From: a bacterium
GTDB taxonomy: Bacteria; Zhuqueibacterota; QNDG01; DSAB01
DNA: 64,000 bases
Direction: 5' to 3'
Assembly (NCBI GenBank): GCA_011388275.1
Contig: DSAB01000119.1
Location: 105,285-169,284, forward strand
The notes under the pieces were generated by a model that saw nothing but the letters and a program-made list of their open reading frames with translations, had not been told where the DNA came from and did not search any database. This document shows, piece by piece, positions 1-64,000 of the stretch (positions are counted from its first letter, which is position 1; every line of letters begins with the position of its first letter). The position numbers were made by a program, and so were the translations under genes.

Positions 1-842
1 TTCGAAGGGTGCATAGGAACCAGAGGCAGGCGGACGGTTTCTTCGATCAATCCCATCATGGAAAGTCCGGTCTTAACCGGCACAGGATTGGTTTCAATAA
101 AATTGTACCGCATCAAATCGAACAGACTCCTTTGAATTTCCATGGCTTCCCGGAATTTTCTTCCCAGACATAGATGCGTAAGACGAATGACTGCTTCGGG
201 CACCTGATTGGAAATAACTGAAATGACTCCTACGGCTCCCATGGCCATCATAGGCAGTGTATTGGGATCATCCCCTGAAATTATCTTGAAATCCGAAGGC
301 GCTTTGACAGCCAGTTCACCAATCTGCCCAATATGACCGGATGCCTCTTTAATGCCGATGATAGAGGGTATTTCACTCAATCGCAGAACTGTTTCCGGAA
401 GCAGATTCACTGAAGTCCGGCCCGGCACATTATAGAGTATAATCGGCAAATCCACGGATTCGGCAATCATGCGGTAATGCTGATAGAGACCTTCCTGAGT
501 CGGTTTGTTGTAATAGGGTGTGACGGATAAAATAGCGTCGGCTCCCAATTTTGACAATTTTCTTGCCATGATGATCACGCTTTTTGTATCATACCCTCCG
601 GCTCCGGCTATAACAGGAACTTTTCCCCCTGCATTTTCGACAACCAGCTCGACAATCCGTTGATGTTCATCGGAAGTCAGAGTTGGATTTTCTCCCGTGG
701 TTCCGCAGGGGACCAGAAAGTCGATGCCCGCCTCGATTTGAAACGAAACAAGCCTTTTGAGAGCGTTTTCATCCAGCTTCCCCTTCAATGTAAACGGAGT
801 GACCAGAGCCGTTCCGCATCCCTTTAAATCTTTTATCTCCAT
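1..842 (-). CDS. dapA: 4-hydroxy-tetrahydrodipicolinate synthase (partial, C-terminus beyond window edge)
   Basis: Reverse-strand reading from ATG at 842: MEIKDLKGCGTALVTPFTLKGKLDENALKRLVSFQIEAGIDFLVPCGTTGENPTLTSDEH..., typical DapA GTTGE motif; next to dapB and lysC. Confidence 0.95.
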   Translation of the reverse strand, partial: MEIKDLKGCGTALVTPFTLKGKLDENALKRLVSFQIEAGIDFLVPCGTTGENPTLTSDEHQRIVELVVENAGGKVPVIAGAGGYDTKSVIIMARKLSKLGADAILSVTPYYNKPTQEGLYQHYRMIAESVDLPIILYNVPGRTSVNLLPETVLRLSEIPSIIGIKEASGHIGQIGELAVKAPSDFKIISGDDPNTLPMMAMGAVGVISVISNQVPEAVIRLTHLCLGRKFREAMEIQRSLFDLMRYNFIETNPVPVKTGLSMMGLIEETVRLPLVPMHPS

Positions 843-884
843 AACAGTCTCCTGATTTTTATTCGATCCCGTCCGATTGTTTTT

Positions 885-1586
885 TTATTCGAGTATTTTA
901 TCCACGACATCGCTGAAATGATAATAGCCACGCCGGCCCTGAATCCATCGAGCCGCGAGGAGCGCGCCTCTGGCGAATCCTTCCCGGTTTCGGGCCCTGT
1001 GCTCAAGACGCAGGCTGTCCGGGGGCCCGTCAAAACTGACTGAATGGGTTCCGGGTATGTATCCCGCTCGGATGCTGGAAACCGGCAGTTTCTCCGGGGG
1101 ATAATACTCGCTCATGAGCCGCTTCAGCGTTATGGCCGTTCCGGAGGGAGCGTCTTTTTTCATCCGGTGATGGGCCTCTTCGAGATAAACATCGTATTCC
1201 TGAAACCGGTTCATGATCGCGGCTGAGTAATGGGCGATTTTAAAAAAAAGCTGTATGCCGAGCGAAAAGTTTGATGCATAAACCAACCCACAGGTCGATT
1301 TCTCGACCTGCTCACGAATCGTTTTCATGGAATGGTCCCAGCCGGTTGTTCCCACTACCAGATTCTTTCTCATCGCCATACAGGCTTCAACGGTCTTGAC
1401 CACAGCGCCGGCAACAGAGAAATCCAGCAAAACAGAGACACCTTCCAGTCTCTTTCGAGTCTGTTCATCGTCGCGGACCGGATCATCAATCTCGAAACGG
1501 GTCACAATCTGCACGTCAAAATCATCGGCCATGGAATCAATCAATCGTCCCATTTTGCCGTATCCAACAAGCGCTGTCTTTAACAT
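885..1586 (-). CDS. dapB: 4-hydroxy-tetrahydrodipicolinate reductase
   Basis: MLKTALVGYGKMGRLID nucleotide-binding start, VVGTTGWD, EAHHRMKKDAPSGTA motif; start moved to the internal ATG (track ORF starts at 1598). Confidence 0.93.
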   Translation of the reverse strand: MLKTALVGYGKMGRLIDSMADDFDVQIVTRFEIDDPVRDDEQTRKRLEGVSVLLDFSVAGAVVKTVEACMAMRKNLVVGTTGWDHSMKTIREQVEKSTCGLVYASNFSLGIQLFFKIAHYSAAIMNRFQEYDVYLEEAHHRMKKDAPSGTAITLKRLMSEYYPPEKLPVSSIRAGYIPGTHSVSFDGPPDSLRLEHRARNREGFARGALLAARWIQGRRGYYHFSDVVDKILE

Positions 1587-2949
1587 GGGAAACCTCAAAA
1601 TAGAAGTTTGAAGGATGTTTTAAACAGAAAATGTTCTCATGAAGGAGGCGAAGCGCACTTAGGGAGTCTGTCTCTTTAACCAGTAAATGCCGGGCCATGG
1701 GAGAGATAGTGCAGGAAAGTATCTGCACGGGTATGTTTCCCATCATCTCGAATACTTCTTGCTGGCGAAGCCGGTATCCGGTCAAAGCGGCTCCGACGAG
1801 AGAAATCAGTGCCATGGATGAAGAGAAGTTTTGTGAATAATTCAACAATCCGGAAGAAGAGGCAACCGTTTTCCAGTTGTCGGCAGAAGTCACAATAGTT
1901 ATTCCATCTTTTTCGGAAAAGCAGATCCATGGACATCCCGCATCTTTATTCTCAGACTGCATTTTCTGAAACAAACGAGAAGCATCATTTCTGGAAACTT
2001 TGATTCGAACCGTCACCATGTCTTTTCGAATCGTGATGGATCGAACCGGTCCCCCCTTCCCGCCGGACCGGCTGATCAACGTGCAGGGAGCATTCGGATT
2101 CGTTGAATCAAGTATTCGGACAGGAATCACTTTTTTTCGTGCCGGTGCCATGGTCATGGGATGCAGGACTTTCGCTCCGCATCGTGTAAGAACCTCCACT
2201 TCGTCATAAGAAAGGCTGGGAACTGTTTTCACGTCTTCGATGATCAGCGGATCGGCGGTCATCACTCCAGGCACGTCTTTCCAGATCTGTATCTCTTTCG
2301 CATCCGTACCCCATCCAAGAAGAGCCGCGGTAAAATCAGATCCCTCAAAGCCCAGCGTGGTCGTGTTTCCTTTCTCATCGGACCCGATAAACCCTTGTGT
2401 GACCACCGTTCTCCGGGATGACTCGGGAATCAGGTGTTCCCGAATCGCGCTTCTTGTCGAATCCATGTTCGGCTTCGCGCGTGTGAACCGGGAATCGGTT
2501 CGAATGATTCGGCGCGCATCCAGATCTATGGCGCCTATGCCCGCTTTTTTCAAAGCCGATACCATGATCGCCGTTGAAAACCGTTCACCAAATGAAATCA
2601 GCCGGTCATGATCCTGGTCCGAAAGCCTGTCATGAACCGGAATGGATCGAAATGCACAGGAAAATTCTTCCAGAAGAGTTTCCAGATTACAATCTGTTCC
2701 CTTTCGTCCAAACAACTCCGATGCGATATTTCGGTGATACTCCTCTATGTCTTTTTTCAGGAAATCTGCCGATTCACTGTTTCCTGCGGCTCTGGAACGT
2801 GCGGCCTCCAGTAAAAGCCGGGTCGTTTTACCCATAGCGGAAAATACCAAGACAGGAGAATGGTCCAGTCTGCTCTGAATAATATCAATCACTCTTCGAA
2901 TGCAGGAAACGTCCTTGATGGAAGTTCCTCCAAATTTCATGATAATCAT
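1537..2949 (-). CDS. lysC: aspartate kinase
   Basis: MIIMKFGGTSIKD kinase motif, TTLGFEGSDFTAALLG, C-terminal ACT-like region; track ORF begins at 2976. Confidence 0.92.
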   Translation of the reverse strand: MIIMKFGGTSIKDVSCIRRVIDIIQSRLDHSPVLVFSAMGKTTRLLLEAARSRAAGNSESADFLKKDIEEYHRNIASELFGRKGTDCNLETLLEEFSCAFRSIPVHDRLSDQDHDRLISFGERFSTAIMVSALKKAGIGAIDLDARRIIRTDSRFTRAKPNMDSTRSAIREHLIPESSRRTVVTQGFIGSDEKGNTTTLGFEGSDFTAALLGWGTDAKEIQIWKDVPGVMTADPLIIEDVKTVPSLSYDEVEVLTRCGAKVLHPMTMAPARKKVIPVRILDSTNPNAPCTLISRSGGKGGPVRSITIRKDMVTVRIKVSRNDASRLFQKMQSENKDAGCPWICFSEKDGITIVTSADNWKTVASSSGLLNYSQNFSSSMALISLVGAALTGYRLRQQEVFEMMGNIPVQILSCTISPMARHLLVKETDSLSALRLLHENIFCLKHPSNFYFEVSHVKDSACWIRQNGTID

Positions 2950-2972
2950 AGAGTTTCCTAAAAATACACACT

Positions 2973-4031
2973 TCATTCAAGAAGCCGGCAGGCCATATTG
3001 AAATAAAGATCCACGGCATGAGTCAGGTCTGTTTTCTTGATTTTTTCATGATCGGAGTGGGCATCAATAATCGAACCAGGGCCCAATAAAAACGGTTCGC
3101 CCCAACGGTTCAGCAAAGGAATATCTGTGGCAAACGAGGCGACCATCGTCTCGAAACCTTCCAGGGTTCTCAACCTGACAGGGTCGGCCTGATACAGGAC
3201 ATCGATCACTCCCAGTTGCTTGACATCGTTCTGCAGGATTCGAAGAACATTGTTTACAGGGTTGATGAGACGGAACATGATTTCCGCCTCGGCCCGATCA
3301 GGAATCACGTTTGCCTGCCGGCCTCCCTGCAACCGGCCGACGTTCCATGTAGTCGATCCCATAACCGGATCATGAGGCCAGTTTCGCATTCTCCACATCT
3401 GAACAATATCGATCAGCTTGAGGAGGGCGGAATCTCCCTCTTCCGGACAGGAGGAATGAGCGGCCGTTCCTTCAGTTCGTAAAAGAAGACGCAGAGCGCC
3501 CTTTGTACCGGTTGCCATTCGATTATCTGTGGGCTCACCCATAATTAAAAAACGGCAATCGTTTTCCAGCTGATTCGCCTTCCTGGCACCATCGCTTCCC
3601 GCTTCCTCACCGACCAGAAACAAAACGCCTGCCTCCATTCCCGCCTCTAAAAGTCTTTTCGCTGCGGCTATCTGGACGGCTATGATTCCCTTGGCATCAC
3701 ACGCACCCCGTCCATACAGACATGTCTCGTCTTCATGAAATTCCAGAAATGGCTGGACCGTATCCATATGCGTGGCAAATGTGATAACGGGGTTGCCCCT
3801 GAATGCCCAAATATTGAATCTTTCCCCCTGAACAGACTGCCGGCAAACCCGAAAACCCAGGGATTCGAGCTCTTCGGAGATAACCGATCCCAGCGCCGTT
3901 TCTTCACCGCTGCATGAGGGTATCTGTAAAAGCCGGCGTGTTAATGCAATCGGATTAAAACTCACGAAATGATCCGCTATTGAAATTTGTCGAAGTTGGA
4001 AAAGAGCATCGTAAAGCTTAACCGGCGACAC
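2973..4031 (-). CDS. M20 family deacylase, probably DapE/LysK-type (succinyl-diaminopimelate desuccinylase-like)
   Basis: M20 motifs THMDTV, GRGACDAKG, GEEAGSDG; located in lysine biosynthesis cluster. Confidence 0.75.
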   Translation of the reverse strand: MSPVKLYDALFQLRQISIADHFVSFNPIALTRRLLQIPSCSGEETALGSVISEELESLGFRVCRQSVQGERFNIWAFRGNPVITFATHMDTVQPFLEFHEDETCLYGRGACDAKGIIAVQIAAAKRLLEAGMEAGVLFLVGEEAGSDGARKANQLENDCRFLIMGEPTDNRMATGTKGALRLLLRTEGTAAHSSCPEEGDSALLKLIDIVQMWRMRNWPHDPVMGSTTWNVGRLQGGRQANVIPDRAEAEIMFRLINPVNNVLRILQNDVKQLGVIDVLYQADPVRLRTLEGFETMVASFATDIPLLNRWGEPFLLGPGSIIDAHSDHEKIKKTDLTHAVDLYFNMACRLLE

Positions 4032-4034
4032 GAT

Positions 4035-6242
4035 TTACAACAGAGTAAAACGCGCATATTGCACCATAAATTTCTTTTCGCCTTCACCCTTGAAATACAC
4101 GCGTATTTTCAGCTTTTCGCCAGACCCTTCAACGCTTCGAATTTGCCCCTTTCCATACTCTTCATGTTTAACCCAGGCACCCGGTACGAGTTCCCTCGTC
4201 TCCTGGGAATAGTCTTCATAAGCCGGATGTGGATCGGATTTCTCATCATGACTTTCTTTACCCGTCGAGTGAATTCCCTCCATCCATCTTTCATGCCGTT
4301 CAGCCTTTTTTCGAACATGTAATAAATTCTGATCGATTTCATTGAGGAAGCGGGATGGCAGCCGATAATTCGAGTCGATGAACAGACGTCTTTGACCCGC
4401 CCAGGAAATGAAAAGCCGGTCGCATGCCCTCGTCATGCCTACGTAGAACAAACGACGTTCCTCTTCCAATGCCTCCTTATCGTCAAGACTTCTGTAAACG
4501 GGGAAAAGGCCTTCTTCCAGTCCTGTGATAAACACAACTGGGAACTCCAATCCCTTGGCACAATGAAGTGTCATAAGAGTGATGGCGTTGGATTTGTCAT
4601 CCCAGGTATCCACATCGGAAACAAGAGAAACTTCTTCCAAAAAACCGGCTAAAGTGGGAGATGGCGTGTTTTCAGCGTATTCGCTGACTGCGGACAGCAA
4701 TTCCTGAACGTTTTCGGCTTTTCCCTGTGACTCGATGGTATTTTCCGATTTGTACATTCTCAAAAGGCCCACTTCGTCAACAAGTGTCCTGACCAGTTCA
4801 TTCGGTGATATTTGATTTTTAAGATTTATGTATTTTCGGATCAATTCAACAAAGGCCAGAATGTTTTTTACCGCACGCGTGCCAATTCCGGGCACTTTGT
4901 CAATGATCTGCAATACATCGAAGATATGCATATTCCGTTCTGCGGCGAATTCGACAATGCGTTTCCAGGAAACTTCTCCGATGCCTCTTGTCGGAAAATT
5001 GACAACACGGTGAAGGCTGACCGAATCGCTTGTATTCACAATGAGCTTCAGATAGGCTAAAACGTCTTTGACCTCTTTTCGGTCATAAAATCGGACACCT
5101 CCGACAATCACATATGAAAGACCGTTTCTTCGCATTCTATCTTCAATCGCACGAGACTGGGCATTGGTTCGATACAGAATGGCAAACTGCTTGAAAATGC
5201 GCTTTCCTCGAAAAACCTCTTCCTTGATTTGTTCGACGATTTTCTGGGCTTCATCTATTTCATCCATCGCTTCCAGAATTTCGATCTTCTCGCCTTCTTC
5301 TTTTTCGCTCCACAAACGCTTGCCTTTTCGGCCGGCATTTTTTTCAACCAGGGAATTGGCGGCTCGCAGAATAAGCCGGGTCGAACGGTAATTCTGTTCG
5401 AGTCTGAAAACAGAGGCATCTCTAAAATGGGTTTCAAATTCGAGAATATTCTGTATGTCCGCTCCTCGCCAGCGGTAAATGGATTGATCATCATCGCCCA
5501 CTACGCACAGGTTTCGGTTCAGTTCCGCCAGTCTTTTTAAAAGAAGAAACTGAACACGGTTGGTATCCTGGTATTCATCGACCATGATATAGTGAAAACG
5601 TTTCTGATAGTCAAGCAAAATCCCGGGACGGTCTTCGAAAATCCGCAGCGTCATCAGCAGCAGGTCATCGAAATCAAATGCCTGATTCTTCCTGAGAGAC
5701 GATTCATAAACAGGATAGATACCGGCGACAGCCTGTTCAAATGCAGAAGAAGCGTTACGTGAAAATTCCTCCGGTAATATCATTCGGTTTTTGCAGCGAC
5801 TGATAACAGAGGCAATCGATTTTGGCGTGAAGTCACGGAATGGAACAGCATCCTGATCCATTATGGATTTGATGAGTCGCTGCTGATCGTCGGTGTCATA
5901 GATCACAAAATCTTTCGAGTAGGACAACGCCGAATGTTCCCGACGAAGAATTCTGGCGCAGATACTGTGAAAAGTTCCGATCCAGTACAGCGTCTGCACC
6001 CCGACCAATTTCTGAATCCGCTCTTTCATCTCCCGAGCGGCTTTATTGGTAAATGTCATGGCCAGTATATTTTGAGGGCCTGTTTTTCCGGTGCCCACCA
6101 GGTACGCATAGCGATAAGTTAAAACACGGGTTTTACCGCTTCCGGCCCCCGCCAGAACCAGTACCGGCCCCTCTGTCGTCTCAACCGCTCTTTGCTGCGC
6201 CTGATTCAGCTCGGACAGAAACTTTATCGAATCTGATTTCAC
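4035..6242 (-). CDS. pcrA: ATP-dependent DNA helicase UvrD/PcrA
   Basis: LNQAQQRAVETTEGPVLVLAGAGSGKT, VDEYQDTN, DDQSIYRWRGA, full-length SF1 helicase. Confidence 0.95.
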   Translation of the reverse strand: MKSDSIKFLSELNQAQQRAVETTEGPVLVLAGAGSGKTRVLTYRYAYLVGTGKTGPQNILAMTFTNKAAREMKERIQKLVGVQTLYWIGTFHSICARILRREHSALSYSKDFVIYDTDDQQRLIKSIMDQDAVPFRDFTPKSIASVISRCKNRMILPEEFSRNASSAFEQAVAGIYPVYESSLRKNQAFDFDDLLLMTLRIFEDRPGILLDYQKRFHYIMVDEYQDTNRVQFLLLKRLAELNRNLCVVGDDDQSIYRWRGADIQNILEFETHFRDASVFRLEQNYRSTRLILRAANSLVEKNAGRKGKRLWSEKEEGEKIEILEAMDEIDEAQKIVEQIKEEVFRGKRIFKQFAILYRTNAQSRAIEDRMRRNGLSYVIVGGVRFYDRKEVKDVLAYLKLIVNTSDSVSLHRVVNFPTRGIGEVSWKRIVEFAAERNMHIFDVLQIIDKVPGIGTRAVKNILAFVELIRKYINLKNQISPNELVRTLVDEVGLLRMYKSENTIESQGKAENVQELLSAVSEYAENTPSPTLAGFLEEVSLVSDVDTWDDKSNAITLMTLHCAKGLEFPVVFITGLEEGLFPVYRSLDDKEALEEERRLFYVGMTRACDRLFISWAGQRRLFIDSNYRLPSRFLNEIDQNLLHVRKKAERHERWMEGIHSTGKESHDEKSDPHPAYEDYSQETRELVPGAWVKHEEYGKGQIRSVEGSGEKLKIRVYFKGEGEKKFMVQYARFTLL

Positions 6243-6256
6243 GGTTTTTTCCGATT

Positions 6257-7333
6257 TCAGCGATTACGGCGAATGTCTCTTCTCAATCTGTCGAATCGAT
6301 CTTTCGCCTTCTGATGCTCTTCGATGGTCCGGGAAAAAGTGTGAGACCCATCGCCATTGGCCACCATGTACAGATAATCATCGGAAGAGGGATACAATGC
6401 GGCCAGTATAGAGGCAAGCCCCGGGCTGTTTACCGGACTTGGTGGAAGCCCTCGGTATAAATATGTATTATACGGCGATTGAATCTGTAAATCTTTATAC
6501 AAGAGGCGTCTCGGTCCATCGTGAATGATGTATTGAATGGTCGGGTCCGCCTGAAGACGCATTCCTTTTTGCAGCCGGTTATGATACAGAGCGGATATCA
6601 CAGCCCTTTCCGAACCGATAACGGCTTCTCCTTCGATAATGGAAGCCAATGTCATCACTTCATGAATCGTCATACCCAAACTCCGGGCTCTTTCCAGCAA
6701 AGAATCATGAATAACACTCCGATACCGGTTGACCATCTTTGTCAAAGCCGATTCAGGTGTTTCGTTGAGCATGAAATAATAGGTATCCGGAAACAGATAC
6801 CCCTCCAATGAGGGGGCATCCACTTTCAGTTGACGACAAAACTGTTCATTGTTTATCCGTTCCATCAGAGTGGTTGAATCAATATGCAAATGTTGTTTCA
6901 ACAACGACACAACATTCTCTGCACGCAGACCCTCAGGGATGGTAAGTGTAAGGGTCATCACATTTCCCCTGGTGAGCCGGCGAAGAACTTTCCAATAAGA
7001 CACTTGACCTTCAAATAAATAATGACCGGCCTTGAGCTGGTGGCCCCATCCCATGAATTTAGCCATAATCATAAAAGTCCGGGGATGTTGAATGATCCGC
7101 AATTCCCCCAGTTCTCTGGCAATAGAGGTTAAAGTCATACCCCTCTGAATGTCCACGATGATTTTTTCATCGGAAGGAATATCCCATCGTCGGTTAATAT
7201 ACAGGGCGAAAACAATCAGAGCCATCAGGGTCAGTCCGGTAATAAACAAACCGGCCAGCCGTTCCAGATTCCGGTGTTTTATCTGCTTGAGTTGTTTCGC
7301 CAATTGATTTAGAAAATTCGCTTCGCCTGGCAT
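6257..7333 (-). CDS. mltG: endolytic murein transglycosylase MltG (YceG-like)
   Basis: N-terminal TM, IPEGLRAENV, LASIIEGEA, LQADPTIQY, PPSPVNSPGLASI motifs. Confidence 0.93.
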   Translation of the reverse strand: MPGEANFLNQLAKQLKQIKHRNLERLAGLFITGLTLMALIVFALYINRRWDIPSDEKIIVDIQRGMTLTSIARELGELRIIQHPRTFMIMAKFMGWGHQLKAGHYLFEGQVSYWKVLRRLTRGNVMTLTLTIPEGLRAENVVSLLKQHLHIDSTTLMERINNEQFCRQLKVDAPSLEGYLFPDTYYFMLNETPESALTKMVNRYRSVIHDSLLERARSLGMTIHEVMTLASIIEGEAVIGSERAVISALYHNRLQKGMRLQADPTIQYIIHDGPRRLLYKDLQIQSPYNTYLYRGLPPSPVNSPGLASILAALYPSSDDYLYMVANGDGSHTFSRTIEEHQKAKDRFDRLRRDIRRNR

Positions 7334-7401
7334 AAGAAGGTTCGACTCCGCATTCTGGCTTTTATTCCCATTGTCATGTCAGTATACAGATATAGTAAAA
7401 T

Positions 7402-7421
7402 GGCCCTTCAGAGTCAGGGCC
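7402..7421 (-). terminator. hairpin downstream of dinB
   Basis: Perfect 6-bp stem GGCCCT-N8-AGGGCC; only a weak T tract on the minus strand; about 100 nt past the dinB stop. Confidence 0.4.
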
Positions 7422-7523
7422 GAAGATCCTGTTTGAGCACTTTATCATTTTCTAAATCACTGGTTTAATGTAAGATTTTCACGGTCTTTTGTCAACCGGT
7501 TTATTGGAAATTTGACCGATTGT

Positions 7524-8720
7524 TCAGTTCGTTTTTCCTCTCAAAACGATGCACTCTCCGTATTTATTTTTCAGTTTATCCATTGCCCTGTTTATTTTTT
7601 CTTGCTTGTCATCCTTAAACAGATCGGTTTGATCTCCATCTGTCCGCGATAGTTGAGTCATGCCCACTCCCAAGAGCCGTATCGGTCGAGTAGAATGATT
7701 ATTTTCAAACAACTTTTGTACTGTTTGGTAAATTGTATCCGTTGCATCCGTTGGAAAAACCAGTGTATGATGTTTTGTCCACGTTGTAAAATCGCAATCA
7801 CGAATCTTCAATACCACGGTTTTTCCTTTTATACGGTGAGAACGCATACGAAATGCAACCTTCTCGGAAAGCCACAAGAGAATATTCAGGCAGCATAACC
7901 GATCCGATTCGTCCTTTTCAAACGTGATTTCATTGGATATTGACTTGGCATTTCTTTCCGGAACAACCGGGCTGTCGTCTTCACCTCTGGACAAATGCTT
8001 TAAAACTTCTCCATGGCGTCCAAACCTGGACTTCAATTCCTCTATCGAAAACCGTGAAAGGTCTCCTATTGTCCTTATGTTCAGCTCGTTCAATTGTTTC
8101 TCGATCTTTGCTCCGACACCCCAAATCCTGCGAATTGGAAGAGGGTTCAGAAACTCACCTATTCTATTGTGATCAACAACGACAAATCCATCCGGTTTCT
8201 TCAAGTCTGAGGCGATTTTTGCCAGGAGCTTGTTGGGAGCGATTCCAATAGAAGCGGTCAGCCCCTGTTCATGCCTTATCTCCGTTTTGATTCGCAGTCC
8301 GGTTTCTTCCGCACTCCCCATCAATCGCAGCGTTCCGGTCAGGTCAAGAAATGCTTCATCCAGACTCACCGTCTCCACAAGAGGTGTATAGCGTTTAAAA
8401 ATCTCCATCAATTTACGGCTTACGGAAACATAATAATCCATACGAACCGGCATAAACACGGCATGGGGACATAACCGGAAAGCCCTGGAAATAGGCTGGG
8501 CTGAATGGATACCGTACTTTCTGGCTTCATACGAAGCCGCACATACCACACCCCTGCCTTGTCCCTCTTTGGGATCAGCCCCGATGACAACCGGTTTCCC
8601 TTGCAATTCTGAATGATCTCTTTGTTCAACAGACGCATAAAAAGCATCCATATCCACATGGATAATAATCCTTTGAATAGGAAGTCGCGGTGATTTAATT
8701 GGATTAATGGAATTGCTCAT
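7524..8720 (-). CDS. dinB: DNA polymerase IV (Y-family)
   Basis: IIHVDMDAFYASVEQRD, SYEARKYGI, SLDEAFLDLT, SIGIAPNKLLAKIASDLKKPDG. Confidence 0.95.
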   Translation of the reverse strand: MSNSINPIKSPRLPIQRIIIHVDMDAFYASVEQRDHSELQGKPVVIGADPKEGQGRGVVCAASYEARKYGIHSAQPISRAFRLCPHAVFMPVRMDYYVSVSRKLMEIFKRYTPLVETVSLDEAFLDLTGTLRLMGSAEETGLRIKTEIRHEQGLTASIGIAPNKLLAKIASDLKKPDGFVVVDHNRIGEFLNPLPIRRIWGVGAKIEKQLNELNIRTIGDLSRFSIEELKSRFGRHGEVLKHLSRGEDDSPVVPERNAKSISNEITFEKDESDRLCCLNILLWLSEKVAFRMRSHRIKGKTVVLKIRDCDFTTWTKHHTLVFPTDATDTIYQTVQKLFENNHSTRPIRLLGVGMTQLSRTDGDQTDLFKDDKQEKINRAMDKLKNKYGECIVLRGKTN

Positions 8721-9147
8721 CGAAGAAATCGGTTAAAATCTGTTTATGATCGAATGCCAGTGGCGAGGGTAAATGTCTTCGATCGAACCAACCCAAATCG
8801 GCCGCGTCATCGGAAGCTTTCGATTCACCCCGAGCCTCAGCCGTATACACCACGGAAATCGTATGAAAACGTGGATCTCTGTCCGGTTTGGAGTACACAC
8901 CCAATAAGCGCAGATTATAAACCTCCAGCTTCGTCTCCTCACGGGCTTCCCGGACAGCCGCTTTTTCTGCGGACTCGCCATAATCGATAAAACCGCCGGG
9001 GAGTGCCCAGCCGTATGGAAAATTCTTTCTTTGAATCAGTAGAATCCGGTTATTCCTTTGAATAAGGATATCCACTGTGGGAAGGGGGTTCTGATAAATT
9101 CGAACGTTTCCGCCGCAATGGGGGCATGTTTGTGTTTTTGATTTCAC
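8704..9147 (-). CDS. NUDIX hydrolase with N-terminal zinc-finger-like CPHCGG
   Basis: NUDIX box GGFIDYGESAEKAAVREAREETKLE; overlaps dinB start by 17 nt. Confidence 0.9.
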   Translation of the reverse strand: MKSKTQTCPHCGGNVRIYQNPLPTVDILIQRNNRILLIQRKNFPYGWALPGGFIDYGESAEKAAVREAREETKLEVYNLRLLGVYSKPDRDPRFHTISVVYTAEARGESKASDDAADLGWFDRRHLPSPLAFDHKQILTDFFDEQFH

Positions 9148-9161
9148 AACGCCTATCCGAT

Positions 9162-9635
9162 TTATTTGTGATATTTCTCACCCCGGATCAGGGTAAAACT
9201 TCGATAGAGTTGCTCCAGAAGAATCACGGGGACCATTTCATGTGGAAAGGTCATTTTCGAAAGGGAGAAACAATAATCACTGCGTTTAATGACCCTTTCC
9301 CCCAATCCGACGGCTCCTCCGACAATCCAAACCGATCGCTTAACGGAACGATTCAACCATTCCTGAATTCGATCGGCCAATTCAAGCGAACTCCATGACT
9401 CGCCTTTTCGGTCCAGAGCGATGACTACGCAGTTAGATTCAGGCAAGACACGAAGTATGCGATCCGCTTCCTCTTGAAGAACTCTCTGCGTATCCGTCGA
9501 TGGCTTGATTGGAGCCGGGAGGACTGATTTACTTTCAACCGCTGAGTAATGACGCAATCTTTGGATATAATGGTTTTCACCTTCCAGGAAACAGGCAGTT
9601 TTGGTTGTGCCGACCGTGATCAGAGAGATTTTCAT
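9162..9635 (-). CDS. rlmH: 23S rRNA (pseudouridine1915-N3)-methyltransferase RlmH
   Basis: MKISLITVGTTKT start, VIALDRKGESWSS, IVGGAVGLGERV, FPHEMVPVILLEQLYRSFTLIRGEKYHK C-terminus. Confidence 0.95.
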   Translation of the reverse strand: MKISLITVGTTKTACFLEGENHYIQRLRHYSAVESKSVLPAPIKPSTDTQRVLQEEADRILRVLPESNCVVIALDRKGESWSSLELADRIQEWLNRSVKRSVWIVGGAVGLGERVIKRSDYCFSLSKMTFPHEMVPVILLEQLYRSFTLIRGEKYHK

Positions 9636-10075
9636 GAAATCCGGTTCTCCCGTTCCTGATCGCTGCTTTGGAAATCACGTTCTCTTGGAATGTCCTCATC
9701 AATGATTTGAAGAAGATCTTTCAGGTCTTGCTGCAGAGACTTTATGGCGTCGTGCCATTCGGTTGTGTCACTCTTCTTTTTCTCTGGTTGAGTGTGTACA
9801 TCCGGATTTTTTAATACCTGATTGATGTCATCATCGCCGAGCCCTTGATTCATAAATTTATTTATGGTACAAACCAGCTCCATATCCGAGGGTCTGTACA
9901 GGCGTCTTCCTGTTTTGCTTTTTGACGGCCGTAAAGCGGGAAATCGTGCTTCCCAATCTCTTAGCTCCTGTGAATCCCTTCCTGTTAAACGGGATAATTC
10001 TCTGGATGAATAGTAAAGCCTTCTTATGGGCGGTCCGTTGAGTTCAGATTTTTTCACCACGTCCTCCCCAGACAC
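9632..10075 (-). CDS. MerR-family transcriptional regulator
   Basis: MerR HTH: YYSSRELSRLTGRDSQELRDWEARFPALRPSKSKTGRRLYRPSDMELV. Confidence 0.8.
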   Translation of the reverse strand: MSGEDVVKKSELNGPPIRRLYYSSRELSRLTGRDSQELRDWEARFPALRPSKSKTGRRLYRPSDMELVCTINKFMNQGLGDDDINQVLKNPDVHTQPEKKKSDTTEWHDAIKSLQQDLKDLLQIIDEDIPRERDFQSSDQERENRIS

Positions 10076-10118
10076 AGAACCAAAGATGAACAGAGTTGAT
10101 CCGTATTGATTTATCGGA

Positions 10119-10913
10119 TCATCTTTTCCGCAGAAAACCGTTTTTCACCCATACCGTGCCGCTGGAAAATTCATTGATGAGTTTCAGTTTCCACATTTCC
10201 GGCACGATGAATCTCCCTCCCATTTTTGCCTTTAGACTGTTGATCCCATCAAAAAGATAATAAGCTTTTCGCTGCAAAACAAATGATTCATGAATATAAT
10301 CATGATTTTTTTTTATCAAAGCACATCCGCAAATATATCCTTCTTCCTGGCAACTATCGATAACACGTTGATTATACCGGCCAAATGGAAATGAGATAAA
10401 CCGTATCTTATTATTCAATCCGTCTTCGAGAATGCATTTGGAAACTCTTATTTCACGTATCAATTCTTTCAGTGTCAACCGGGTCAAATCCACATGACAA
10501 CAACCATGAGAGCCGATTTCCCAGCCCATGGAATGCAGCTGCCGTATCTGCTCCCAGCTGAGATGCCTGAACCGTTTCCCCCCTAAATTCACATCCCATG
10601 TATTCTCCCGGCCTATATATCCTGCAATTACGAACACAGTTCCGGTAAAACCCAGTTCCTGCATAGGCGGTACCGCGTGATCCATTATGTTTTCATAGGC
10701 ATCATCAAATGTCAGTGTCACAGCAGGACCGACAGGGATCTTGTTTTCAGTCAGTTTCTCAAGCGGCAGACTCGTATAGGCATTATCAGACAGGTATCGG
10801 ATGACTCGTTGAAACCGGTGTGGAGTCACCCGGGTGATTCCCCATTCAAATCGATCATCGACTTTATGAAAGGCCAGAATAGGATGATGATTCCTTGATT
10901 TCGTTTCCGACAT
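10119..10913 (-). CDS. polysaccharide deacetylase (NodB-fold) family protein
   Basis: TFDDAYENI, GSHGCCHVDLTRL, FPFGRYN motifs. Confidence 0.9.
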   Translation of the reverse strand: MSETKSRNHHPILAFHKVDDRFEWGITRVTPHRFQRVIRYLSDNAYTSLPLEKLTENKIPVGPAVTLTFDDAYENIMDHAVPPMQELGFTGTVFVIAGYIGRENTWDVNLGGKRFRHLSWEQIRQLHSMGWEIGSHGCCHVDLTRLTLKELIREIRVSKCILEDGLNNKIRFISFPFGRYNQRVIDSCQEEGYICGCALIKKNHDYIHESFVLQRKAYYLFDGINSLKAKMGGRFIVPEMWKLKLINEFSSGTVWVKNGFLRKR

Positions 10914-10916
10914 AAT

Positions 10917-12110
10917 CTATCCAGGGTAAGCATTCAAACCTTTTTCAAGAATATCCATAGATCGGTTCAAAGCCTGAGAGTTGAGTACATAGGCGATTCG
11001 AGCCTCCCTCATTCCACGTCCGGGAGTTGCGTAGAAACCCGGCCCAGGCGCTATCATTACGGTTTCATTCTGGTCATGAAAATCCGTCAGCATCCATCGG
11101 CAGAAATCTTCGATATCCTTCACCGGAAAGGTGACCATCATGTAAAAGGCCCCCTCTGGCTTGACGCATTTTACGCCTTGAATCTTCGAAAGTCTTTGAA
11201 AAAGCGTATCCCTGCGTTCACGGTATTCCTCAAGCATGTCCGAAAAGTAGCGTTCACCGGTTTTGACCAACGCCATGGCCCCGATCTGCTCCAAAGTCGG
11301 CGGACAAAGACGTGCCTGCCCGAATTTAAGAACGGTTTTCATGATTTCTTTATTTTTACTGACTATGCATCCCACACGGGCACCACACGCGCTGTAACGT
11401 TTGGACAGACTGTCCACCAGAATGGCATTTTCACTGATTTCTGAAAATTCCATTATGGAAACATGTTTACCGGAAAAGCAAAACTCTCTGTATACTTCAT
11501 CGGACAGTACAAATAATTGATTGTGCAAGGCAAAATCAGCCACGATTTTCATCTCCTCTCGAGTGAGAACCGTGCCTGTCGGGTTGTTCGGCGAGCAGAT
11601 TATTATCGCGCGGGAGCGCGTTGTAAGGCATTGCTCCAGTTTTTGAATCGAAGGCAGCCTGTATCCGTTCTCGGGATCCGTCCCCACAGGAATCAGGCGG
11701 ATTCCGGCCATATGCGCGAATCCGTTGTAATTGGGATAGAACGGTTCAGGAACAATGATCTCATCCCCTGGCGAAGCCGCGGCCATCATTGCAAATAAAA
11801 CGGCTTCACTTCCCGCTGTGGAGATCATGCAGTCTTTTGGTTCCACTTCAATTCCGTTTTTGCGGTAATAATCGGCCATGGTCTTCAGAAATTCGGGAAG
11901 TCCGTTGGAAGGTCCATAGGCCAGAACCTTTTGTTCAAACGATTGCAGGGCCTGGAAAAATTCATTTGGAGTGGGTATATCAGGCTGACCGATATTCAAA
12001 TGATAGATATGCACTCCATGTGCTTTTGCCGCATCAGCATGAACGGCCAGTTTTCTTATGGGAGATTCGGGCGTGGATTTCCCGCGAAGAGAAATATCAG
12101 GAGACTTCAT
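10917..12110 (-). CDS. pyridoxal-phosphate aminotransferase, class I/II (aspartate aminotransferase-like)
   Basis: NIGQPDIPTP, SPNNPTGTV, SDEVYREF, SLSKRYSACGARVG PLP-lysine motif. Confidence 0.9.
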   Translation of the reverse strand: MKSPDISLRGKSTPESPIRKLAVHADAAKAHGVHIYHLNIGQPDIPTPNEFFQALQSFEQKVLAYGPSNGLPEFLKTMADYYRKNGIEVEPKDCMISTAGSEAVLFAMMAAASPGDEIIVPEPFYPNYNGFAHMAGIRLIPVGTDPENGYRLPSIQKLEQCLTTRSRAIIICSPNNPTGTVLTREEMKIVADFALHNQLFVLSDEVYREFCFSGKHVSIMEFSEISENAILVDSLSKRYSACGARVGCIVSKNKEIMKTVLKFGQARLCPPTLEQIGAMALVKTGERYFSDMLEEYRERRDTLFQRLSKIQGVKCVKPEGAFYMMVTFPVKDIEDFCRWMLTDFHDQNETVMIAPGPGFYATPGRGMREARIAYVLNSQALNRSMDILEKGLNAYPG

Positions 12111-12127
12111 GAGAGCTTCCTCCTAAA

Positions 12128-13366
12128 TCATGCTGCGGTTTCGGAAATCAGAAGTGATTCATGGATACTCTGTTCCTCAAACAATTCTCGAGCCGTTTTC
12201 TGAATTATTACAGGAGTGATACTATTGAACCGGGCAATCGTTTCTTCCATCATCGGCACCGGTTGATCGTACAGGGCGAATCGAGCCAGTCGATCCATGC
12301 GATAGTTGACATCTTCATGAGCAAGAATCAAATGCCCCTCGATTCGTCGTTTGACCCGGTTCAATTCATCAACGGTTATGCTTTTTCGAGTCAGTTTATC
12401 GATCTCGGCGCGAATGCCCCTGATCACTTTTTCAGTATGTACCGGAGCCGTGCCTGCGTAGATTCCCAGGAGTCCCGAATCTTTCCAACACTCCAGAAAT
12501 GTGTAAATCGAATAGACCCATCCCCTGTTTTCCCGCAGCTCCTGAAAAAGCCGGGAACTCATTCCAACCCCTAATATTTGATTGATCAGAACCAACACAT
12601 ACCGTCTTTCATCAGCCATGGCAAAACCGGGAATGCCGATACAAAGATGGTTTTGTTGAAAGGGCATTTTGTCTTCACGGCGGATAGTCCCTCCAAATAC
12701 AGGAGGTTCGACCTTTTTTTCGGAACCCGCGGGCACATCACTTAAATATTTCTTCGCCAGTTGGATCAAAGACTCGTGGTGCAGTTTTCCGGCGGCAGTC
12801 ACCAGTATATTCTCTGCTGTGTAGTGTTCGGCCCTGTAGCGATCCAGATCCGAACGAAGCAGACGGCTGATACTGTCGGCAGTGCCCAGAATGGGCCTGC
12901 CCAAAGAGTGTTTCCCAAAAACTGTACGAATCAATATATCCTGAACAAGGTCTTCGGGTGAATCATATAGACTGTGAATCTCTTCCAAAACAACGGTCTT
13001 TTCCTTTCGAATGGCAGACGGTTTCAGCGTGGCGTTTAATACCAGATCGGACAACACTTCAAACGCCTCATGCATATGATCCGGCATTGTCCAGGAATGA
13101 AAAGCGATCGTCTCCTTTTCTGTAAAGGCGTTTAAGTGTCCGCCCAGACTTTCAAGGCTGATCGCAATATCACGGGCATCGCGCGTTTGCGTACCGGTAA
13201 AAACCATGTGTTCGAGAAAATGTGAAATGCCGTTTTGCGTATCCAATTCATAACGGGATCCCGCCTTTATCCATATTCCCAGTGCGACTGAATTCGAACC
13301 CGGTACACACTGAGACAACACACGAATCCCATTGTTCAGTAATGTCTCATCAACCCTGAAAAACAT
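12128..13366 (-). CDS. M16 family zinc peptidase (processing-peptidase-like)
   Basis: HFLEHMVFTGT (HxxEH) with downstream Glu region; adjacent to pnp as in many bacteria. Confidence 0.93.
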   Translation of the reverse strand: MFFRVDETLLNNGIRVLSQCVPGSNSVALGIWIKAGSRYELDTQNGISHFLEHMVFTGTQTRDARDIAISLESLGGHLNAFTEKETIAFHSWTMPDHMHEAFEVLSDLVLNATLKPSAIRKEKTVVLEEIHSLYDSPEDLVQDILIRTVFGKHSLGRPILGTADSISRLLRSDLDRYRAEHYTAENILVTAAGKLHHESLIQLAKKYLSDVPAGSEKKVEPPVFGGTIRREDKMPFQQNHLCIGIPGFAMADERRYVLVLINQILGVGMSSRLFQELRENRGWVYSIYTFLECWKDSGLLGIYAGTAPVHTEKVIRGIRAEIDKLTRKSITVDELNRVKRRIEGHLILAHEDVNYRMDRLARFALYDQPVPMMEETIARFNSITPVIIQKTARELFEEQSIHESLLISETAA

Positions 13367-13373
13367 GTCCGAC

Positions 13374-15464
13374 TCATCTCTCGCTGTCGGTTTTTTGCAG
13401 TACCTTGTGACTCAGATCCAGCTTGCCCTCTGGATTAATCTTCATTAATTTAACTTCAATTTCCTGCCCGACACGAAGATGATCTTCGACACGGTTGACG
13501 CGATGCGGCGCGATCTCGGATATATGCAGCAGGCCCTCTTTGCCGGGCAGAATTTCAATGAAAGCACCGAAATTCGTGATTTTTTTTACTTTGCCCTTAT
13601 AAACCTTTCCGATCTCCGGCTTTTGGACAATGCTTTTGATCAGCTCCATGGCTGCCATGCAGGACTGTTGATCCGCTGAAGCGATTTGAATCGTTCCGTC
13701 ATCTTCAATATTGACTTCCGCGCCGGTTTTATCGACTATTTCCCGAATCATCTTTCCGCCCGGACCGATAACCGCGCCGATATCGTCGATGTCGATCTTC
13801 ATGCTGAAAATACGGGGCGCATACGGAGAAATATCATCCTTGTGTATTTTAATCACGCTGTCCATGATATCCAGAATCTTCAATCGGGCTTTTTGGGCCT
13901 TGTCCAAAGCCTGCCTCAGAAGATCCGAGCTGATTCCTTCTATCTTTATATCCATCTGAAAAGAGGTAATTCCCGAACGGGTGCCGGCCACCTTGAAATC
14001 CATATCTCCCAGATGATCTTCATCACCCAGAATATCCGTCAAAACGGCAACCTGATCTTTTTCCTTGATCAAACCCATGGCAACACCGGCGACAGCCGAT
14101 TTGACCGGTACACCCGCGTCCATCAGCGCGAGACTGCCTGCGCATACGGTCGCCATGGATGAGGATCCATTGGATTCCAGAATATCAGATACAATCCGTA
14201 TGGTGTACGGGAACACTTCATCCGCGGGTATAACGGGTTTGAGAGCCCTTTCCGCCAGATTTCCATGTCCCACTTCTCTTCGGCTGGTGCCGCGGAAAAA
14301 ACGAACTTCGCCAACGCTGAAAGGCGGAAAATTATAATGCAACATATAACTCTTCCACGATTCGCCTTCGAGATTCTCGATCTTCTGCTCGTCTACACGG
14401 GTCCCGAGCGTCACGACCGTCAGACTCTGGGTTTCACCCCGTGTAAAGAGGGCCGACCCATGGGTTCTGGGCAGCACTCCAATTTGGCAGTCGATTGTTC
14501 TGATATCGTCGTAACCACGATTTCCGATACGTCTTTTTTCGTCCAGAACCATTTTCCGGACCAGCTCCTTTTCCACCTCGTGGATAGTCTCCTCAATGAA
14601 TATTTCCTGACCGGGATAATCTTCGGCCACAGAGTCGAAAATAACCCGTTTCAGGTTTTCAAAGGCCTCACGCCGCTCCATTTTGGGATGTATTTCCAGA
14701 ACCTCAGGAAGCTTCCTGATTGCAATCTCCCGAACTTTCTGAACAAGCCCGGTGTCGACTTCAATAGGGAGAAGGGGGCGTTTGGAGCGTCCCGCTTCTT
14801 TTATGAGTTCATTCTGAAGTGCGATAATTTTCTTGATGGCTTCATGCCCGAATTCCAGACTTTCAACCATATCCTCTTCACTGATCTCACGGGATTCGCC
14901 CTCAACCATGGCCAGTGCCTGTTCTGAAGCGGCAACCACGACATTCATATCGCCTTTTGTCAGATCCGAAAAAGAGGCGTTTAAAACATACCGTTCATCA
15001 ACGCGGCCGACCCGAACAGCAGCAATCGGCCCCTGAAAGGGAATATCCGAAATAGACAGCGCGGCGGAAGCACCGATAATTCCCAGCACATCGGCATCGT
15101 GCTCCCTGTCCGAGGAAAGAACCGTTACCACTATCTGCACTTCATACATAAACTCCATGGGCAGAAGGGGACGAATCGGACGGTCTATCAGCCTCGCGCT
15201 GAGAATCTCCTTCTCCTGAGGTCTGCCTTCGCGTTTGAAAAAACCGCCCGGAATCTTACCGATGGCATAGGTCTTTTCTCTGTATTCAACCGAGAGAGGA
15301 AAGAATCCACGGTATTCCGCGGGTTTTCGGGAAGCCACGGCCGTAACCAAAACCACGGTATCGCCGTACTGCACCACAACGGCACCATCCGCCTGACGGG
15401 CCAGTCTCCCTGTCTCAATCGTGAGTGTTTTGCCCTCAATCTCAATACTTTTCGAAATAATCAT
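13374..15464 (-). CDS. pnp: polyribonucleotide nucleotidyltransferase
   Basis: Two RNase PH domains, KH ([11 protein letters not shown]) and S1 ([26 protein letters not shown]) domains. Confidence 0.97.
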
Positions 15465-15609
15465 TGAATCTTCTCCTAATGTAAGCAGGTCCGGCTATCC
15501 GTCCCGCATTTCGAATTCATGTCACCGTCTGTCATGAAACGGAGCCGATTGGCTGCATGAATCCGTGATTCTTCGCAGCCTGAACAGTCTTCGGGAACAA
15601 ACACGGCTG

Positions 15610-15879
15610 TCAACGCCGAATTCCCAGTTCTTTGATCAGGGAGCGATACTGTTCCAGATCCTCATGAATCAGATAATCCAGTAATCTGCGCCGTTGCCCC
15701 ACCAGCTTGAGCAGCCCGCGCCGGGAATGGTGATCCTTTTTATGAGTCTGAAAATGTTCGGTCAATTCTTTGATGCGCTCCGTCAACAGAGCGATCTGAA
15801 CCGATGTATTTCCGGTATCCTGACTATCCTTTCCGTATTTTTCAATAAGTGCGACTTTCTCTTCTCTGGACAAGCCCAT
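15610..15879 (-). CDS. rpsO: 30S ribosomal protein S15
   Basis: 89 aa; [41 protein letters not shown]. Confidence 0.97.
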
Positions 15880-15888
15880 GCTTACCTC

Positions 15889-16818
15889 CTACTCATTCAC
15901 GGAACTTAAAAGTTGTTTAACACGTAATTTGTCCTCATTGATCTGCTCTCTCAATCGATCGACTGATTCGAACTTCTTCTCTTCCCGTATTCGATTAAGA
16001 AACAGAACTCTGAGTCTTTGTTGATATAAATCCTCAACCGTACCCAGAACGTGAACTTCGATTCCTTTTGAATGTCCATTCACAGTCGGTCTAAAACCGA
16101 TATAGCACATGCCGCTGAACGAACGCCGCCTGTAATGAACCTGAACGGCATAAACACCATGGCCTGGAATCAGTTTATCCCTGTCGCTGACACGAATATT
16201 GGCCGTCGGGAATCCGATTCGATGGCCCAGGCCATGGCCGCGAACCACCTTCCCCTCCACGCAATACGGACGGCCAAGCATGAGAGCCGCTTCCTGTACG
16301 AGACCTTGATGCAATTTACGGCGTATCCGTGTGCTGCTGACGGTTTCACCGTGAACCAGCACGGGAGGAATGACCGCCACTTTGAACCCGCATTGATCGC
16401 CGACCTGATTCAGCAGTTTCTCGTCCCCGGTTCGGTCTTTACCGAAAGCGTGATTAAACCCGATAAAGAAACAACGCACACCGACATTTCTTACAATCTC
16501 CATGATAAAATCACGAGGCGGCTGCGAAGCCAATCTTGGGTTAAATGACATGATCAAGAGCGCGTCAATACCCAGAGATTTCAGTATATGCTGCTTCTCT
16601 TCGAGAGTCGTCAACAGGCACAGTTTATCATCCCCACCGACAATCTTCTGCGGATGCGGTGAGAAAGTCAATAAAACACTTCTGCCCGTACCATTCACCG
16701 CACGGGTCAGCGATCTGATAATTTCCTGATGACCCAGATGGATGCCGTCAAAAGTCCCCAGGGTCAGGCAGGTCTCCTTTTCAAACGGAATTTCCTCAAG
16801 CGATCGATAGATTTTCAT
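15889..16818 (-). CDS. ribF: bifunctional riboflavin kinase/FAD synthetase
   Basis: LGTFDGIHLGHQ, FNHAFGKDRTGD, GHGLGHRIGFPTANI. Confidence 0.96.
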   Translation of the reverse strand: MKIYRSLEEIPFEKETCLTLGTFDGIHLGHQEIIRSLTRAVNGTGRSVLLTFSPHPQKIVGGDDKLCLLTTLEEKQHILKSLGIDALLIMSFNPRLASQPPRDFIMEIVRNVGVRCFFIGFNHAFGKDRTGDEKLLNQVGDQCGFKVAVIPPVLVHGETVSSTRIRRKLHQGLVQEAALMLGRPYCVEGKVVRGHGLGHRIGFPTANIRVSDRDKLIPGHGVYAVQVHYRRRSFSGMCYIGFRPTVNGHSKGIEVHVLGTVEDLYQQRLRVLFLNRIREEKKFESVDRLREQINEDKLRVKQLLSSVNE

Positions 16819-17491
16819 GGCCGGTAAATCGCTCTTTCCATTCCCAGGGTGTCAGGGCCGATTCAATATCATAGGATCCGATAGCGGTTCTGCACAGTTC
16901 CAGAATCATTCCCCCCGTGCCCAGCATTTCACCGATATCCCTCGCCAAAGCCCGAATATACGTGCCTCCGGAGCAATGAACACAAATATCAATATCTGGC
17001 TTTTTCCAGCCGATCAATTCAATCTTCCGAATTGTCACCCGGCGGGGATCTCTTTTTACTTCGACCCCTTCCCGCGCCCATCGATAAAGGGGTTTCCCGT
17101 TTTTCTTGATAGCCGCGTATCGGGGAGGGATTTGCATAATTTCGCCTTCAAAACATTTGAGCACATTCAAAATATCTCTTTTTGTAAACGCTTTCACTGG
17201 CCTTTCTTCAATCACGGTTCCCTCTTTATCATCCGTTTCGGTTCGAATTCCTAACCGAACAACGGCTCGATAGGTCTTTTCGAACTGCATCAATCGGGAA
17301 ACCTGTTTGGTGGCTTTGCCCGTACAGACCAAAAGCACACCTGTAGCCAAGGGGTCCAGGGTACCCGCATGACCCACTTTTTTACAGTGAATCCATTCTC
17401 GAATCATTCGAACAACGTGAAAAGAGGTCATTCCAGATGGTTTGTTTACATTCAGAATGACACCTTCTTGAAATGGATAGACTTCATTCAT
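16796..17491 (-). CDS. truB: tRNA pseudouridine(55) synthase
   Basis: GVILNVNKPSGMTSF, KVGHAGTLDPLATGVLLVCTGKATK. Confidence 0.96.
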   Translation of the reverse strand: MNEVYPFQEGVILNVNKPSGMTSFHVVRMIREWIHCKKVGHAGTLDPLATGVLLVCTGKATKQVSRLMQFEKTYRAVVRLGIRTETDDKEGTVIEERPVKAFTKRDILNVLKCFEGEIMQIPPRYAAIKKNGKPLYRWAREGVEVKRDPRRVTIRKIELIGWKKPDIDICVHCSGGTYIRALARDIGEMLGTGGMILELCRTAIGSYDIESALTPWEWKERFTGHENLSIA

Positions 17492-18480
17492 TTTCCATCC
17501 AGGTACACGCCCAATTCGACAAGAAGGCGAAACTTGACCTCTTCAACATTTCCGTTGATCGTGCAGCCTGCCGCCCGGACATGACCTCCTCCTCCGAATT
17601 TCCGAGCCACGCCGTTAACATCCAGCGTATTCTTCGAACGGAGGCTGACTCGAAAACACCCGGGACTCTTTTCCAGCATAAAAAACTCCACTTCTGTTTC
17701 ATCCACAGCCATTAGATAATCCACAAAACCTTCTGTGTCGACGGGTTCAGCCTCTTTCAGAATTTCATAGGACAGATACATGCAGCATACACGGCCCTCA
17801 TAGTGGAATTCAACGGTTGCCAGGGCCGATGCCAGTCCCTTGATTGTCTGCCTGGACATGCGATAATATATTTTTTCCGCAATATATTCTGGAACCGCTC
17901 CGGATTTGACCATTTCCGCACACACTTCCAGGGATCTTTCACTGGTGTTGGGGAAACGGAAACTGCCGGTATCACAAATAATTCCGGTGTATACCAGGGT
18001 AGCCACTTCCGGTGTAGTCGGCATTTTCATGTAACGGGTCAGCTGATAAACGATCTCGACCGCACTGCTTTCCGAATCGTCCACCACATTGACATTTCCA
18101 AACCTCTGATTGCTTGCATGATGGTCGATATTGATCACAAGATGATTCTTTTTTATCCTGTCCTTGACACAGCCGAGCCTGTTCAAATCCGCGGAATCGA
18201 GTATGACAAGCGCTTCCGGGTTAAACAGATCATCCATTTCTTCGGCTTTTTGAATCGCTTCGACTCCGGAAAGAAAATTAAACTTTTCCGGAACCACATC
18301 CTGAATACAGATTTGAACCGTTTTCTTTTTATATTGAAGCAGCGCATAAAAAACCAATACAGAAGAGATTGCATCTCCATCGGGATTGATATGGGTGCTT
18401 ATTAAAAAGCGGTCATTATTATCAATGATGTCCTGAATCCGATGAAATTGTGAAAGAATCTTCTTATTTAAAGGCCGCAT
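17488..18480 (-). CDS. nrnA: DHH/DHHA1 phosphoesterase (NrnA-like oligoribonuclease/pAp phosphatase)
   Basis: STHINPDGDAISS, NIDHHASNQRFG, FGGGGHVRAAG; start chosen at MRPLNKK. Confidence 0.9.
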   Translation of the reverse strand: MRPLNKKILSQFHRIQDIIDNNDRFLISTHINPDGDAISSVLVFYALLQYKKKTVQICIQDVVPEKFNFLSGVEAIQKAEEMDDLFNPEALVILDSADLNRLGCVKDRIKKNHLVINIDHHASNQRFGNVNVVDDSESSAVEIVYQLTRYMKMPTTPEVATLVYTGIICDTGSFRFPNTSERSLEVCAEMVKSGAVPEYIAEKIYYRMSRQTIKGLASALATVEFHYEGRVCCMYLSYEILKEAEPVDTEGFVDYLMAVDETEVEFFMLEKSPGCFRVSLRSKNTLDVNGVARKFGGGGHVRAAGCTINGNVEEVKFRLLVELGVYLDGK

Positions 18481-18490
18481 GAATCTCCAT

Positions 18491-18850
18491 TCAAGGTTTT
18501 TGCACCGGGGTTTCATCTTTCAGGCTGTCCAGCAGTAAATCGATCTTTTCTCTATATTCCCAGGATCTGTCCAGATAAAAATGCAAAACCGGAACATAAC
18601 GAAGACGCAGCCTTGTTCCCAGCTCTGCCTGAATAAAGGATGAGGCACGAGTCAGGGCTTTCAGCGTTTTTTCTCCCTCCTGTCTGTCTCCAAGAACACT
18701 GAAATAGATTTTGGCGTTTCTCAAATCTTCGGAAAGTGAGACATCGACAAGTGTCGTGAAACCAATCTCGGGATCTTTGACTTGAAACTTCAAAATCGAA
18801 CTGATCTCACTCTTGAGCAATTCTGCTACCTTTTTTGAACGCTTTATCAT
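18491..18850 (-). CDS. rbfA: 30S ribosome-binding factor A
   Basis: RSKKVAELLKSEISSIL..., DLRNAKIYFSVLG; synteny. Confidence 0.93.
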   Translation of the reverse strand: MIKRSKKVAELLKSEISSILKFQVKDPEIGFTTLVDVSLSEDLRNAKIYFSVLGDRQEGEKTLKALTRASSFIQAELGTRLRLRYVPVLHFYLDRSWEYREKIDLLLDSLKDETPVQKP

Positions 18851-18906
18851 TTCACAAACAACCTGAATCTTTTAAAACCCGCAACAATAAGGGTCATGGT
18901 TTGAAT

Positions 18907-19188
18907 CTAAAAAATCTCTATCAACTGGTCGATCACCTCGATACGATGATCCTCAAGAATAGTTCTGAGAACTTTCTGAATCACGGCGTCAATAAAGCGA
19001 CGGTCATTGGATACCAGAGCGACTCCCAGCACGCTGTGCTGCCATTTATCCTGATAGTCAATTTCAGCGATTGAACAATTATACCGATGCCTGAGTTTAT
19101 CTTTTATGCTTTTCAGAATAAACCGTTTTTCTTTCAATGAAAAGGCATCGGTTATCAACAGTTCAACACGCAGTGTCCCCACCAGCAT
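18907..19188 (-). CDS. DUF503 family protein (YlxP-like)
   Basis: MLVGTLRVELLITDAFSLKEKRFILKSIKDKLRHRYNCSIAEID; between rbfA and infB. Confidence 0.92.
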   Translation of the reverse strand: MLVGTLRVELLITDAFSLKEKRFILKSIKDKLRHRYNCSIAEIDYQDKWQHSVLGVALVSNDRRFIDAVIQKVLRTILEDHRIEVIDQLIEIF

Positions 19189-19191
19189 GTA

Positions 19192-21801
19192 TTATAAGGT
19201 CCTGGCTGTTTCGACGAACTGATAAACTTCGATCAAATCGCCGGGTTGAATATCCGAACCGGTATCCAGGGTGATTCCGCATTCGTATCCGGAAGTAACT
19301 TCTCTGGCATCTTCCTTGAATCGTTTGAGCGAAATGATTTTCCCTTCATGTATCACCTTGCCGTCACGAATCAAGCGGGCATGGGCATTGCGAACCGCCT
19401 TTCCGCTCTGAACGGAACATCCCGCTATTTGACCGATGCGCGACGCTTTGAAGACTTCCCGGATTTCCGCTACACCGATGACTTCTTCAGAAATTTCCGG
19501 TTCCAGCAAACCGGAAAGAGCCAGCTTGACATCATTGACCGCATCATAGATGACTTTGTACAATCGAATATCAATACTCTCACGCCTGGCCAGTTCTTTG
19601 GCCTGCGGGTTGGGTGATACATGAAAACCGATGATAACGGCATTGGACGCCTCCGCGAGTAAAACATCGGTTTCTGTGATTGCGCCCACACTTTTATGAA
19701 TGATGCGCACAGTGACATCTTCTGTGCTCAGGGCCATGAGAGAATCAATAAGCGCTTCCAGCGATCCATCCACATCGGCCTTGACGATCACGGACAGCTC
19801 CTTAACCTCGCCTTCGGCGATTTGTCTGGAGATCTGATCCAGAGTAATCCTTCGGAATTGCCGAAATCCCTGTTCTCTCTTCAACTGCTGGCGCTTTAAG
19901 CTGATCTCTTTGGCTTCCTGTTCGGAGTCTACGACCACAAGAACATCACCGGCCTGGGGCATTCCTGTAAATCCCAGAACCTGGACCGGAGTGGATGGAG
20001 TCGCCTTTTTAATGCTTCTGTCTCTTTCATCAAACATCGCGCGAACCTTTCCGTGATTCTGTCCGGCCACAAATACGTCTCCGACTGTCATGATCCCCTT
20101 TTGCACCAGCAATGTTCCAACAGCACCTCTACCCTTGTCCATACGAGCTTCAATAATCACCGCCCTGGCATGACCGTGGGGATTGGCTTTCAATTCCAGA
20201 ACTTCCGCTTCAAGAAGAATCATTTCAAGCAAGCGGTCCACGCCTTCACCGGTTTTAGCGGATATCTCGGCGCATTGTACTTTCCCCCCCCATTGCTCGA
20301 CCAGGACATTGTGTTCGGAAAGATTCTTTCTGATTTTTTCCGGTTCTGAACCCGGTTTATCAATTTTATTGATGGCAACAATAATAGGAACAGCCGCCGC
20401 CCTGGCGTGATTAATCGCTTCTATGGTTTGCGGCATCACACTGTCATCCGCAGCCACAATGAGTACGACGATATCGGTAACCTGCGCTCCACGGGCCCTC
20501 ATGGCGGTAAAAGCCTGATGTCCGGGTGTATCCAGGAAAGTAATTTTCTTATCACCGAGGTCGACGACATAGGCACCGATGTGCTGAGTGATGCCACCCG
20601 ATTCACCGGCTATGATATTGCTTTTACGGATATAATCAAGGAGCGATGTTTTCCCATGATCCACATGACCCATAACCGTAACAACGGGCGAACGATATTC
20701 CATCAGCGCAGCATCGTCCTCCTCTTCTATTAATTCATCGAGTCTCTCTTCTCCATATTCGGTCAGAAATCGCACATCATATCCGAACTCATCGGCCACC
20801 ATCAAAATCGTATCCTTGTCCAAACGCTGATTGATCGTAACCATCAAACCAAGAGAAATGCAGGTCTGAATCACATCGCTGGCCTCGACACCCATAATGT
20901 TTGCCAATTCGGCCACTGATGTGAATTCAGTGGCTTTTAACAAATGATGTTCTTCCTGAACAACGTCTTCGATCTCTTTTTCCTTGCGGCGTCTTCGCTT
21001 TTTCGCGGTATCTCCGCTCATCCTGGCCAGTGTTTCCCGAATGGAAGCCTCTATCTCTTTCTCATCAATCTGAACGGCCGTTTTTTTCCTTCGGCGCCTT
21101 TTCTTCTTTTTGCCTGGAACTCCGCCTTCTTTCATAGCGTCTTCAAGCGTCTGCTCTGGCCGTGCACGGCCCTTTTTCCTCTTTTTTGATTTCTCCGCTT
21201 CAGCCTTGTCTTCTTCCAGTGCCACAACAGGTTTTATTTTCGGATGACGCTTCAGTTGACGCCGAGGCTTCTCTTCGACTTCTTTCTCTTTGGTTTTTTC
21301 GGCTTGTTCTGGCGCTTTCTTTCCTGAAATTTCTTTTTCTCTTGTCTTCTCTGTAACAGCCCGGCGCTGTTCTTTCTTTGCGGTTTCTTTTATTTCTTCT
21401 TTGACTTTCTCTGTTTGGTCTTCACGGACTGCTTCTTCAACGGGTTTTTCTTTCTTTTCCGCCTTTTTGACTGCCACCTTCGGCTTGGTGACAATTTTTA
21501 CACGTTCAAATACATCCCCCTTGGAAGCTTCCAGCACTTCATCGATTTCATGCCGTATAGCCTCACGCCTGGCTTCCTCTTCCTGTTTTTTCTCCTGAAT
21601 CTTTTTCCTGAAATCAGGCGTCCTGTCGGTCTCCTCTTCCTTTTTAATAAAATGCTCTGAAATCAGTGAATACATATCCTCCGTTACGGGAACCATATGA
21701 TTTCGCACGGATATTTTATGATTGTGCAAAAAATCAATAAGCGCTTCCGTGGAGATATTAAATTCCTTTGCTGCCTGATAAATTCGTTTTTTCTTGGACA
21801 T
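19192..21801 (-). CDS. infB: translation initiation factor IF-2
   Basis: VTVMGHVDHGKTSLLD, DTPGHQAF, NKIDKPG; Lys/Glu-rich N-terminus; start chosen at MSKKKRIYQAAKEFNIS. Confidence 0.96.
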   Translation of the reverse strand: MSKKKRIYQAAKEFNISTEALIDFLHNHKISVRNHMVPVTEDMYSLISEHFIKKEEETDRTPDFRKKIQEKKQEEEARREAIRHEIDEVLEASKGDVFERVKIVTKPKVAVKKAEKKEKPVEEAVREDQTEKVKEEIKETAKKEQRRAVTEKTREKEISGKKAPEQAEKTKEKEVEEKPRRQLKRHPKIKPVVALEEDKAEAEKSKKRKKGRARPEQTLEDAMKEGGVPGKKKKRRRRKKTAVQIDEKEIEASIRETLARMSGDTAKKRRRRKEKEIEDVVQEEHHLLKATEFTSVAELANIMGVEASDVIQTCISLGLMVTINQRLDKDTILMVADEFGYDVRFLTEYGEERLDELIEEEDDAALMEYRSPVVTVMGHVDHGKTSLLDYIRKSNIIAGESGGITQHIGAYVVDLGDKKITFLDTPGHQAFTAMRARGAQVTDIVVLIVAADDSVMPQTIEAINHARAAAVPIIVAINKIDKPGSEPEKIRKNLSEHNVLVEQWGGKVQCAEISAKTGEGVDRLLEMILLEAEVLELKANPHGHARAVIIEARMDKGRGAVGTLLVQKGIMTVGDVFVAGQNHGKVRAMFDERDRSIKKATPSTPVQVLGFTGMPQAGDVLVVVDSEQEAKEISLKRQQLKREQGFRQFRRITLDQISRQIAEGEVKELSVIVKADVDGSLEALIDSLMALSTEDVTVRIIHKSVGAITETDVLLAEASNAVIIGFHVSPNPQAKELARRESIDIRLYKVIYDAVNDVKLALSGLLEPEISEEVIGVAEIREVFKASRIGQIAGCSVQSGKAVRNAHARLIRDGKVIHEGKIISLKRFKEDAREVTSGYECGITLDTGSDIQPGDLIEVYQFVETARTL

Positions 21802-21901
21802 TTCGATTCCGTTGATTTTCCTGACACAAACAGATTGCAGGTCCATTCGACCGAAACGGCAGAAGCCGGATGTTTAGGGGAATCCACCGCTCTTTATTTA
21901 A

Positions 21902-23260
21902 TTATTCTTCAAGCACTCTTTCTGCAGATTCAGTGTCATTCTCTTCACTGGTTTCCAGACCGGTTTCGTTCTTCTCAATATCCGGTTCGAGCGTATCCAT
22001 AGGTCCGGTTTCTGCTTCTTCGACCTCCTCATAGTAAGAACCGAGAATTTCCCAGATCTTTTCAACTGTTTTATCTCCAAAACCCTTCAGTTCCATGATG
22101 GTTTTCCGGCCTGCATCAAGAACCTCTTCAGCAGACTCGAAACCCGCGCTGACCAGTTTGTCCAGCACATTTTTTGACAGCTCCGGAATATCAGTCAGCA
22201 TCAGCGATTCCTCTTTCTGCTGTTCCAAAAGCCATTCCGATTCCTTGACCGTTGTAATTTCATAGCCGGTCAGTATGGAGGCCAGCTGTCTGTTTTGTCC
22301 TCCTTTACCGATAGCCAAAGAGATTTGATCATCGGAAATAACCGCCGTGGCTGATTTATTTTCTTCATCGATCAGAACCTTTAAAGGTTTGGCGGGACTC
22401 AGCGCACGTTGAATAAAAATCTGCGGCTCACTGCTCCAATTGATCACATCGATCTTTTCGTTGTTCAGTTCTTTGACAATGGCCTGAATCCGGACTCCTT
22501 TTAAACCTACACAAGCACCCACAGCGTCGATCCGCTTGTCGTTGGAATACACACCTACTTTGGCACGATCTCCGGGAAATCGGGCCACTCGCTTCAGCTC
22601 GATGATTCCGTCATAGATTTCCGGAACCTCTATCTCGAAAAGACGAACCAAAAACTGGGGATCGGCTCTTGATACGATGACTTCCGGTCCGCGACTGGAC
22701 TGAGTGACGGCTTTAATGATCGCGCGTATGGAATCTCCCCGATGAAAACGTTCATTATAGATCTGCTCCGATTTGGGGAGCGATACTTCCATTCGATCCA
22801 CGGAAACCAGAATCTCTTCCCGATTGATCTGACGGACATCTCCGACAATGATTTCTCCGACTCGGTCACTGAATTCGGCAAAAATGACCTCTTTTTCCGC
22901 TTCCCGTATTTTCTGATTCAACCCCTGCTTGGCTGATGTAATGAGGCGCCTTCCAAAACTTGAGGGATCGATAATTTCAACAAATTCATCACCCAGCTCC
23001 AGATCGGGTTCAACCCGCTGTGCGTTTTCCAGTGAAATCTCTGTGACGGGATCGGTAACCTCTTTGACAATGCTCTTAACCTGATAGATTTCGACCTCTC
23101 CTTTATCCATGTTCACAAAAATATCGAAATTATCCGAAGTTCCATATTTTCGTTTAATCATGGAGAGAAAGAGATTTTCCAGTATTTCTCCCAGAACTTC
23201 CCGCTGGATGTTTCGCTCTTTGGCGATCTGTGTAACGGCTTCAACGATATTGATATTCAT
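21902..23260 (-). CDS. nusA: transcription termination/antitermination factor NusA
   Basis: MNINIVEAVTQIAKERNI start, KH domain region DAVGACVGLKGVRIQAIVKELNNEKIDVI; track ORF extended upstream to 23371. Confidence 0.95.
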   Translation of the reverse strand: MNINIVEAVTQIAKERNIQREVLGEILENLFLSMIKRKYGTSDNFDIFVNMDKGEVEIYQVKSIVKEVTDPVTEISLENAQRVEPDLELGDEFVEIIDPSSFGRRLITSAKQGLNQKIREAEKEVIFAEFSDRVGEIIVGDVRQINREEILVSVDRMEVSLPKSEQIYNERFHRGDSIRAIIKAVTQSSRGPEVIVSRADPQFLVRLFEIEVPEIYDGIIELKRVARFPGDRAKVGVYSNDKRIDAVGACVGLKGVRIQAIVKELNNEKIDVINWSSEPQIFIQRALSPAKPLKVLIDEENKSATAVISDDQISLAIGKGGQNRQLASILTGYEITTVKESEWLLEQQKEESLMLTDIPELSKNVLDKLVSAGFESAEEVLDAGRKTIMELKGFGDKTVEKIWEILGSYYEEVEEAETGPMDTLEPDIEKNETGLETSEENDTESAERVLEE

Positions 23261-23276
23261 GGAAGCCTTCTCCTCC

Positions 23277-23738
23277 TTACTTCCATTTAAGTTGAATGGA
23301 TGCGGATTGAATCTCCGTATATTGATATTCTTCTTCACCCTGCCTGGTTCGGACTCGAAAGATCGAATCATCGGCTGCGATCAACGTACCCTGAACCAGT
23401 ACGCAATCACGGGTTCTCAGACATTGAAGGACTATATCCCTTCCAATATTTCTCATAAAATCACCCGGTGTTGTCAATTTGCGGTCAACACCCGGTGAAG
23501 AAACTTCAAGTCGATAATCCTGAGTTAAAATGGAATCACCGACCAGGTCCAATTCGAATCGTATTCTCCGGGTCAGAGCCACACAGTCTTTTATGGTGAC
23601 TCCTCCTTCCTGATCAATAAATACCTGAATAACTGCCTTTTGCGCGCTGCCTCCGATTTTCAACTCGACCATCTCATACTGCTGCCCTTCCACCAATTTG
23701 GCAATCATCCGCCGCAATTCTGACCGGTCCGAAGTCAT
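23277..23738 (-). CDS. rimP: ribosome maturation factor RimP
   Basis: VFIDQEGGVTIKDCVALTRRI, YRLEVSSPGVDRKLTTPGDF; synteny with nusA. Confidence 0.95.
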   Translation of the reverse strand: MTSDRSELRRMIAKLVEGQQYEMVELKIGGSAQKAVIQVFIDQEGGVTIKDCVALTRRIRFELDLVGDSILTQDYRLEVSSPGVDRKLTTPGDFMRNIGRDIVLQCLRTRDCVLVQGTLIAADDSIFRVRTRQGEEEYQYTEIQSASIQLKWK

Positions 23739-23757
23739 TCGTCTCCCATAAATAAAA

Positions 23758-23778
23758 AAGTGGGTAAATTACCCACTT
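23758..23778 (-). promoter_or_regulatory. terminator-like hairpin in rimP leader
   Basis: AAGTGGGTAA-A-TTACCCACTT near-perfect palindrome; on the minus strand followed by TTTTATTT, 20 nt upstream of rimP ATG. Confidence 0.65.
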
Positions 23779-23788
23779 CGCGAACTCT

Positions 23789-23817
23789 AATATACAAAAT
23801 AATTTGTTATTTTGCAA
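23789..23817 (-). promoter_or_regulatory. sigma70-type promoter for rimP-nusA-infB operon
   Basis: Minus strand TTGCAA-17 bp-TATATT; spacer contains inverted repeat CAAAATAA-CAAA-TTATTTTG. Confidence 0.6.
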
Positions 23818-23828
23818 CAAAAAACACG

Positions 23829-23848
23829 TTCCAGGAGCGTCCTTGGAA
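23829..23848 (-). terminator. terminator of response regulator/TPR gene pair
   Basis: Minus strand TTCCAAGGACGCTCCTGGAA hairpin followed by CGTGTTTTTT, just past TPR gene stop. Confidence 0.55.
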
Positions 23849-23858
23849 TAAGACTCTT

Positions 23859-24527
23859 CTATAATGATTTCAACAGGTATTCCGCCTCCTGGGCAACCTG
23901 CGATTCAGGGTAATTCTCAATAATGTTTTGATAGGCCATTCTGCTTTTTTCCTTCATTTCAGCTTTCCGATAACAGCGTCCGGCGTCTTTCCAGTAAAAA
24001 GGGCTGTAAAAACCTTTTCGGCTGAGATCAGCGGCTTTTTGAAACCATTCAGCGGCTTCAGCAAAATGACCTTGATTTTCCAGGGAAGCTCCGATTCCCG
24101 CCATACTGGAAGCCTTGTAAAGCTTAATATCTCCATAGTCGTTTATATACATTCGAAAATGCTTCTCGGCATTTTCATAGTCCTGCCGCTGAAAATAAAT
24201 ATCCCCCAAATAATAAGCGGCTTTCCCCGATGAAGAAGTGCCTTCATAGACAGTCATGATCTCCGTCATTGAAGAGATCGCCCTGTCATAATCACCGGCT
24301 AAAAAAACCTGTTCCGCAATAGCCAATTCCGCCGCGGCGGCCTGTTCGGCTTTTGCCTTGCTTCTTACCATCATAATGGAAATGAAGGCGACTGCCAGAA
24401 GACCGATTACTATGTAATGTGTCTGTTTGGCATACCGCCGATACCATTTCTGAACCTTTACGTAAAACGTAACCAAACCGTCTTCCCGTATTTCCATTTT
24501 GCGGATTTTTTTCCGAGGTCTTAACAT
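23859..24527 (-). CDS. membrane-anchored tetratricopeptide-repeat protein
   Basis: TM segment YIVIGLLAVAFISIMMV and TPR-like repeats (AAYYLGDIYFQRQDYENAEKHF...). Confidence 0.75.
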   Translation of the reverse strand: MLRPRKKIRKMEIREDGLVTFYVKVQKWYRRYAKQTHYIVIGLLAVAFISIMMVRSKAKAEQAAAAELAIAEQVFLAGDYDRAISSMTEIMTVYEGTSSSGKAAYYLGDIYFQRQDYENAEKHFRMYINDYGDIKLYKASSMAGIGASLENQGHFAEAAEWFQKAADLSRKGFYSPFYWKDAGRCYRKAEMKEKSRMAYQNIIENYPESQVAQEAEYLLKSL

Positions 24528-24548
24528 GTTATCTCCACATCGAATCCA

Positions 24549-24932
24549 CTATACATTTTCCGCTTTGTTCTCGCTTAGCACTTTCTGTACAATCTCCAGT
24601 ACGGTGGTCTGAAGATCGGCCGGTTTCGTAAAAAACGGGAAACCCCGATTTTTCTGCTGTTCGAGAACTTCGGCTTCATCCGCATAACCGGTCATTAGAA
24701 TGATCTTTTGATCCGGTTTCTTCTTTCTTATTTCACTGGCCAGCTCAAATCCGCTCATACGGGGCATGCGAATGTCACTGACAACAAGGTCCGGCTTGAA
24801 TCGATCGAATTCAATGAGGGCTTCTTCCCCATTGAAAGCGATTCGCACCTCGTATCCCTGACGCTCGAGGAACCGGGCGTATACTCTGGCTATTGTATCA
24901 ACATCATCGACAACAAGAATTCTTTCTTTCAT
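24549..24932 (-). CDS. single-domain response regulator (receiver domain only)
   Basis: ILVVDDVDTIARVY, PDLVVSDIRMPRMSGFE, ILMTGYADEAE, PFFTKPADL. Confidence 0.93.
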   Translation of the reverse strand: MKERILVVDDVDTIARVYARFLERQGYEVRIAFNGEEALIEFDRFKPDLVVSDIRMPRMSGFELASEIRKKKPDQKIILMTGYADEAEVLEQQKNRGFPFFTKPADLQTTVLEIVQKVLSENKAENV

Positions 24933-24985
24933 TCTGCCCCCCGATTTTCATCGTCTCACTTTTTTCGCACCGATCAGTCAAACAG

Positions 24986-25058
24986 TACCCCAGGCAGGAG
25001 TTGAACCTGCGGCCAACGGTTTAGGAAACCGCTGCTCTATCCTCTGAGCTACTGGGGC
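24986..25058 (-). tRNA. tRNA-Arg (anticodon CCU)
   Basis: Minus strand GCCCCAG-TA-GCTCAGAGGATAGAGC-A-GCGGT-TTCCTAA-ACCGT-...-GCAGGTTCAACTCCTGC-CTGGGGT-A; cloverleaf with CCT anticodon; 3' CCA not encoded. Confidence 0.93.
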
Positions 25059-25079
25059 GTTCTATTTGTAAATCATGTT

Positions 25080-25108
25080 AATTTATTAAAGTCGTTTTAA
25101 AAAGGCAA
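25080..25108 (-). promoter_or_regulatory. possible promoter of tRNA-Arg
   Basis: Minus strand TTGCCT-17 bp-TAAATT about 20 nt upstream of tRNA. Confidence 0.35.
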
Positions 25109-25148
25109 GAATTATTTCGATCATTTTCATCCTTATTCGAATTAATCT

Positions 25149-25177
25149 TGATTATTTCAGCCAGGTTTTGTATACTG
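25149..25177 (+). promoter_or_regulatory. sigma70-type promoter upstream of M20 peptidase
   Basis: TTGATT-17 bp-TATACT. Confidence 0.5.
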
Positions 25178-25232
25178 ATCTTCACAGGTACAGCCGGTTT
25201 ATTTCATCGCCTATTCATGGAGGTTAGACAAT

Positions 25233-26471
25233 ATGTCACAAGAGACCCTCGGCCGCATTCTGGATCGAATTGATGAATACAGGGAACATGTTATTGATAT
25301 GCAAACACGTCTTACCGCGATTCCAGCCATCGGCCCGGACAACGGAGGAGAAGGTGAAGCCGAGAAGATGAGATGTGTTCTGGAATTTCTGAATGATCTT
25401 GATCCCAATGAGATCGTGGAAATCAATGCGCCGGATAACCGGGTTCCGGCCGGATACAGACCCAATCTATTTGTCCGATTCAAAGGCAGCGCTTCAACAC
25501 GCACCATATGGGTTATGTCTCATATGGATATTGTGCCGCCCGGGGATCTTTCGCTGTGGAATTCGGACCCCTATCAAGTGGTCGAAAAAGACGGCAAGCT
25601 TTACGGCCGTGGCACCGAAGACGATCAGCAGGGTTTTATATCGCCGTTTCTCGCACTCAAAGCCATGAAGGAAGAGGGAATCACGCCTGCATTTAATGTA
25701 GGCCTCGCGATTGTTTCCGATGAAGAATCGGGATCCAAATTCGGCATCCAGCATGCCCTGAAAGAACGGCCGGATTTGTTTTCAAAAGAGGATCTGATCT
25801 ATATACCCGACGCCGGAGATCCCGAGGGAATTACGATGGAAGTCGCAGAAAAATCCATATTATGGATCAAGGTTGAAACACTGGGCAAACAAACACACGG
25901 TTCAACCCCTGAAAAAGGAATCAACGCCCACAAAGCCGCAGCCCATCTGGTTGTAAAAATGAACGACCTCTATCGAGACTTTCCGGATACGGATCCTCTC
26001 TACGATCCGCCTGTTTCCACCTTTGAGCCGACACGCAAGATGGAGAACGTGTCCAATATCAATACCATTCCCGGTTCCGACATTGTCTTTTTTGACTGCC
26101 GGGTCCTTCCCCGGTACTCTCTTGAAAACCTGAAACACCAGGCACGCACCTATGCGGATGAGATTGAGAAAGAGTTCGGTGTTCGCATTTCCCTTGGCTT
26201 TCCGCAGGATGAAACCGCTCCTGATCCTACATCGCCCGATGCACCGGCTGTTCAGACGCTTAAAAAGGCCATCCATGAAATTCATGGTAAAAACGCAAAA
26301 GCAGTGGGTATCGGAGGGGGCACCGTAGCCGCCTATTTCCGGCGTGCCGGTCTCCCCGCGGTTTGCTGGTGTACTCTGGATGATACGCTGCATGGACCCA
26401 ATGAGTATTCGGTCATCAAAAACGTGCTGAATGACGCCAAAGTGTTTGCCCATATCTTTTTACAGCGATGA
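25233..26471 (+). CDS. M20 family metallopeptidase (ArgE/DapE/ACY1-like)
   Basis: SHMDIVPPGD, GRGTEDDQQG, SDEESGSKFG motifs. Confidence 0.88.
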   Translation: MSQETLGRILDRIDEYREHVIDMQTRLTAIPAIGPDNGGEGEAEKMRCVLEFLNDLDPNEIVEINAPDNRVPAGYRPNLFVRFKGSASTRTIWVMSHMDIVPPGDLSLWNSDPYQVVEKDGKLYGRGTEDDQQGFISPFLALKAMKEEGITPAFNVGLAIVSDEESGSKFGIQHALKERPDLFSKEDLIYIPDAGDPEGITMEVAEKSILWIKVETLGKQTHGSTPEKGINAHKAAAHLVVKMNDLYRDFPDTDPLYDPPVSTFEPTRKMENVSNINTIPGSDIVFFDCRVLPRYSLENLKHQARTYADEIEKEFGVRISLGFPQDETAPDPTSPDAPAVQTLKKAIHEIHGKNAKAVGIGGGTVAAYFRRAGLPAVCWCTLDDTLHGPNEYSVIKNVLNDAKVFAHIFLQR

Positions 26472-26548
26472 CGAAAAATTCTTGAAAACTCTTTTTGGAA
26501 AAACGGACGGATCTTTACCCGTCCATTTTTATATCAAGGAATCATAAA

Positions 26549-27613
26549 ATGCTGCTTCATGACTCATCCGGCAGGAAACCGCTTCACCAGGAAACCCGAC
26601 CTGCCGAAATCATCCGATTGCGACAAAAGTTATACCAATCAATTCGCACTTTCTTTTTCAAAAGAGATTATGTGGAAGTGGATCCGCCGATACTCACTCC
26701 TTACCCGACCCTTGATGCCAATGTGGAATCTCTTTCTTCCCGAATCCGTATCAATGAATCGGACTATACTCTATACCTTCATACGAGTCCGGAGCACTCC
26801 ATGAAGAAATGTCTGGGTGACGGTTTGACCCAAATTTTCTTCCTGGGAAAGGTGTTTAGAAATGACGAATGCTCCGACCGGCATAATCCCGAATTCACCA
26901 TGCTCGAATGGTACCGGTCCCCTTCCGATTACCAGGGTATCATGACAGAGACAAGAGAATTGATCCTGTGGCTGTGGCAATCGGTTATTGGAAACACGGA
27001 ACTCGTTATCAACGGTCAGAAGATTTCCTTCAGTGACCCCTGGGATATCCGCTCCGTGGATTCCCTTTTTATGGAATATGCGGGTTTTTCGCTGACCGAC
27101 CACGAAACCGCGGAAGCTCTGCGCAGTGAAGCACTCGCCCGAAATCTGTATACATGCTTGAATGATAATTGGGAAACCCTTTTTTTCCGCTTTTTTCTGG
27201 AGTATATTGAGCCCCGACTGGGAATTCATAAGCCTGTCTTTGTCATCGATTATCCCATCTCCCTTGGATTGATGGCCAAACAAAGTGCAACGGATCCCTT
27301 TTTTGCCGAAAGAGTGGAACTGTATGCAGGCGGAATGGAACTGGCGAACGGATACTCCGAATGTCTCGACCCTGAAGAGCAGTACCGGCGTTTTCAGGAA
27401 GACCGGCGGCGAAAATTCAAGGAAACGGGCATCGACTATCCAATCGATCTGGAAATGATAGAAGCCCTGAAAAAGGACATTCCCCCCACCGCCGGCATGG
27501 CCCTGGGTGTCGACCGACTGCTGATGCTCATCACAGGCATACCGCGCATCCAGGACCTGCTTCTCTTTCCCGTGCACCGATGGGTTTCCACGGCTCGGAA
27601 AAATGATTTATGA
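26549..27613 (+). CDS. epmA: EpmA-like (PoxA/GenX) class II lysyl-tRNA synthetase-related protein; EF-P lysyltransferase family
   Basis: Class II core without N-terminal OB domain: RIRINESDYTLYLHTSPEHSMKKCLG, GKVFRNDECSDRHNPEFTMLEWYR, GMALGVDRLLMLITG; RBS AAGGAATC upstream of ATG 26549. Confidence 0.85.
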   Translation: MLLHDSSGRKPLHQETRPAEIIRLRQKLYQSIRTFFFKRDYVEVDPPILTPYPTLDANVESLSSRIRINESDYTLYLHTSPEHSMKKCLGDGLTQIFFLGKVFRNDECSDRHNPEFTMLEWYRSPSDYQGIMTETRELILWLWQSVIGNTELVINGQKISFSDPWDIRSVDSLFMEYAGFSLTDHETAEALRSEALARNLYTCLNDNWETLFFRFFLEYIEPRLGIHKPVFVIDYPISLGLMAKQSATDPFFAERVELYAGGMELANGYSECLDPEEQYRRFQEDRRRKFKETGIDYPIDLEMIEALKKDIPPTAGMALGVDRLLMLITGIPRIQDLLLFPVHRWVSTARKNDL

Positions 27614-27708
27614 AGTTGAAGATTAAACAACGGGGGTCATTCTGGCAGCCGGCGCGGCTTTTCTGATCCGTTCAAAAACCCGGCTGCACTCCGCGTCCCC
27701 TTCATCTC

Positions 27709-28617
27709 ATGAACGACCGTAGAATCGCATCCAAAATCGACCGGCTTCAAAAAAGTCTTCCCCTGGTCAGGGCCGCGCTCTCACCCTGTCGTGTCTGTCC
27801 ACGCCGATGCGGTGCAAGGAGGCTACAGGGCGAAACCGGATTGTGCGGCACGGGTTTCGACCTCATGATCGCTTCGGACACTCTGCATCGGGGCGAAGAG
27901 CCCCCCATATCAGGCACACGCGGATCGGGAACTCTTTTCTTCAGCGGATGCGGACTGAAATGTGTGTTCTGCCAGAATTATCCCATCAGCCAGCTTGTTC
28001 ACGGACGTATCGTCAGCCCCGAAGACCTTGCCTTTCGAATGCTTGAACTGCAGCGCAGGGGAGCGCATAATATCAATCTGGTAACACCGTCTCATTTTAT
28101 ACCGCAGATTATGGAATCCCTGTTGACAGCTTATCAAAATGGATTATCCATCCCTCTGGTATACAACAGCAGCGGATATGATTCCGTCGAAACACTTCAA
28201 TGGCTGGATGGCGTTGTGGATATCTATATGCCGGACATGAAAGTAGACGACAGTAAAACGGCCGGCCAATATTTCTCAGCTGCCGATTATCCCGGAGTCA
28301 ACCGCCGGGCCGTTGTTGAAATGTTTCATCAGGTCGGTCTTTTACAAACGGATCCTTCGGGAATCGCACTCCGAGGGCTGCTGATCCGCCATCTGGTGCT
28401 TCCCGGGAATAAAAGCGGAAGCCGGGAAATTTTCCGGTTCATCGCGGAATCTGTTTCACCCCTTGTCCATATCAGCCTGATGAGTCAATATTTCCCGGCC
28501 CATCGGGCCCTGAACAGACCCCCGTTAAACCGGCGGATCACCCGGCTTGAATACCGGCACGCCAAATCCGCAATGTTTCAAGCAGGCCTGTTTCAGGGAT
28601 GGTTCCAGGATAATTGA
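27709..28617 (+). CDS. radical SAM protein, PflX family (COG1313-like)
   Basis: CPRRCGARRLQGETGLCGTG, GSGTLFFSGCGLKCVFCQNYPISQ (CxxxCxxC), GAHNINLVTPSHFIPQI, VDIYMPDMKVDD. Confidence 0.88.
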   Translation: MNDRRIASKIDRLQKSLPLVRAALSPCRVCPRRCGARRLQGETGLCGTGFDLMIASDTLHRGEEPPISGTRGSGTLFFSGCGLKCVFCQNYPISQLVHGRIVSPEDLAFRMLELQRRGAHNINLVTPSHFIPQIMESLLTAYQNGLSIPLVYNSSGYDSVETLQWLDGVVDIYMPDMKVDDSKTAGQYFSAADYPGVNRRAVVEMFHQVGLLQTDPSGIALRGLLIRHLVLPGNKSGSREIFRFIAESVSPLVHISLMSQYFPAHRALNRPPLNRRITRLEYRHAKSAMFQAGLFQGWFQDN

Positions 28618-28636
28618 ACGTCTCCGTTCGCAAAAA

Positions 28637-28665
28637 AGCCGCGGATTTCCAGTAAACCCGCGGCT
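28637..28665 (-). terminator. terminator of the ECF sigma operon
   Basis: Minus strand AGCCGCGG-N13-CCGCGGCT followed by TTTTT. Confidence 0.7.
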
Positions 28666-28692
28666 CATCGATGTCCATGAATCAGGGTCAAA

Positions 28693-29283
28693 CTACCATT
28701 CCAGAACCGAAGATTTTTCAATCAGCTCCTGAAAACGGTTCTCGACAATATCCTGCTTATTGGCCATTCTCAATCGATTCTTCTCTTTTAATTCCTGAAG
28801 ACGCTCTTCCAGCCTTCTGATCTCCAGTTCGCGGTTCTTTTGTCTGAGATCGAACAGGATATTCAGTTTCTCCTTCAGCTGATTCTCGATCCGTTTCTGT
28901 TCATCCGTGTCCGCGGTTTTCCAGGCTTCGGCAAGATCCCTGCAATCCCGGTCCATTCTCCGTTCCTGCAGAATCCGTTTATAGGTCTCTGGATCGTTGG
29001 CTTTGATGCGTTTGAGATTCCGAAGCTGTCTGGCAAATTGATTCATGATTTGCTGATACATCAAAGGATTGGATGTTTTCAGCTGCAGGACTCGATCATA
29101 CCGTCCTGGATCCGTTTCCTGCAGAAGGCGTAACGCTTCATCCTCTTCCTCCTGTGTCAAAGAAACGGCCTGTTCCACGACATTTTGCGCGCGGGGATTT
29201 CTCTGCCGGGCCAAACCCGGGACGGAAATTCCGAACATGATTAGAAATACCCATACTCCCCAAATCATACTGTTCCATTTCAT
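28693..29283 (-). CDS. exported coiled-coil protein of unknown function with three (N/D)PxxYxx(I/V)(L/M)(Q/N) motifs
   Basis: Signal-peptide-like N-terminus WGVWVFLIMFGISVPGLA; Glu/Arg/Lys-rich helical remainder; third gene of the sigma/anti-sigma set. Confidence 0.7.
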   Translation of the reverse strand: MKWNSMIWGVWVFLIMFGISVPGLARQRNPRAQNVVEQAVSLTQEEEDEALRLLQETDPGRYDRVLQLKTSNPLMYQQIMNQFARQLRNLKRIKANDPETYKRILQERRMDRDCRDLAEAWKTADTDEQKRIENQLKEKLNILFDLRQKNRELEIRRLEERLQELKEKNRLRMANKQDIVENRFQELIEKSSVLEW

Positions 29284-29304
29284 AAAACACCTCCTTGCAC
29301 CGTA

Positions 29305-29865
29305 TTAAATTCCGGCCATGTTCTCGAACAGGTTCTGTATCTGGTTTCTGATACTGTTGAATTCACCGGATAATAGTGAAAGATCGTCCAGCCAGAACGA
29401 TTCATTTTCATCCTGTGTGCTGACCGTTACCCAGCGGTTCGAGAAGAGGTCGTCCATTTCCGCGGAAAGATTATATGTCTCGATGAACAATTCATCCCGC
29501 CATTCCATTAAATCTTCGTTGACAGAGGGATTGTAACCGGCTGGATGCAGGACGAGAAAAGCAACGATCATCGCCGCAAGAGCGGGCATTCCCCATGCCA
29601 GCGTTCTGAACCAGGGAAGCGTCTGGATTCCGAATGTCCGCTGCCCGGTGATGCGGCGACCGGCTTCGTGCAGAATATGCCGGCGTATTGTTTCATCCGG
29701 AATATCCGCTGTATTCCGAATCGTTTTCTTTGCCATTTTCAGAAAGTTTGCCTCGTCCCGGCAAAAAGGACAGGCTTTCACGTGTTTCCTGAACTTTTTA
29801 GCCTGCCGGGAATTCAACTCACCGGAAAGGAATAAATGGGTTTTCTTTATTTCAGGACAGGACAT
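29305..29865 (-). CDS. anti-sigma factor with N-terminal zinc-finger (HxxxCxxC)
   Basis: HVKACPFCRDEANF motif, single TM WGMPALAAMIVAFLVLH; overlaps sigma gene end (track ORF 29305..29889). Confidence 0.82.
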   Translation of the reverse strand: MSCPEIKKTHLFLSGELNSRQAKKFRKHVKACPFCRDEANFLKMAKKTIRNTADIPDETIRRHILHEAGRRITGQRTFGIQTLPWFRTLAWGMPALAAMIVAFLVLHPAGYNPSVNEDLMEWRDELFIETYNLSAEMDDLFSNRWVTVSTQDENESFWLDDLSLLSGEFNSIRNQIQNLFENMAGI

Positions 29866-30463
29866 GACTTTTTTCCTCCCAGGACTCATGAGGAATCATC
29901 CTTTTTAAACTCTGAACCGCGTAGTGCATGCGACCCAGGACGGTATTGAGCGGGCATTGCATGATTTCGGCAATTTCCCGAAACGGAATCTCTCCGTTGA
30001 GACGCATCAGCAGAACCTCCCTCTGTTCGCTCGGCAATTGATCGATCGCCCGGTAAAGCCATTGAAGCTTTTCCCGCTGAATCATTTGCTCTTCGGGTCC
30101 TGACGCATCCCCGGGAAGACAGTCCAAACCCTGCCCGCTTTTTAAATCATCTTTAACATTACGCGACGCCTTTCGCGCATGATCGACACAGCCATGATAA
30201 GCGATTCCGAAAAGCCAGCTCGAGAAAGTGCCTCGTTCTTCGTAATTCTTTAATCCGCTGATCACCTTCATCCATGTTTGCTGAAACAGATCTTCCGCGC
30301 TTTCACGCTCGCGTACAAGTCTCAGCAAGAACGCGAATAGCGGACGCTCGTATCTTTGATACAGCTTTCGAAAAGCCTTTGGATCTCCGGCCAGATACGC
30401 CCGCACCAGGCGGGCATCGCTTTTGGCATGTCTGCTGTTCATACAATGAAGTAAACGACTCAC
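29852..30463 (-). CDS. ECF-type RNA polymerase sigma factor
   Basis: Region 2 SAEDLFQQTWMKVISGLKNYEERGTFSSWLFGIAYHGCVDHARK; region 4 LPSEQREVLLMRLNGEIPFREIAEIMQCPLNTVLGRMHYAVQSLK. Confidence 0.93.
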   Translation of the reverse strand: MSRLLHCMNSRHAKSDARLVRAYLAGDPKAFRKLYQRYERPLFAFLLRLVRERESAEDLFQQTWMKVISGLKNYEERGTFSSWLFGIAYHGCVDHARKASRNVKDDLKSGQGLDCLPGDASGPEEQMIQREKLQWLYRAIDQLPSEQREVLLMRLNGEIPFREIAEIMQCPLNTVLGRMHYAVQSLKRMIPHESWEEKSHVLS

Positions 30464-30484
30464 ACCCTTTTTTATTGTTCATGT

Positions 30485-30513
30485 AAAATAGGTTTTTTCA
30501 GTTTCTCTATCAA
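30485..30513 (-). promoter_or_regulatory. sigma70-type promoter of ECF sigma operon
   Basis: Minus strand TTGATA-17 bp-TATTTT. Confidence 0.45.
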
Positions 30514-30634
30514 GTCCATTCATGCTCGCTCGCAAAGTGATGTATTTAAAAAAACAGCATCAAGCAATCCATATGACTGATTTTCGCATACGCGTGTGTT
30601 TTATTCCCATTCTATGAAATGTGAAAAAATTTCC

Positions 30635-30663
30635 TTGCATATTCACTCGAGTCTTCATAAATT
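30635..30663 (+). promoter_or_regulatory. promoter upstream of lipoprotein gene
   Basis: TTGCAT-17 bp-TAAATT. Confidence 0.4.
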
Positions 30664-30687
30664 GTTCTTATTCAAACCGATCGCAAG

Positions 30688-30705
30688 ACCGGCTTTCCAG
30701 CCGGT
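30688..30705 (+). promoter_or_regulatory. stem-loop in the lipoprotein 5' leader
   Basis: ACCGGC-TTTCCA-GCCGGT perfect 6-bp stem, no following T tract. Confidence 0.45.
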
Positions 30706-30777
30706 TTCAATAGATACAATCAAATCTTCAACGAAGAGAAAGGTTTCATTTCGAACAATAATAATGAGGAGGTCATT

Positions 30778-31239
30778 ATGAATCGTTTTAAACCATTGGT
30801 TATTCTGGGCATCATTCTATGCCTGGGAATCTGCCTTGTCCACTGTGACAAGAAAACCGGAACCGGTAACGACAATCAAGACCCTGAAGCCAGTCTCGTC
30901 GGCACCTGGGTTCTCACCACCCTGACGATCCCTGATCCAGATACCGGTGACGATATTACGGTTCCCGCTTCATTCGCCGGTATTTCCATGACCGTTGTTC
31001 TCAGCGCCAACGGGAATGTGACCATCACTGTTGACTGGGGGGATGGCGAAGAAACCGAAACAGGCACCTGGACGGCGACAGCCACGACCCTGACCATGAA
31101 CCTGACCGGAGAGACCGTGGTCGTGCCCTATACGCTGACAGGCAACACTCTTACGCTGGCCATTACGATGGAAATCGATTGGGACGGTGACGGCATTGAA
31201 GAAGAGAGCACCATAACCATGACATTCACCAAACAATAA
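30778..31239 (+). CDS. lipoprotein, small lipocalin-like beta domain
   Basis: Lipobox-type signal LGICLVHC; beta-rich GTWVLTTLTIP...GTWTATATTLTMNLTGETVVVPYTLTGNTLTL pattern. Confidence 0.7.
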   Translation: MNRFKPLVILGIILCLGICLVHCDKKTGTGNDNQDPEASLVGTWVLTTLTIPDPDTGDDITVPASFAGISMTVVLSANGNVTITVDWGDGEETETGTWTATATTLTMNLTGETVVVPYTLTGNTLTLAITMEIDWDGDGIEEESTITMTFTKQ

Positions 31240-31265
31240 GTCTTTTAAAAAGAAGATGTCCTGCT

Positions 31266-31303
31266 GCGGCCCGTCCGGATTCACTGAAACCCGGAGGGGC
31301 CGC
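31266..31303 (+). promoter_or_regulatory. long GC-rich intergenic stem-loop between lipoprotein and beta-barrel genes
   Basis: GCGGCCCGTCCGG / CCGGAGGGGCCGC: 12 of 13 pairs, 12-nt loop, no T tract. Confidence 0.55.
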
Positions 31304-31335
31304 GGTGATTTACAGCCCTTAACGTGGAGGTTTGA

Positions 31336-32031
31336 TTGAAAATCCGAATATCTTATATTGCATTAATTGGTTTGGCCGCAACCCTTCCGCTCTTTGCCCA
31401 GGCCCCCTTTGAAGCGGGCGGCAGCCTGACACTGGCCTTTCCGCAAAACGAGTTCGCCGACAACGTGGACAACCTGGGGTTCGGCGCTTCGGGTAACTTT
31501 CTGGCCCGGTTTCCCGGTTCACCGCTTGCCATCGGCGGATCCTTCACTTTTCTGATCTATGGCAGTGAAACAAGGAAAGAGCCCCTGATTCCCCCTGTTT
31601 ACGTGGACGTGACCACGACCAATGCGATTATCATGGGTCATGTGCTGCTGCGCATTCAGCCCTCAGACGGCCCCCTGGTTCCCTACGCGGACGGTCTTCT
31701 CGGGTTCAATTTCCTGACCACCGATTCCCGGATTGAAAATGAACAGGGCGAAGAGATCGCCAGCTCCAACAATTTCCGGGATATTACGTTTGGTTACGGC
31801 GCCGGAGCGGGGGTCAAAATCCGCGTTCATCAAAAACCTGACCGGAAATCCTGGGAGACGGGAATTTCTGCGGTTTACCTGGATCTGGGCGCACGTTATT
31901 TAATGGGGGGTGAAGCGGAATATCTCAAAAAGGGTTCAATCGAAATCGACGGCGATGATGTGCGGTACACCGTCGTCAAATCGACGACCGACATACTCAC
32001 GATTCATGCGGGCGTCATGATGACCTTCTGA
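31336..32031 (+). CDS. outer-membrane beta-barrel-type protein
   Basis: Signal peptide ISYIALIGLAATLPLFA; alternating beta pattern and F-terminal residue (GVMMTF); TTG start with GGAGG upstream. Confidence 0.65.
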   Translation: MKIRISYIALIGLAATLPLFAQAPFEAGGSLTLAFPQNEFADNVDNLGFGASGNFLARFPGSPLAIGGSFTFLIYGSETRKEPLIPPVYVDVTTTNAIIMGHVLLRIQPSDGPLVPYADGLLGFNFLTTDSRIENEQGEEIASSNNFRDITFGYGAGAGVKIRVHQKPDRKSWETGISAVYLDLGARYLMGGEAEYLKKGSIEIDGDDVRYTVVKSTTDILTIHAGVMMTF

Positions 32032-32065
32032 CGTCTCGATCTTCATGACACCGCCGCAGGTACAG

Positions 32066-32099
32066 GCCGGCCCTCATTAAATTCGAGTCCGGCTTTTTT
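32066..32099 (+). terminator. terminator of beta-barrel gene
   Basis: GCCGG-CC-CTC...GAG-T-CCGGC followed by TTTTTT. Confidence 0.65.
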
Positions 32100-32100
32100 C

Positions 32101-32853
32101 TTATAAGCCGGTAGGCAGATCGATGAACACGGTTTCCATTCCCCACTTCTTTTCCAGCAATCGGCCGACAGCCTTAACGCCCAGGGTTTCCGTGGCGTAA
32201 TGACCGCCGAAAATGACATGAATACCCGCTTCTCTGGCTGTCCAGTAATGGGAATGTCCCGGTTCGCCGGTGATAAAAACATCGAATTTCCCGTCCACCG
32301 CTTCCTGCAGCATGCCCAGACCTCCTCCGCTTACGATACCCAGCTTGCGTACATTCCGGGATCCGAAAGTCCACGCGGTCAGCGGAGTGTCGAGTTTCTC
32401 CTTTAATAAACGGATAAGATCTTCCACATCCATTTCTTTGTTCAAAGTAACGGCTTTTCCAATGACGGACCCGTGATATTCTCCGAAATCCTCCGCCTCC
32501 GGCCAGTTCATCAGTTGGGTAATCTGTGCGTTGTTGCCCAGCTCAGGATGAAGATCCAGAGGCAGATGGGCGGCATACAGACAAATATCGTTTTGGATAA
32601 GCGTTTTAACCCGTTCGTACATGAGACCCGTCAGCGGAACGGGTTTTTCCCATAAGAGTCCGTGATGGACAATAAGCATATCGGCCCTCTCTTCACGGGC
32701 CTTTTCAAAGGCGGCCTGAGAAGCGTCCACGGCCAGGGCAATTTTATTGATTTCGCCCGTGTTGGCCACCTGAAGTCCGTTGACACTGGAATCAGAAATC
32801 TCTGCCACACGCAGTTCCTGATCGAGAAATTCAGTCAGCATTTCCAGTTTCAT
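32101..32853 (-). CDS. Nif3-like dinuclear metal center protein
   Basis: VNGLQVANTG, DMLIVHHGLLW, AAHLPLDLHPELGNN, ITGEPGHSHYWTAREAGIHVIFGGHYATE. Confidence 0.92.
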   Translation of the reverse strand: MKLEMLTEFLDQELRVAEISDSSVNGLQVANTGEINKIALAVDASQAAFEKAREERADMLIVHHGLLWEKPVPLTGLMYERVKTLIQNDICLYAAHLPLDLHPELGNNAQITQLMNWPEAEDFGEYHGSVIGKAVTLNKEMDVEDLIRLLKEKLDTPLTAWTFGSRNVRKLGIVSGGGLGMLQEAVDGKFDVFITGEPGHSHYWTAREAGIHVIFGGHYATETLGVKAVGRLLEKKWGMETVFIDLPTGL

Positions 32854-32856
32854 GGT

Positions 32857-33942
32857 TTACTCCAACCTGTTTAAAATGGTTTCGGCGATTTCCCGGTCTC
32901 CATGCACTTCAGCCGGTCTCGATTTGAAGGGACTTTCGGTCAGTTTCCTGATCCTTCGCACCCACTCCCCGCTTCGCAGTGAATCCCCTTCGATCTCGTC
33001 GACTGTCATATGATTTCGCATCCATCGCATCAGGAGCTCGTTTTCACGGAAATCATCTCTCTTTACGCACAGAAGAGGCGTTCGATTCACATACGTTTCG
33101 GCCATGATTCCGTATCCAGGTTTGGACAATACCGCATCGCTTGCCTGAACCAGATCCGGAAACCAGGCTGTTTCACGGGAAACCGGAACGATCGAATGTC
33201 CGGAGACCTTCCTTAAGGGGCAAATGAAGCGGATCTCTTCATCCTGATCGAAGTGTTTCGGATCGATCAATTCCATGTCGGTCTCAGGCAGTGCCAGAAG
33301 GACGACTTTCACTCCTTCTTCAATGCCGAGAGCGCGCCGTATGTCTTTTCGGTCCTTTGTCGATTGCCGGGTGATAAGCGGTATATTCACCCGATTCGGA
33401 AATGCCGACATGGGCTCATGAGCCGGAAGACGCATCAAAAGATCGGCTTCGCAATAACAGGACCGAATATGCCGAATAATCTCATGAAATGCCGGCATCT
33501 CCTTCGACCACGGTTCATAGATCCAGTCCCAACCGAAATTTCCCCAGGCCAGGGAAGGTATTTTCCATTGGCCGGCCAGGTGAAAAGCGAATGGCGGAAT
33601 ATCGCCCAGAATCATTCGAGCCCCCGTTCTCTCCAGAGCCGTCAATTCAGACAGTACCCAGGCATCCCATTGCTTCAACAGAAGCCGCCACTTCGCCAGA
33701 GTGGCTTCCCGGTCGACACACAGACTGGTGCGCTGCACGGTTCCGACATCCACCGATACTTTTCCAAGATGATACGGTGCTTTTAGATAAAGCCGATAGA
33801 TCCAGGGCGGAGCGTCCGTCCTGATTTGAAAAAACAGACCGGAATCCATCTCCCACAAACGATTCATCACTTCGATGGAACGCACGGAGTGACCCAGACC
33901 GTGTCCGGAAACATACACCGCCAGCCGGCGTATCGATGACAT
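32857..33942 (-). CDS. predicted glycosyltransferase (GT-B, arabinokinase-N-terminal-like GHGLGHS family)
   Basis: VYVSGHGLGHSVRSIEV N-terminal motif; SKPGYGIMAE in C-terminal half. Confidence 0.7.
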   Translation of the reverse strand: MSSIRRLAVYVSGHGLGHSVRSIEVMNRLWEMDSGLFFQIRTDAPPWIYRLYLKAPYHLGKVSVDVGTVQRTSLCVDREATLAKWRLLLKQWDAWVLSELTALERTGARMILGDIPPFAFHLAGQWKIPSLAWGNFGWDWIYEPWSKEMPAFHEIIRHIRSCYCEADLLMRLPAHEPMSAFPNRVNIPLITRQSTKDRKDIRRALGIEEGVKVVLLALPETDMELIDPKHFDQDEEIRFICPLRKVSGHSIVPVSRETAWFPDLVQASDAVLSKPGYGIMAETYVNRTPLLCVKRDDFRENELLMRWMRNHMTVDEIEGDSLRSGEWVRRIRKLTESPFKSRPAEVHGDREIAETILNRLE

Positions 33943-33946
33943 TCTT

Positions 33947-34924
33947 CTAAAACCCTTTCATGGCTGTACTCAGCCGTTCCATCAGCATTCGCATATCCTC
34001 CGGGGGTTCCGATTCAAATCGCATAAACTTTTCCGCAACCGGATGCTTGAAACCCAGAACCCGCGCGTGAAGAGCCTGCCGGTTCATGATCTGAAGAAGC
34101 TCTTGGGCCAGAGCCATGTTTTTATGATTCAGCCCCCCCAGTCTGGCTCCTCTACCCCCATAAACCGGATCACCCAGAACCGGATGACCGAGATAAGCCA
34201 TATGAACGCGTATTTGATGGGTTCGACCCGTCAGCAGCCGCAGCGTAATCCGTGAAGTCAAAGGGTATTTCTCTTCCACTCGATAGAGCGTCACCGCCTT
34301 TCGTCCCCGGTTTGAAACTTCCACTTTCTTTCTGTCTCTCGAACTTCTTGCCAAATGTGTTTCGATCTTTCCCTCTTTGCTTTTCAGATGCCCCCATATA
34401 AACGCTGTATACAACCGTTCGGTTGTCTTTTCTGAAAACTGCAATGACAGCCGATGATGAATAGAATCATTTTTTGCAACGACGAGCAGACCTGATGTAT
34501 CTTTATCCAGACGGTGTACGATACCGGGCCGTTCCGGTGTATTGACGGCTGACAGTGTTTTGGTATGATGAAGCAGCGCGTGAACCAGTGTTCCGGAACG
34601 ATGCCCATAAGCCGGATGAACCACCATGCCGGCCGGTTTGTCGATAACCAGCAGATATTCATCTTCATGAACAATGGTCAAAGGGATCGCTTCGGGTTCA
34701 AGTTTATGAGGAGGTGACATCGGAAGGGTGATACAGATCTCTGTACCGGGTTCCACCGGGTGACCGGCCTTGACGGGATCACCGTTGATCAAAACCATGC
34801 CCTCATGAATCAACTTTTGAATACGGCTTCGGGAAATATCCCTGATCTCCCTGGTCAGAAAGATATCCAGTCTTTCCTTCCTTTTACCGCCGGGAACAGT
34901 GATCTTTATAATCTGCTTTTCCAT
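33947..34924 (-). CDS. rluD: RluA/RluD-family pseudouridine synthase with S4 domain
   Basis: S4-like N-terminus, VIDKPAGMVVHPAYG, RPGIVHRLDKDTSGLLVVAK, RLLTGRTHQIRVHMA. Confidence 0.93.
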   Translation of the reverse strand: MEKQIIKITVPGGKRKERLDIFLTREIRDISRSRIQKLIHEGMVLINGDPVKAGHPVEPGTEICITLPMSPPHKLEPEAIPLTIVHEDEYLLVIDKPAGMVVHPAYGHRSGTLVHALLHHTKTLSAVNTPERPGIVHRLDKDTSGLLVVAKNDSIHHRLSLQFSEKTTERLYTAFIWGHLKSKEGKIETHLARSSRDRKKVEVSNRGRKAVTLYRVEEKYPLTSRITLRLLTGRTHQIRVHMAYLGHPVLGDPVYGGRGARLGGLNHKNMALAQELLQIMNRQALHARVLGFKHPVAEKFMRFESEPPEDMRMLMERLSTAMKGF

Positions 34925-35413
34925 TCATTGGGCATTATCGGACGACTTCAACGGTTTGCTTTCTTGTGAAGGTTCTTTTTTAATAAAAACATGAAAACAG
35001 AGTATCAACATACCGATAACCACAGCCGAATCCGCGATGTTGAATACGGGCCATCTGACCCGGCCGAACCCTATATCAAGGAAATCCACAACCTGCTGAT
35101 GCAGCACACGATCGATCAGATTTCCAGCCGCCCCGCCTAAAATGCAAGCCAGACTTCCCTTTAGAAGCATGCCCTCATCTTTATGAATCAGCAAATAGAT
35201 GAGCACCCCAAGACTCGCCAGAATGGATAAAATCGTAAAAATATAACCGTGCTGGATTCGAATACCAAAAGCCATGCCGGGATTTTCCACATAAGTAAAT
35301 CGAACCACATCACCCAATATCGGTATGGATTCACCCAGTACCATAGTATGCCTGACAATTCCCTTGGTTATTTGATCCAGAATAAACGCGGAGGCAAAAA
35401 TAAAAACAATCAA
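34925..35413 (-). CDS. lspA: lipoprotein signal peptidase II
   Basis: VENPGMAFG, GGAAGNLIDRV, VVDFLDIGFGRVRWPVFNIADSAVVIG. Confidence 0.95.
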   Translation of the reverse strand: MIVFIFASAFILDQITKGIVRHTMVLGESIPILGDVVRFTYVENPGMAFGIRIQHGYIFTILSILASLGVLIYLLIHKDEGMLLKGSLACILGGAAGNLIDRVLHQQVVDFLDIGFGRVRWPVFNIADSAVVIGMLILCFHVFIKKEPSQESKPLKSSDNAQ

Positions 35414-35817
35414 TGACCATCCTCCTCTTTCTGGTCTTCATTTATTTTCAACTCTTCTTCTCTGGATTTGCACTGGATGCACAGCCTTGCATGGGGAACC
35501 GCTTCCAGACGTTCTTTATTGATCGGCTGCTGGCAGCTGTGGCACAGACCGTAAACTCCTTCATCCAGTCGCTCAAGGGCCTGATCGATATGGTACAAAA
35601 GACGGCCATCGCGCTGGGCATAAAAAAAGTTTTTTTCTCTTTGCATGGTATCCGTTCCCTGATCGGCCATATGAAAGGCATAGGCCGAATGGTCACCCGA
35701 CGACTCTCTGTTGGTGGATTCCATCTCCACGTCTTTGATAAAAGCCATCTGATTCAGTAATTCCATGCGTTTGTCCAAAAGAAGCTTTTTATAACGTGCC
35801 TTTTCTCTCTGGTTCAT
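35410..35817 (-). CDS. DksA/TraR C4-type zinc finger protein
   Basis: RLDEGVYGLCHSCQQPINKERLEAVPHARLCIQCK; overlaps lspA start by 4 nt. Confidence 0.93.
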   Translation of the reverse strand: MNQREKARYKKLLLDKRMELLNQMAFIKDVEMESTNRESSGDHSAYAFHMADQGTDTMQREKNFFYAQRDGRLLYHIDQALERLDEGVYGLCHSCQQPINKERLEAVPHARLCIQCKSREEELKINEDQKEEDGH

Positions 35818-38800
35818 CCAGATTCTCCTCTATGGTTTTGATTCCTCTTTAATTCAACCCGTTCAATATTGACGACAAGTGATTCGTTTTCAATATTCAG
35901 TTTGTATCCATCTCCCCTTTGATTTTCAAAGGGCTGAATATCCAATGCCAGAGTTTCACTGATAATATAATCCCGTTTTTGCTGAATGGCATTTGCCATT
36001 TTCCCATCGGCTTTGTAAAAGATATCGATTCGATCGGTCACGCAATAACCCGCTTCCTTGCGAAGATTCTGTATGCGATTGACGAATTCACGGGCATACC
36101 CCTCATCAATCAGATCATCATCCAGTTCAATGTCCAGGGCGATGATCAGATCCCCCTCTTGCTGAATTATGTAACCTTTCATCGGTTCCGTGACAAGCTC
36201 GACATCATCCAGTTCCACCTTTCCATGACTTCCTTTATCCACCATCACATGGATCGACTCTCCCTGCTCGAGCCGTTCGATCTCTTTATCTGTAAAACCG
36301 CGAATCACCTCCGCAGCCTGATTGACATGCGAGCCGAATTTTGGACCCAAACGTTTAAAAACCGGTTTTGTTTTACGGAGCATTAAAAAAGATGAATCAT
36401 TGGTATATTCGATTTTCTTGACATTGACTTCTTCCAAAACGATCGATTGAAGCTGCCGGATCGCTTCCTGAACAGTTTTTCCTGCACAGACGACAACCCG
36501 CCTGAGAGGCTGTCGAATCTTGATTTTGGCTTCATTCCTTGCGGCGCGGCAAAGCACAACAACCTGACGGGCTCGGTTCATTCGGCTGATAAGATCTCTA
36601 TCGATGGTCTGAAATGCAGATTCCGTGGGGTCCGGATAATCTGCCAGGTGCACACTCTCACATGAATCAACGGCGTGGGTATTGAGATTTTGATACATGG
36701 CTTCTGCCAGGAATGGAATAAACGGAGCCGTCATTTTGCTGACGGTCATGAGCACATCGAATAATGTCTGAAACGCGCTCTGTTTATCGAGTCCCATCTC
36801 GGATTTCCAAAACCGCCTTCGGTTACGCCGTACATACCAGTTGGAGACATCATCGATAACGAACTCCTGAATGCTTCGAGCGGCTTTGGTTACATCGAAT
36901 CGTTTCAGGTATTCACAGACCCGATGTATCAATTCATTTCTGACAGAAATCAGCCATCGATCGATTTCGGGTCTGGAGGCGAATGGAATGGGATCACCGA
37001 TTCCGGTAAATTCATCAATATTGGCATACAACACGAAAAAACCGTACGTATTGATCAACGTACCGAAGAATTTGCGCAGGACCTCATCCAGGCCTTCATC
37101 GTCAAAACGCGTGGGCACCCATGGAGGGCTGACCGTGAAGAGATACCACCGCAATGGATCCGCTCCGTATCGATTCAGAATATCGAATGGATCCACTGCA
37201 TTTCCCCTGGATTTGGACATCTTTCTACCGTCTTTATCCAATATAAGCTCAATGGAAAGACACTGTTTATAGGATGATTTTCCGGAAATCATGGTAGAAA
37301 TGGCCAGCATCGAATAAAACCATCCTCTTGTCTGATCCACTCCCTCTGCGATAAAATCGGCTGGGAATTGTTCATAAAATGTGTCTTCTCCGCAAAAAGG
37401 ATAATGCATTTGCGCATAGGGCATGGAGCCCGAATCGAACCAGCAATCAATGACTTCCGGAGTGCGATGCATGGTACTTCCACAATCCTGACAAGGGAAA
37501 GTGACTTCATCAATAAAGGGTTTATGTAAATCTTCAATGGTTTCTTTTCCCGACCATTTCTTTAAAGTTGCGATGTCGGGTACGGCCTTTTGATTTTTGC
37601 AGGCTGAACAGATCCAAATATTCAGCGGTGTTCCCCAATAACGGTCACGAGACAATGCCCAATCCACATTATTGACCAGCCACTGGCCGAATCTTCCTTC
37701 TCCGACTTCTCTGGGAAACCACTGAATGGACTCATTGTTTTTCAGCAGCTGATCTTTGACTCTGGTGGTTCGAAGATACCACGATTTTTTCGCATAATAC
37801 AGCAAAGGTGAATCACAACGCCAGCAATGCGGATAAGAATGGGTGTACCAGTCGCTTTTATACAAGCGATTGTTCTCTTTGAGATTGACAAAAATCTCTT
37901 TTTCCAGCGCCTCCTCTTTGACATAACGGCCTTTCCATAGCGGAACCCGTTCATTGAAGCGTCCCTGATCATCCACAGTATGCTTCGCGGGCAGACCGAC
38001 CCGCATTCCCAATCGATAATCGTCTTCACCGTACATCACCGCGGTATGAACCACTCCCGTCCCCTCTTCTGTCGTGACAAAATCGTCACAGGTCACATAG
38101 TAAGCCGGATGGCTCTCATCGGCCAGATTCACAAAATTGAACAGGGGCAGGTAATGCCATCCTTCCATCTCCTCTCCTGAAAAGGTTCGCAGTACGGTAT
38201 ATTGCCCCTCCAGGATATCGAGCCGGTCTTCAGCCAGATAATAGATCTCCGCTTTTCCACCGGTTTCCTGTTTGACCTCGGCGTAAACTATTTCTTTACC
38301 AACCGCGAGCGCCACATTGCCCGGCAGAGTCCATGGAGTCGTGGTCCACGCCAGAATATATCTTCCTTTTCCTTCCGTCAGTTGAAACTTGGCAATAACA
38401 GACCGTTCTCTGACCTCACGATAGCCCAGAGAAGTTTCATGACTGGAAAGAGCGGTTTCGCATCGCGGGCAGTAGGGCAGAATCTTGAAACCCTGATACA
38501 GAAAATCTTTTTCCCATAATTCTGCCAGCAGCCACCACACGGTTTCGATATACTCATTGGTATATGTGATATACGGATCGTCGAGATCGAGCCAGAAACC
38601 GATTCTCCGGGTCATCTCATTCCACTCTTTCAAATAGGTGAACACCGATTCCCGGCACTTTCGGTTGAATTTGTCCACACCATAGGCTTCAATCTGTTCC
38701 TTGTTATCAAATCCAAGTTGTTTTTCTACTTCGATCTCAACAGGCAGTCCGTGTGTATCCCAACCGGCCTTACGCGTTACCCGGTAACCCTGCATGGTCT

Positions 38801-39017
38801 TGTATCGGCAGACAAAATCCTTGATGATTCGGGAGATGACATGGTGAATACCAGGCCTGCCATTGGCCGTGGGCGGACCCTCATAGAAGACAAAGGATTT
38901 CGATTGATTTCGGTTCTCAATGGATTTTCGAAACACAAATTCCCTGTCCCAGAATTCCAGAATCTGATTTTCCAGATCGGGAAAATGAAAGGGCATTTTT
39001 ACTGCATCAAAAGCCAA
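35814..39017 (-). CDS. ileS: isoleucyl-tRNA synthetase, type 2 (IleRS2-like)
   Basis: 1067 aa; GPPTANGRPGIHHVISRIIKDFVCRYKTMQGYRV, GWDTHGLPVE, GRKMSKSRGN. Confidence 0.95.
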   Translation of the reverse strand: MAFDAVKMPFHFPDLENQILEFWDREFVFRKSIENRNQSKSFVFYEGPPTANGRPGIHHVISRIIKDFVCRYKTMQGYRVTRKAGWDTHGLPVEIEVEKQLGFDNKEQIEAYGVDKFNRKCRESVFTYLKEWNEMTRRIGFWLDLDDPYITYTNEYIETVWWLLAELWEKDFLYQGFKILPYCPRCETALSSHETSLGYREVRERSVIAKFQLTEGKGRYILAWTTTPWTLPGNVALAVGKEIVYAEVKQETGGKAEIYYLAEDRLDILEGQYTVLRTFSGEEMEGWHYLPLFNFVNLADESHPAYYVTCDDFVTTEEGTGVVHTAVMYGEDDYRLGMRVGLPAKHTVDDQGRFNERVPLWKGRYVKEEALEKEIFVNLKENNRLYKSDWYTHSYPHCWRCDSPLLYYAKKSWYLRTTRVKDQLLKNNESIQWFPREVGEGRFGQWLVNNVDWALSRDRYWGTPLNIWICSACKNQKAVPDIATLKKWSGKETIEDLHKPFIDEVTFPCQDCGSTMHRTPEVIDCWFDSGSMPYAQMHYPFCGEDTFYEQFPADFIAEGVDQTRGWFYSMLAISTMISGKSSYKQCLSIELILDKDGRKMSKSRGNAVDPFDILNRYGADPLRWYLFTVSPPWVPTRFDDEGLDEVLRKFFGTLINTYGFFVLYANIDEFTGIGDPIPFASRPEIDRWLISVRNELIHRVCEYLKRFDVTKAARSIQEFVIDDVSNWYVRRNRRRFWKSEMGLDKQSAFQTLFDVLMTVSKMTAPFIPFLAEAMYQNLNTHAVDSCESVHLADYPDPTESAFQTIDRDLISRMNRARQVVVLCRAARNEAKIKIRQPLRRVVVCAGKTVQEAIRQLQSIVLEEVNVKKIEYTNDSSFLMLRKTKPVFKRLGPKFGSHVNQAAEVIRGFTDKEIERLEQGESIHVMVDKGSHGKVELDDVELVTEPMKGYIIQQEGDLIIALDIELDDDLIDEGYAREFVNRIQNLRKEAGYCVTDRIDIFYKADGKMANAIQQKRDYIISETLALDIQPFENQRGDGYKLNIENESLVVNIERVELKRNQNHRGESG

Positions 39018-39059
39018 GGACTGCTCCAGATTTTAGAAGAAACCATGTTTCATGAGATA

Positions 39060-39935
39060 TTATTTCTGAATGTATTTCCCGATCAGCAGATCCAGACGGC
39101 GTGACTGCTCTCTGCTGATCATCGACGGATCGGTTACAATCGAGTTGGCCAAAGCGGAGGCACATTCACAATGACGTTCCGGCGGGATATTCAGGATTGC
39201 CTGATGAATTATTTTCTTAACAGCGATAATATTGCGACGCAGATTTTCCATTATCACATCCACGCTTACGGTGTGGTCGTGCCCTTCAAACCAGCAATCG
39301 TAATCAGTAACCATGGCCAGCGTGCAGTAACAGATTTCGGCTTCCCTGGCCAGTTTGGCTTCAGTCAGGTTGGTCATGCCGATCACATCCAGACCCCATG
39401 ATCTGTATAAATTCGATTCGGCTCTGGTTGAGAAAGCCGGACCTTCGATATTCAAATAGGTTCCGCCCCAATGAAGCCGGCTTCCTTCTCCTGTTTCATG
39501 ACCGGCTTCAAATACCACTTTTCTCAATTCCTCACAAACCGGATGGGCAAATACGATGTGCGCAGCAACACCATCGCCAAAAAAGGTATCCTTTCGACTC
39601 CGAGTCCGATCGATAAACTGATCGATAAGGACAATATCAAGGGGCTGTATCTCCTTTTTCATGGAACCTACGGCGGATATTGAAAGAATCCATTCGACAT
39701 CAAGAGACTTCAATGCCCAAATATTGGCCCTGCAGTTAATCGCGGACGGCAGGATTCGATGGCCTCTTCCATGACGGGGAAGAAAAACGATCTCACGTCC
39801 ATGTAACTCGGCGATATCGAATTCATCGGAAGGATCACCAAAGGGTGTGTCGACGTGAATTCTGCGCTTAATCTGTATTTCATCCACGCTGTAGAATCCA
39901 CTGCCACCGATAATTCCGATACGCTTCTTGCTCAT
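39060..39935 (-). CDS. mtnP: S-methyl-5'-thioadenosine phosphorylase
   Basis: IGIIGGSGFY, FLPRHGRGHRILPS, INCRANIWALK, GMTNLTEAKLAREAEICY. Confidence 0.92.
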   Translation of the reverse strand: MSKKRIGIIGGSGFYSVDEIQIKRRIHVDTPFGDPSDEFDIAELHGREIVFLPRHGRGHRILPSAINCRANIWALKSLDVEWILSISAVGSMKKEIQPLDIVLIDQFIDRTRSRKDTFFGDGVAAHIVFAHPVCEELRKVVFEAGHETGEGSRLHWGGTYLNIEGPAFSTRAESNLYRSWGLDVIGMTNLTEAKLAREAEICYCTLAMVTDYDCWFEGHDHTVSVDVIMENLRRNIIAVKKIIHQAILNIPPERHCECASALANSIVTDPSMISREQSRRLDLLIGKYIQK

Positions 39936-40004
39936 CCAGTATTCTCCTGTTTCATTGGATGCATCTTTTCATATCCTTAAAAGTTAAATCATGCTCAAAT
40001 AGTT

Positions 40005-40589
40005 TTACTCTTCATTATTCTCTCTGCTGTCATGAGCGGTAAAAGGTTTTCGATCCCGTTTGTGCTCTGAAGAAAGGCGTATATCATTGACTGTTCTGAT
40101 CGCCTCTCTTCTGTCCATGGCACGACCCGCACGAAAAAACATGAATGTGCCCAAGGTTCCAAACCCCAGAGTGGTTGCGGCTAAAACATTTCCCGATTCT
40201 TTTCCCAGCATCGACCCCAGGAAGAAACTGCTTCCAAAGCTTAACACACCACCCCCCAGGGTGTATATCACCGTGTTCTTACTGGTTTTTACAGATTGAA
40301 TCTCTTCTTCAGAGATACCTCTTCCAAATTGATCATACACAGGAGGCTTTCGCCTGATCAGCCGGATTGTATTCTTGGGTACTGAGATCGCACTATTTTG
40401 ACTGGCAAGCAGAACCAGCTGATGCGGTTCGGATTTCATCACTGTGCCCTGAATTTTTTCTCCGTTCTGCAATATGATTTCCAGAAAATTGGAGGGTTCT
40501 GCCTCTTCAAAATGGATATATGGCCGCTTGGCACATCCTGTCAATCCCGTCAGCACGATAACAGACAGGATGATTTTGCTCTTCACCAT
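40005..40589 (-). CDS. lipoprotein of unknown function (small beta domain plus Gly-rich hydrophobic segment)
   Basis: MVKSKIILSVIVLTGLTGC lipobox; LEIILQNGEKIQGTVMKSEPHQLVLLASQNSAISVPKNTIRLI; TM segment TLGGGVLSFGSSFFLGSMLG. Confidence 0.65.
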   Translation of the reverse strand: MVKSKIILSVIVLTGLTGCAKRPYIHFEEAEPSNFLEIILQNGEKIQGTVMKSEPHQLVLLASQNSAISVPKNTIRLIRRKPPVYDQFGRGISEEEIQSVKTSKNTVIYTLGGGVLSFGSSFFLGSMLGKESGNVLAATTLGFGTLGTFMFFRAGRAMDRREAIRTVNDIRLSSEHKRDRKPFTAHDSRENNEE

Positions 40590-40675
40590 AAAAACCTCCC
40601 GCGATAAGACAAATAAATCCGTATCGACATGTGAAATATGCCAAAACGGAAGTCTTCTAAACAGCATTTTTTCGA

Positions 40676-41191
40676 TTAGCGGTCTTGAGCAGATTCGGGC
40701 CTTGAATGACCTTTTCTGGACAGACTATCACCGTTTACAACATCATCGATTTCCAAAACCCGTATCAGCTCAATCTGGGATTCCAATAAATGTTTCAACC
40801 TTTTAGAAAATGATTCTTTTTGTGATCGAAGAATATTGAGTTCATTCTTCATTTTATCGATCTTTCCCCTGGCCTCATCCAGAATCCTCTCGGCTTTAAG
40901 TTCCGCTTCCCTCAGAATGATCTGGGCTTCCCGTTTGGAATTTTCCTTTGATTGGGTTACGGATTCCTGAGCGTTCATCAATGTCTCTTGAAGTGTTTTC
41001 TCGACCTGCTGATAATCCCGAAGCTGGGTTTTCAGTTTTATCACTTCATCATTCAGTCTTTTACGGTCATTCAAGATCTCTTCAAACTCTTCGGAGACCA
41101 TCTCGAGAAACGCCTCGACTTCAGACGGATCAAATCCGCGAACCTTAACCTTAAAATCTTGTTTTTTGATTTCAAGAGGTGTTAATTTCAC
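40676..41191 (-). CDS. DivIVA-domain protein
   Basis: LTPLEIKKQDFKVKVRGFDPSEVEAFLEMVSEEFEEIL followed by coiled coil. Confidence 0.9.
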   Translation of the reverse strand: MKLTPLEIKKQDFKVKVRGFDPSEVEAFLEMVSEEFEEILNDRKRLNDEVIKLKTQLRDYQQVEKTLQETLMNAQESVTQSKENSKREAQIILREAELKAERILDEARGKIDKMKNELNILRSQKESFSKRLKHLLESQIELIRVLEIDDVVNGDSLSRKGHSRPESAQDR

Positions 41192-41267
41192 CGTTTTTCA
41201 CTCCCTGAACAACCGGTCTTGCATCATGATCCAACAAACAGCGGAATTGAAATGAATGAATTTTTTC

Positions 41268-41296
41268 AATATAAACCTTTCTCTCACAAAATGCAA
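41268..41296 (-). promoter_or_regulatory. promoter of DivIVA gene
   Basis: Minus strand TTGCAT-17 bp-TATATT. Confidence 0.5.
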
Positions 41297-41310
41297 CTAT
41301 ATTTTAGAAC

Positions 41311-43317
41311 TCATCGAACGTATAGTAATTTCATTGTGTTAACCGTTTTTGCACTTCGAAAACGGCAAAAATATATCCCGGAAGGCACCGACATTCCGGC
41401 ACTGTTGTTCCCGTTCCATATCACTTCATTGATTCCCTGTGAAACATTCTGATCCAGCAGAGTCGTGATTCTTTGTCCGCGCAGGTTGAAAATTTCCAAA
41501 GTCACACGGGCGCTTTCGTAAACTGAAAAACGTATTCTGACCGATTCGTTAAACGGATTGGGGTATGCCGAAAGAAGCCGAAACCCTTCAGTTTTTTCTC
41601 CACCGACGAAATATCCAAGAGTGGTATCCGTTGAAATTGTATATAAGCGATGGGGAGAATCCAGAGGGACCTGATGCATGGAACCATCTTGCCAGGTTTC
41701 AAAATAGAATTGAATTTCATCAAAGACGTCCTCACCGGGAAGTCGAAAGCGAACCCTGAAATCGGATTGATTTGATGGTATGAACGCCGGGTATTTTACG
41801 AAATTCGATGAACGGTTGCATCGATAGTGTATAAATACCGAATCCGGTTTGATGTCATCCTTGTAAAAAACATCGCTTTCAAGAACAAATTCACCGTTTG
41901 AAAGATCGGAAACAGCGGACACACGGGTGAAGATCGGTCCATGGAAAAAGACCGCTTCATAAGCATTGATAATACCCCATCCCAAATCATTGTCCGGAGT
42001 CTCCCACTGAGAGGCGGTTTGCCGAAGCGCTTCACGCACTTCCATGGGAGTCAGTTCAGGACGGGCCTGCAGCATCAGCGCACACACACCGGCAGCCAAA
42101 GGGCTGGAAAAGGAAGTTCCGCTTACACCGTAATATCCGCCGTATGAATGTAAATCGACGGTTACAACACCCGTTCCCAAAGCCATGACATCCGGCTTGA
42201 ACCGGCCATCCGCAGTCGGACCGACCGAACTGAAATAGGTGGAATTTCCACCCGCTGTGACGGCTCCCACAGCAATCACACTGTCCCCATCAGCAGGACT
42301 GATAATATAATGCCAGGGTTCATGCCTGGAATTTCCCGCGGCTGACAGAAAGACAACTCCTTTTGAAACAGCAATGTCGGCAGCCACAGTAGGAATAAAC
42401 GTGTCTCCATCCAGATCTTCTGTACGATAATCCGGACCGTTCACGAAAGTATAAAAAGCCAGTGAATTTGTGACAATATCCACACCTCTGGATTCAAGCC
42501 ATTCCAGACCGGCCACCCAATAATCGATCTCAATCGTATCATCCGAGACATCGACCAGCTCGGTTTTGGCCAGAGCAAAAGAGGCTTCATGAGCAGCCCC
42601 CATCATGTAACCGGGATGATAGGCACCTATCACTGCAAGCACCTGGGTCCCATGAATTTGCTGCTCCGGATGATCTCCATATTCATTTGACGTAATAAAA
42701 TCATTTTGAACAAAATCATATTCTGTATAGATGTGTATATCGGAAAGCGCAATATGTGTTCTCGTATTGAATCCTGTATCGAGCAGCCCCACACGGACAC
42801 CCTTGCCTGTAAGCCCCAGGGCATGCACTTCAGGTAACCGGATCTGACCAAGCTGAACCGCGCTGTATCCGTAAAGGTCGTCCACACGGGATGAAGATTT
42901 GGAAATGCTTCGAGGATGTTGATCTGGTTCGGGATTGTGTTTCCAGGTTCGCACAGGATGGATCGTCCTTACAAATGGTAAAGATTGAAGTCTGGATATG
43001 ATGGATTCGGAACACCGCACTGTAACCGCGTTAAGCCATCGTGATCTCTGAATCACTTGACAACCCATCCTTTCGATGGCATTCAGATAAGGCTGATAGA
43101 TCGGAATATCCCGGCTGTCCCAGCTTCCGGTACTGCCCCTTTTTAATCTTCGCTCCACTGCCAGCGGATGAATCCCATTCTGCAAAGGATTCCACTGTTC
43201 GGCAGCCGGTACCTCTTTGTCTGTAAAGAATATCCAAATTTTCTTTTCTGCTTCGCCGGGAAGCACCGTATCTGTAAAGCAAAACAGAATGATAAGGCAA
43301 CACAATATCCCTTTCAT
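41311..43317 (-). CDS. secreted S8 (subtilisin) serine protease with FlgD/T9SS-like C-terminal domain
   Basis: VGLLDTGFNT, GTQVLAVIGA, GTSFSSPLAAG triad motifs; C-terminus AYPNPFNESVRIRFSVYESARVTLEIFNLRGQRI...NGNNSAGMSVPSGIYFCRF. Confidence 0.92.
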   Translation of the reverse strand: MKGILCCLIILFCFTDTVLPGEAEKKIWIFFTDKEVPAAEQWNPLQNGIHPLAVERRLKRGSTGSWDSRDIPIYQPYLNAIERMGCQVIQRSRWLNAVTVRCSESIISRLQSLPFVRTIHPVRTWKHNPEPDQHPRSISKSSSRVDDLYGYSAVQLGQIRLPEVHALGLTGKGVRVGLLDTGFNTRTHIALSDIHIYTEYDFVQNDFITSNEYGDHPEQQIHGTQVLAVIGAYHPGYMMGAAHEASFALAKTELVDVSDDTIEIDYWVAGLEWLESRGVDIVTNSLAFYTFVNGPDYRTEDLDGDTFIPTVAADIAVSKGVVFLSAAGNSRHEPWHYIISPADGDSVIAVGAVTAGGNSTYFSSVGPTADGRFKPDVMALGTGVVTVDLHSYGGYYGVSGTSFSSPLAAGVCALMLQARPELTPMEVREALRQTASQWETPDNDLGWGIINAYEAVFFHGPIFTRVSAVSDLSNGEFVLESDVFYKDDIKPDSVFIHYRCNRSSNFVKYPAFIPSNQSDFRVRFRLPGEDVFDEIQFYFETWQDGSMHQVPLDSPHRLYTISTDTTLGYFVGGEKTEGFRLLSAYPNPFNESVRIRFSVYESARVTLEIFNLRGQRITTLLDQNVSQGINEVIWNGNNSAGMSVPSGIYFCRFRSAKTVNTMKLLYVR

Positions 43318-43351
43318 CCTCGCTCCTCGTGCCGAAAGATATCTTTCTATA

Positions 43352-43380
43352 ATAATACGAAAGTGATTTTAAAGAAACAA
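43352..43380 (-). promoter_or_regulatory. promoter of S8 protease gene
   Basis: Minus strand TTGTTT-17 bp-TATTAT. Confidence 0.4.
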
Positions 43381-43394
43381 CGATGAATTTGTTC

Positions 43395-43423
43395 TTGATT
43401 TAATAGTGAAGAGGTCCTATATT
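43395..43423 (+). promoter_or_regulatory. promoter of glycosyltransferase gene
   Basis: TTGATT-17 bp-TATATT; overlaps the TTG start of the track ORF. Confidence 0.5.
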
Positions 43424-43448
43424 GATAGCGGTTCCTCCTACAAACCTG

Positions 43449-44567
43449 ATGACGGATCCCATGATTCTATTTCTCTTCACAGGTGCGCTCTTCCTCTTTT
43501 ATGCCTTACTGCTCACCTGGCTTTCCGGAGGTTTCCGGCGATTGCGCCCGTCTTTAATTCGGCACTATCCATCTCTCAGCATTATTGTACCCGCTCATAA
43601 TGAAGCACGTCATCTTCCGGTTCTGTTAAGCTGTCTTGAACGACAAATTTACCCGTCCGACCGGCTGGAAATCATTCTGGTCAATGACCGTTCAAATGAC
43701 GGAACGGAAAAGATCATGAAAAACTTCGTGAATCATCATGCCAGATCCTTCATGATTTCGATCAAAGATGTCGATGAGGAATTCTCACCCAAGAAATACG
43801 CCATTACCCGCGGAATTGAGTCCGCGACAGGTGAAATCGTTCTCACAACCGATGCCGATGCGATACCCGGTCCCCGCTGGGCGGAAGCTATGGCCGGCTG
43901 TTTCGCTCCCGACACGGACATGGTGATCGGGTACGCGCCTTATCGAACCGACGGCCCGTATGATTCTTTTTTTCATCGTCTTTTGGCTCTTGAATATTTT
44001 GTACTGGGATGTATCGGAGCCGCCTCTCTGGGGCGTGGATATCCAATATCCGCCAATGGAGCCAATTTGGCCTACAAGAGGAAGCGATTTATATCAACCG
44101 GAGGATTCGGTCCTGGACGGTGCATGATATCGGGTGACGATGATCTGCTCCTTCACCGGTTTCGATATGAGCGGGGCTTCCATGTCCGTTATGCCCTGTC
44201 CCGGGATGCCCGGGTCTTTAATAATCCTCCTTCCACCCTCCTTCGCTTTATCAAACAGCGTCTGCGCTTTTCGTCCAAACATCTGCGTTATCCTCCCAGG
44301 CTTCTCGCAGCCATGAGTCTCACGTATGCCTTTTATTCAGGGATTCTTTTGCTGATTGCCGGATCCATTCTTATGCCCTCATTGCGATGCGGCACTGCGA
44401 TCCTTCTGTCAGGGAAAATCGCAGTGGAACTGTTTTTTCTGAGCCGCGGGAAACCATATCTCGAACAGCGAAACCTGATTCGATATTATCCCTTTGCCTT
44501 TTTTCCCCATCTCCTCTATGTTGTTTTAATTCCTTTTTTCGCGCGATTTCTACGAACCCGCTGGTAA
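43449..44567 (+). CDS. family 2 glycosyltransferase, membrane-anchored
   Basis: SIIVPAHNEARHLPVLLSCL, LVNDRSNDGT, TTDADAIPG, GANLAYKR, KQRLRFSSKH; N- and C-terminal TM segments; start revised because the track start overlaps the putative -10 box. Confidence 0.88.
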   Translation: MTDPMILFLFTGALFLFYALLLTWLSGGFRRLRPSLIRHYPSLSIIVPAHNEARHLPVLLSCLERQIYPSDRLEIILVNDRSNDGTEKIMKNFVNHHARSFMISIKDVDEEFSPKKYAITRGIESATGEIVLTTDADAIPGPRWAEAMAGCFAPDTDMVIGYAPYRTDGPYDSFFHRLLALEYFVLGCIGAASLGRGYPISANGANLAYKRKRFISTGGFGPGRCMISGDDDLLLHRFRYERGFHVRYALSRDARVFNNPPSTLLRFIKQRLRFSSKHLRYPPRLLAAMSLTYAFYSGILLLIAGSILMPSLRCGTAILLSGKIAVELFFLSRGKPYLEQRNLIRYYPFAFFPHLLYVVLIPFFARFLRTRW

Positions 44568-44619
44568 CCGAAATGTAAGGTTAATCCCGACAGCATTTAT
44601 CCATGATTCTGTTTTTCAG

Positions 44620-44648
44620 TTGACAAACAGAAAGACTTTCCGTATCTT
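44620..44648 (+). promoter_or_regulatory. sigma70-type promoter upstream of SPT-like gene
   Basis: Consensus TTGACA-17 bp-TATCTT. Confidence 0.55.
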
Positions 44649-44780
44649 CTTTGGATGCCATTTTAAGCATGACCACGTTTCATATTCCTGGATTTCAATT
44701 TTTCACCCGAATCTTTTCGCTGATACCTGTTCTGGAAACGAGAATTGAATCTTATGATGAAAAGCCGAAAGGAGAATTCT

Positions 44781-45968
44781 GTGGATATTTTTGATAAATG
44801 TCACAAGTTTACTCGAGCCAAAGAAGCCATCGCCGCAGGTATTTACCCCTATTTTCAACAAATCCAATCCGGCCCCGGTTCTGAAGTCATCATCAATGGA
44901 AAATCGATGATCATGATCGGATCCAACAACTATCTGGGTTTAACAGGCCATCCAAAAGTCATTGAAGCCGGAATATCGGCTATTCGGAAATACGGGACCG
45001 GATGTACCGGATCCCGTTTCCTGAACGGGACCCTGGACATTCACGAAGAGCTGGAAAAACGGCTTGCACGCTTTCTCAATCGCGAAGCGGTTCTCTGTTT
45101 CAGCACCGGTCATCATGTCAACCAGGGCTGCATATCCACGCTGGTCGGCAAGAAAGACATCGTATTTACGGACCGGGCAGACCACGCCTCGATCGTCGAT
45201 GGAACGCGACTGACTTTCGGTAAAATCGTCAAATACAAACACAATGACATGGAAGACCTGTGCCGGGCCCTGAAGCATTATGAAAATCATAGTGCCGGAA
45301 AAATGATTGTCACCGACGGTGTTTTCAGTATGGAAGGCGATATAGTCAATCTTCCGGGACTGGTTAAGCTTGCAAACCAATTCAATGCTCGCGTGTACGT
45401 AGATGACGCCCACTCCGTGGGTGTTCTGGGAAAACACGGAAGGGGAACCGGAGAACATTTCGGTCTCGAAGATCAAATTGACCTTCAGATGGGAACCTTC
45501 AGCAAATCCTTCGCTTCACTGGGCGGTTTCGTCGCCGGAGATGAAGATGTCATTCACTATATCAAACACCATGCCCGTTCTCTGATTTTCACTGCCAGCG
45601 CCCCTCCGGCCTCGGTTGCCACGGTTCTGGCCGCTCTGGATATAATTGAATCAGAACCCGAACGTATCGAACAGTTGAGAAAAATCACTCAAAAGATGAA
45701 ACGGGGTTATGACTCTCTGGGTTTCGACACCGGAAAAAGTGAGACTCCCATTATTCCCATCAAGATCGGAAAGGAAGAAGACTGCTTGATGTTCTGGAAA
45801 CTTCTGTTCGATAACGGCATTTTCGCAAATCCCTCCATCAGCCCGGCGGTCCCCCCCGGCGAAGCCATCATCCGGACCAGTTATATGGCCACCCACACGG
45901 AAGATGAACTAAATCAAATTCTGGAAATCTTCGCCCGATTGGGCAAGCAATTCGGAATTATTCCATAA
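44781..45968 (+). CDS. alpha-oxoamine synthase family PLP enzyme, serine palmitoyltransferase-like
   Basis: SNNYLGLTGHPKVIEAG, GTGCTGSRFLNGTLDIHEELE, DDAHSVGVLGKHGRGTGEHF, GTFSKSFASLGGF PLP lysine; GTG start with AAAGGAG SD (track ORF from TTG 44745). Confidence 0.8.
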   Translation: MDIFDKCHKFTRAKEAIAAGIYPYFQQIQSGPGSEVIINGKSMIMIGSNNYLGLTGHPKVIEAGISAIRKYGTGCTGSRFLNGTLDIHEELEKRLARFLNREAVLCFSTGHHVNQGCISTLVGKKDIVFTDRADHASIVDGTRLTFGKIVKYKHNDMEDLCRALKHYENHSAGKMIVTDGVFSMEGDIVNLPGLVKLANQFNARVYVDDAHSVGVLGKHGRGTGEHFGLEDQIDLQMGTFSKSFASLGGFVAGDEDVIHYIKHHARSLIFTASAPPASVATVLAALDIIESEPERIEQLRKITQKMKRGYDSLGFDTGKSETPIIPIKIGKEEDCLMFWKLLFDNGIFANPSISPAVPPGEAIIRTSYMATHTEDELNQILEIFARLGKQFGIIP

Positions 45969-45986
45969 ACAAGAATGAGGGAATCG

Positions 45987-47111
45987 ATGTCTTCTGAAAA
46001 CGTTCAGATTTTTAACGTTCAATCGAAGAAGGATTGGAAACAGTTTGTCATGTTTCCATACCACCTGTACCGTCACCATCCCTTCTGGGTGCCTCCGCTG
46101 ATTTCCGATCAAAAGAAACTGCTGGATTTCGACCTCAATCCCTTTTTCAGCCATGCCTCGGGCCGTTTTTTCCTGGCGCGCCGTGGAAACATAATTGTAG
46201 GGCGCATAGCTGCCCTGGTTGATGATCTCCACAATCAGATTCACCATGAAAAGACCGGTTTCTTTGGTTTCCTGGCTGTGGAAAATGATTACGAAGCAGC
46301 GGCTGCTTTGCTGGACGCGGCAAGAAATTGGGTCCGAAAGCAGGGCATGAAACAATTTCGAGGCCCGGTGAATCCTTCGCAAAACGAAGACTGCGGCCTG
46401 CTCATCGACGCTTTTGATTCACCGCCCGTTATCATGATGCCCTATAATCCGGAGTATCTGGTTCACTTTTTAGATCAATACGGATTGAAAAAAGCGGTTG
46501 ATTTATACGCCTATTTACTGGATGGAACCAAACCCCAGCCGCCTAAACTGGTTCGTGTCGCCGAATTGGTTGCGAAAAAACCGGGCGTGAATATTCGTCC
46601 AATTGATATGAAACATTTTTTTCAGGAAGCTCGAATGATTTGGAAAGTCTATAATTCGGCCTGGGCGAATAATTACGGATTCGTACCCATGACCGAAGAG
46701 GAATTTGTTAACCTTGCCAAACATCTCAAACAGGTGGTTGTTCCTGATTTGGCTCTGATGGCTGAAATACACGGTAAACCAGCAGGTTTCTCCCTGTCCA
46801 TTCCCGACATGAACCAGGCACTTATTCATCTCAATGGACGTCTTTTCCCGCTCGGAATTTTCAAACTGCTTCATTACTCACGAAAAATCAATCAATTGCG
46901 GATAATCATACTCGGCGTCCTGCCGGAATACCGCCGAACCGGAGTCGACGCAGCCCTTTACGGCCATACATGGAAAAACGCCGTTTCTCGTGGATATATA
47001 AAAGGCGAGATGTCATGGATTCTGGAGAATAATACCATGATGAACCGTTCGGCCCGCATGCTTGGGGGAAAAATATATAAAACCTATCGAATTTATGAAA
47101 TGCAATCCTGA
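45987..47111 (+). CDS. large GNAT-like N-acyltransferase; candidate bacterial ceramide synthase (bCerS-like)
   Basis: HPFWVPPLISDQKKLLDFDLNPFFSHASGRFFLARRGNIIVGRIAALVD, RGPVNPSQNEDCGLLIDAFDSPPVIMMPYN, VLPEYRRTGVDAALYGHTWKNA; 18 nt downstream of SPT-like gene. Confidence 0.65.
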   Translation: MSSENVQIFNVQSKKDWKQFVMFPYHLYRHHPFWVPPLISDQKKLLDFDLNPFFSHASGRFFLARRGNIIVGRIAALVDDLHNQIHHEKTGFFGFLAVENDYEAAAALLDAARNWVRKQGMKQFRGPVNPSQNEDCGLLIDAFDSPPVIMMPYNPEYLVHFLDQYGLKKAVDLYAYLLDGTKPQPPKLVRVAELVAKKPGVNIRPIDMKHFFQEARMIWKVYNSAWANNYGFVPMTEEEFVNLAKHLKQVVVPDLALMAEIHGKPAGFSLSIPDMNQALIHLNGRLFPLGIFKLLHYSRKINQLRIIILGVLPEYRRTGVDAALYGHTWKNAVSRGYIKGEMSWILENNTMMNRSARMLGGKIYKTYRIYEMQS

Positions 47112-47405
47112 ATTGTCCTGATATGCACACAACTCATGCAACAAATTGTTATATATTTGTTACATTTTCAAGTCATTGATACTACTACATCTATGGTTTT
47201 TTCTCGATAATTTGTAAACTATTGTTAACATTCTGATTATTAACATCCCTGGAATAATGTGCATTCCGATACATCCAATTCTATCCTTAAGTTATATCTA
47301 ATCAATATATTATCTGTCTTCATCGATGATGACATCGAAGAATGGCATGTTTCTTGTTATGGAAAATAGTGTTGGTGCAATTCTCATCTCGCCTCTCCCC
47401 TTTGA

Positions 47406-47436
47406 AAAAAGGCCTGGATCCCCTCCAGGCCTTTTT
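47406..47436. terminator. strong bidirectional intrinsic terminator
   Basis: AAAAAGGCCTGGA-TCCCC-TCCAGGCCTTTTT perfect 13-bp arms. Confidence 0.85.
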
Positions 47437-47466
47437 CTGTAATCTATGCATAACGTTCCAAAAAAG

Positions 47467-47814
47467 TTATTCGATCCAGTATAATATCCTTCCACATTGT
47501 TCGCATGTCATAATTGTCTGATCCGATCGTCCGGAAGCTTCATAAGAAGTGGGCAAGCGAGCGAAACATCCCAAACAGGTGCCGTCCTGAACCGGGGCAA
47601 TGACTCTTATGTAACGTGTATTCAGTCGTTGAAAGGTCCGAAGCAATCGGGTTTCGATCCTTTTTCCCAAATCATCTCTTGCTTTTTCCAGACTCTCTCT
47701 TCCCTTTAATTTAAATCCGGCTTTTTTTTCTTCCTGTTCCGCTTCCAGAAGCATCATGCTGATGTCCTGATATAAAACCAAGAGTTCCAACTGATTTTTC
47801 GTCAATGGAATCAC
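47467..47814 (-). CDS. short C4 zinc-ribbon protein
   Basis: CLGCFARLPTSYEASGRSDQTIMTCEQCGRILYW (two CxxC). Confidence 0.75.
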   Translation of the reverse strand: MIPLTKNQLELLVLYQDISMMLLEAEQEEKKAGFKLKGRESLEKARDDLGKRIETRLLRTFQRLNTRYIRVIAPVQDGTCLGCFARLPTSYEASGRSDQTIMTCEQCGRILYWIE

Positions 47815-48272
47815 ACCTCCTGAATGGCCTGAATAAAGGAACGGAAATCATTGGCATTCATCAGCGTTTTTCGTTTTTTTGCATCACGTAATCTTTCAAC
47901 CAGTTTGCCCAAAATCGGCAGATATATGTTCGCTTTTTCCTGTGGCGGAGCGAGGATGAGAAATATCAGATGAACCTTTTTTTTATCCGGAGCGTTGTAT
48001 TCCACACCCTTTTGGGATAGGGCGGCTACGATAAACACCTCTGCAACTGCCAAAGTCCGGCAATGAGGTATGGCTATTCCCCTGCCAATAGCCGTACTTC
48101 CCAGGCTCTCCCGTGTCAGCAAAGTCTGCAATACGATCGAACTGCTCTTGATCTTTCCGGAATCAACCAAAACCGCAACCATCTTCTGCAGCAACTCTTC
48201 CTGGCTTGAAGCTTCAACATCGGGGATAAAATAATCTTCATTTAAATAATCGGCCAGATCAATATCAATCAT
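47811..48272 (-). CDS. PTS EIIA (PtsN/fructose-type) domain protein
   Basis: TRESLGSTAIGRGIAIPHCRT active-site His region. Confidence 0.9.
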   Translation of the reverse strand: MIDIDLADYLNEDYFIPDVEASSQEELLQKMVAVLVDSGKIKSSSIVLQTLLTRESLGSTAIGRGIAIPHCRTLAVAEVFIVAALSQKGVEYNAPDKKKVHLIFLILAPPQEKANIYLPILGKLVERLRDAKKRKTLMNANDFRSFIQAIQEV

Positions 48273-48312
48273 AGTATTTGTCTTTCCACGGAAAGGCTAT
48301 TCTGTATGACCA

Positions 48313-49383
48313 TTACAAATATTTTTGAAGATTTTTTCTTTTAAACCTCTCGACAATTTTCTTGACATCCTCGACGCGATCCCTGCGGCAAATCAGAGTA
48401 GCGTCCTTTTCCTGAACTATAATGATGTCTTCCATTCCGATGACGGCGATAACACCACTGGAAGTGGAAATATAGCAATTCCGGGAATCCATGGTCACCA
48501 CATCACCTTGAATGGCATTTCCATCTGAATCTTTTTTACTGAGTTTATAGGTCTGCTCCCAGCTTCCGAGATCATTCCACTCGAATTCACCTTTGACGAG
48601 AAAAACGTTGTCCGCTTTCTCCATAATCGCATAATCAATGGATATTCCCCGTATCTGCCGGTACACCTTCTCCAGAGTTTCTTCATAATTATTGTTTCCA
48701 ATGACTTTCTTGAGCGTGAGCAAGGCTTCATATAAATCCGGTGCATATTTTTCAAACGCTTTTAACAATACGGATATTTTAAAGATGAATATTCCGCTGT
48801 TCCAGTAGAAATCACCGCTTTTCAAGAACCTTTCAGCAGTCGCCAGATTGGGTTTTTCAGCAAAAGTACGGACACTGAACGAACTGATGCCGTTCAATTT
48901 TCCCAAATTCTCTTTGATTTGTATATACCCATAACCGGTTGCCGGACGGTCGGGCTGAATACCAATGGTTACCAAAGCGTCTTTTTGACCGGCCAAGCTC
49001 ACTGCCGCCATAACGGTTTTTCGGAATCGATCTTCCTGCCGAATCAGATGATCCGCAGGAGAAACAACCATGATCGCTTCCGGATCACGAGCCTCTACAA
49101 ACAGTGCGGCCAGTCCGATGCAAGGTGCCGTGTTCTTGCCTATGGGTTCGTAGATGATATTTTGAGAAGGGACGGGAAGATGCTGTTTTTCCATTTCACA
49201 TTTCTGGCCGATGTTGGAAACGACAAACAAATGATCGGGTGAGGTAAGCGGAAGAAACCGGCGAACCGTGCTTTCAATCAGGGTCTGTTTTCCAACAAGA
49301 GAAAGGAATTGTTTGGATCTTTTCTTTCTGCTGTGCGGCCAGAATCGTGAACCGGAACCACCGGCCATCAGTATGCAATACAT
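48313..49383 (-). CDS. manC: mannose-1-phosphate guanylyltransferase
   Basis: ILMAGGSGSRFWPHSRKKRSKQFLSLVG, EPIGKNTAPCIGLAA, FAEKPNLATAERFL, GDFYWNSGIFIF. Confidence 0.93.
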   Translation of the reverse strand: MYCILMAGGSGSRFWPHSRKKRSKQFLSLVGKQTLIESTVRRFLPLTSPDHLFVVSNIGQKCEMEKQHLPVPSQNIIYEPIGKNTAPCIGLAALFVEARDPEAIMVVSPADHLIRQEDRFRKTVMAAVSLAGQKDALVTIGIQPDRPATGYGYIQIKENLGKLNGISSFSVRTFAEKPNLATAERFLKSGDFYWNSGIFIFKISVLLKAFEKYAPDLYEALLTLKKVIGNNNYEETLEKVYRQIRGISIDYAIMEKADNVFLVKGEFEWNDLGSWEQTYKLSKKDSDGNAIQGDVVTMDSRNCYISTSSGVIAVIGMEDIIIVQEKDATLICRRDRVEDVKKIVERFKRKNLQKYL

Positions 49384-49459
49384 GAAAATCCTTTGCTCCA
49401 GCCAATAGATATTTTCCGGGGCGCCTCCGGCCTAAAGATAATCATTTACCATGAACAAA

Positions 49460-50065
49460 TCAAGTGTTTTGACTGTTTTTACAGGATAAATAACGGTGTA
49501 AATCACGCGCTTTTTTCCGAAGAGCATTCAGAGAACGATCATTATAAATGATCACATGAGCCCTGCCTGCCTTAAGATCATCGTTGAGCTGTGAATCCAT
49601 CCGAAGTGATATATCTTTCAGGGTCCATTTTCTGTCTTTTTGCAGCCAATGCAGTCTTTTTTCCCTCGGAGCAATCACCAGAACGATTAGATCAAACCAA
49701 TCATCCAGTTCCGCCTCCATAAGAACAGCCATATCAACTACAACGTGTTCTTTGGCCGGACTTCGATAAGGAAGCAGAAGCGGCATAAGAGCCGATCGAA
49801 TCAGGGGAAACATGATGTCATTCAGGCGACGGAGCTGAAGAGAATCGGAAAAGACGATGGAAGCCAGTTCTTCCCTTTGAAGAATCCCTTCTTTAAAAAC
49901 AAAATCTCCAAACGATGAACGGATACGATCGCTGGCTTCAGGGACTTCCTCGATAATTTGGGCGGCCAGTTTGTCCACATCGATAAGCGAACCGTTGCAG
50001 CGGCTCAGTTCTGCGGCAAAAGAACTCTTTCCCGAGCCTACACCGCCTGTGACCCCAACGACCAT
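49460..50065 (-). CDS. coaE: dephospho-CoA kinase
   Basis: VVGVTGGVGSGKSSFA, IDVDKLAAQIIE. Confidence 0.93.
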   Translation of the reverse strand: MVVGVTGGVGSGKSSFAAELSRCNGSLIDVDKLAAQIIEEVPEASDRIRSSFGDFVFKEGILQREELASIVFSDSLQLRRLNDIMFPLIRSALMPLLLPYRSPAKEHVVVDMAVLMEAELDDWFDLIVLVIAPREKRLHWLQKDRKWTLKDISLRMDSQLNDDLKAGRAHVIIYNDRSLNALRKKARDLHRYLSCKNSQNT

Positions 50066-50106
50066 GAAATAATCCCTCGATTTTCAATACTTCATAAATC
50101 TTATTC

Positions 50107-50135
50107 AGTATCCGCTTTTCGGGACACAAAGTCAA
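50107..50135 (-). promoter_or_regulatory. promoter of coaE
   Basis: Minus strand TTGACT-17 bp-GATACT. Confidence 0.45.
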
Positions 50136-50165
50136 GTACAAATTCATTTTTTAAAGTCTTTTTTC

Positions 50166-50194
50166 TTGACAATCAGAATCAAATCATTTACATT
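50166..50194 (+). promoter_or_regulatory. promoter of ychF
   Basis: TTGACA-17 bp-TACATT. Confidence 0.5.
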
Positions 50195-50239
50195 GCCAAA
50201 GTTCATTTCCTTCCGCATATTCAATTCACCGGGGATATC

Positions 50240-51340
50240 ATGGGTTTTAAATGCGGTCTGGTCGGTTTGCCCAACGCCGGAAAATCAACTGTGTTTAATG
50301 CATTAACCTATCAGCGTGTGGAAGCATCGGCCTATCCATTCTGTACCATCGATCCTCATATAGGAATCGTTCCTCTAAAAGATGATCGTTTATCCTTGAT
50401 TCAAGAACTCTATCATTCACGTCAATCCACGCCAGCAACTCTGGAGTTTGTGGACATAGCCGGATTGGTCCGCGGCGCGAGCCAGGGTGAAGGACTCGGC
50501 AATCAGTTCCTCAGCCATATACAGGGAATGGATCTCATTGCCTATATTATCCGCTTCTTTGAAGACAAAAACGTTTCTCATCCCTATGGAAACATTGACC
50601 CTGTGCGGGACAATGAAATTGTGACACATGAATTGATTCTCAAAGATCTTGAAACGGTTCAATCGGCTCTTGAGAAAGCGAGAAAGTCCTCGCGCGCAGG
50701 AATCGCCGAACTCCGGCAGGAAGCCGAAGAGCTGGAGTCGATCGAGACAAAACTTAAAGAAAAAATTGAGGTGAGAAAACTTGATCTAACGGAAACCGGG
50801 CAGGAGATATGCCGCCGGCTGAATCTGATTACCTTTAAACCCGTTCTCATCATCGCCAACATACAGGAGCCCGGTCAGGAGTCGGATTCGCGTTTTACTG
50901 GTTTCCATGACACTTTGAAAGCGGATCCAATAATCACGATTTGCGGCAAGATTCAATCGGAAATATCCGAACTGCCCGAATCAGAGAGAATGGACTTTGT
51001 CAATGCAATGGGTCTTGAATCCGCGGGGATCAATAAACTCGTTGTTGCCGGATATAAGGCGCTGAATCTGATTACATTTTTTACCGCCAATGAAAATGAA
51101 GCCCGGGCGTGGACCGTTCGATCAGGCACCACCGTCCGTGAGGCAGCCGGCAAAGTACACAGTGATTTCGAAGACTTCTTTGTCAAGGCTGAGGTAATAA
51201 AAATCGATGAATTGAAAGAGCATGGATCCATAAAAGCTCTTCACGATTCCGGTCTGGTCCGGATTCATGGGAAACAATACCTCGTCGAAGACGGAGATCT
51301 GATACTGTTCCGCACTCACAGACACACAAGAAAGGAATGA
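50240..51340 (+). CDS. ychF: redox-regulated ATPase/GTPase YchF (OLA1 family)
   Basis: MGFKCGLVGLPNAGKSTVFNALT, FVDIAGLVRGASQGEGLGNQFLSHI, FTANENEARAWTV; track ORF extends upstream to 49958, true start is 50240. Confidence 0.95.
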   Translation: MGFKCGLVGLPNAGKSTVFNALTYQRVEASAYPFCTIDPHIGIVPLKDDRLSLIQELYHSRQSTPATLEFVDIAGLVRGASQGEGLGNQFLSHIQGMDLIAYIIRFFEDKNVSHPYGNIDPVRDNEIVTHELILKDLETVQSALEKARKSSRAGIAELRQEAEELESIETKLKEKIEVRKLDLTETGQEICRRLNLITFKPVLIIANIQEPGQESDSRFTGFHDTLKADPIITICGKIQSEISELPESERMDFVNAMGLESAGINKLVVAGYKALNLITFFTANENEARAWTVRSGTTVREAAGKVHSDFEDFFVKAEVIKIDELKEHGSIKALHDSGLVRIHGKQYLVEDGDLILFRTHRHTRKE

Positions 51341-51343
51341 TCC

Positions 51344-53035
51344 ATGATTATTGAACTGGAAACCTGGACGATCAGAGCCTTGATGGAACGAAGTTTTTCC
51401 CATTACGGCAACCTCCCTGCAATTGCCTTTGCAGGAGAATCGCCCAAAACCTACAATGAAGTGCACGCGGAGGTTCAAAAACTCGCAGCGGATCTGATCT
51501 CGAGAAACATTCAGAAAGGTGACCGGATCGGCATTCTGGGTGAAAACTGTCCCAACTGGGTCATCGCCTATCTGGCGGTTGCTTTTATCGGCGCCGTGGC
51601 GGTTCCCATCCTGACCGGTTTTCCGGACGCGGACACCCGTCATATCCTTCGAAACAGCGAATGCGTGGCCCTGTTTATCGCTTCCAAACTTCGAACCAAG
51701 ATTGAAGGCATGGAGAAATCTTCTCTTCACTCCATCTACTCTCTGGAAGATTTCTCTCTTGAAGAGCTGCAATCAAGCCATTCTAATTGGCTGGAAAAAA
51801 CCATTCAGCTGATTCACAAACGTACCGGTAAAAAACCCGACCATCAAGACATACTCAAGGAGCTGCCGGGCCCTCAGCCGGAAGATCTGGCTGTGATTAT
51901 CTATACATCCGGCACGACGGGAAATTCCAAAGGTGTCATGCTGAGCCATTATAATATCGTTTCCGATGTGATTTTCAGTATTGAAAAATTTCCGATCACG
52001 CATGAAGACCGTTTCCTGTCCATTCTTCCGCTGGCACACACTTTTGAAGCCACGGGAGGCATGCTCTGTCCGCTGGCCGTTGGAGTGAGCATCTACTACT
52101 TAAAAGGACTTCCGACACCCCAAAAGCTGCTTGCCGGCATGGAAACGGTCAAACCTACAGGGGTATTGACTGTTCCCCTGGTGGTTGACAAAATATACCG
52201 AAAGAAGATTGTTCCGCAACTTCAGAGCAAAAAAGCAATCTGGGCCCTCTACCACATTCCCTTTTTCAGACGGCTGCTGAACAAGGCCGCAGGCCGCAAG
52301 CTGGTTCAATCTCTGGGCGGCGCCCTTCGATTCTTTATGTTTGGCGGGGCTTCCCTGAATGAAGATGTGGAAATATTTCTTCGGGATGCCGGTATCAGTT
52401 ACTCGACCGGTTACGGAATGACCGAAACATCACCCATTATGACGATCAACCCCTTCGGCCATGTAAAAGTCGGTTCCTGCGGCCAGCCCATACCCAACCT
52501 GGAAATAAAAATTCACAATCCGAATCCGGAAACCGGCATCGGTGAAATCATCGTCAAAGGACCCATGGTCATGCAGGGTTATTACAAGAATCCCAAAGCC
52601 ACCGAAGAGGTTTTCATTGATGGTGAATGGCTGCGGACCGGTGATCTGGGGTTCCTCGACAGCGACGGATACCTGTTTATCAAGGGCCGTTCAAAAAACG
52701 TGATTATCGGATCATCCGGCGAGAACATCTATCCAGAAATTATTGAACAGTTGATGCTGCAGAACCCGTATATTCAGCAGGTTATTGTTTATGAATCTCA
52801 GGGAAAATTGACGGCGAAATCCTATATGGACGCGGACATGATCGATCAGGAAGCGGAGAAAGCGGGGATAACAACGGAAAACCTGGAGTCTTTCAAGGAG
52901 CAGTTGCTGGAAGAAATCCGCAAGAAAACGAATGAGCAGCTGCCCGGCTTCTCGGCTATTTCTAAAATTATCGAACAGCCTGAACCCTTTGAAATGACAC
53001 CAACCAATAAAGTGAAACGGTATCTCTATATATAA
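51344..53035 (+). CDS. long-chain acyl-CoA synthetase (AMP-binding)
   Basis: VIIYTSGTTGNSKGVMLSH, GYGMTETSPIMTINPFG, WLRTGDLGFLDSDGYLFIKGRSKNVII. Confidence 0.93.
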   Translation: MIIELETWTIRALMERSFSHYGNLPAIAFAGESPKTYNEVHAEVQKLAADLISRNIQKGDRIGILGENCPNWVIAYLAVAFIGAVAVPILTGFPDADTRHILRNSECVALFIASKLRTKIEGMEKSSLHSIYSLEDFSLEELQSSHSNWLEKTIQLIHKRTGKKPDHQDILKELPGPQPEDLAVIIYTSGTTGNSKGVMLSHYNIVSDVIFSIEKFPITHEDRFLSILPLAHTFEATGGMLCPLAVGVSIYYLKGLPTPQKLLAGMETVKPTGVLTVPLVVDKIYRKKIVPQLQSKKAIWALYHIPFFRRLLNKAAGRKLVQSLGGALRFFMFGGASLNEDVEIFLRDAGISYSTGYGMTETSPIMTINPFGHVKVGSCGQPIPNLEIKIHNPNPETGIGEIIVKGPMVMQGYYKNPKATEEVFIDGEWLRTGDLGFLDSDGYLFIKGRSKNVIIGSSGENIYPEIIEQLMLQNPYIQQVIVYESQGKLTAKSYMDADMIDQEAEKAGITTENLESFKEQLLEEIRKKTNEQLPGFSAISKIIEQPEPFEMTPTNKVKRYLYI

Positions 53036-53056
53036 CTATTTGCTTCGAACGCCGGC

Positions 53057-54358
53057 TTACGACAGGGGCCTCTCTCCGGGGCCCCTGCTGTTATCTCTTC
53101 TCAGTGCGCGATATCCGATGTCTCTTCGGTAATAGGCTCCGTCAAAGGTTATTTGATTGACGCCATCATAGGCTGTTTTGACGGCCTTGGATATATCATC
53201 CCCCCAAGCGGTGACTCCCAGAACCCTCCCCCCTGAAGTGACTATCTGATTCCCCCTGTACTGTGTACCCGCATGAAACACCATCACTTCGCCAGGAATC
53301 CGATCCAGACCGTGGATCACTTTTCCTTTTTCATAGGATCCGGGATATCCTCCGGAAGCCATCACCACACAAACCGCCCCTCCCTTTTTCATATCGGGTA
53401 TTGTTGAACCGATGCGGCCTTCCAGTGACTCAAACATCAGCTCGACAATATCGCTGTTCAGCAGTGGAAGAATGGCCTGTGTCTCCGGATCACCGAACCG
53501 ACAATTGAATTCCAGAACTTTAGGGCCGGCAGAGGTCATCATCAGGCCGGCGTAGAGAACACCCCGATAGCGAATCCCCTGTTCTGTCAGCCCCGTTATC
53601 GCCCGCTTGATGATTTTCTCGTTGACGATTTTGATCATTTTTTCCGTCATCACCGGTGCCGGCGCATAGGCACCCATGCCACCGGTGTTGGGGCCGGTAT
53701 CTCCTTCGAAGACAGGCTTGTGATCCTGGGCCGGTGGAAGAATAACAAATCGTTCTCCATCCGTCACCGCGAGCACGGAAACTTCTTCGCCCTGCAAATA
53801 TTCCTCGATGACCACCTGATTGCCCGCGTCACCAAATACCTTTTGACGCAGTATCTGTTCGAGCCCGTCATAGGCTTCTTTTCGGTTTCGGCAGATCAGA
53901 ACACCCTTTCCGGCTGCCAGTCCATCGGCTTTAATGACCGTGGGATAATGGATTTCCTGAATCGCCTCTACAGCCTTGTGGACATCATTGTACACTCGAA
54001 AATCGGCTGTCGGTATACGGCATCGAAGCATCAGATCCTTGGCAAACGCTTTGGACCCTTCCAGTTGAGCCGCCTTTCGAGCGGGCCCGAATATCGGGTA
54101 TCCTTCCCTTGTGAACAGATCGACGATGCCCTGTGTCAAAGGCAATTCCGGGCCGACGACCGTTAAATCAATTTGATGTTTCCTGGCAAACTGGATCAAC
54201 CCTTTGCTGTCCGTGACGGAAATATCCACACATTCGGCCAGAGTCCGGATTCCGCCGTTCCCGGGGGCGGCGAAAACTTTCTTAACCAGAGGACTCTGAC
54301 GGATTTTCCAGACCAGGGCATGTTCCCGTCCTCCGCTGCCTACCACCAGCACTTTCAT
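53057..54358 (-). CDS. purD: phosphoribosylamine-glycine ligase
   Basis: [56 protein letters not shown]. Confidence 0.96.
53063..53087. other. GC-rich stem-loop overlapping purD 3' end and acyl-CoA synthetase 3' region
   Basis: CAGGGGCC-N9-GGCCCCTG, no T tract. Confidence 0.4.
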
Positions 54359-56367
54359 TGGATCCTCCCTTTTCGCCTTGCATGCACAGGCTGTTTTCCC
54401 TGAAGCTTCGCAATCTCATCGCGAAGGTGCGCGGCTTTCTCGAATTCAAGATTCTCGGCCGCGGCCAGCATCTCCATGCCCATTGCCTCGACAATCTCTT
54501 CCTTTTCCAGGGCGGACAGCGAACCATACTCGGCCGCCAGCGGCTCGTAATGAACCCGGGCATCCGCCACGGCGGTAGCCGCCATAACTTCATCCGCTGT
54601 TTTATAGACGGTTTCGGGTTTTATTCCGTGTTTCTGATTGTATTCCGCCTGTATCCTTCGTCTTCGTTCGGTCTCTTGCTGCAGAAAACGGATGGCTTCC
54701 GTAATCCTGTCTGCGTACAGGATGACCATGCCATTGACATTCCTGGCGGCCCGTCCGGCCGTTTGCATCAGGGATCGTTCCGAACGCAGGAATCCTTCCT
54801 TGTCCGCATCGAGAATGGCAACCAGACTGACTTCCGGAAGATCCAGACCTTCGCGAAGCAGATTGATACCCACAAGAATATCAAATTCGGCCAATCGCAG
54901 CCCCCTCAGAATCTCGACACGGTCAAGCGCGTCGATCTCTGAATGGAGATACCGGACTCGTAAACCGAGATTGTTCAGATAATCCGTCAGATCTTCAGCC
55001 ATGCGCTTTGTCAGGGTGGTAACCAGTACCCGTTCCCTTTCAACCGTCCTTCTTCGAATTTCAGCAACCAGATCATCGATTTGCGATTTTGTCGGACGAA
55101 CCTGGACTTCCGGATCCATTAATCCCGTGGGCCGAATGACCTGTTCGACAATCTCTCCTTTGGTTTTTTCCATTTCATATTCGGCTGGTGTAGCCGAAAC
55201 AAATACCGCACGGTGGATTTTTTTCTCGAATTCTTCAAACTTCAATGGCCGATTATCCAGTGCCGAAGGAAGACGGAATCCGTGTTCCACAAGGGTCTCT
55301 TTTCGAGCCCTGTCTCCATTGTACATGGCCCTTATTTGAGGAATGGTGGCGTGGGATTCATCGATGATCATGAGAAATTCATCCGGGAAATAATCGATCA
55401 GACAAGCCGGGCTTTCGCCCTCTTTTCTTCCGGTCAAATGGCGGGAATAGTTTTCAATGCCGCTGCAATAACCCACCTCACGAAGCATCTCAAGATCATA
55501 ATGAGTCCTGGATTCCAGTCGCTGAGCTTCGAGCAATTTGTTCTGTTCGTGCAGCCTTCTCAGCTGTTCCTTTAATTCTGCCTGGATCGATTGAACGGCT
55601 GAATTCAGTTTATCCGGAGTTGTGACAAAATGCTTGGCCGGATAGATCCCCGCGCATTCCAATTCATGATCACTCTTTCCGGTCAGGGGATTGATAATGG
55701 ATATCTTTTCAACCGTATCCCCCCACAGTTCGACGCGAACGGCATGTTCTTCATAGGCTGGGTAGATATCAATCACATCGCCCCGAACCCGAAAAGTTCC
55801 CCGGTGAAAATCGATGTCATTGCGGGTGTAATGAATATCCACAAGCATTCGAAGAATCTTATCTCTCCGTACTTTATCACCGGTCTTCAGTAAAAGAAAC
55901 AATTCGCGAAAATCCTGGGGCGACCCCAACCCATAGATACAGGAAACGGAAGCGACGATAATGACATCGCTTCGAACCATCAAGGAACTGGTCGCTTTCA
56001 GCCTGAGACGCTCGATCTCCTCGTTGATGGAAGTGTCTTTCTCAATATAGGTATCGGTTGTAGGAATATAGGCTTCCGGCTGATAATAATCGTAGTAACT
56101 GATAAAATATTCCACCGCATTCTTCGGAAAAAATGATTTAAACTCGCCATAAAGTTGTGCGGCCAGTGTTTTATTGTGAGAAATAATCAGGGTCGGCTTG
56201 TTGAGTTCTTCGATAACTCCCGCCATGGTGTATGTTTTCCCGGAACCGGTCACCCCAAGCAGGACCTGAAAACGTTTATTCTGTCTCAAACCTTTGACCA
56301 GAGCCTTGATCGCACGCGGCTGGTCTCCTCTCGGGCTGAAATTTGAGATCAATTGAAAATTCGGCAT
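54355..56367 (-). CDS. uvrB: excinuclease ABC subunit B
   Basis: [58 protein letters not shown]-terminal UVR motif. Confidence 0.97.
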
Positions 56368-56391
56368 GCATTTCCCCGTTCAACCGGACTC

Positions 56392-56420
56392 AATATACAA
56401 CCAATTGGGTATAAAGTCAA
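56392..56420 (-). promoter_or_regulatory. promoter of uvrB-purD
   Basis: Minus strand TTGACT-17 bp-TATATT. Confidence 0.55.
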
Positions 56421-56505
56421 GGTTGGATCATTCGCTGAAATGAAAGCCGGATTCCGGTCAAATTGATCCGGGAATGAAACAGGAAATGGACATCCGAATT
56501 TTACC

Positions 56506-56534
56506 TTGATTTTGGAGTGACAACGTGTTATATT
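56506..56534 (+). promoter_or_regulatory. promoter of PpiD-like gene
   Basis: TTGATT-17 bp-TATATT. Confidence 0.5.
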
Positions 56535-56602
56535 TTAAGTTTGAGGTCAAGATTGCATAGTCATCATTTCAACCGCTTTGAATAAGAGGAGAACTTCCCG
56601 TT

Positions 56603-58420
56603 ATGATGCAGACATTGCGTAATTACATGAAACATATTATCATTATCACCGCCCTGGCATTTGTGGCGACCATTGTTTTCAGCTGGGGAATGGGAGGCTT
56701 CGGCGGAAAGGGTCATGAAGCCGAACGGGGTATTATCGGTGAGGTAAACGGGCATAAAATTCTGTACCAGCAGTTTGCTCAAAACATCAACCAGGAACTT
56801 CAGTCCGTGAAAGATGAAATCGGCGAAAACGAGATTCCGGAATACCGGTTGAACGCCATACGGCAAAATGTCTGGCAGTCCATGATTCAGAACGTTCTTT
56901 TTACACAGGAAATCGAGAGACTGGGTATCCATGCCACGGTTGAAGAGATTCGTTTTCATGTCAGACAGAACCCTCCCGAATTTCTTCGTTCCAATGAACA
57001 GCTTATGACCGACGGACGTTTCGATATCAGCAAATACCATCAGGCGTTGAGTGATCCCAGAAATCAGGACGCCTTTACCGCACCCATTGTGCATTATTTC
57101 GCCAGCGTACTGCCGGCACAAAAACTTCAGCAGCGCATTCTCACAACGGTTCGCCTCACCGATCATGAAGTCAAAGAGTATTACCGAATGAAAAATGACA
57201 AGGTGAAAGTCCATTTTCTCTTTTTCGATCCTGCGAAGGAATCCCTGGAAGGCATCTCGATTACTGACGATCAAATAATCAGATATTACAAGACAAACAG
57301 AGAAGACTTTCATGTCGGTGAAAAACGCAAGATCGGCTTCGTGGTTTTTGAAAACCGGCCTTCCCGGCAGGATACCCTGCAGACATTGCAGGATATCAAT
57401 GAGATCCGGACTCTGATTGAACGCGGAGAACCTTTTGAAGAAATGTGCCGTGATTATTCTGAAGATGAAGGAAGCGCCCCTCAGGGTGGAGATCTTGGTT
57501 TCTTCAGTCGCGGAACCATGGCTCCTGCCTTTGAAGAAGCCGCTTTCTCCGCCCCTTTCGGTGAAATTACCGGTCCGGTCCTGACCAACTTCGGGTACCA
57601 TCTGATCAAGGTCACGGCCAGAAAAACAGAAAACAATGAAGAACAGATTCGCGCCAGCCATCTTCTGCTTAAAATAAAGCCCAGTAATGAAACCTGGGAG
57701 GCAATGAACCGAACTGCGGAAATGTTTCACCAGCTGGCAAAGAACCGTAAATCCGTTGACCTGAAGACTCTGGCGGAACAGGAAGGGCTTGCTTACGAAG
57801 AGACCGAGTATTTTTCACGCGGCGCGTTTATCCAAAGCCTTGGTTTTGCCTCCCGCATTAATTTTCTCGCATTCAATGAACGAAAGGGATGGATCAGCGA
57901 GCCCGTTTACTGGCAGGAAAATCTGCTTGTTTTCCGTATACTGGACATTGAGAAAGCGTATTATCGCCCCCTGGAAGAGGTCCGATCGAATATTGAGACG
58001 CTGCTCCAGAGAGAAAAAAGGATGGAACTTGCCGGGGAAAGCTGCCGGTCTTTAAGAGAACAGATGACTGTTTCGTCGGATTTCGAACGCCTGGCCGAGG
58101 ATAACAGGCTGAAGATACATCAGACGGACTGGTTTACCATGCAGGATTACGTCACCATTGCCAGCCGCGATCCCGTGTTTATCGGAACCGCTTTTAAATT
58201 GGGAATCAATGAGATCAGTCCTCCGGTCAGCGGCGAAAGGGGTTATTATCTCATCAAGGCGATCGACCGGCAAATTACGGACGATGCGGTCATCGAAGCG
58301 CAGATGGATGATCTGAAGTCACAACTGCAGCAGGAAAAGATGCAGAAAGTTTACTCCGCCTGGTATAATGACCTCGTGGAGAACGCGAAGATCAAAGATT
58401 ATCGGGATCAATACTTTTAA
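56603..58420 (+). CDS. membrane-anchored SurA/PpiD-type peptidyl-prolyl isomerase (parvulin domain)
   Basis: N-terminal TM HIIIITALAFVATIVFSWGMGG; parvulin region FEEMCRDYSEDEGSAPQGGDLGFFSRGTMAPAFEEAAFSAPFGEITGPVLTNFGYHLIKV. Confidence 0.88.
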   Translation: MMQTLRNYMKHIIIITALAFVATIVFSWGMGGFGGKGHEAERGIIGEVNGHKILYQQFAQNINQELQSVKDEIGENEIPEYRLNAIRQNVWQSMIQNVLFTQEIERLGIHATVEEIRFHVRQNPPEFLRSNEQLMTDGRFDISKYHQALSDPRNQDAFTAPIVHYFASVLPAQKLQQRILTTVRLTDHEVKEYYRMKNDKVKVHFLFFDPAKESLEGISITDDQIIRYYKTNREDFHVGEKRKIGFVVFENRPSRQDTLQTLQDINEIRTLIERGEPFEEMCRDYSEDEGSAPQGGDLGFFSRGTMAPAFEEAAFSAPFGEITGPVLTNFGYHLIKVTARKTENNEEQIRASHLLLKIKPSNETWEAMNRTAEMFHQLAKNRKSVDLKTLAEQEGLAYEETEYFSRGAFIQSLGFASRINFLAFNERKGWISEPVYWQENLLVFRILDIEKAYYRPLEEVRSNIETLLQREKRMELAGESCRSLREQMTVSSDFERLAEDNRLKIHQTDWFTMQDYVTIASRDPVFIGTAFKLGINEISPPVSGERGYYLIKAIDRQITDDAVIEAQMDDLKSQLQQEKMQKVYSAWYNDLVENAKIKDYRDQYF

Positions 58421-58458
58421 TCATACGGTTTCATCTCTTCGTGCCGCGGCACGTCCCG

Positions 58459-58932
58459 TCAGTTCAACGGTTCTTCCCGCCACAGGGATCGAATGCGGAC
58501 GGAAAGCTGCTCCAAATACTTTTGGTCTGTTTCGTCAAAAGCATTCAGCTCGCTGTGATCCAGATCCAGAACGCCTCTTATACGTTTCTGATTATCCAGA
58601 AGGGGTATGACAATCTCGGATTGGGAATGTTGATCACAGGCAATGTGTCCTTCATACCGGTGGACATCAGGAACAATAATTGTTCTTTTCTGCCTGGCGC
58701 ATGACGCGCATACGCCTTTCTCGCGGGGCAGAAAAACACAGGCCGGCGTGCCCTGAAAGGGGCCCAGAACCAGGTGATCCCTGCGGACGAAATAGGTTCC
58801 GATCCAGAAATAGTTCAGCCTTTTCTTCAATACGGCGGCGATATTGCCCAGATCGGCTATCAGATCTCCGCCTTTTTCCAGACGGATATCGATTTCACGA
58901 AGCGATGCCACATACAGATCTTTTTTGCTCAT
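58459..58932 (-). CDS. msrC: GAF-domain free methionine-(R)-sulfoxide reductase-like protein (fRMsr)
   Basis: NYFWIGTYFV, LGPFQGTPACVFL, GVCASCARQKRTIIVPDVHRYEGHIACDQHSQSEIVIPL. Confidence 0.82.
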   Translation of the reverse strand: MSKKDLYVASLREIDIRLEKGGDLIADLGNIAAVLKKRLNYFWIGTYFVRRDHLVLGPFQGTPACVFLPREKGVCASCARQKRTIIVPDVHRYEGHIACDQHSQSEIVIPLLDNQKRIRGVLDLDHSELNAFDETDQKYLEQLSVRIRSLWREEPLN

Positions 58933-58936
58933 TGAA

Positions 58937-59839
58937 TTACCCGCGAATAAAAAGGTTTTTCAGGATATGGCCGGCCATCCCGGGATTTTCCCTGAGACGC
59001 CGCATGGAGTAGGCGTACCAGTGCCGGCCAAAAGGAACATAGACTCGCAGCGCGTGCCCTGAATCGATGAGCACGCCGCGCATTTTCTCCGTCACACCCA
59101 GCAGCATCTGGAATTCATAATCGGATTTCCTGCACTGAAGAGACTCGATCAAACTCAGGGAACGGTCAATTAATTTCTTATCATGAGTCGCGATACCCAC
59201 GAAACATCGATCCCGTAAAAGCATTTCGGTCAACATCATATACTGCCGGCGGACGGTTTCTCTTTTCTTAAATGCTATCTCCGGTGATTCATTATAGATT
59301 CCCTTGCAAATGCGCAAATTGGCGATACCGTCTTTCATCAGTTCATGCACGTCCGTTTCACTTCTTTTCAAACAGGACTGGATAACGGCCCCTGCATTGG
59401 AAAATTCGCGGCGCAAAGAACGGTAGATTTCCAATGTTGAATCCGTCGTGGTTGCGTCTTCCATATCAATGCGGACAAAAACATTCAATGCCTTTGCCCG
59501 TTGCAGAATACACCGCATGTTTTCGAAACATCTGTCACGATCAATACGCAATCCCAGAGAGGTCAGCTTTACCGAAAGACCGGCATCAAGCCGATGACTG
59601 TGAATCGCCTCCAGAACCTGAATCGATTCCTCCCTGGATCGGTCCGCTTCTTCGAGTGTTTCAATGTCTTCTCCCAGAACATCGATTGTGGCGCGGCAGC
59701 CCTCCCGATTGAGCGTTTCCACCTTTGACAAGGCGTCCTTCAAAGTGATTCCTGCGACATAGCGGCAGGAAAAAAGCCAGATGAACGATTTGGGAAAAAT
59801 GGGAAGAACGGCGACAATCATCCGGTTGAACCATTTCAT
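58937..59839 (-). CDS. proline dehydrogenase (monofunctional PutA/PruB-type)
   Basis: TIDVLGEDIETLEEA, SVKLTSLGLRID, VRIDMEDATTTDSTLEIY, VGIATHDKKLI, YVPFGRHWYAYSMRRLRENP. Confidence 0.92.
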   Translation of the reverse strand: MKWFNRMIVAVLPIFPKSFIWLFSCRYVAGITLKDALSKVETLNREGCRATIDVLGEDIETLEEADRSREESIQVLEAIHSHRLDAGLSVKLTSLGLRIDRDRCFENMRCILQRAKALNVFVRIDMEDATTTDSTLEIYRSLRREFSNAGAVIQSCLKRSETDVHELMKDGIANLRICKGIYNESPEIAFKKRETVRRQYMMLTEMLLRDRCFVGIATHDKKLIDRSLSLIESLQCRKSDYEFQMLLGVTEKMRGVLIDSGHALRVYVPFGRHWYAYSMRRLRENPGMAGHILKNLFIRG

Positions 59840-59844
59840 TTCAG

Positions 59845-60810
59845 TCAGTCTCCGTATTCATAGATCAGAGTATCGCGAAAAACCCCGCGAGCTCCGAAAC
59901 TTTCCTTAAATTTGGCAAGCCCCCAATTGGGGTTCCCGTTTACGGTAAATATTCCAAAATCGAGAAACCGGTACCCGTGCTCTCTTCCCCATTTCATGAT
60001 TTCATAAAAAATCAGATTCACCGGACGATAACGCTGATAGTCTGTGTCGTGACTGATATAGAAAGCCAGGATCACTTTCCGGTTGCAGATGAAAAGGGTT
60101 ACGCCCGCAATGATCCGATCATGGATGCTCGATTCAAATTGCATAATACGCCGGGGGAAGAGCCGGTACAGCTTTTTCAGTTCCTCCAGCGTATGCGTTG
60201 GAGTGACCTGATGACGCATGGCCAAATTATTCTGCAATATCGAATAGAACGCATCAAAATTATGGGTGATTTTAATCTGAACACCGGTTTTCACGGCACG
60301 CCGTGTGGCTGTTCTTGCTTCCGGTTTAAAGCCGTCGAGTATAAAATTTTCACCGCCCAGGAAAACCACACTGGACAACTCTCGTTTCTGATATCTGAAT
60401 CCCCGCCTGATCAGTGCAAACTCCGCATGGTTATTGATTTGTTCGTGATAAATGGCGGGAGGCAGTGTCATTCGAATGGTTTTCAGTTTTACCGTACGGC
60501 CATAATCCAGCAGAGCCTCCGTCAGATGAAAGGCGTCCTGCAATGACAGATTGCGTCTGCAGACAAACCCTCCGTAGCTGGCTCCTGGATGAGAGTGGAG
60601 GCATTTTTCCTCTTCTGTCAAAGCGGCCGGAATAACCGCCAAAAGGGTACTGCCGTTCTGAAAAATCAGAGAATGATCCTGAAACCGGCCGCCTGGATGG
60701 TAATTTAGAAATCGTCGAGTATGAAAAATCGTTCCGTTTCCCGATTTATCGACAAATTGATCCCAGACCCTCGAATGATGTTCCTGATAATTTAACACAT
60801 CCAGAGACAT
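59845..60810 (-). CDS. FemAB/GNAT-type (Acetyltransf_6/BioF2-like) acyl- or aminoacyltransferase
   Basis: TIFHTRRFLNYHP, TLEELKKLYRLFPRRIMQFESSIHDRIIAGVTLFICNRKVILAFYISHD, LIFYEIMKWGREHGYRFLDFGIF. Confidence 0.75.
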   Translation of the reverse strand: MSLDVLNYQEHHSRVWDQFVDKSGNGTIFHTRRFLNYHPGGRFQDHSLIFQNGSTLLAVIPAALTEEEKCLHSHPGASYGGFVCRRNLSLQDAFHLTEALLDYGRTVKLKTIRMTLPPAIYHEQINNHAEFALIRRGFRYQKRELSSVVFLGGENFILDGFKPEARTATRRAVKTGVQIKITHNFDAFYSILQNNLAMRHQVTPTHTLEELKKLYRLFPRRIMQFESSIHDRIIAGVTLFICNRKVILAFYISHDTDYQRYRPVNLIFYEIMKWGREHGYRFLDFGIFTVNGNPNWGLAKFKESFGARGVFRDTLIYEYGD

Positions 60811-61727
60811 CAGGCATTGCTCATCAGTCGGACCATAATCGCTTTCTGAATATGCATACGGTTTTCCGCTTCATCGAAAACAATGGCACGCGGACCGTCC
60901 ATGACAGCGTCTGTGATCTCATCACCCCGGTGCGCGGGCAGACAATGCATGACTTTGACATCCGCCCCCGCCTCATTGACCAGGTTTTCGTTGACCTGAT
61001 ATTTCCGGAATACTTTTTTTCGTTTTTCCGCTTCTTTCTCTTGTCCCATGCTGGCCCAGACGTCGGTATAGATAATATCCGCTTCCCGGACCGCGATCAT
61101 GGGATCCCGTTCGATCTCGATGGAACTGATACCGGATTTTTGTCCCTCCTGCAAAGTTGCGGCATCGGGATTGTACCCCTCAGGCACTGACAGCGTCAGG
61201 CTCATGGGAATTCGGGACGCCATGTTGATCCATGAATTGGCCAGATTGTTTCCATCGCCGATATAGGTCACTTTGAGTCCATCAAAATGACCCCGATGCT
61301 CTAAAATGGTCAGCATATCGCCCATCACCTGGCATGGATGATAGAGATCCGTTAATCCGTTAATAACGGGGACCGATGCGTATTCAGCCAGTTCCAGAAT
61401 CAGCTCATGGCCAAACAGGCGTGCCATAATCCCGTCATTATACCGCGACAGGACGCGTGCAATATCGGCCACGGATTCCCGTTTGCCGATGCCGATATCA
61501 TTCGGGCTGAGATACAGGGCATGCCCCCCAAGCTGGAACATACCGGTCTCAAAAGAGACACGTGTTCTGGCCGACGGTTTTTGAAAAACCATGGCCAGTG
61601 TCTTATCTTTTAAAATCGCTTTTCTTTTACCCTTTTTCAACTTCTTTTTCAAATCGAGGGCCAGTTCAAAGAGATCATAGATCTCATCTCTGGTGCAGTC
61701 AGTGATGGTTAAGAAATCTTTTTTCAC
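60810..61727 (-). CDS. argF: ornithine carbamoyltransferase
   Basis: QKPSARTRVSFETGMFQLGGHALYL, YHPCQVMGDMLTI, VMHCLPAHRGDEITDAV; GTG start with AGGAGG SD (track ORF from 61778). Confidence 0.94.
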   Translation of the reverse strand: MKKDFLTITDCTRDEIYDLFELALDLKKKLKKGKRKAILKDKTLAMVFQKPSARTRVSFETGMFQLGGHALYLSPNDIGIGKRESVADIARVLSRYNDGIMARLFGHELILELAEYASVPVINGLTDLYHPCQVMGDMLTILEHRGHFDGLKVTYIGDGNNLANSWINMASRIPMSLTLSVPEGYNPDAATLQEGQKSGISSIEIERDPMIAVREADIIYTDVWASMGQEKEAEKRKKVFRKYQVNENLVNEAGADVKVMHCLPAHRGDEITDAVMDGPRAIVFDEAENRMHIQKAIMVRLMSNA

Positions 61728-61749
61728 ATCTCCTCCTGGTTCTGATTGG

Positions 61750-63165
61750 TTAAAGAATGTATTTTGCGAGATCCTCATCTTCGATAATATCTTTAAGCCG
61801 CTCTCTCACATCCCGCGCGGTGACCCGAATGGACCGGATGGACGGATCAGGCACCTCATAAAGAACGTCTTCAAGAAGATTGCTCATGATTGTCTGCAAT
61901 CGCCGTGCTCCGATATTCTCCGCCCTGTCATTGACCTCCGTGGCGATACGGGCGATCTGCTCGATGGCGCCATGAGTAAATGTCACTCTGACCTGTTCTG
62001 TCTTCAGCAGGGCCGTCATCTGCTTGATCAGGGCGTTTTCCGGCTCTGTCAGGATACGAATAAAATCATCGGTATTCAGGCTGTTTAGTTCGACCCGAAT
62101 GGGAAAACGGCCTTGAAGTTCCGGGATCAAATCAGAAGGTTTGGAGACATGAAATGCTCCCGAGGCGATAAACAGAATGTGATCTGTTTTGACCATGCCG
62201 TATTTCGTGACGACATTGGTTCCTTCGACCACAGGAAGTATATCACGCTGTACTCCTTCTCTGGAAACATCGATATTTCCTCCGTTTTCCGCCCCGGCGA
62301 TCTTGTCGATCTCATCCAGAAACACGATCCCGGACTGCTCCACCCGGCGAATCGCCTCCTTGATCACCTTGTCCATATCGATCAGCTTCTGAACCTCTTC
62401 TCCCAAAAGAACCTGGCGCGCTTCTTTGATTTTCATTTTTTGTTTCTTGCGCTTTTTGGGCATCATGCCCCCGAACAGATCCTGTATGTTCATCCCCATC
62501 TCTTCAATGCCGACAGGTGAAAAAATCTGCAGCATGGGATGGCTGTCCTGGACCACGCTGATCTCCACTTCCCGTTCCTCCAGTTTCCCCTCAGCAAGCT
62601 GCTGTCTGAGTTTGTCCCGGGTTCTTTTTCGTCTGTCTTCTTCCTCCAGGTTTTGGGAAGAGATCCTTCCGTCCGCGGTGACGAATCCGGATTGTTCCTG
62701 GGTCGGCTGTTGAACCGGATATTCCGGATACAGCAAATCGAGGAGGCGTTCTTCAACATGATCCTTCGCCTCACTCTCGACCCGTCTCCGCCATTCGGAT
62801 TTGATCATCGAAACGGAGAGATCCGTCAGGTCGCGTATGATGGATTCCACGTCACGGCCCACATATCCCACTTCTGTGAATTTTGAAGCTTCCACTTTGA
62901 TGAAAGGCGCTTCGGCCAGCCGGGCCAGACGCCGCGCAATTTCCGTCTTGCCGACTCCGGTAGGTCCGATCAAAATGATATTGTTGGGCATGATTTCATC
63001 TCTGAGATCCTCATCGACCTGCTGCCTTCTCCAGCGGTTTCGCAGGGCGATGGCCACCATCTTTTTCGCCTTGTCCTGACCGATGATGTATTTATCCAGC
63101 TCGACAACGATCTGCCTGGGTGTCAATTGATTGATATTCGCCGCGTGGGTTTCTATTGGCATCAA
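61750..63165 (-). CDS. hslU: ATP-dependent protease ATPase subunit HslU
   Basis: [66 protein letters not shown]. Confidence 0.97.
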
Positions 63166-63701
63166 AGCTCCTCAATCACAATATGATGGTTGGTATAAAT
63201 ACAGATTCCGGATGCGATCAAAAGGGATTCTTTCACGATCTGAGCCGCTGTCAGTGTCGAATGTTTGGCCAGGGCCCTTGCGGCGGCGAGCGCGTAGGAG
63301 CCGCCGGATCCGATCGCGACAATATGATCGTCGGGTTCGATGATATCACCTGTCCCGCTGATGATCAGTGTGCTCTTTTTATCCGCCACGGCCAGAAGTG
63401 CCTCCAACTGACGCAAATATTTGTCCGTTCTCCATTCCTTGGCCAGTTCAACCGCGGAACGGTAGAGATTGCCGTGATATTGCTCCACCATTTTCTCAAA
63501 TTTATCCATCAACGTAAAAGCATCCGCCGCGGCTCCGGCGAATCCTGCCAAAATGGTATCATTATACAGTCTCCGCACCTTTTTGGCCCGCTCTTTCATG
63601 ACCATATCATCCAGGGTAACCTGACCGTCCCCTCCCAAAGCGACTTGACTGCCTTTTCGGATTCCCAGAATGGTCGTGGCATGGAAAGTCGGCCAAGCCA
63701 T
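63162..63701 (-). CDS. hslV: ATP-dependent protease peptidase subunit HslV
   Basis: [57 protein letters not shown]. Confidence 0.97.
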
Positions 63702-64000
63702 CTATTTGATCCCTTTCAGGTATTTGAAATACTCGCTTTTTGTGGTCAACAGAATCACGGTTGTGCTGTCGACCGTCTCTTCATAAGTTTGAAGTGTCTT
63801 TAAAAACGAATAAAATTCGGGATCCCGGTTATACGCTTCCGCGTAGATTCTAGTGGCTTCCGCGTCGGCACGGCCGTGTATCTCCCGGGCCTTCTGATAC
63901 GCTTCGGACCGTATTCTCTGAAGCTCCCGTTCGCGTTTGCCCTCGATTTCGGCTCTCTGTCCCTGTCCTTCCGACCTGTACCGTTCGGCAATACGTTTTC
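63702..64000 (-). CDS. hflC: HflC-like SPFH/prohibitin-family protein (partial, N-terminus beyond window edge)
   Basis: Reverse-strand reading ...RIAERYRSEGQGQRAEIEGKRERELQRIRSEAYQKAREIHGRADAEATRIYAEAYNRDPEFYSFLKTLQTYEETVDSTTVILLTTKSEYFKYLKGIK-stop. Confidence 0.88.
   Translation of the reverse strand, partial: KRIAERYRSEGQGQRAEIEGKRERELQRIRSEAYQKAREIHGRADAEATRIYAEAYNRDPEFYSFLKTLQTYEETVDSTTVILLTTKSEYFKYLKGIK

Follow-up and report, generated by a model that had tools for sequence, protein, structure and literature searches.

Known Leaders of the rimP-nusA-infB Operon

The rimP-leader was called the most ubiquitous bacterial attenuator in 2010 (Naville and Gautheret, PMC2965389). It is described there as a short hairpin with conserved GGGc...gCCC arms followed by a U-stretch, located in the 5′ UTR of rimP-nusA-infB at 4–130 nt from the gene and lacking a visible antiterminator, and NusA is the best candidate for its regulator (PMC2965389). 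In Bacillus subtilis, NusA is reported to control its own synthesis by stimulating intrinsic termination in the 5′ leader of its operon (Mondal et al., 2016, according to the review PMC12288461). Escherichia coli NusA is also described as regulating its own operon (PMC6511841). In Streptococcus agalactiae, the RNA of the gbs0413-gbs0418 operon terminates 31 nt after the start site, and feedback by NusA was proposed (PMC4448216).

The leader of this operon in the window, i.e., the whole stretch of 64,000 nt analyzed here, is of this known kind, in an uncultured lineage. All of the rimP-leader features that were tested are found on the minus strand: the GGG 5′ arm and CCC 3′ arm (GUGGGU...ACCCAC at 23779-23757, invariant in 39/39 relatives), a U-stretch directly 3′ of the stem (T6, 23759-23754), a position in the 5′ UTR of rimP-nusA-infB with 15 nt between T6 and the rimP ATG (23738), and the lack of a competing antiterminator. 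An earlier note, made from the sequence, took this leader as unusual, a description that does not hold in view of the 2010 account (PMC2965389). Two differences from that account can be pointed out: in the window's phylum, the hairpin is found at a near-fixed distance of 9–14 nt from the −10 box, and related hairpins precede nusA in genomes without detected rimP, a case absent from the passages on the rimP-leader.

Similar likenesses and differences are seen with the other systems. As in S. agalactiae, this operon begins with an intrinsic terminator; start and stop were measured there (PMC4448216) and are predicted here, and the likeness is one of layout. B. subtilis shares the intrinsic termination in the 5′ leader of the operon; stimulation by NusA is reported there and predicted here, where the analysis covered the genomic association of the hairpin with nusA. 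With about 180 nt (PMC2965389), the leader of B. subtilis exceeds that of the window in length. In the E. coli metY-rimP-nusA-infB leader (t1/t2), a GGGC...GCCC hairpin with a T-tract, ACTGGGCTTTAGGCCCTTTTTTT, is located just before rimP, as in the window; the E. coli leader differs in having a second, tandem terminator (CCCC...GGGG) further upstream as well as the tRNA gene metY.

Organization of the Operon and Its Leader

Pfam searches confirmed the gene order RimP, NusA, and IF-2 on the minus strand. The first gene, rimP (23277-23738; RimP_N PF02576, E = 2.4e-18), is followed by nusA (21902-23371; NusA_N PF08529, E = 8.9e-34; KH_5, E = 2.1e-27) and infB for IF-2 (19192-21846; IF-2, IF2_N, and GTP_EFTU domains), and the open reading frames further downstream look, judging by sequence, like DUF503, rbfA, nrnA, truB, ribF, rpsO, and pnp. 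Among named NusA proteins, the closest comes from a Calditrichaeota assembly, with 58% identity. Upstream of the operon lies a gene for a TPR-repeat protein (23859-24527), whose end is at 23859; several relatives (e.g., L003, L011, and L021) have coding sequence for a similar-looking C terminus ahead of rimP. Further away, a tRNA-Arg (CCT) gene is encoded on the minus strand at 24985-25058 with a promoter-like pair, TTGCCT...TAAATT, just upstream (around 25108).

The operon is preceded by a near-consensus promoter of the housekeeping type, spanning 23817-23789 on the minus strand, in which the −35 box TTGCAA (23812-23817) and the −10 box TATATT (23789-23794) are separated by 17 nt, all letters being placed as the earlier note had read them. 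From the usual spacing of 6–7 nt after the −10 box, the start site is predicted at about 23781-23783. The hairpin noticed between the promoter and the rimP ATG is indeed present, together with its T-tract, at 23779-23754. Its 10-pair stem, GAAGTGGGTA-ATT-TACCCACTTT (23757-23779, minus strand), carries a GUGGG/CCCAC core and is recognized by its sequence, by conservation in the phylum, and by a covariance model. The 3′ tail is T-rich, and T6 (23754-23759) overlaps the outermost A-U pairs of the stem. A putative ribosome-binding site, GGGAG, is located at 23743-23747. The RNA energy of the hairpin is −12.4 kcal/mol, and the structure is retained when the first 40 and the first 75 nt of the predicted transcript are folded; with a few nt only before the stem, a competing antiterminator would not fit in on the 5′ side. 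A generic terminator scan picked up the hairpin among three sites against 1.7 expected, so it is not special by composition alone.

The most probable reading of this arrangement, to which we assign a probability of about 0.7, is that of a rimP-leader-type transcription attenuator close to the promoter, through which NusA feeds back on rimP-nusA-infB, where start site, termination, and sensing of NusA are all predicted. An RNA started at the housekeeping promoter would fold from about +3 to about +25 into the GUGGG/CCCAC hairpin, followed by U6. RNA polymerase would then either terminate at the hairpin, setting free an RNA of about 30 nt, or read through into rimP-nusA-infB. NusA, a product of the same operon, would stimulate termination at this hairpin, and a high level of NusA would thus lower the expression of the operon. 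In this sense we infer autoregulation of NusA in the window's organism.

Conservation of the Leader Hairpin Within the Phylum

Conservation, not composition, singles the hairpin out. A strict pattern, AGTGGG-N3-10-CCCACTTTTTT, was run over 82 genomes of the phylum. It matches the own genome only once, at the leader site, and gives 71 matches in 69 of the 82 genomes, while a reversed-pattern control matched 1/82; for 68 of the 71 matches, rimP was matched 16–88 nt downstream on the same strand. Of the 13 genomes that the strict pattern missed, nine have a rimP match, all of them with a variant hairpin (9/9), and in the other four, which are 56–86% complete, no rimP was detected. The variants differ by a longer loop or by a 3′ arm reading CCCGC or CCCAT, and the stem of L162, UGGGCCC, is shifted. 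With covariance model R1, the leader site is top-ranked in its own genome (36.3 bits; next, 26.1 bits).

The leaders of 39 genomes from 31 genera of the phylum were inspected, and the hairpin is found in every one of them, with a T-G pair in the stem of L015. In each of the 39 leaders, as aligned, a TTG-type −35 box and a TATATT-like −10 box precede it. The promoter fits best with a 17-nt spacer in 39/39, and GTGGG begins 9–14 nt past the −10 box; the fit favors spacers of 17–18 nt and the TTGCAA/TATATT consensus, so that the exact register is partly imposed, but both boxes can be made out in the raw sequences. The leader hairpin is real and strongly conserved. The comparison of rimP-operon leaders among relatives, put forward as a check in the earlier note, gave a conserved hairpin with covarying stem pairs.

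Would such a hairpin need any feedback? A strong stem and a perfect T6, complete by themselves with no antiterminator seen, could also give a constant read-through that is independent of NusA, i.e., a constitutive promoter-proximal terminator passing a fixed fraction of RNA polymerase without control by NusA or another factor. However, it would be wasteful to put a constant brake on a near-consensus promoter in every one of the 39 leaders, a GUGGG core conserved across phyla would be needless, and B. subtilis is reported to attenuate this operon under the control of NusA. We regard a constitutive terminator as rather unlikely.

A Probable RNA Hairpin Rather Than a DNA Site

The earlier note left three options for the hairpin, a DNA operator, promoter-proximal attenuation, and a 5′-terminal stabilizing hairpin, and attenuation is the best supported of them, by the conserved RNA-type stem and T6. 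At the first position on the inner side of the core, T-A, C-G, T-G, and A-T all occur, and the two bases pair in 96% of 73 sequences of the phylum, whereas independent sides would give 68%, a comparison among related sequences that does not amount to a probability. These pairs were counted by script, as the variable pair that closes the loop is misplaced in the MAFFT alignment A1. The fourth pair outward, in Verrucomicrobiota, is A-T in nine cases and G-C in ten; since detection in Verrucomicrobiota and Chloroflexota demanded three outward pairs, the full pairing of these three is by construction and not evidence. Wobble G-U pairs take the place of Watson-Crick pairs in several lineages. The spacing from GTGGG to CCCAC is 7–11 nt in the 39 leaders and shorter elsewhere, and T6 is kept on the 3′ side only, invariant in 39/39.

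Because of the covarying stem pairs, the tolerance of G-U, the variable loop, and the one-sided T6, a transcribed hairpin with a U-tract, i.e., an intrinsic terminator acting in RNA, is favored over a DNA operator. At about +3, AAGTGGGTAATTTACCCACTT forms a near-perfect palindrome, to which a repressor could bind just past the promoter, but the distance between the half-sites varies, mismatches of the T-G type are tolerated on one side as G-U would be in RNA, the T-tract has no counterpart on the other side, and other phyla show widely differing positions with respect to the promoter. A DNA operator is very unlikely. A hairpin shielding the mRNA from decay would agree with a stem beginning a few nt from the predicted 5′ end; nevertheless, it leaves the invariant T6 (39/39 leaders) unexplained, and other phyla have the hairpin further from the −10 box, which makes stabilization of the mRNA very improbable. 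The strict conservation of GUGGG/CCCAC goes beyond the needs of a terminator by itself, a point against the attenuator reading.

The Hairpin Upstream of nusA Without Detected rimP

The pattern was also scanned in a sample across GTDB contigs, giving at least 115 matching stretches. Among the 115 matches listed, 51 are directly upstream of rimP, including, by record titles, those of Acidobacteria, Nitrospirae, Cyanobacteria, deltaproteobacterial groups, Bdellovibrionaceae, Marinimicrobia, Chlorobium, Omnitrophota, and Calditrichaeota. Another 19 of those listed are directly upstream of nusA with no rimP between; the record titles assign them to Chloroflexota, Verrucomicrobiota, and Planctomycetota (e.g., L047, L079, L082, L109, and L121). 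A 20th nusA case among the listed matches, on a Pelagibacteraceae contig, was left out, nusA being further away. The remaining 44/115 include many symmetric hairpins flanked by an A-tract and a T-tract, which look like ordinary two-way terminators, and some at contig ends.

RimP_N was found in none of the 19 genomes with the nusA hairpin (among the matches listed), which are mostly metagenome assemblies and may be incomplete. For comparison, RimP_N was detected in both rimP-bearing comparison genomes and in 10/14 control genomes, some of the latter set being archaea. Furthermore, in nusA leaders taken without selection, the hairpin is present in 20/30 Verrucomicrobiota and 22/30 Chloroflexota, against 0.7% in dinucleotide shuffles; both counts are lower bounds, as a few negatives have a cut or misplaced flank or a near-miss hairpin by eye. 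In the nusA leaders of L193 and L194, from the phylum of a Spartobacteria genome, GGCGGG...CCCGCC with an interrupted tail (TTATTTTTT) is seen as a diverged form of the hairpin.

What is new here is that the hairpin stays before nusA even in bacteria where rimP was not found. The retained hairpin suggests that the operon product being sensed is NusA and not RimP. RimP, the ribosomal-subunit maturation factor, or another product of the operon might bind the hairpin as the feedback signal: the conserved stem sequence suggests specific recognition, and RimP is named as a possibility by Naville and Gautheret (PMC2965389). The hairpins before nusA in the 19 listed genomes without a RimP_N match speak against RimP, and feedback by RimP or another product is judged improbable, with IF-2 or other operon products as possible signals. 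On the reading of NusA-sensing attenuation, one may go further and regard the GUGGG/CCCAC hairpin as an ancient sequence-specific sensor of NusA (or of NusA with RNA polymerase), belonging to nusA and not to rimP, which several phyla would have retained when rimP was lost and which in the window's phylum would be fused with the promoter into one module. This extension is tentative, and we consider it possible though doubtful.

Elements Around the Promoter

The 8-bp inverted repeat CAAAATAA-CAAA-TTATTTTG, covering the spacer and part of the −35 box (23796-23815, approximate to 1–2 nt, minus strand), exists as reported in the earlier note and is modestly improbable in its own sequence (P about 0.01, mononucleotide shuffles). 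It is not conserved even in the nearest relative and is at chance level in most of the relatives' leaders, so that it was rejected as a part of the system and is probably nonfunctional. Strong repeats around the −35 box are confined, among the relatives' leaders, to L003, L021, and L030, members of the window's order of which the latter two belong to one genus. There, near-perfect inverted repeats of 10–11 bp are centered near the 3′ end of the −35 box of the rimP promoter (e.g., ATATTTTCCTTGCATAAAAGGAAAATAT) and exceed the local composition; a lineage-specific operator is possible for these three.

The terminator that had been assigned to the upstream TPR gene (23819-23848, minus strand) has the letters described, TTCCA-A-GGA-CGC-TCC-TGGAA at 23848-23829 followed by T6, and is weak as a terminator: the stem is bulged, its energy is −6.8 kcal/mol, 4 nt separate the stem from T6, and the generic terminator scan did not report it. 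Thus the observation as a whole stood for the letters and the leader hairpin, not for the promoter repeat or a strong upstream terminator.

Coverage by Rfam Models

A scan of the whole window at Rfam gathering thresholds found the tRNA-Arg alone. The Rfam model for rimP, RF01770 (102 positions; cut-off, 47 bits), gave no match at the leader site in a search of the own genome; its best matches there are located elsewhere, at up to 18.6 bits (L040-L045, chance), and it exceeds the cut-off in 1/14 control genomes. A permissive Rfam scan of the leader gave sub-threshold chance matches only. The L20_leader model (RF00558) was rejected at 18.9 bits, E = 0.26, below its cut-off of 58.7 bits. The Rfam rimP model is narrow, and the general short hairpin is without a working model there.

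Significance

A general model of the hairpin would help annotation, because the narrow Rfam model missed the leader site. For a general transcription factor such as NusA, the control of its level in the cell is a matter of basic interest. The 2010 account left open to which product of the operon the widespread rimP-leader responds, and the genomes in which the hairpin precedes nusA with no rimP seen make this question directly testable.
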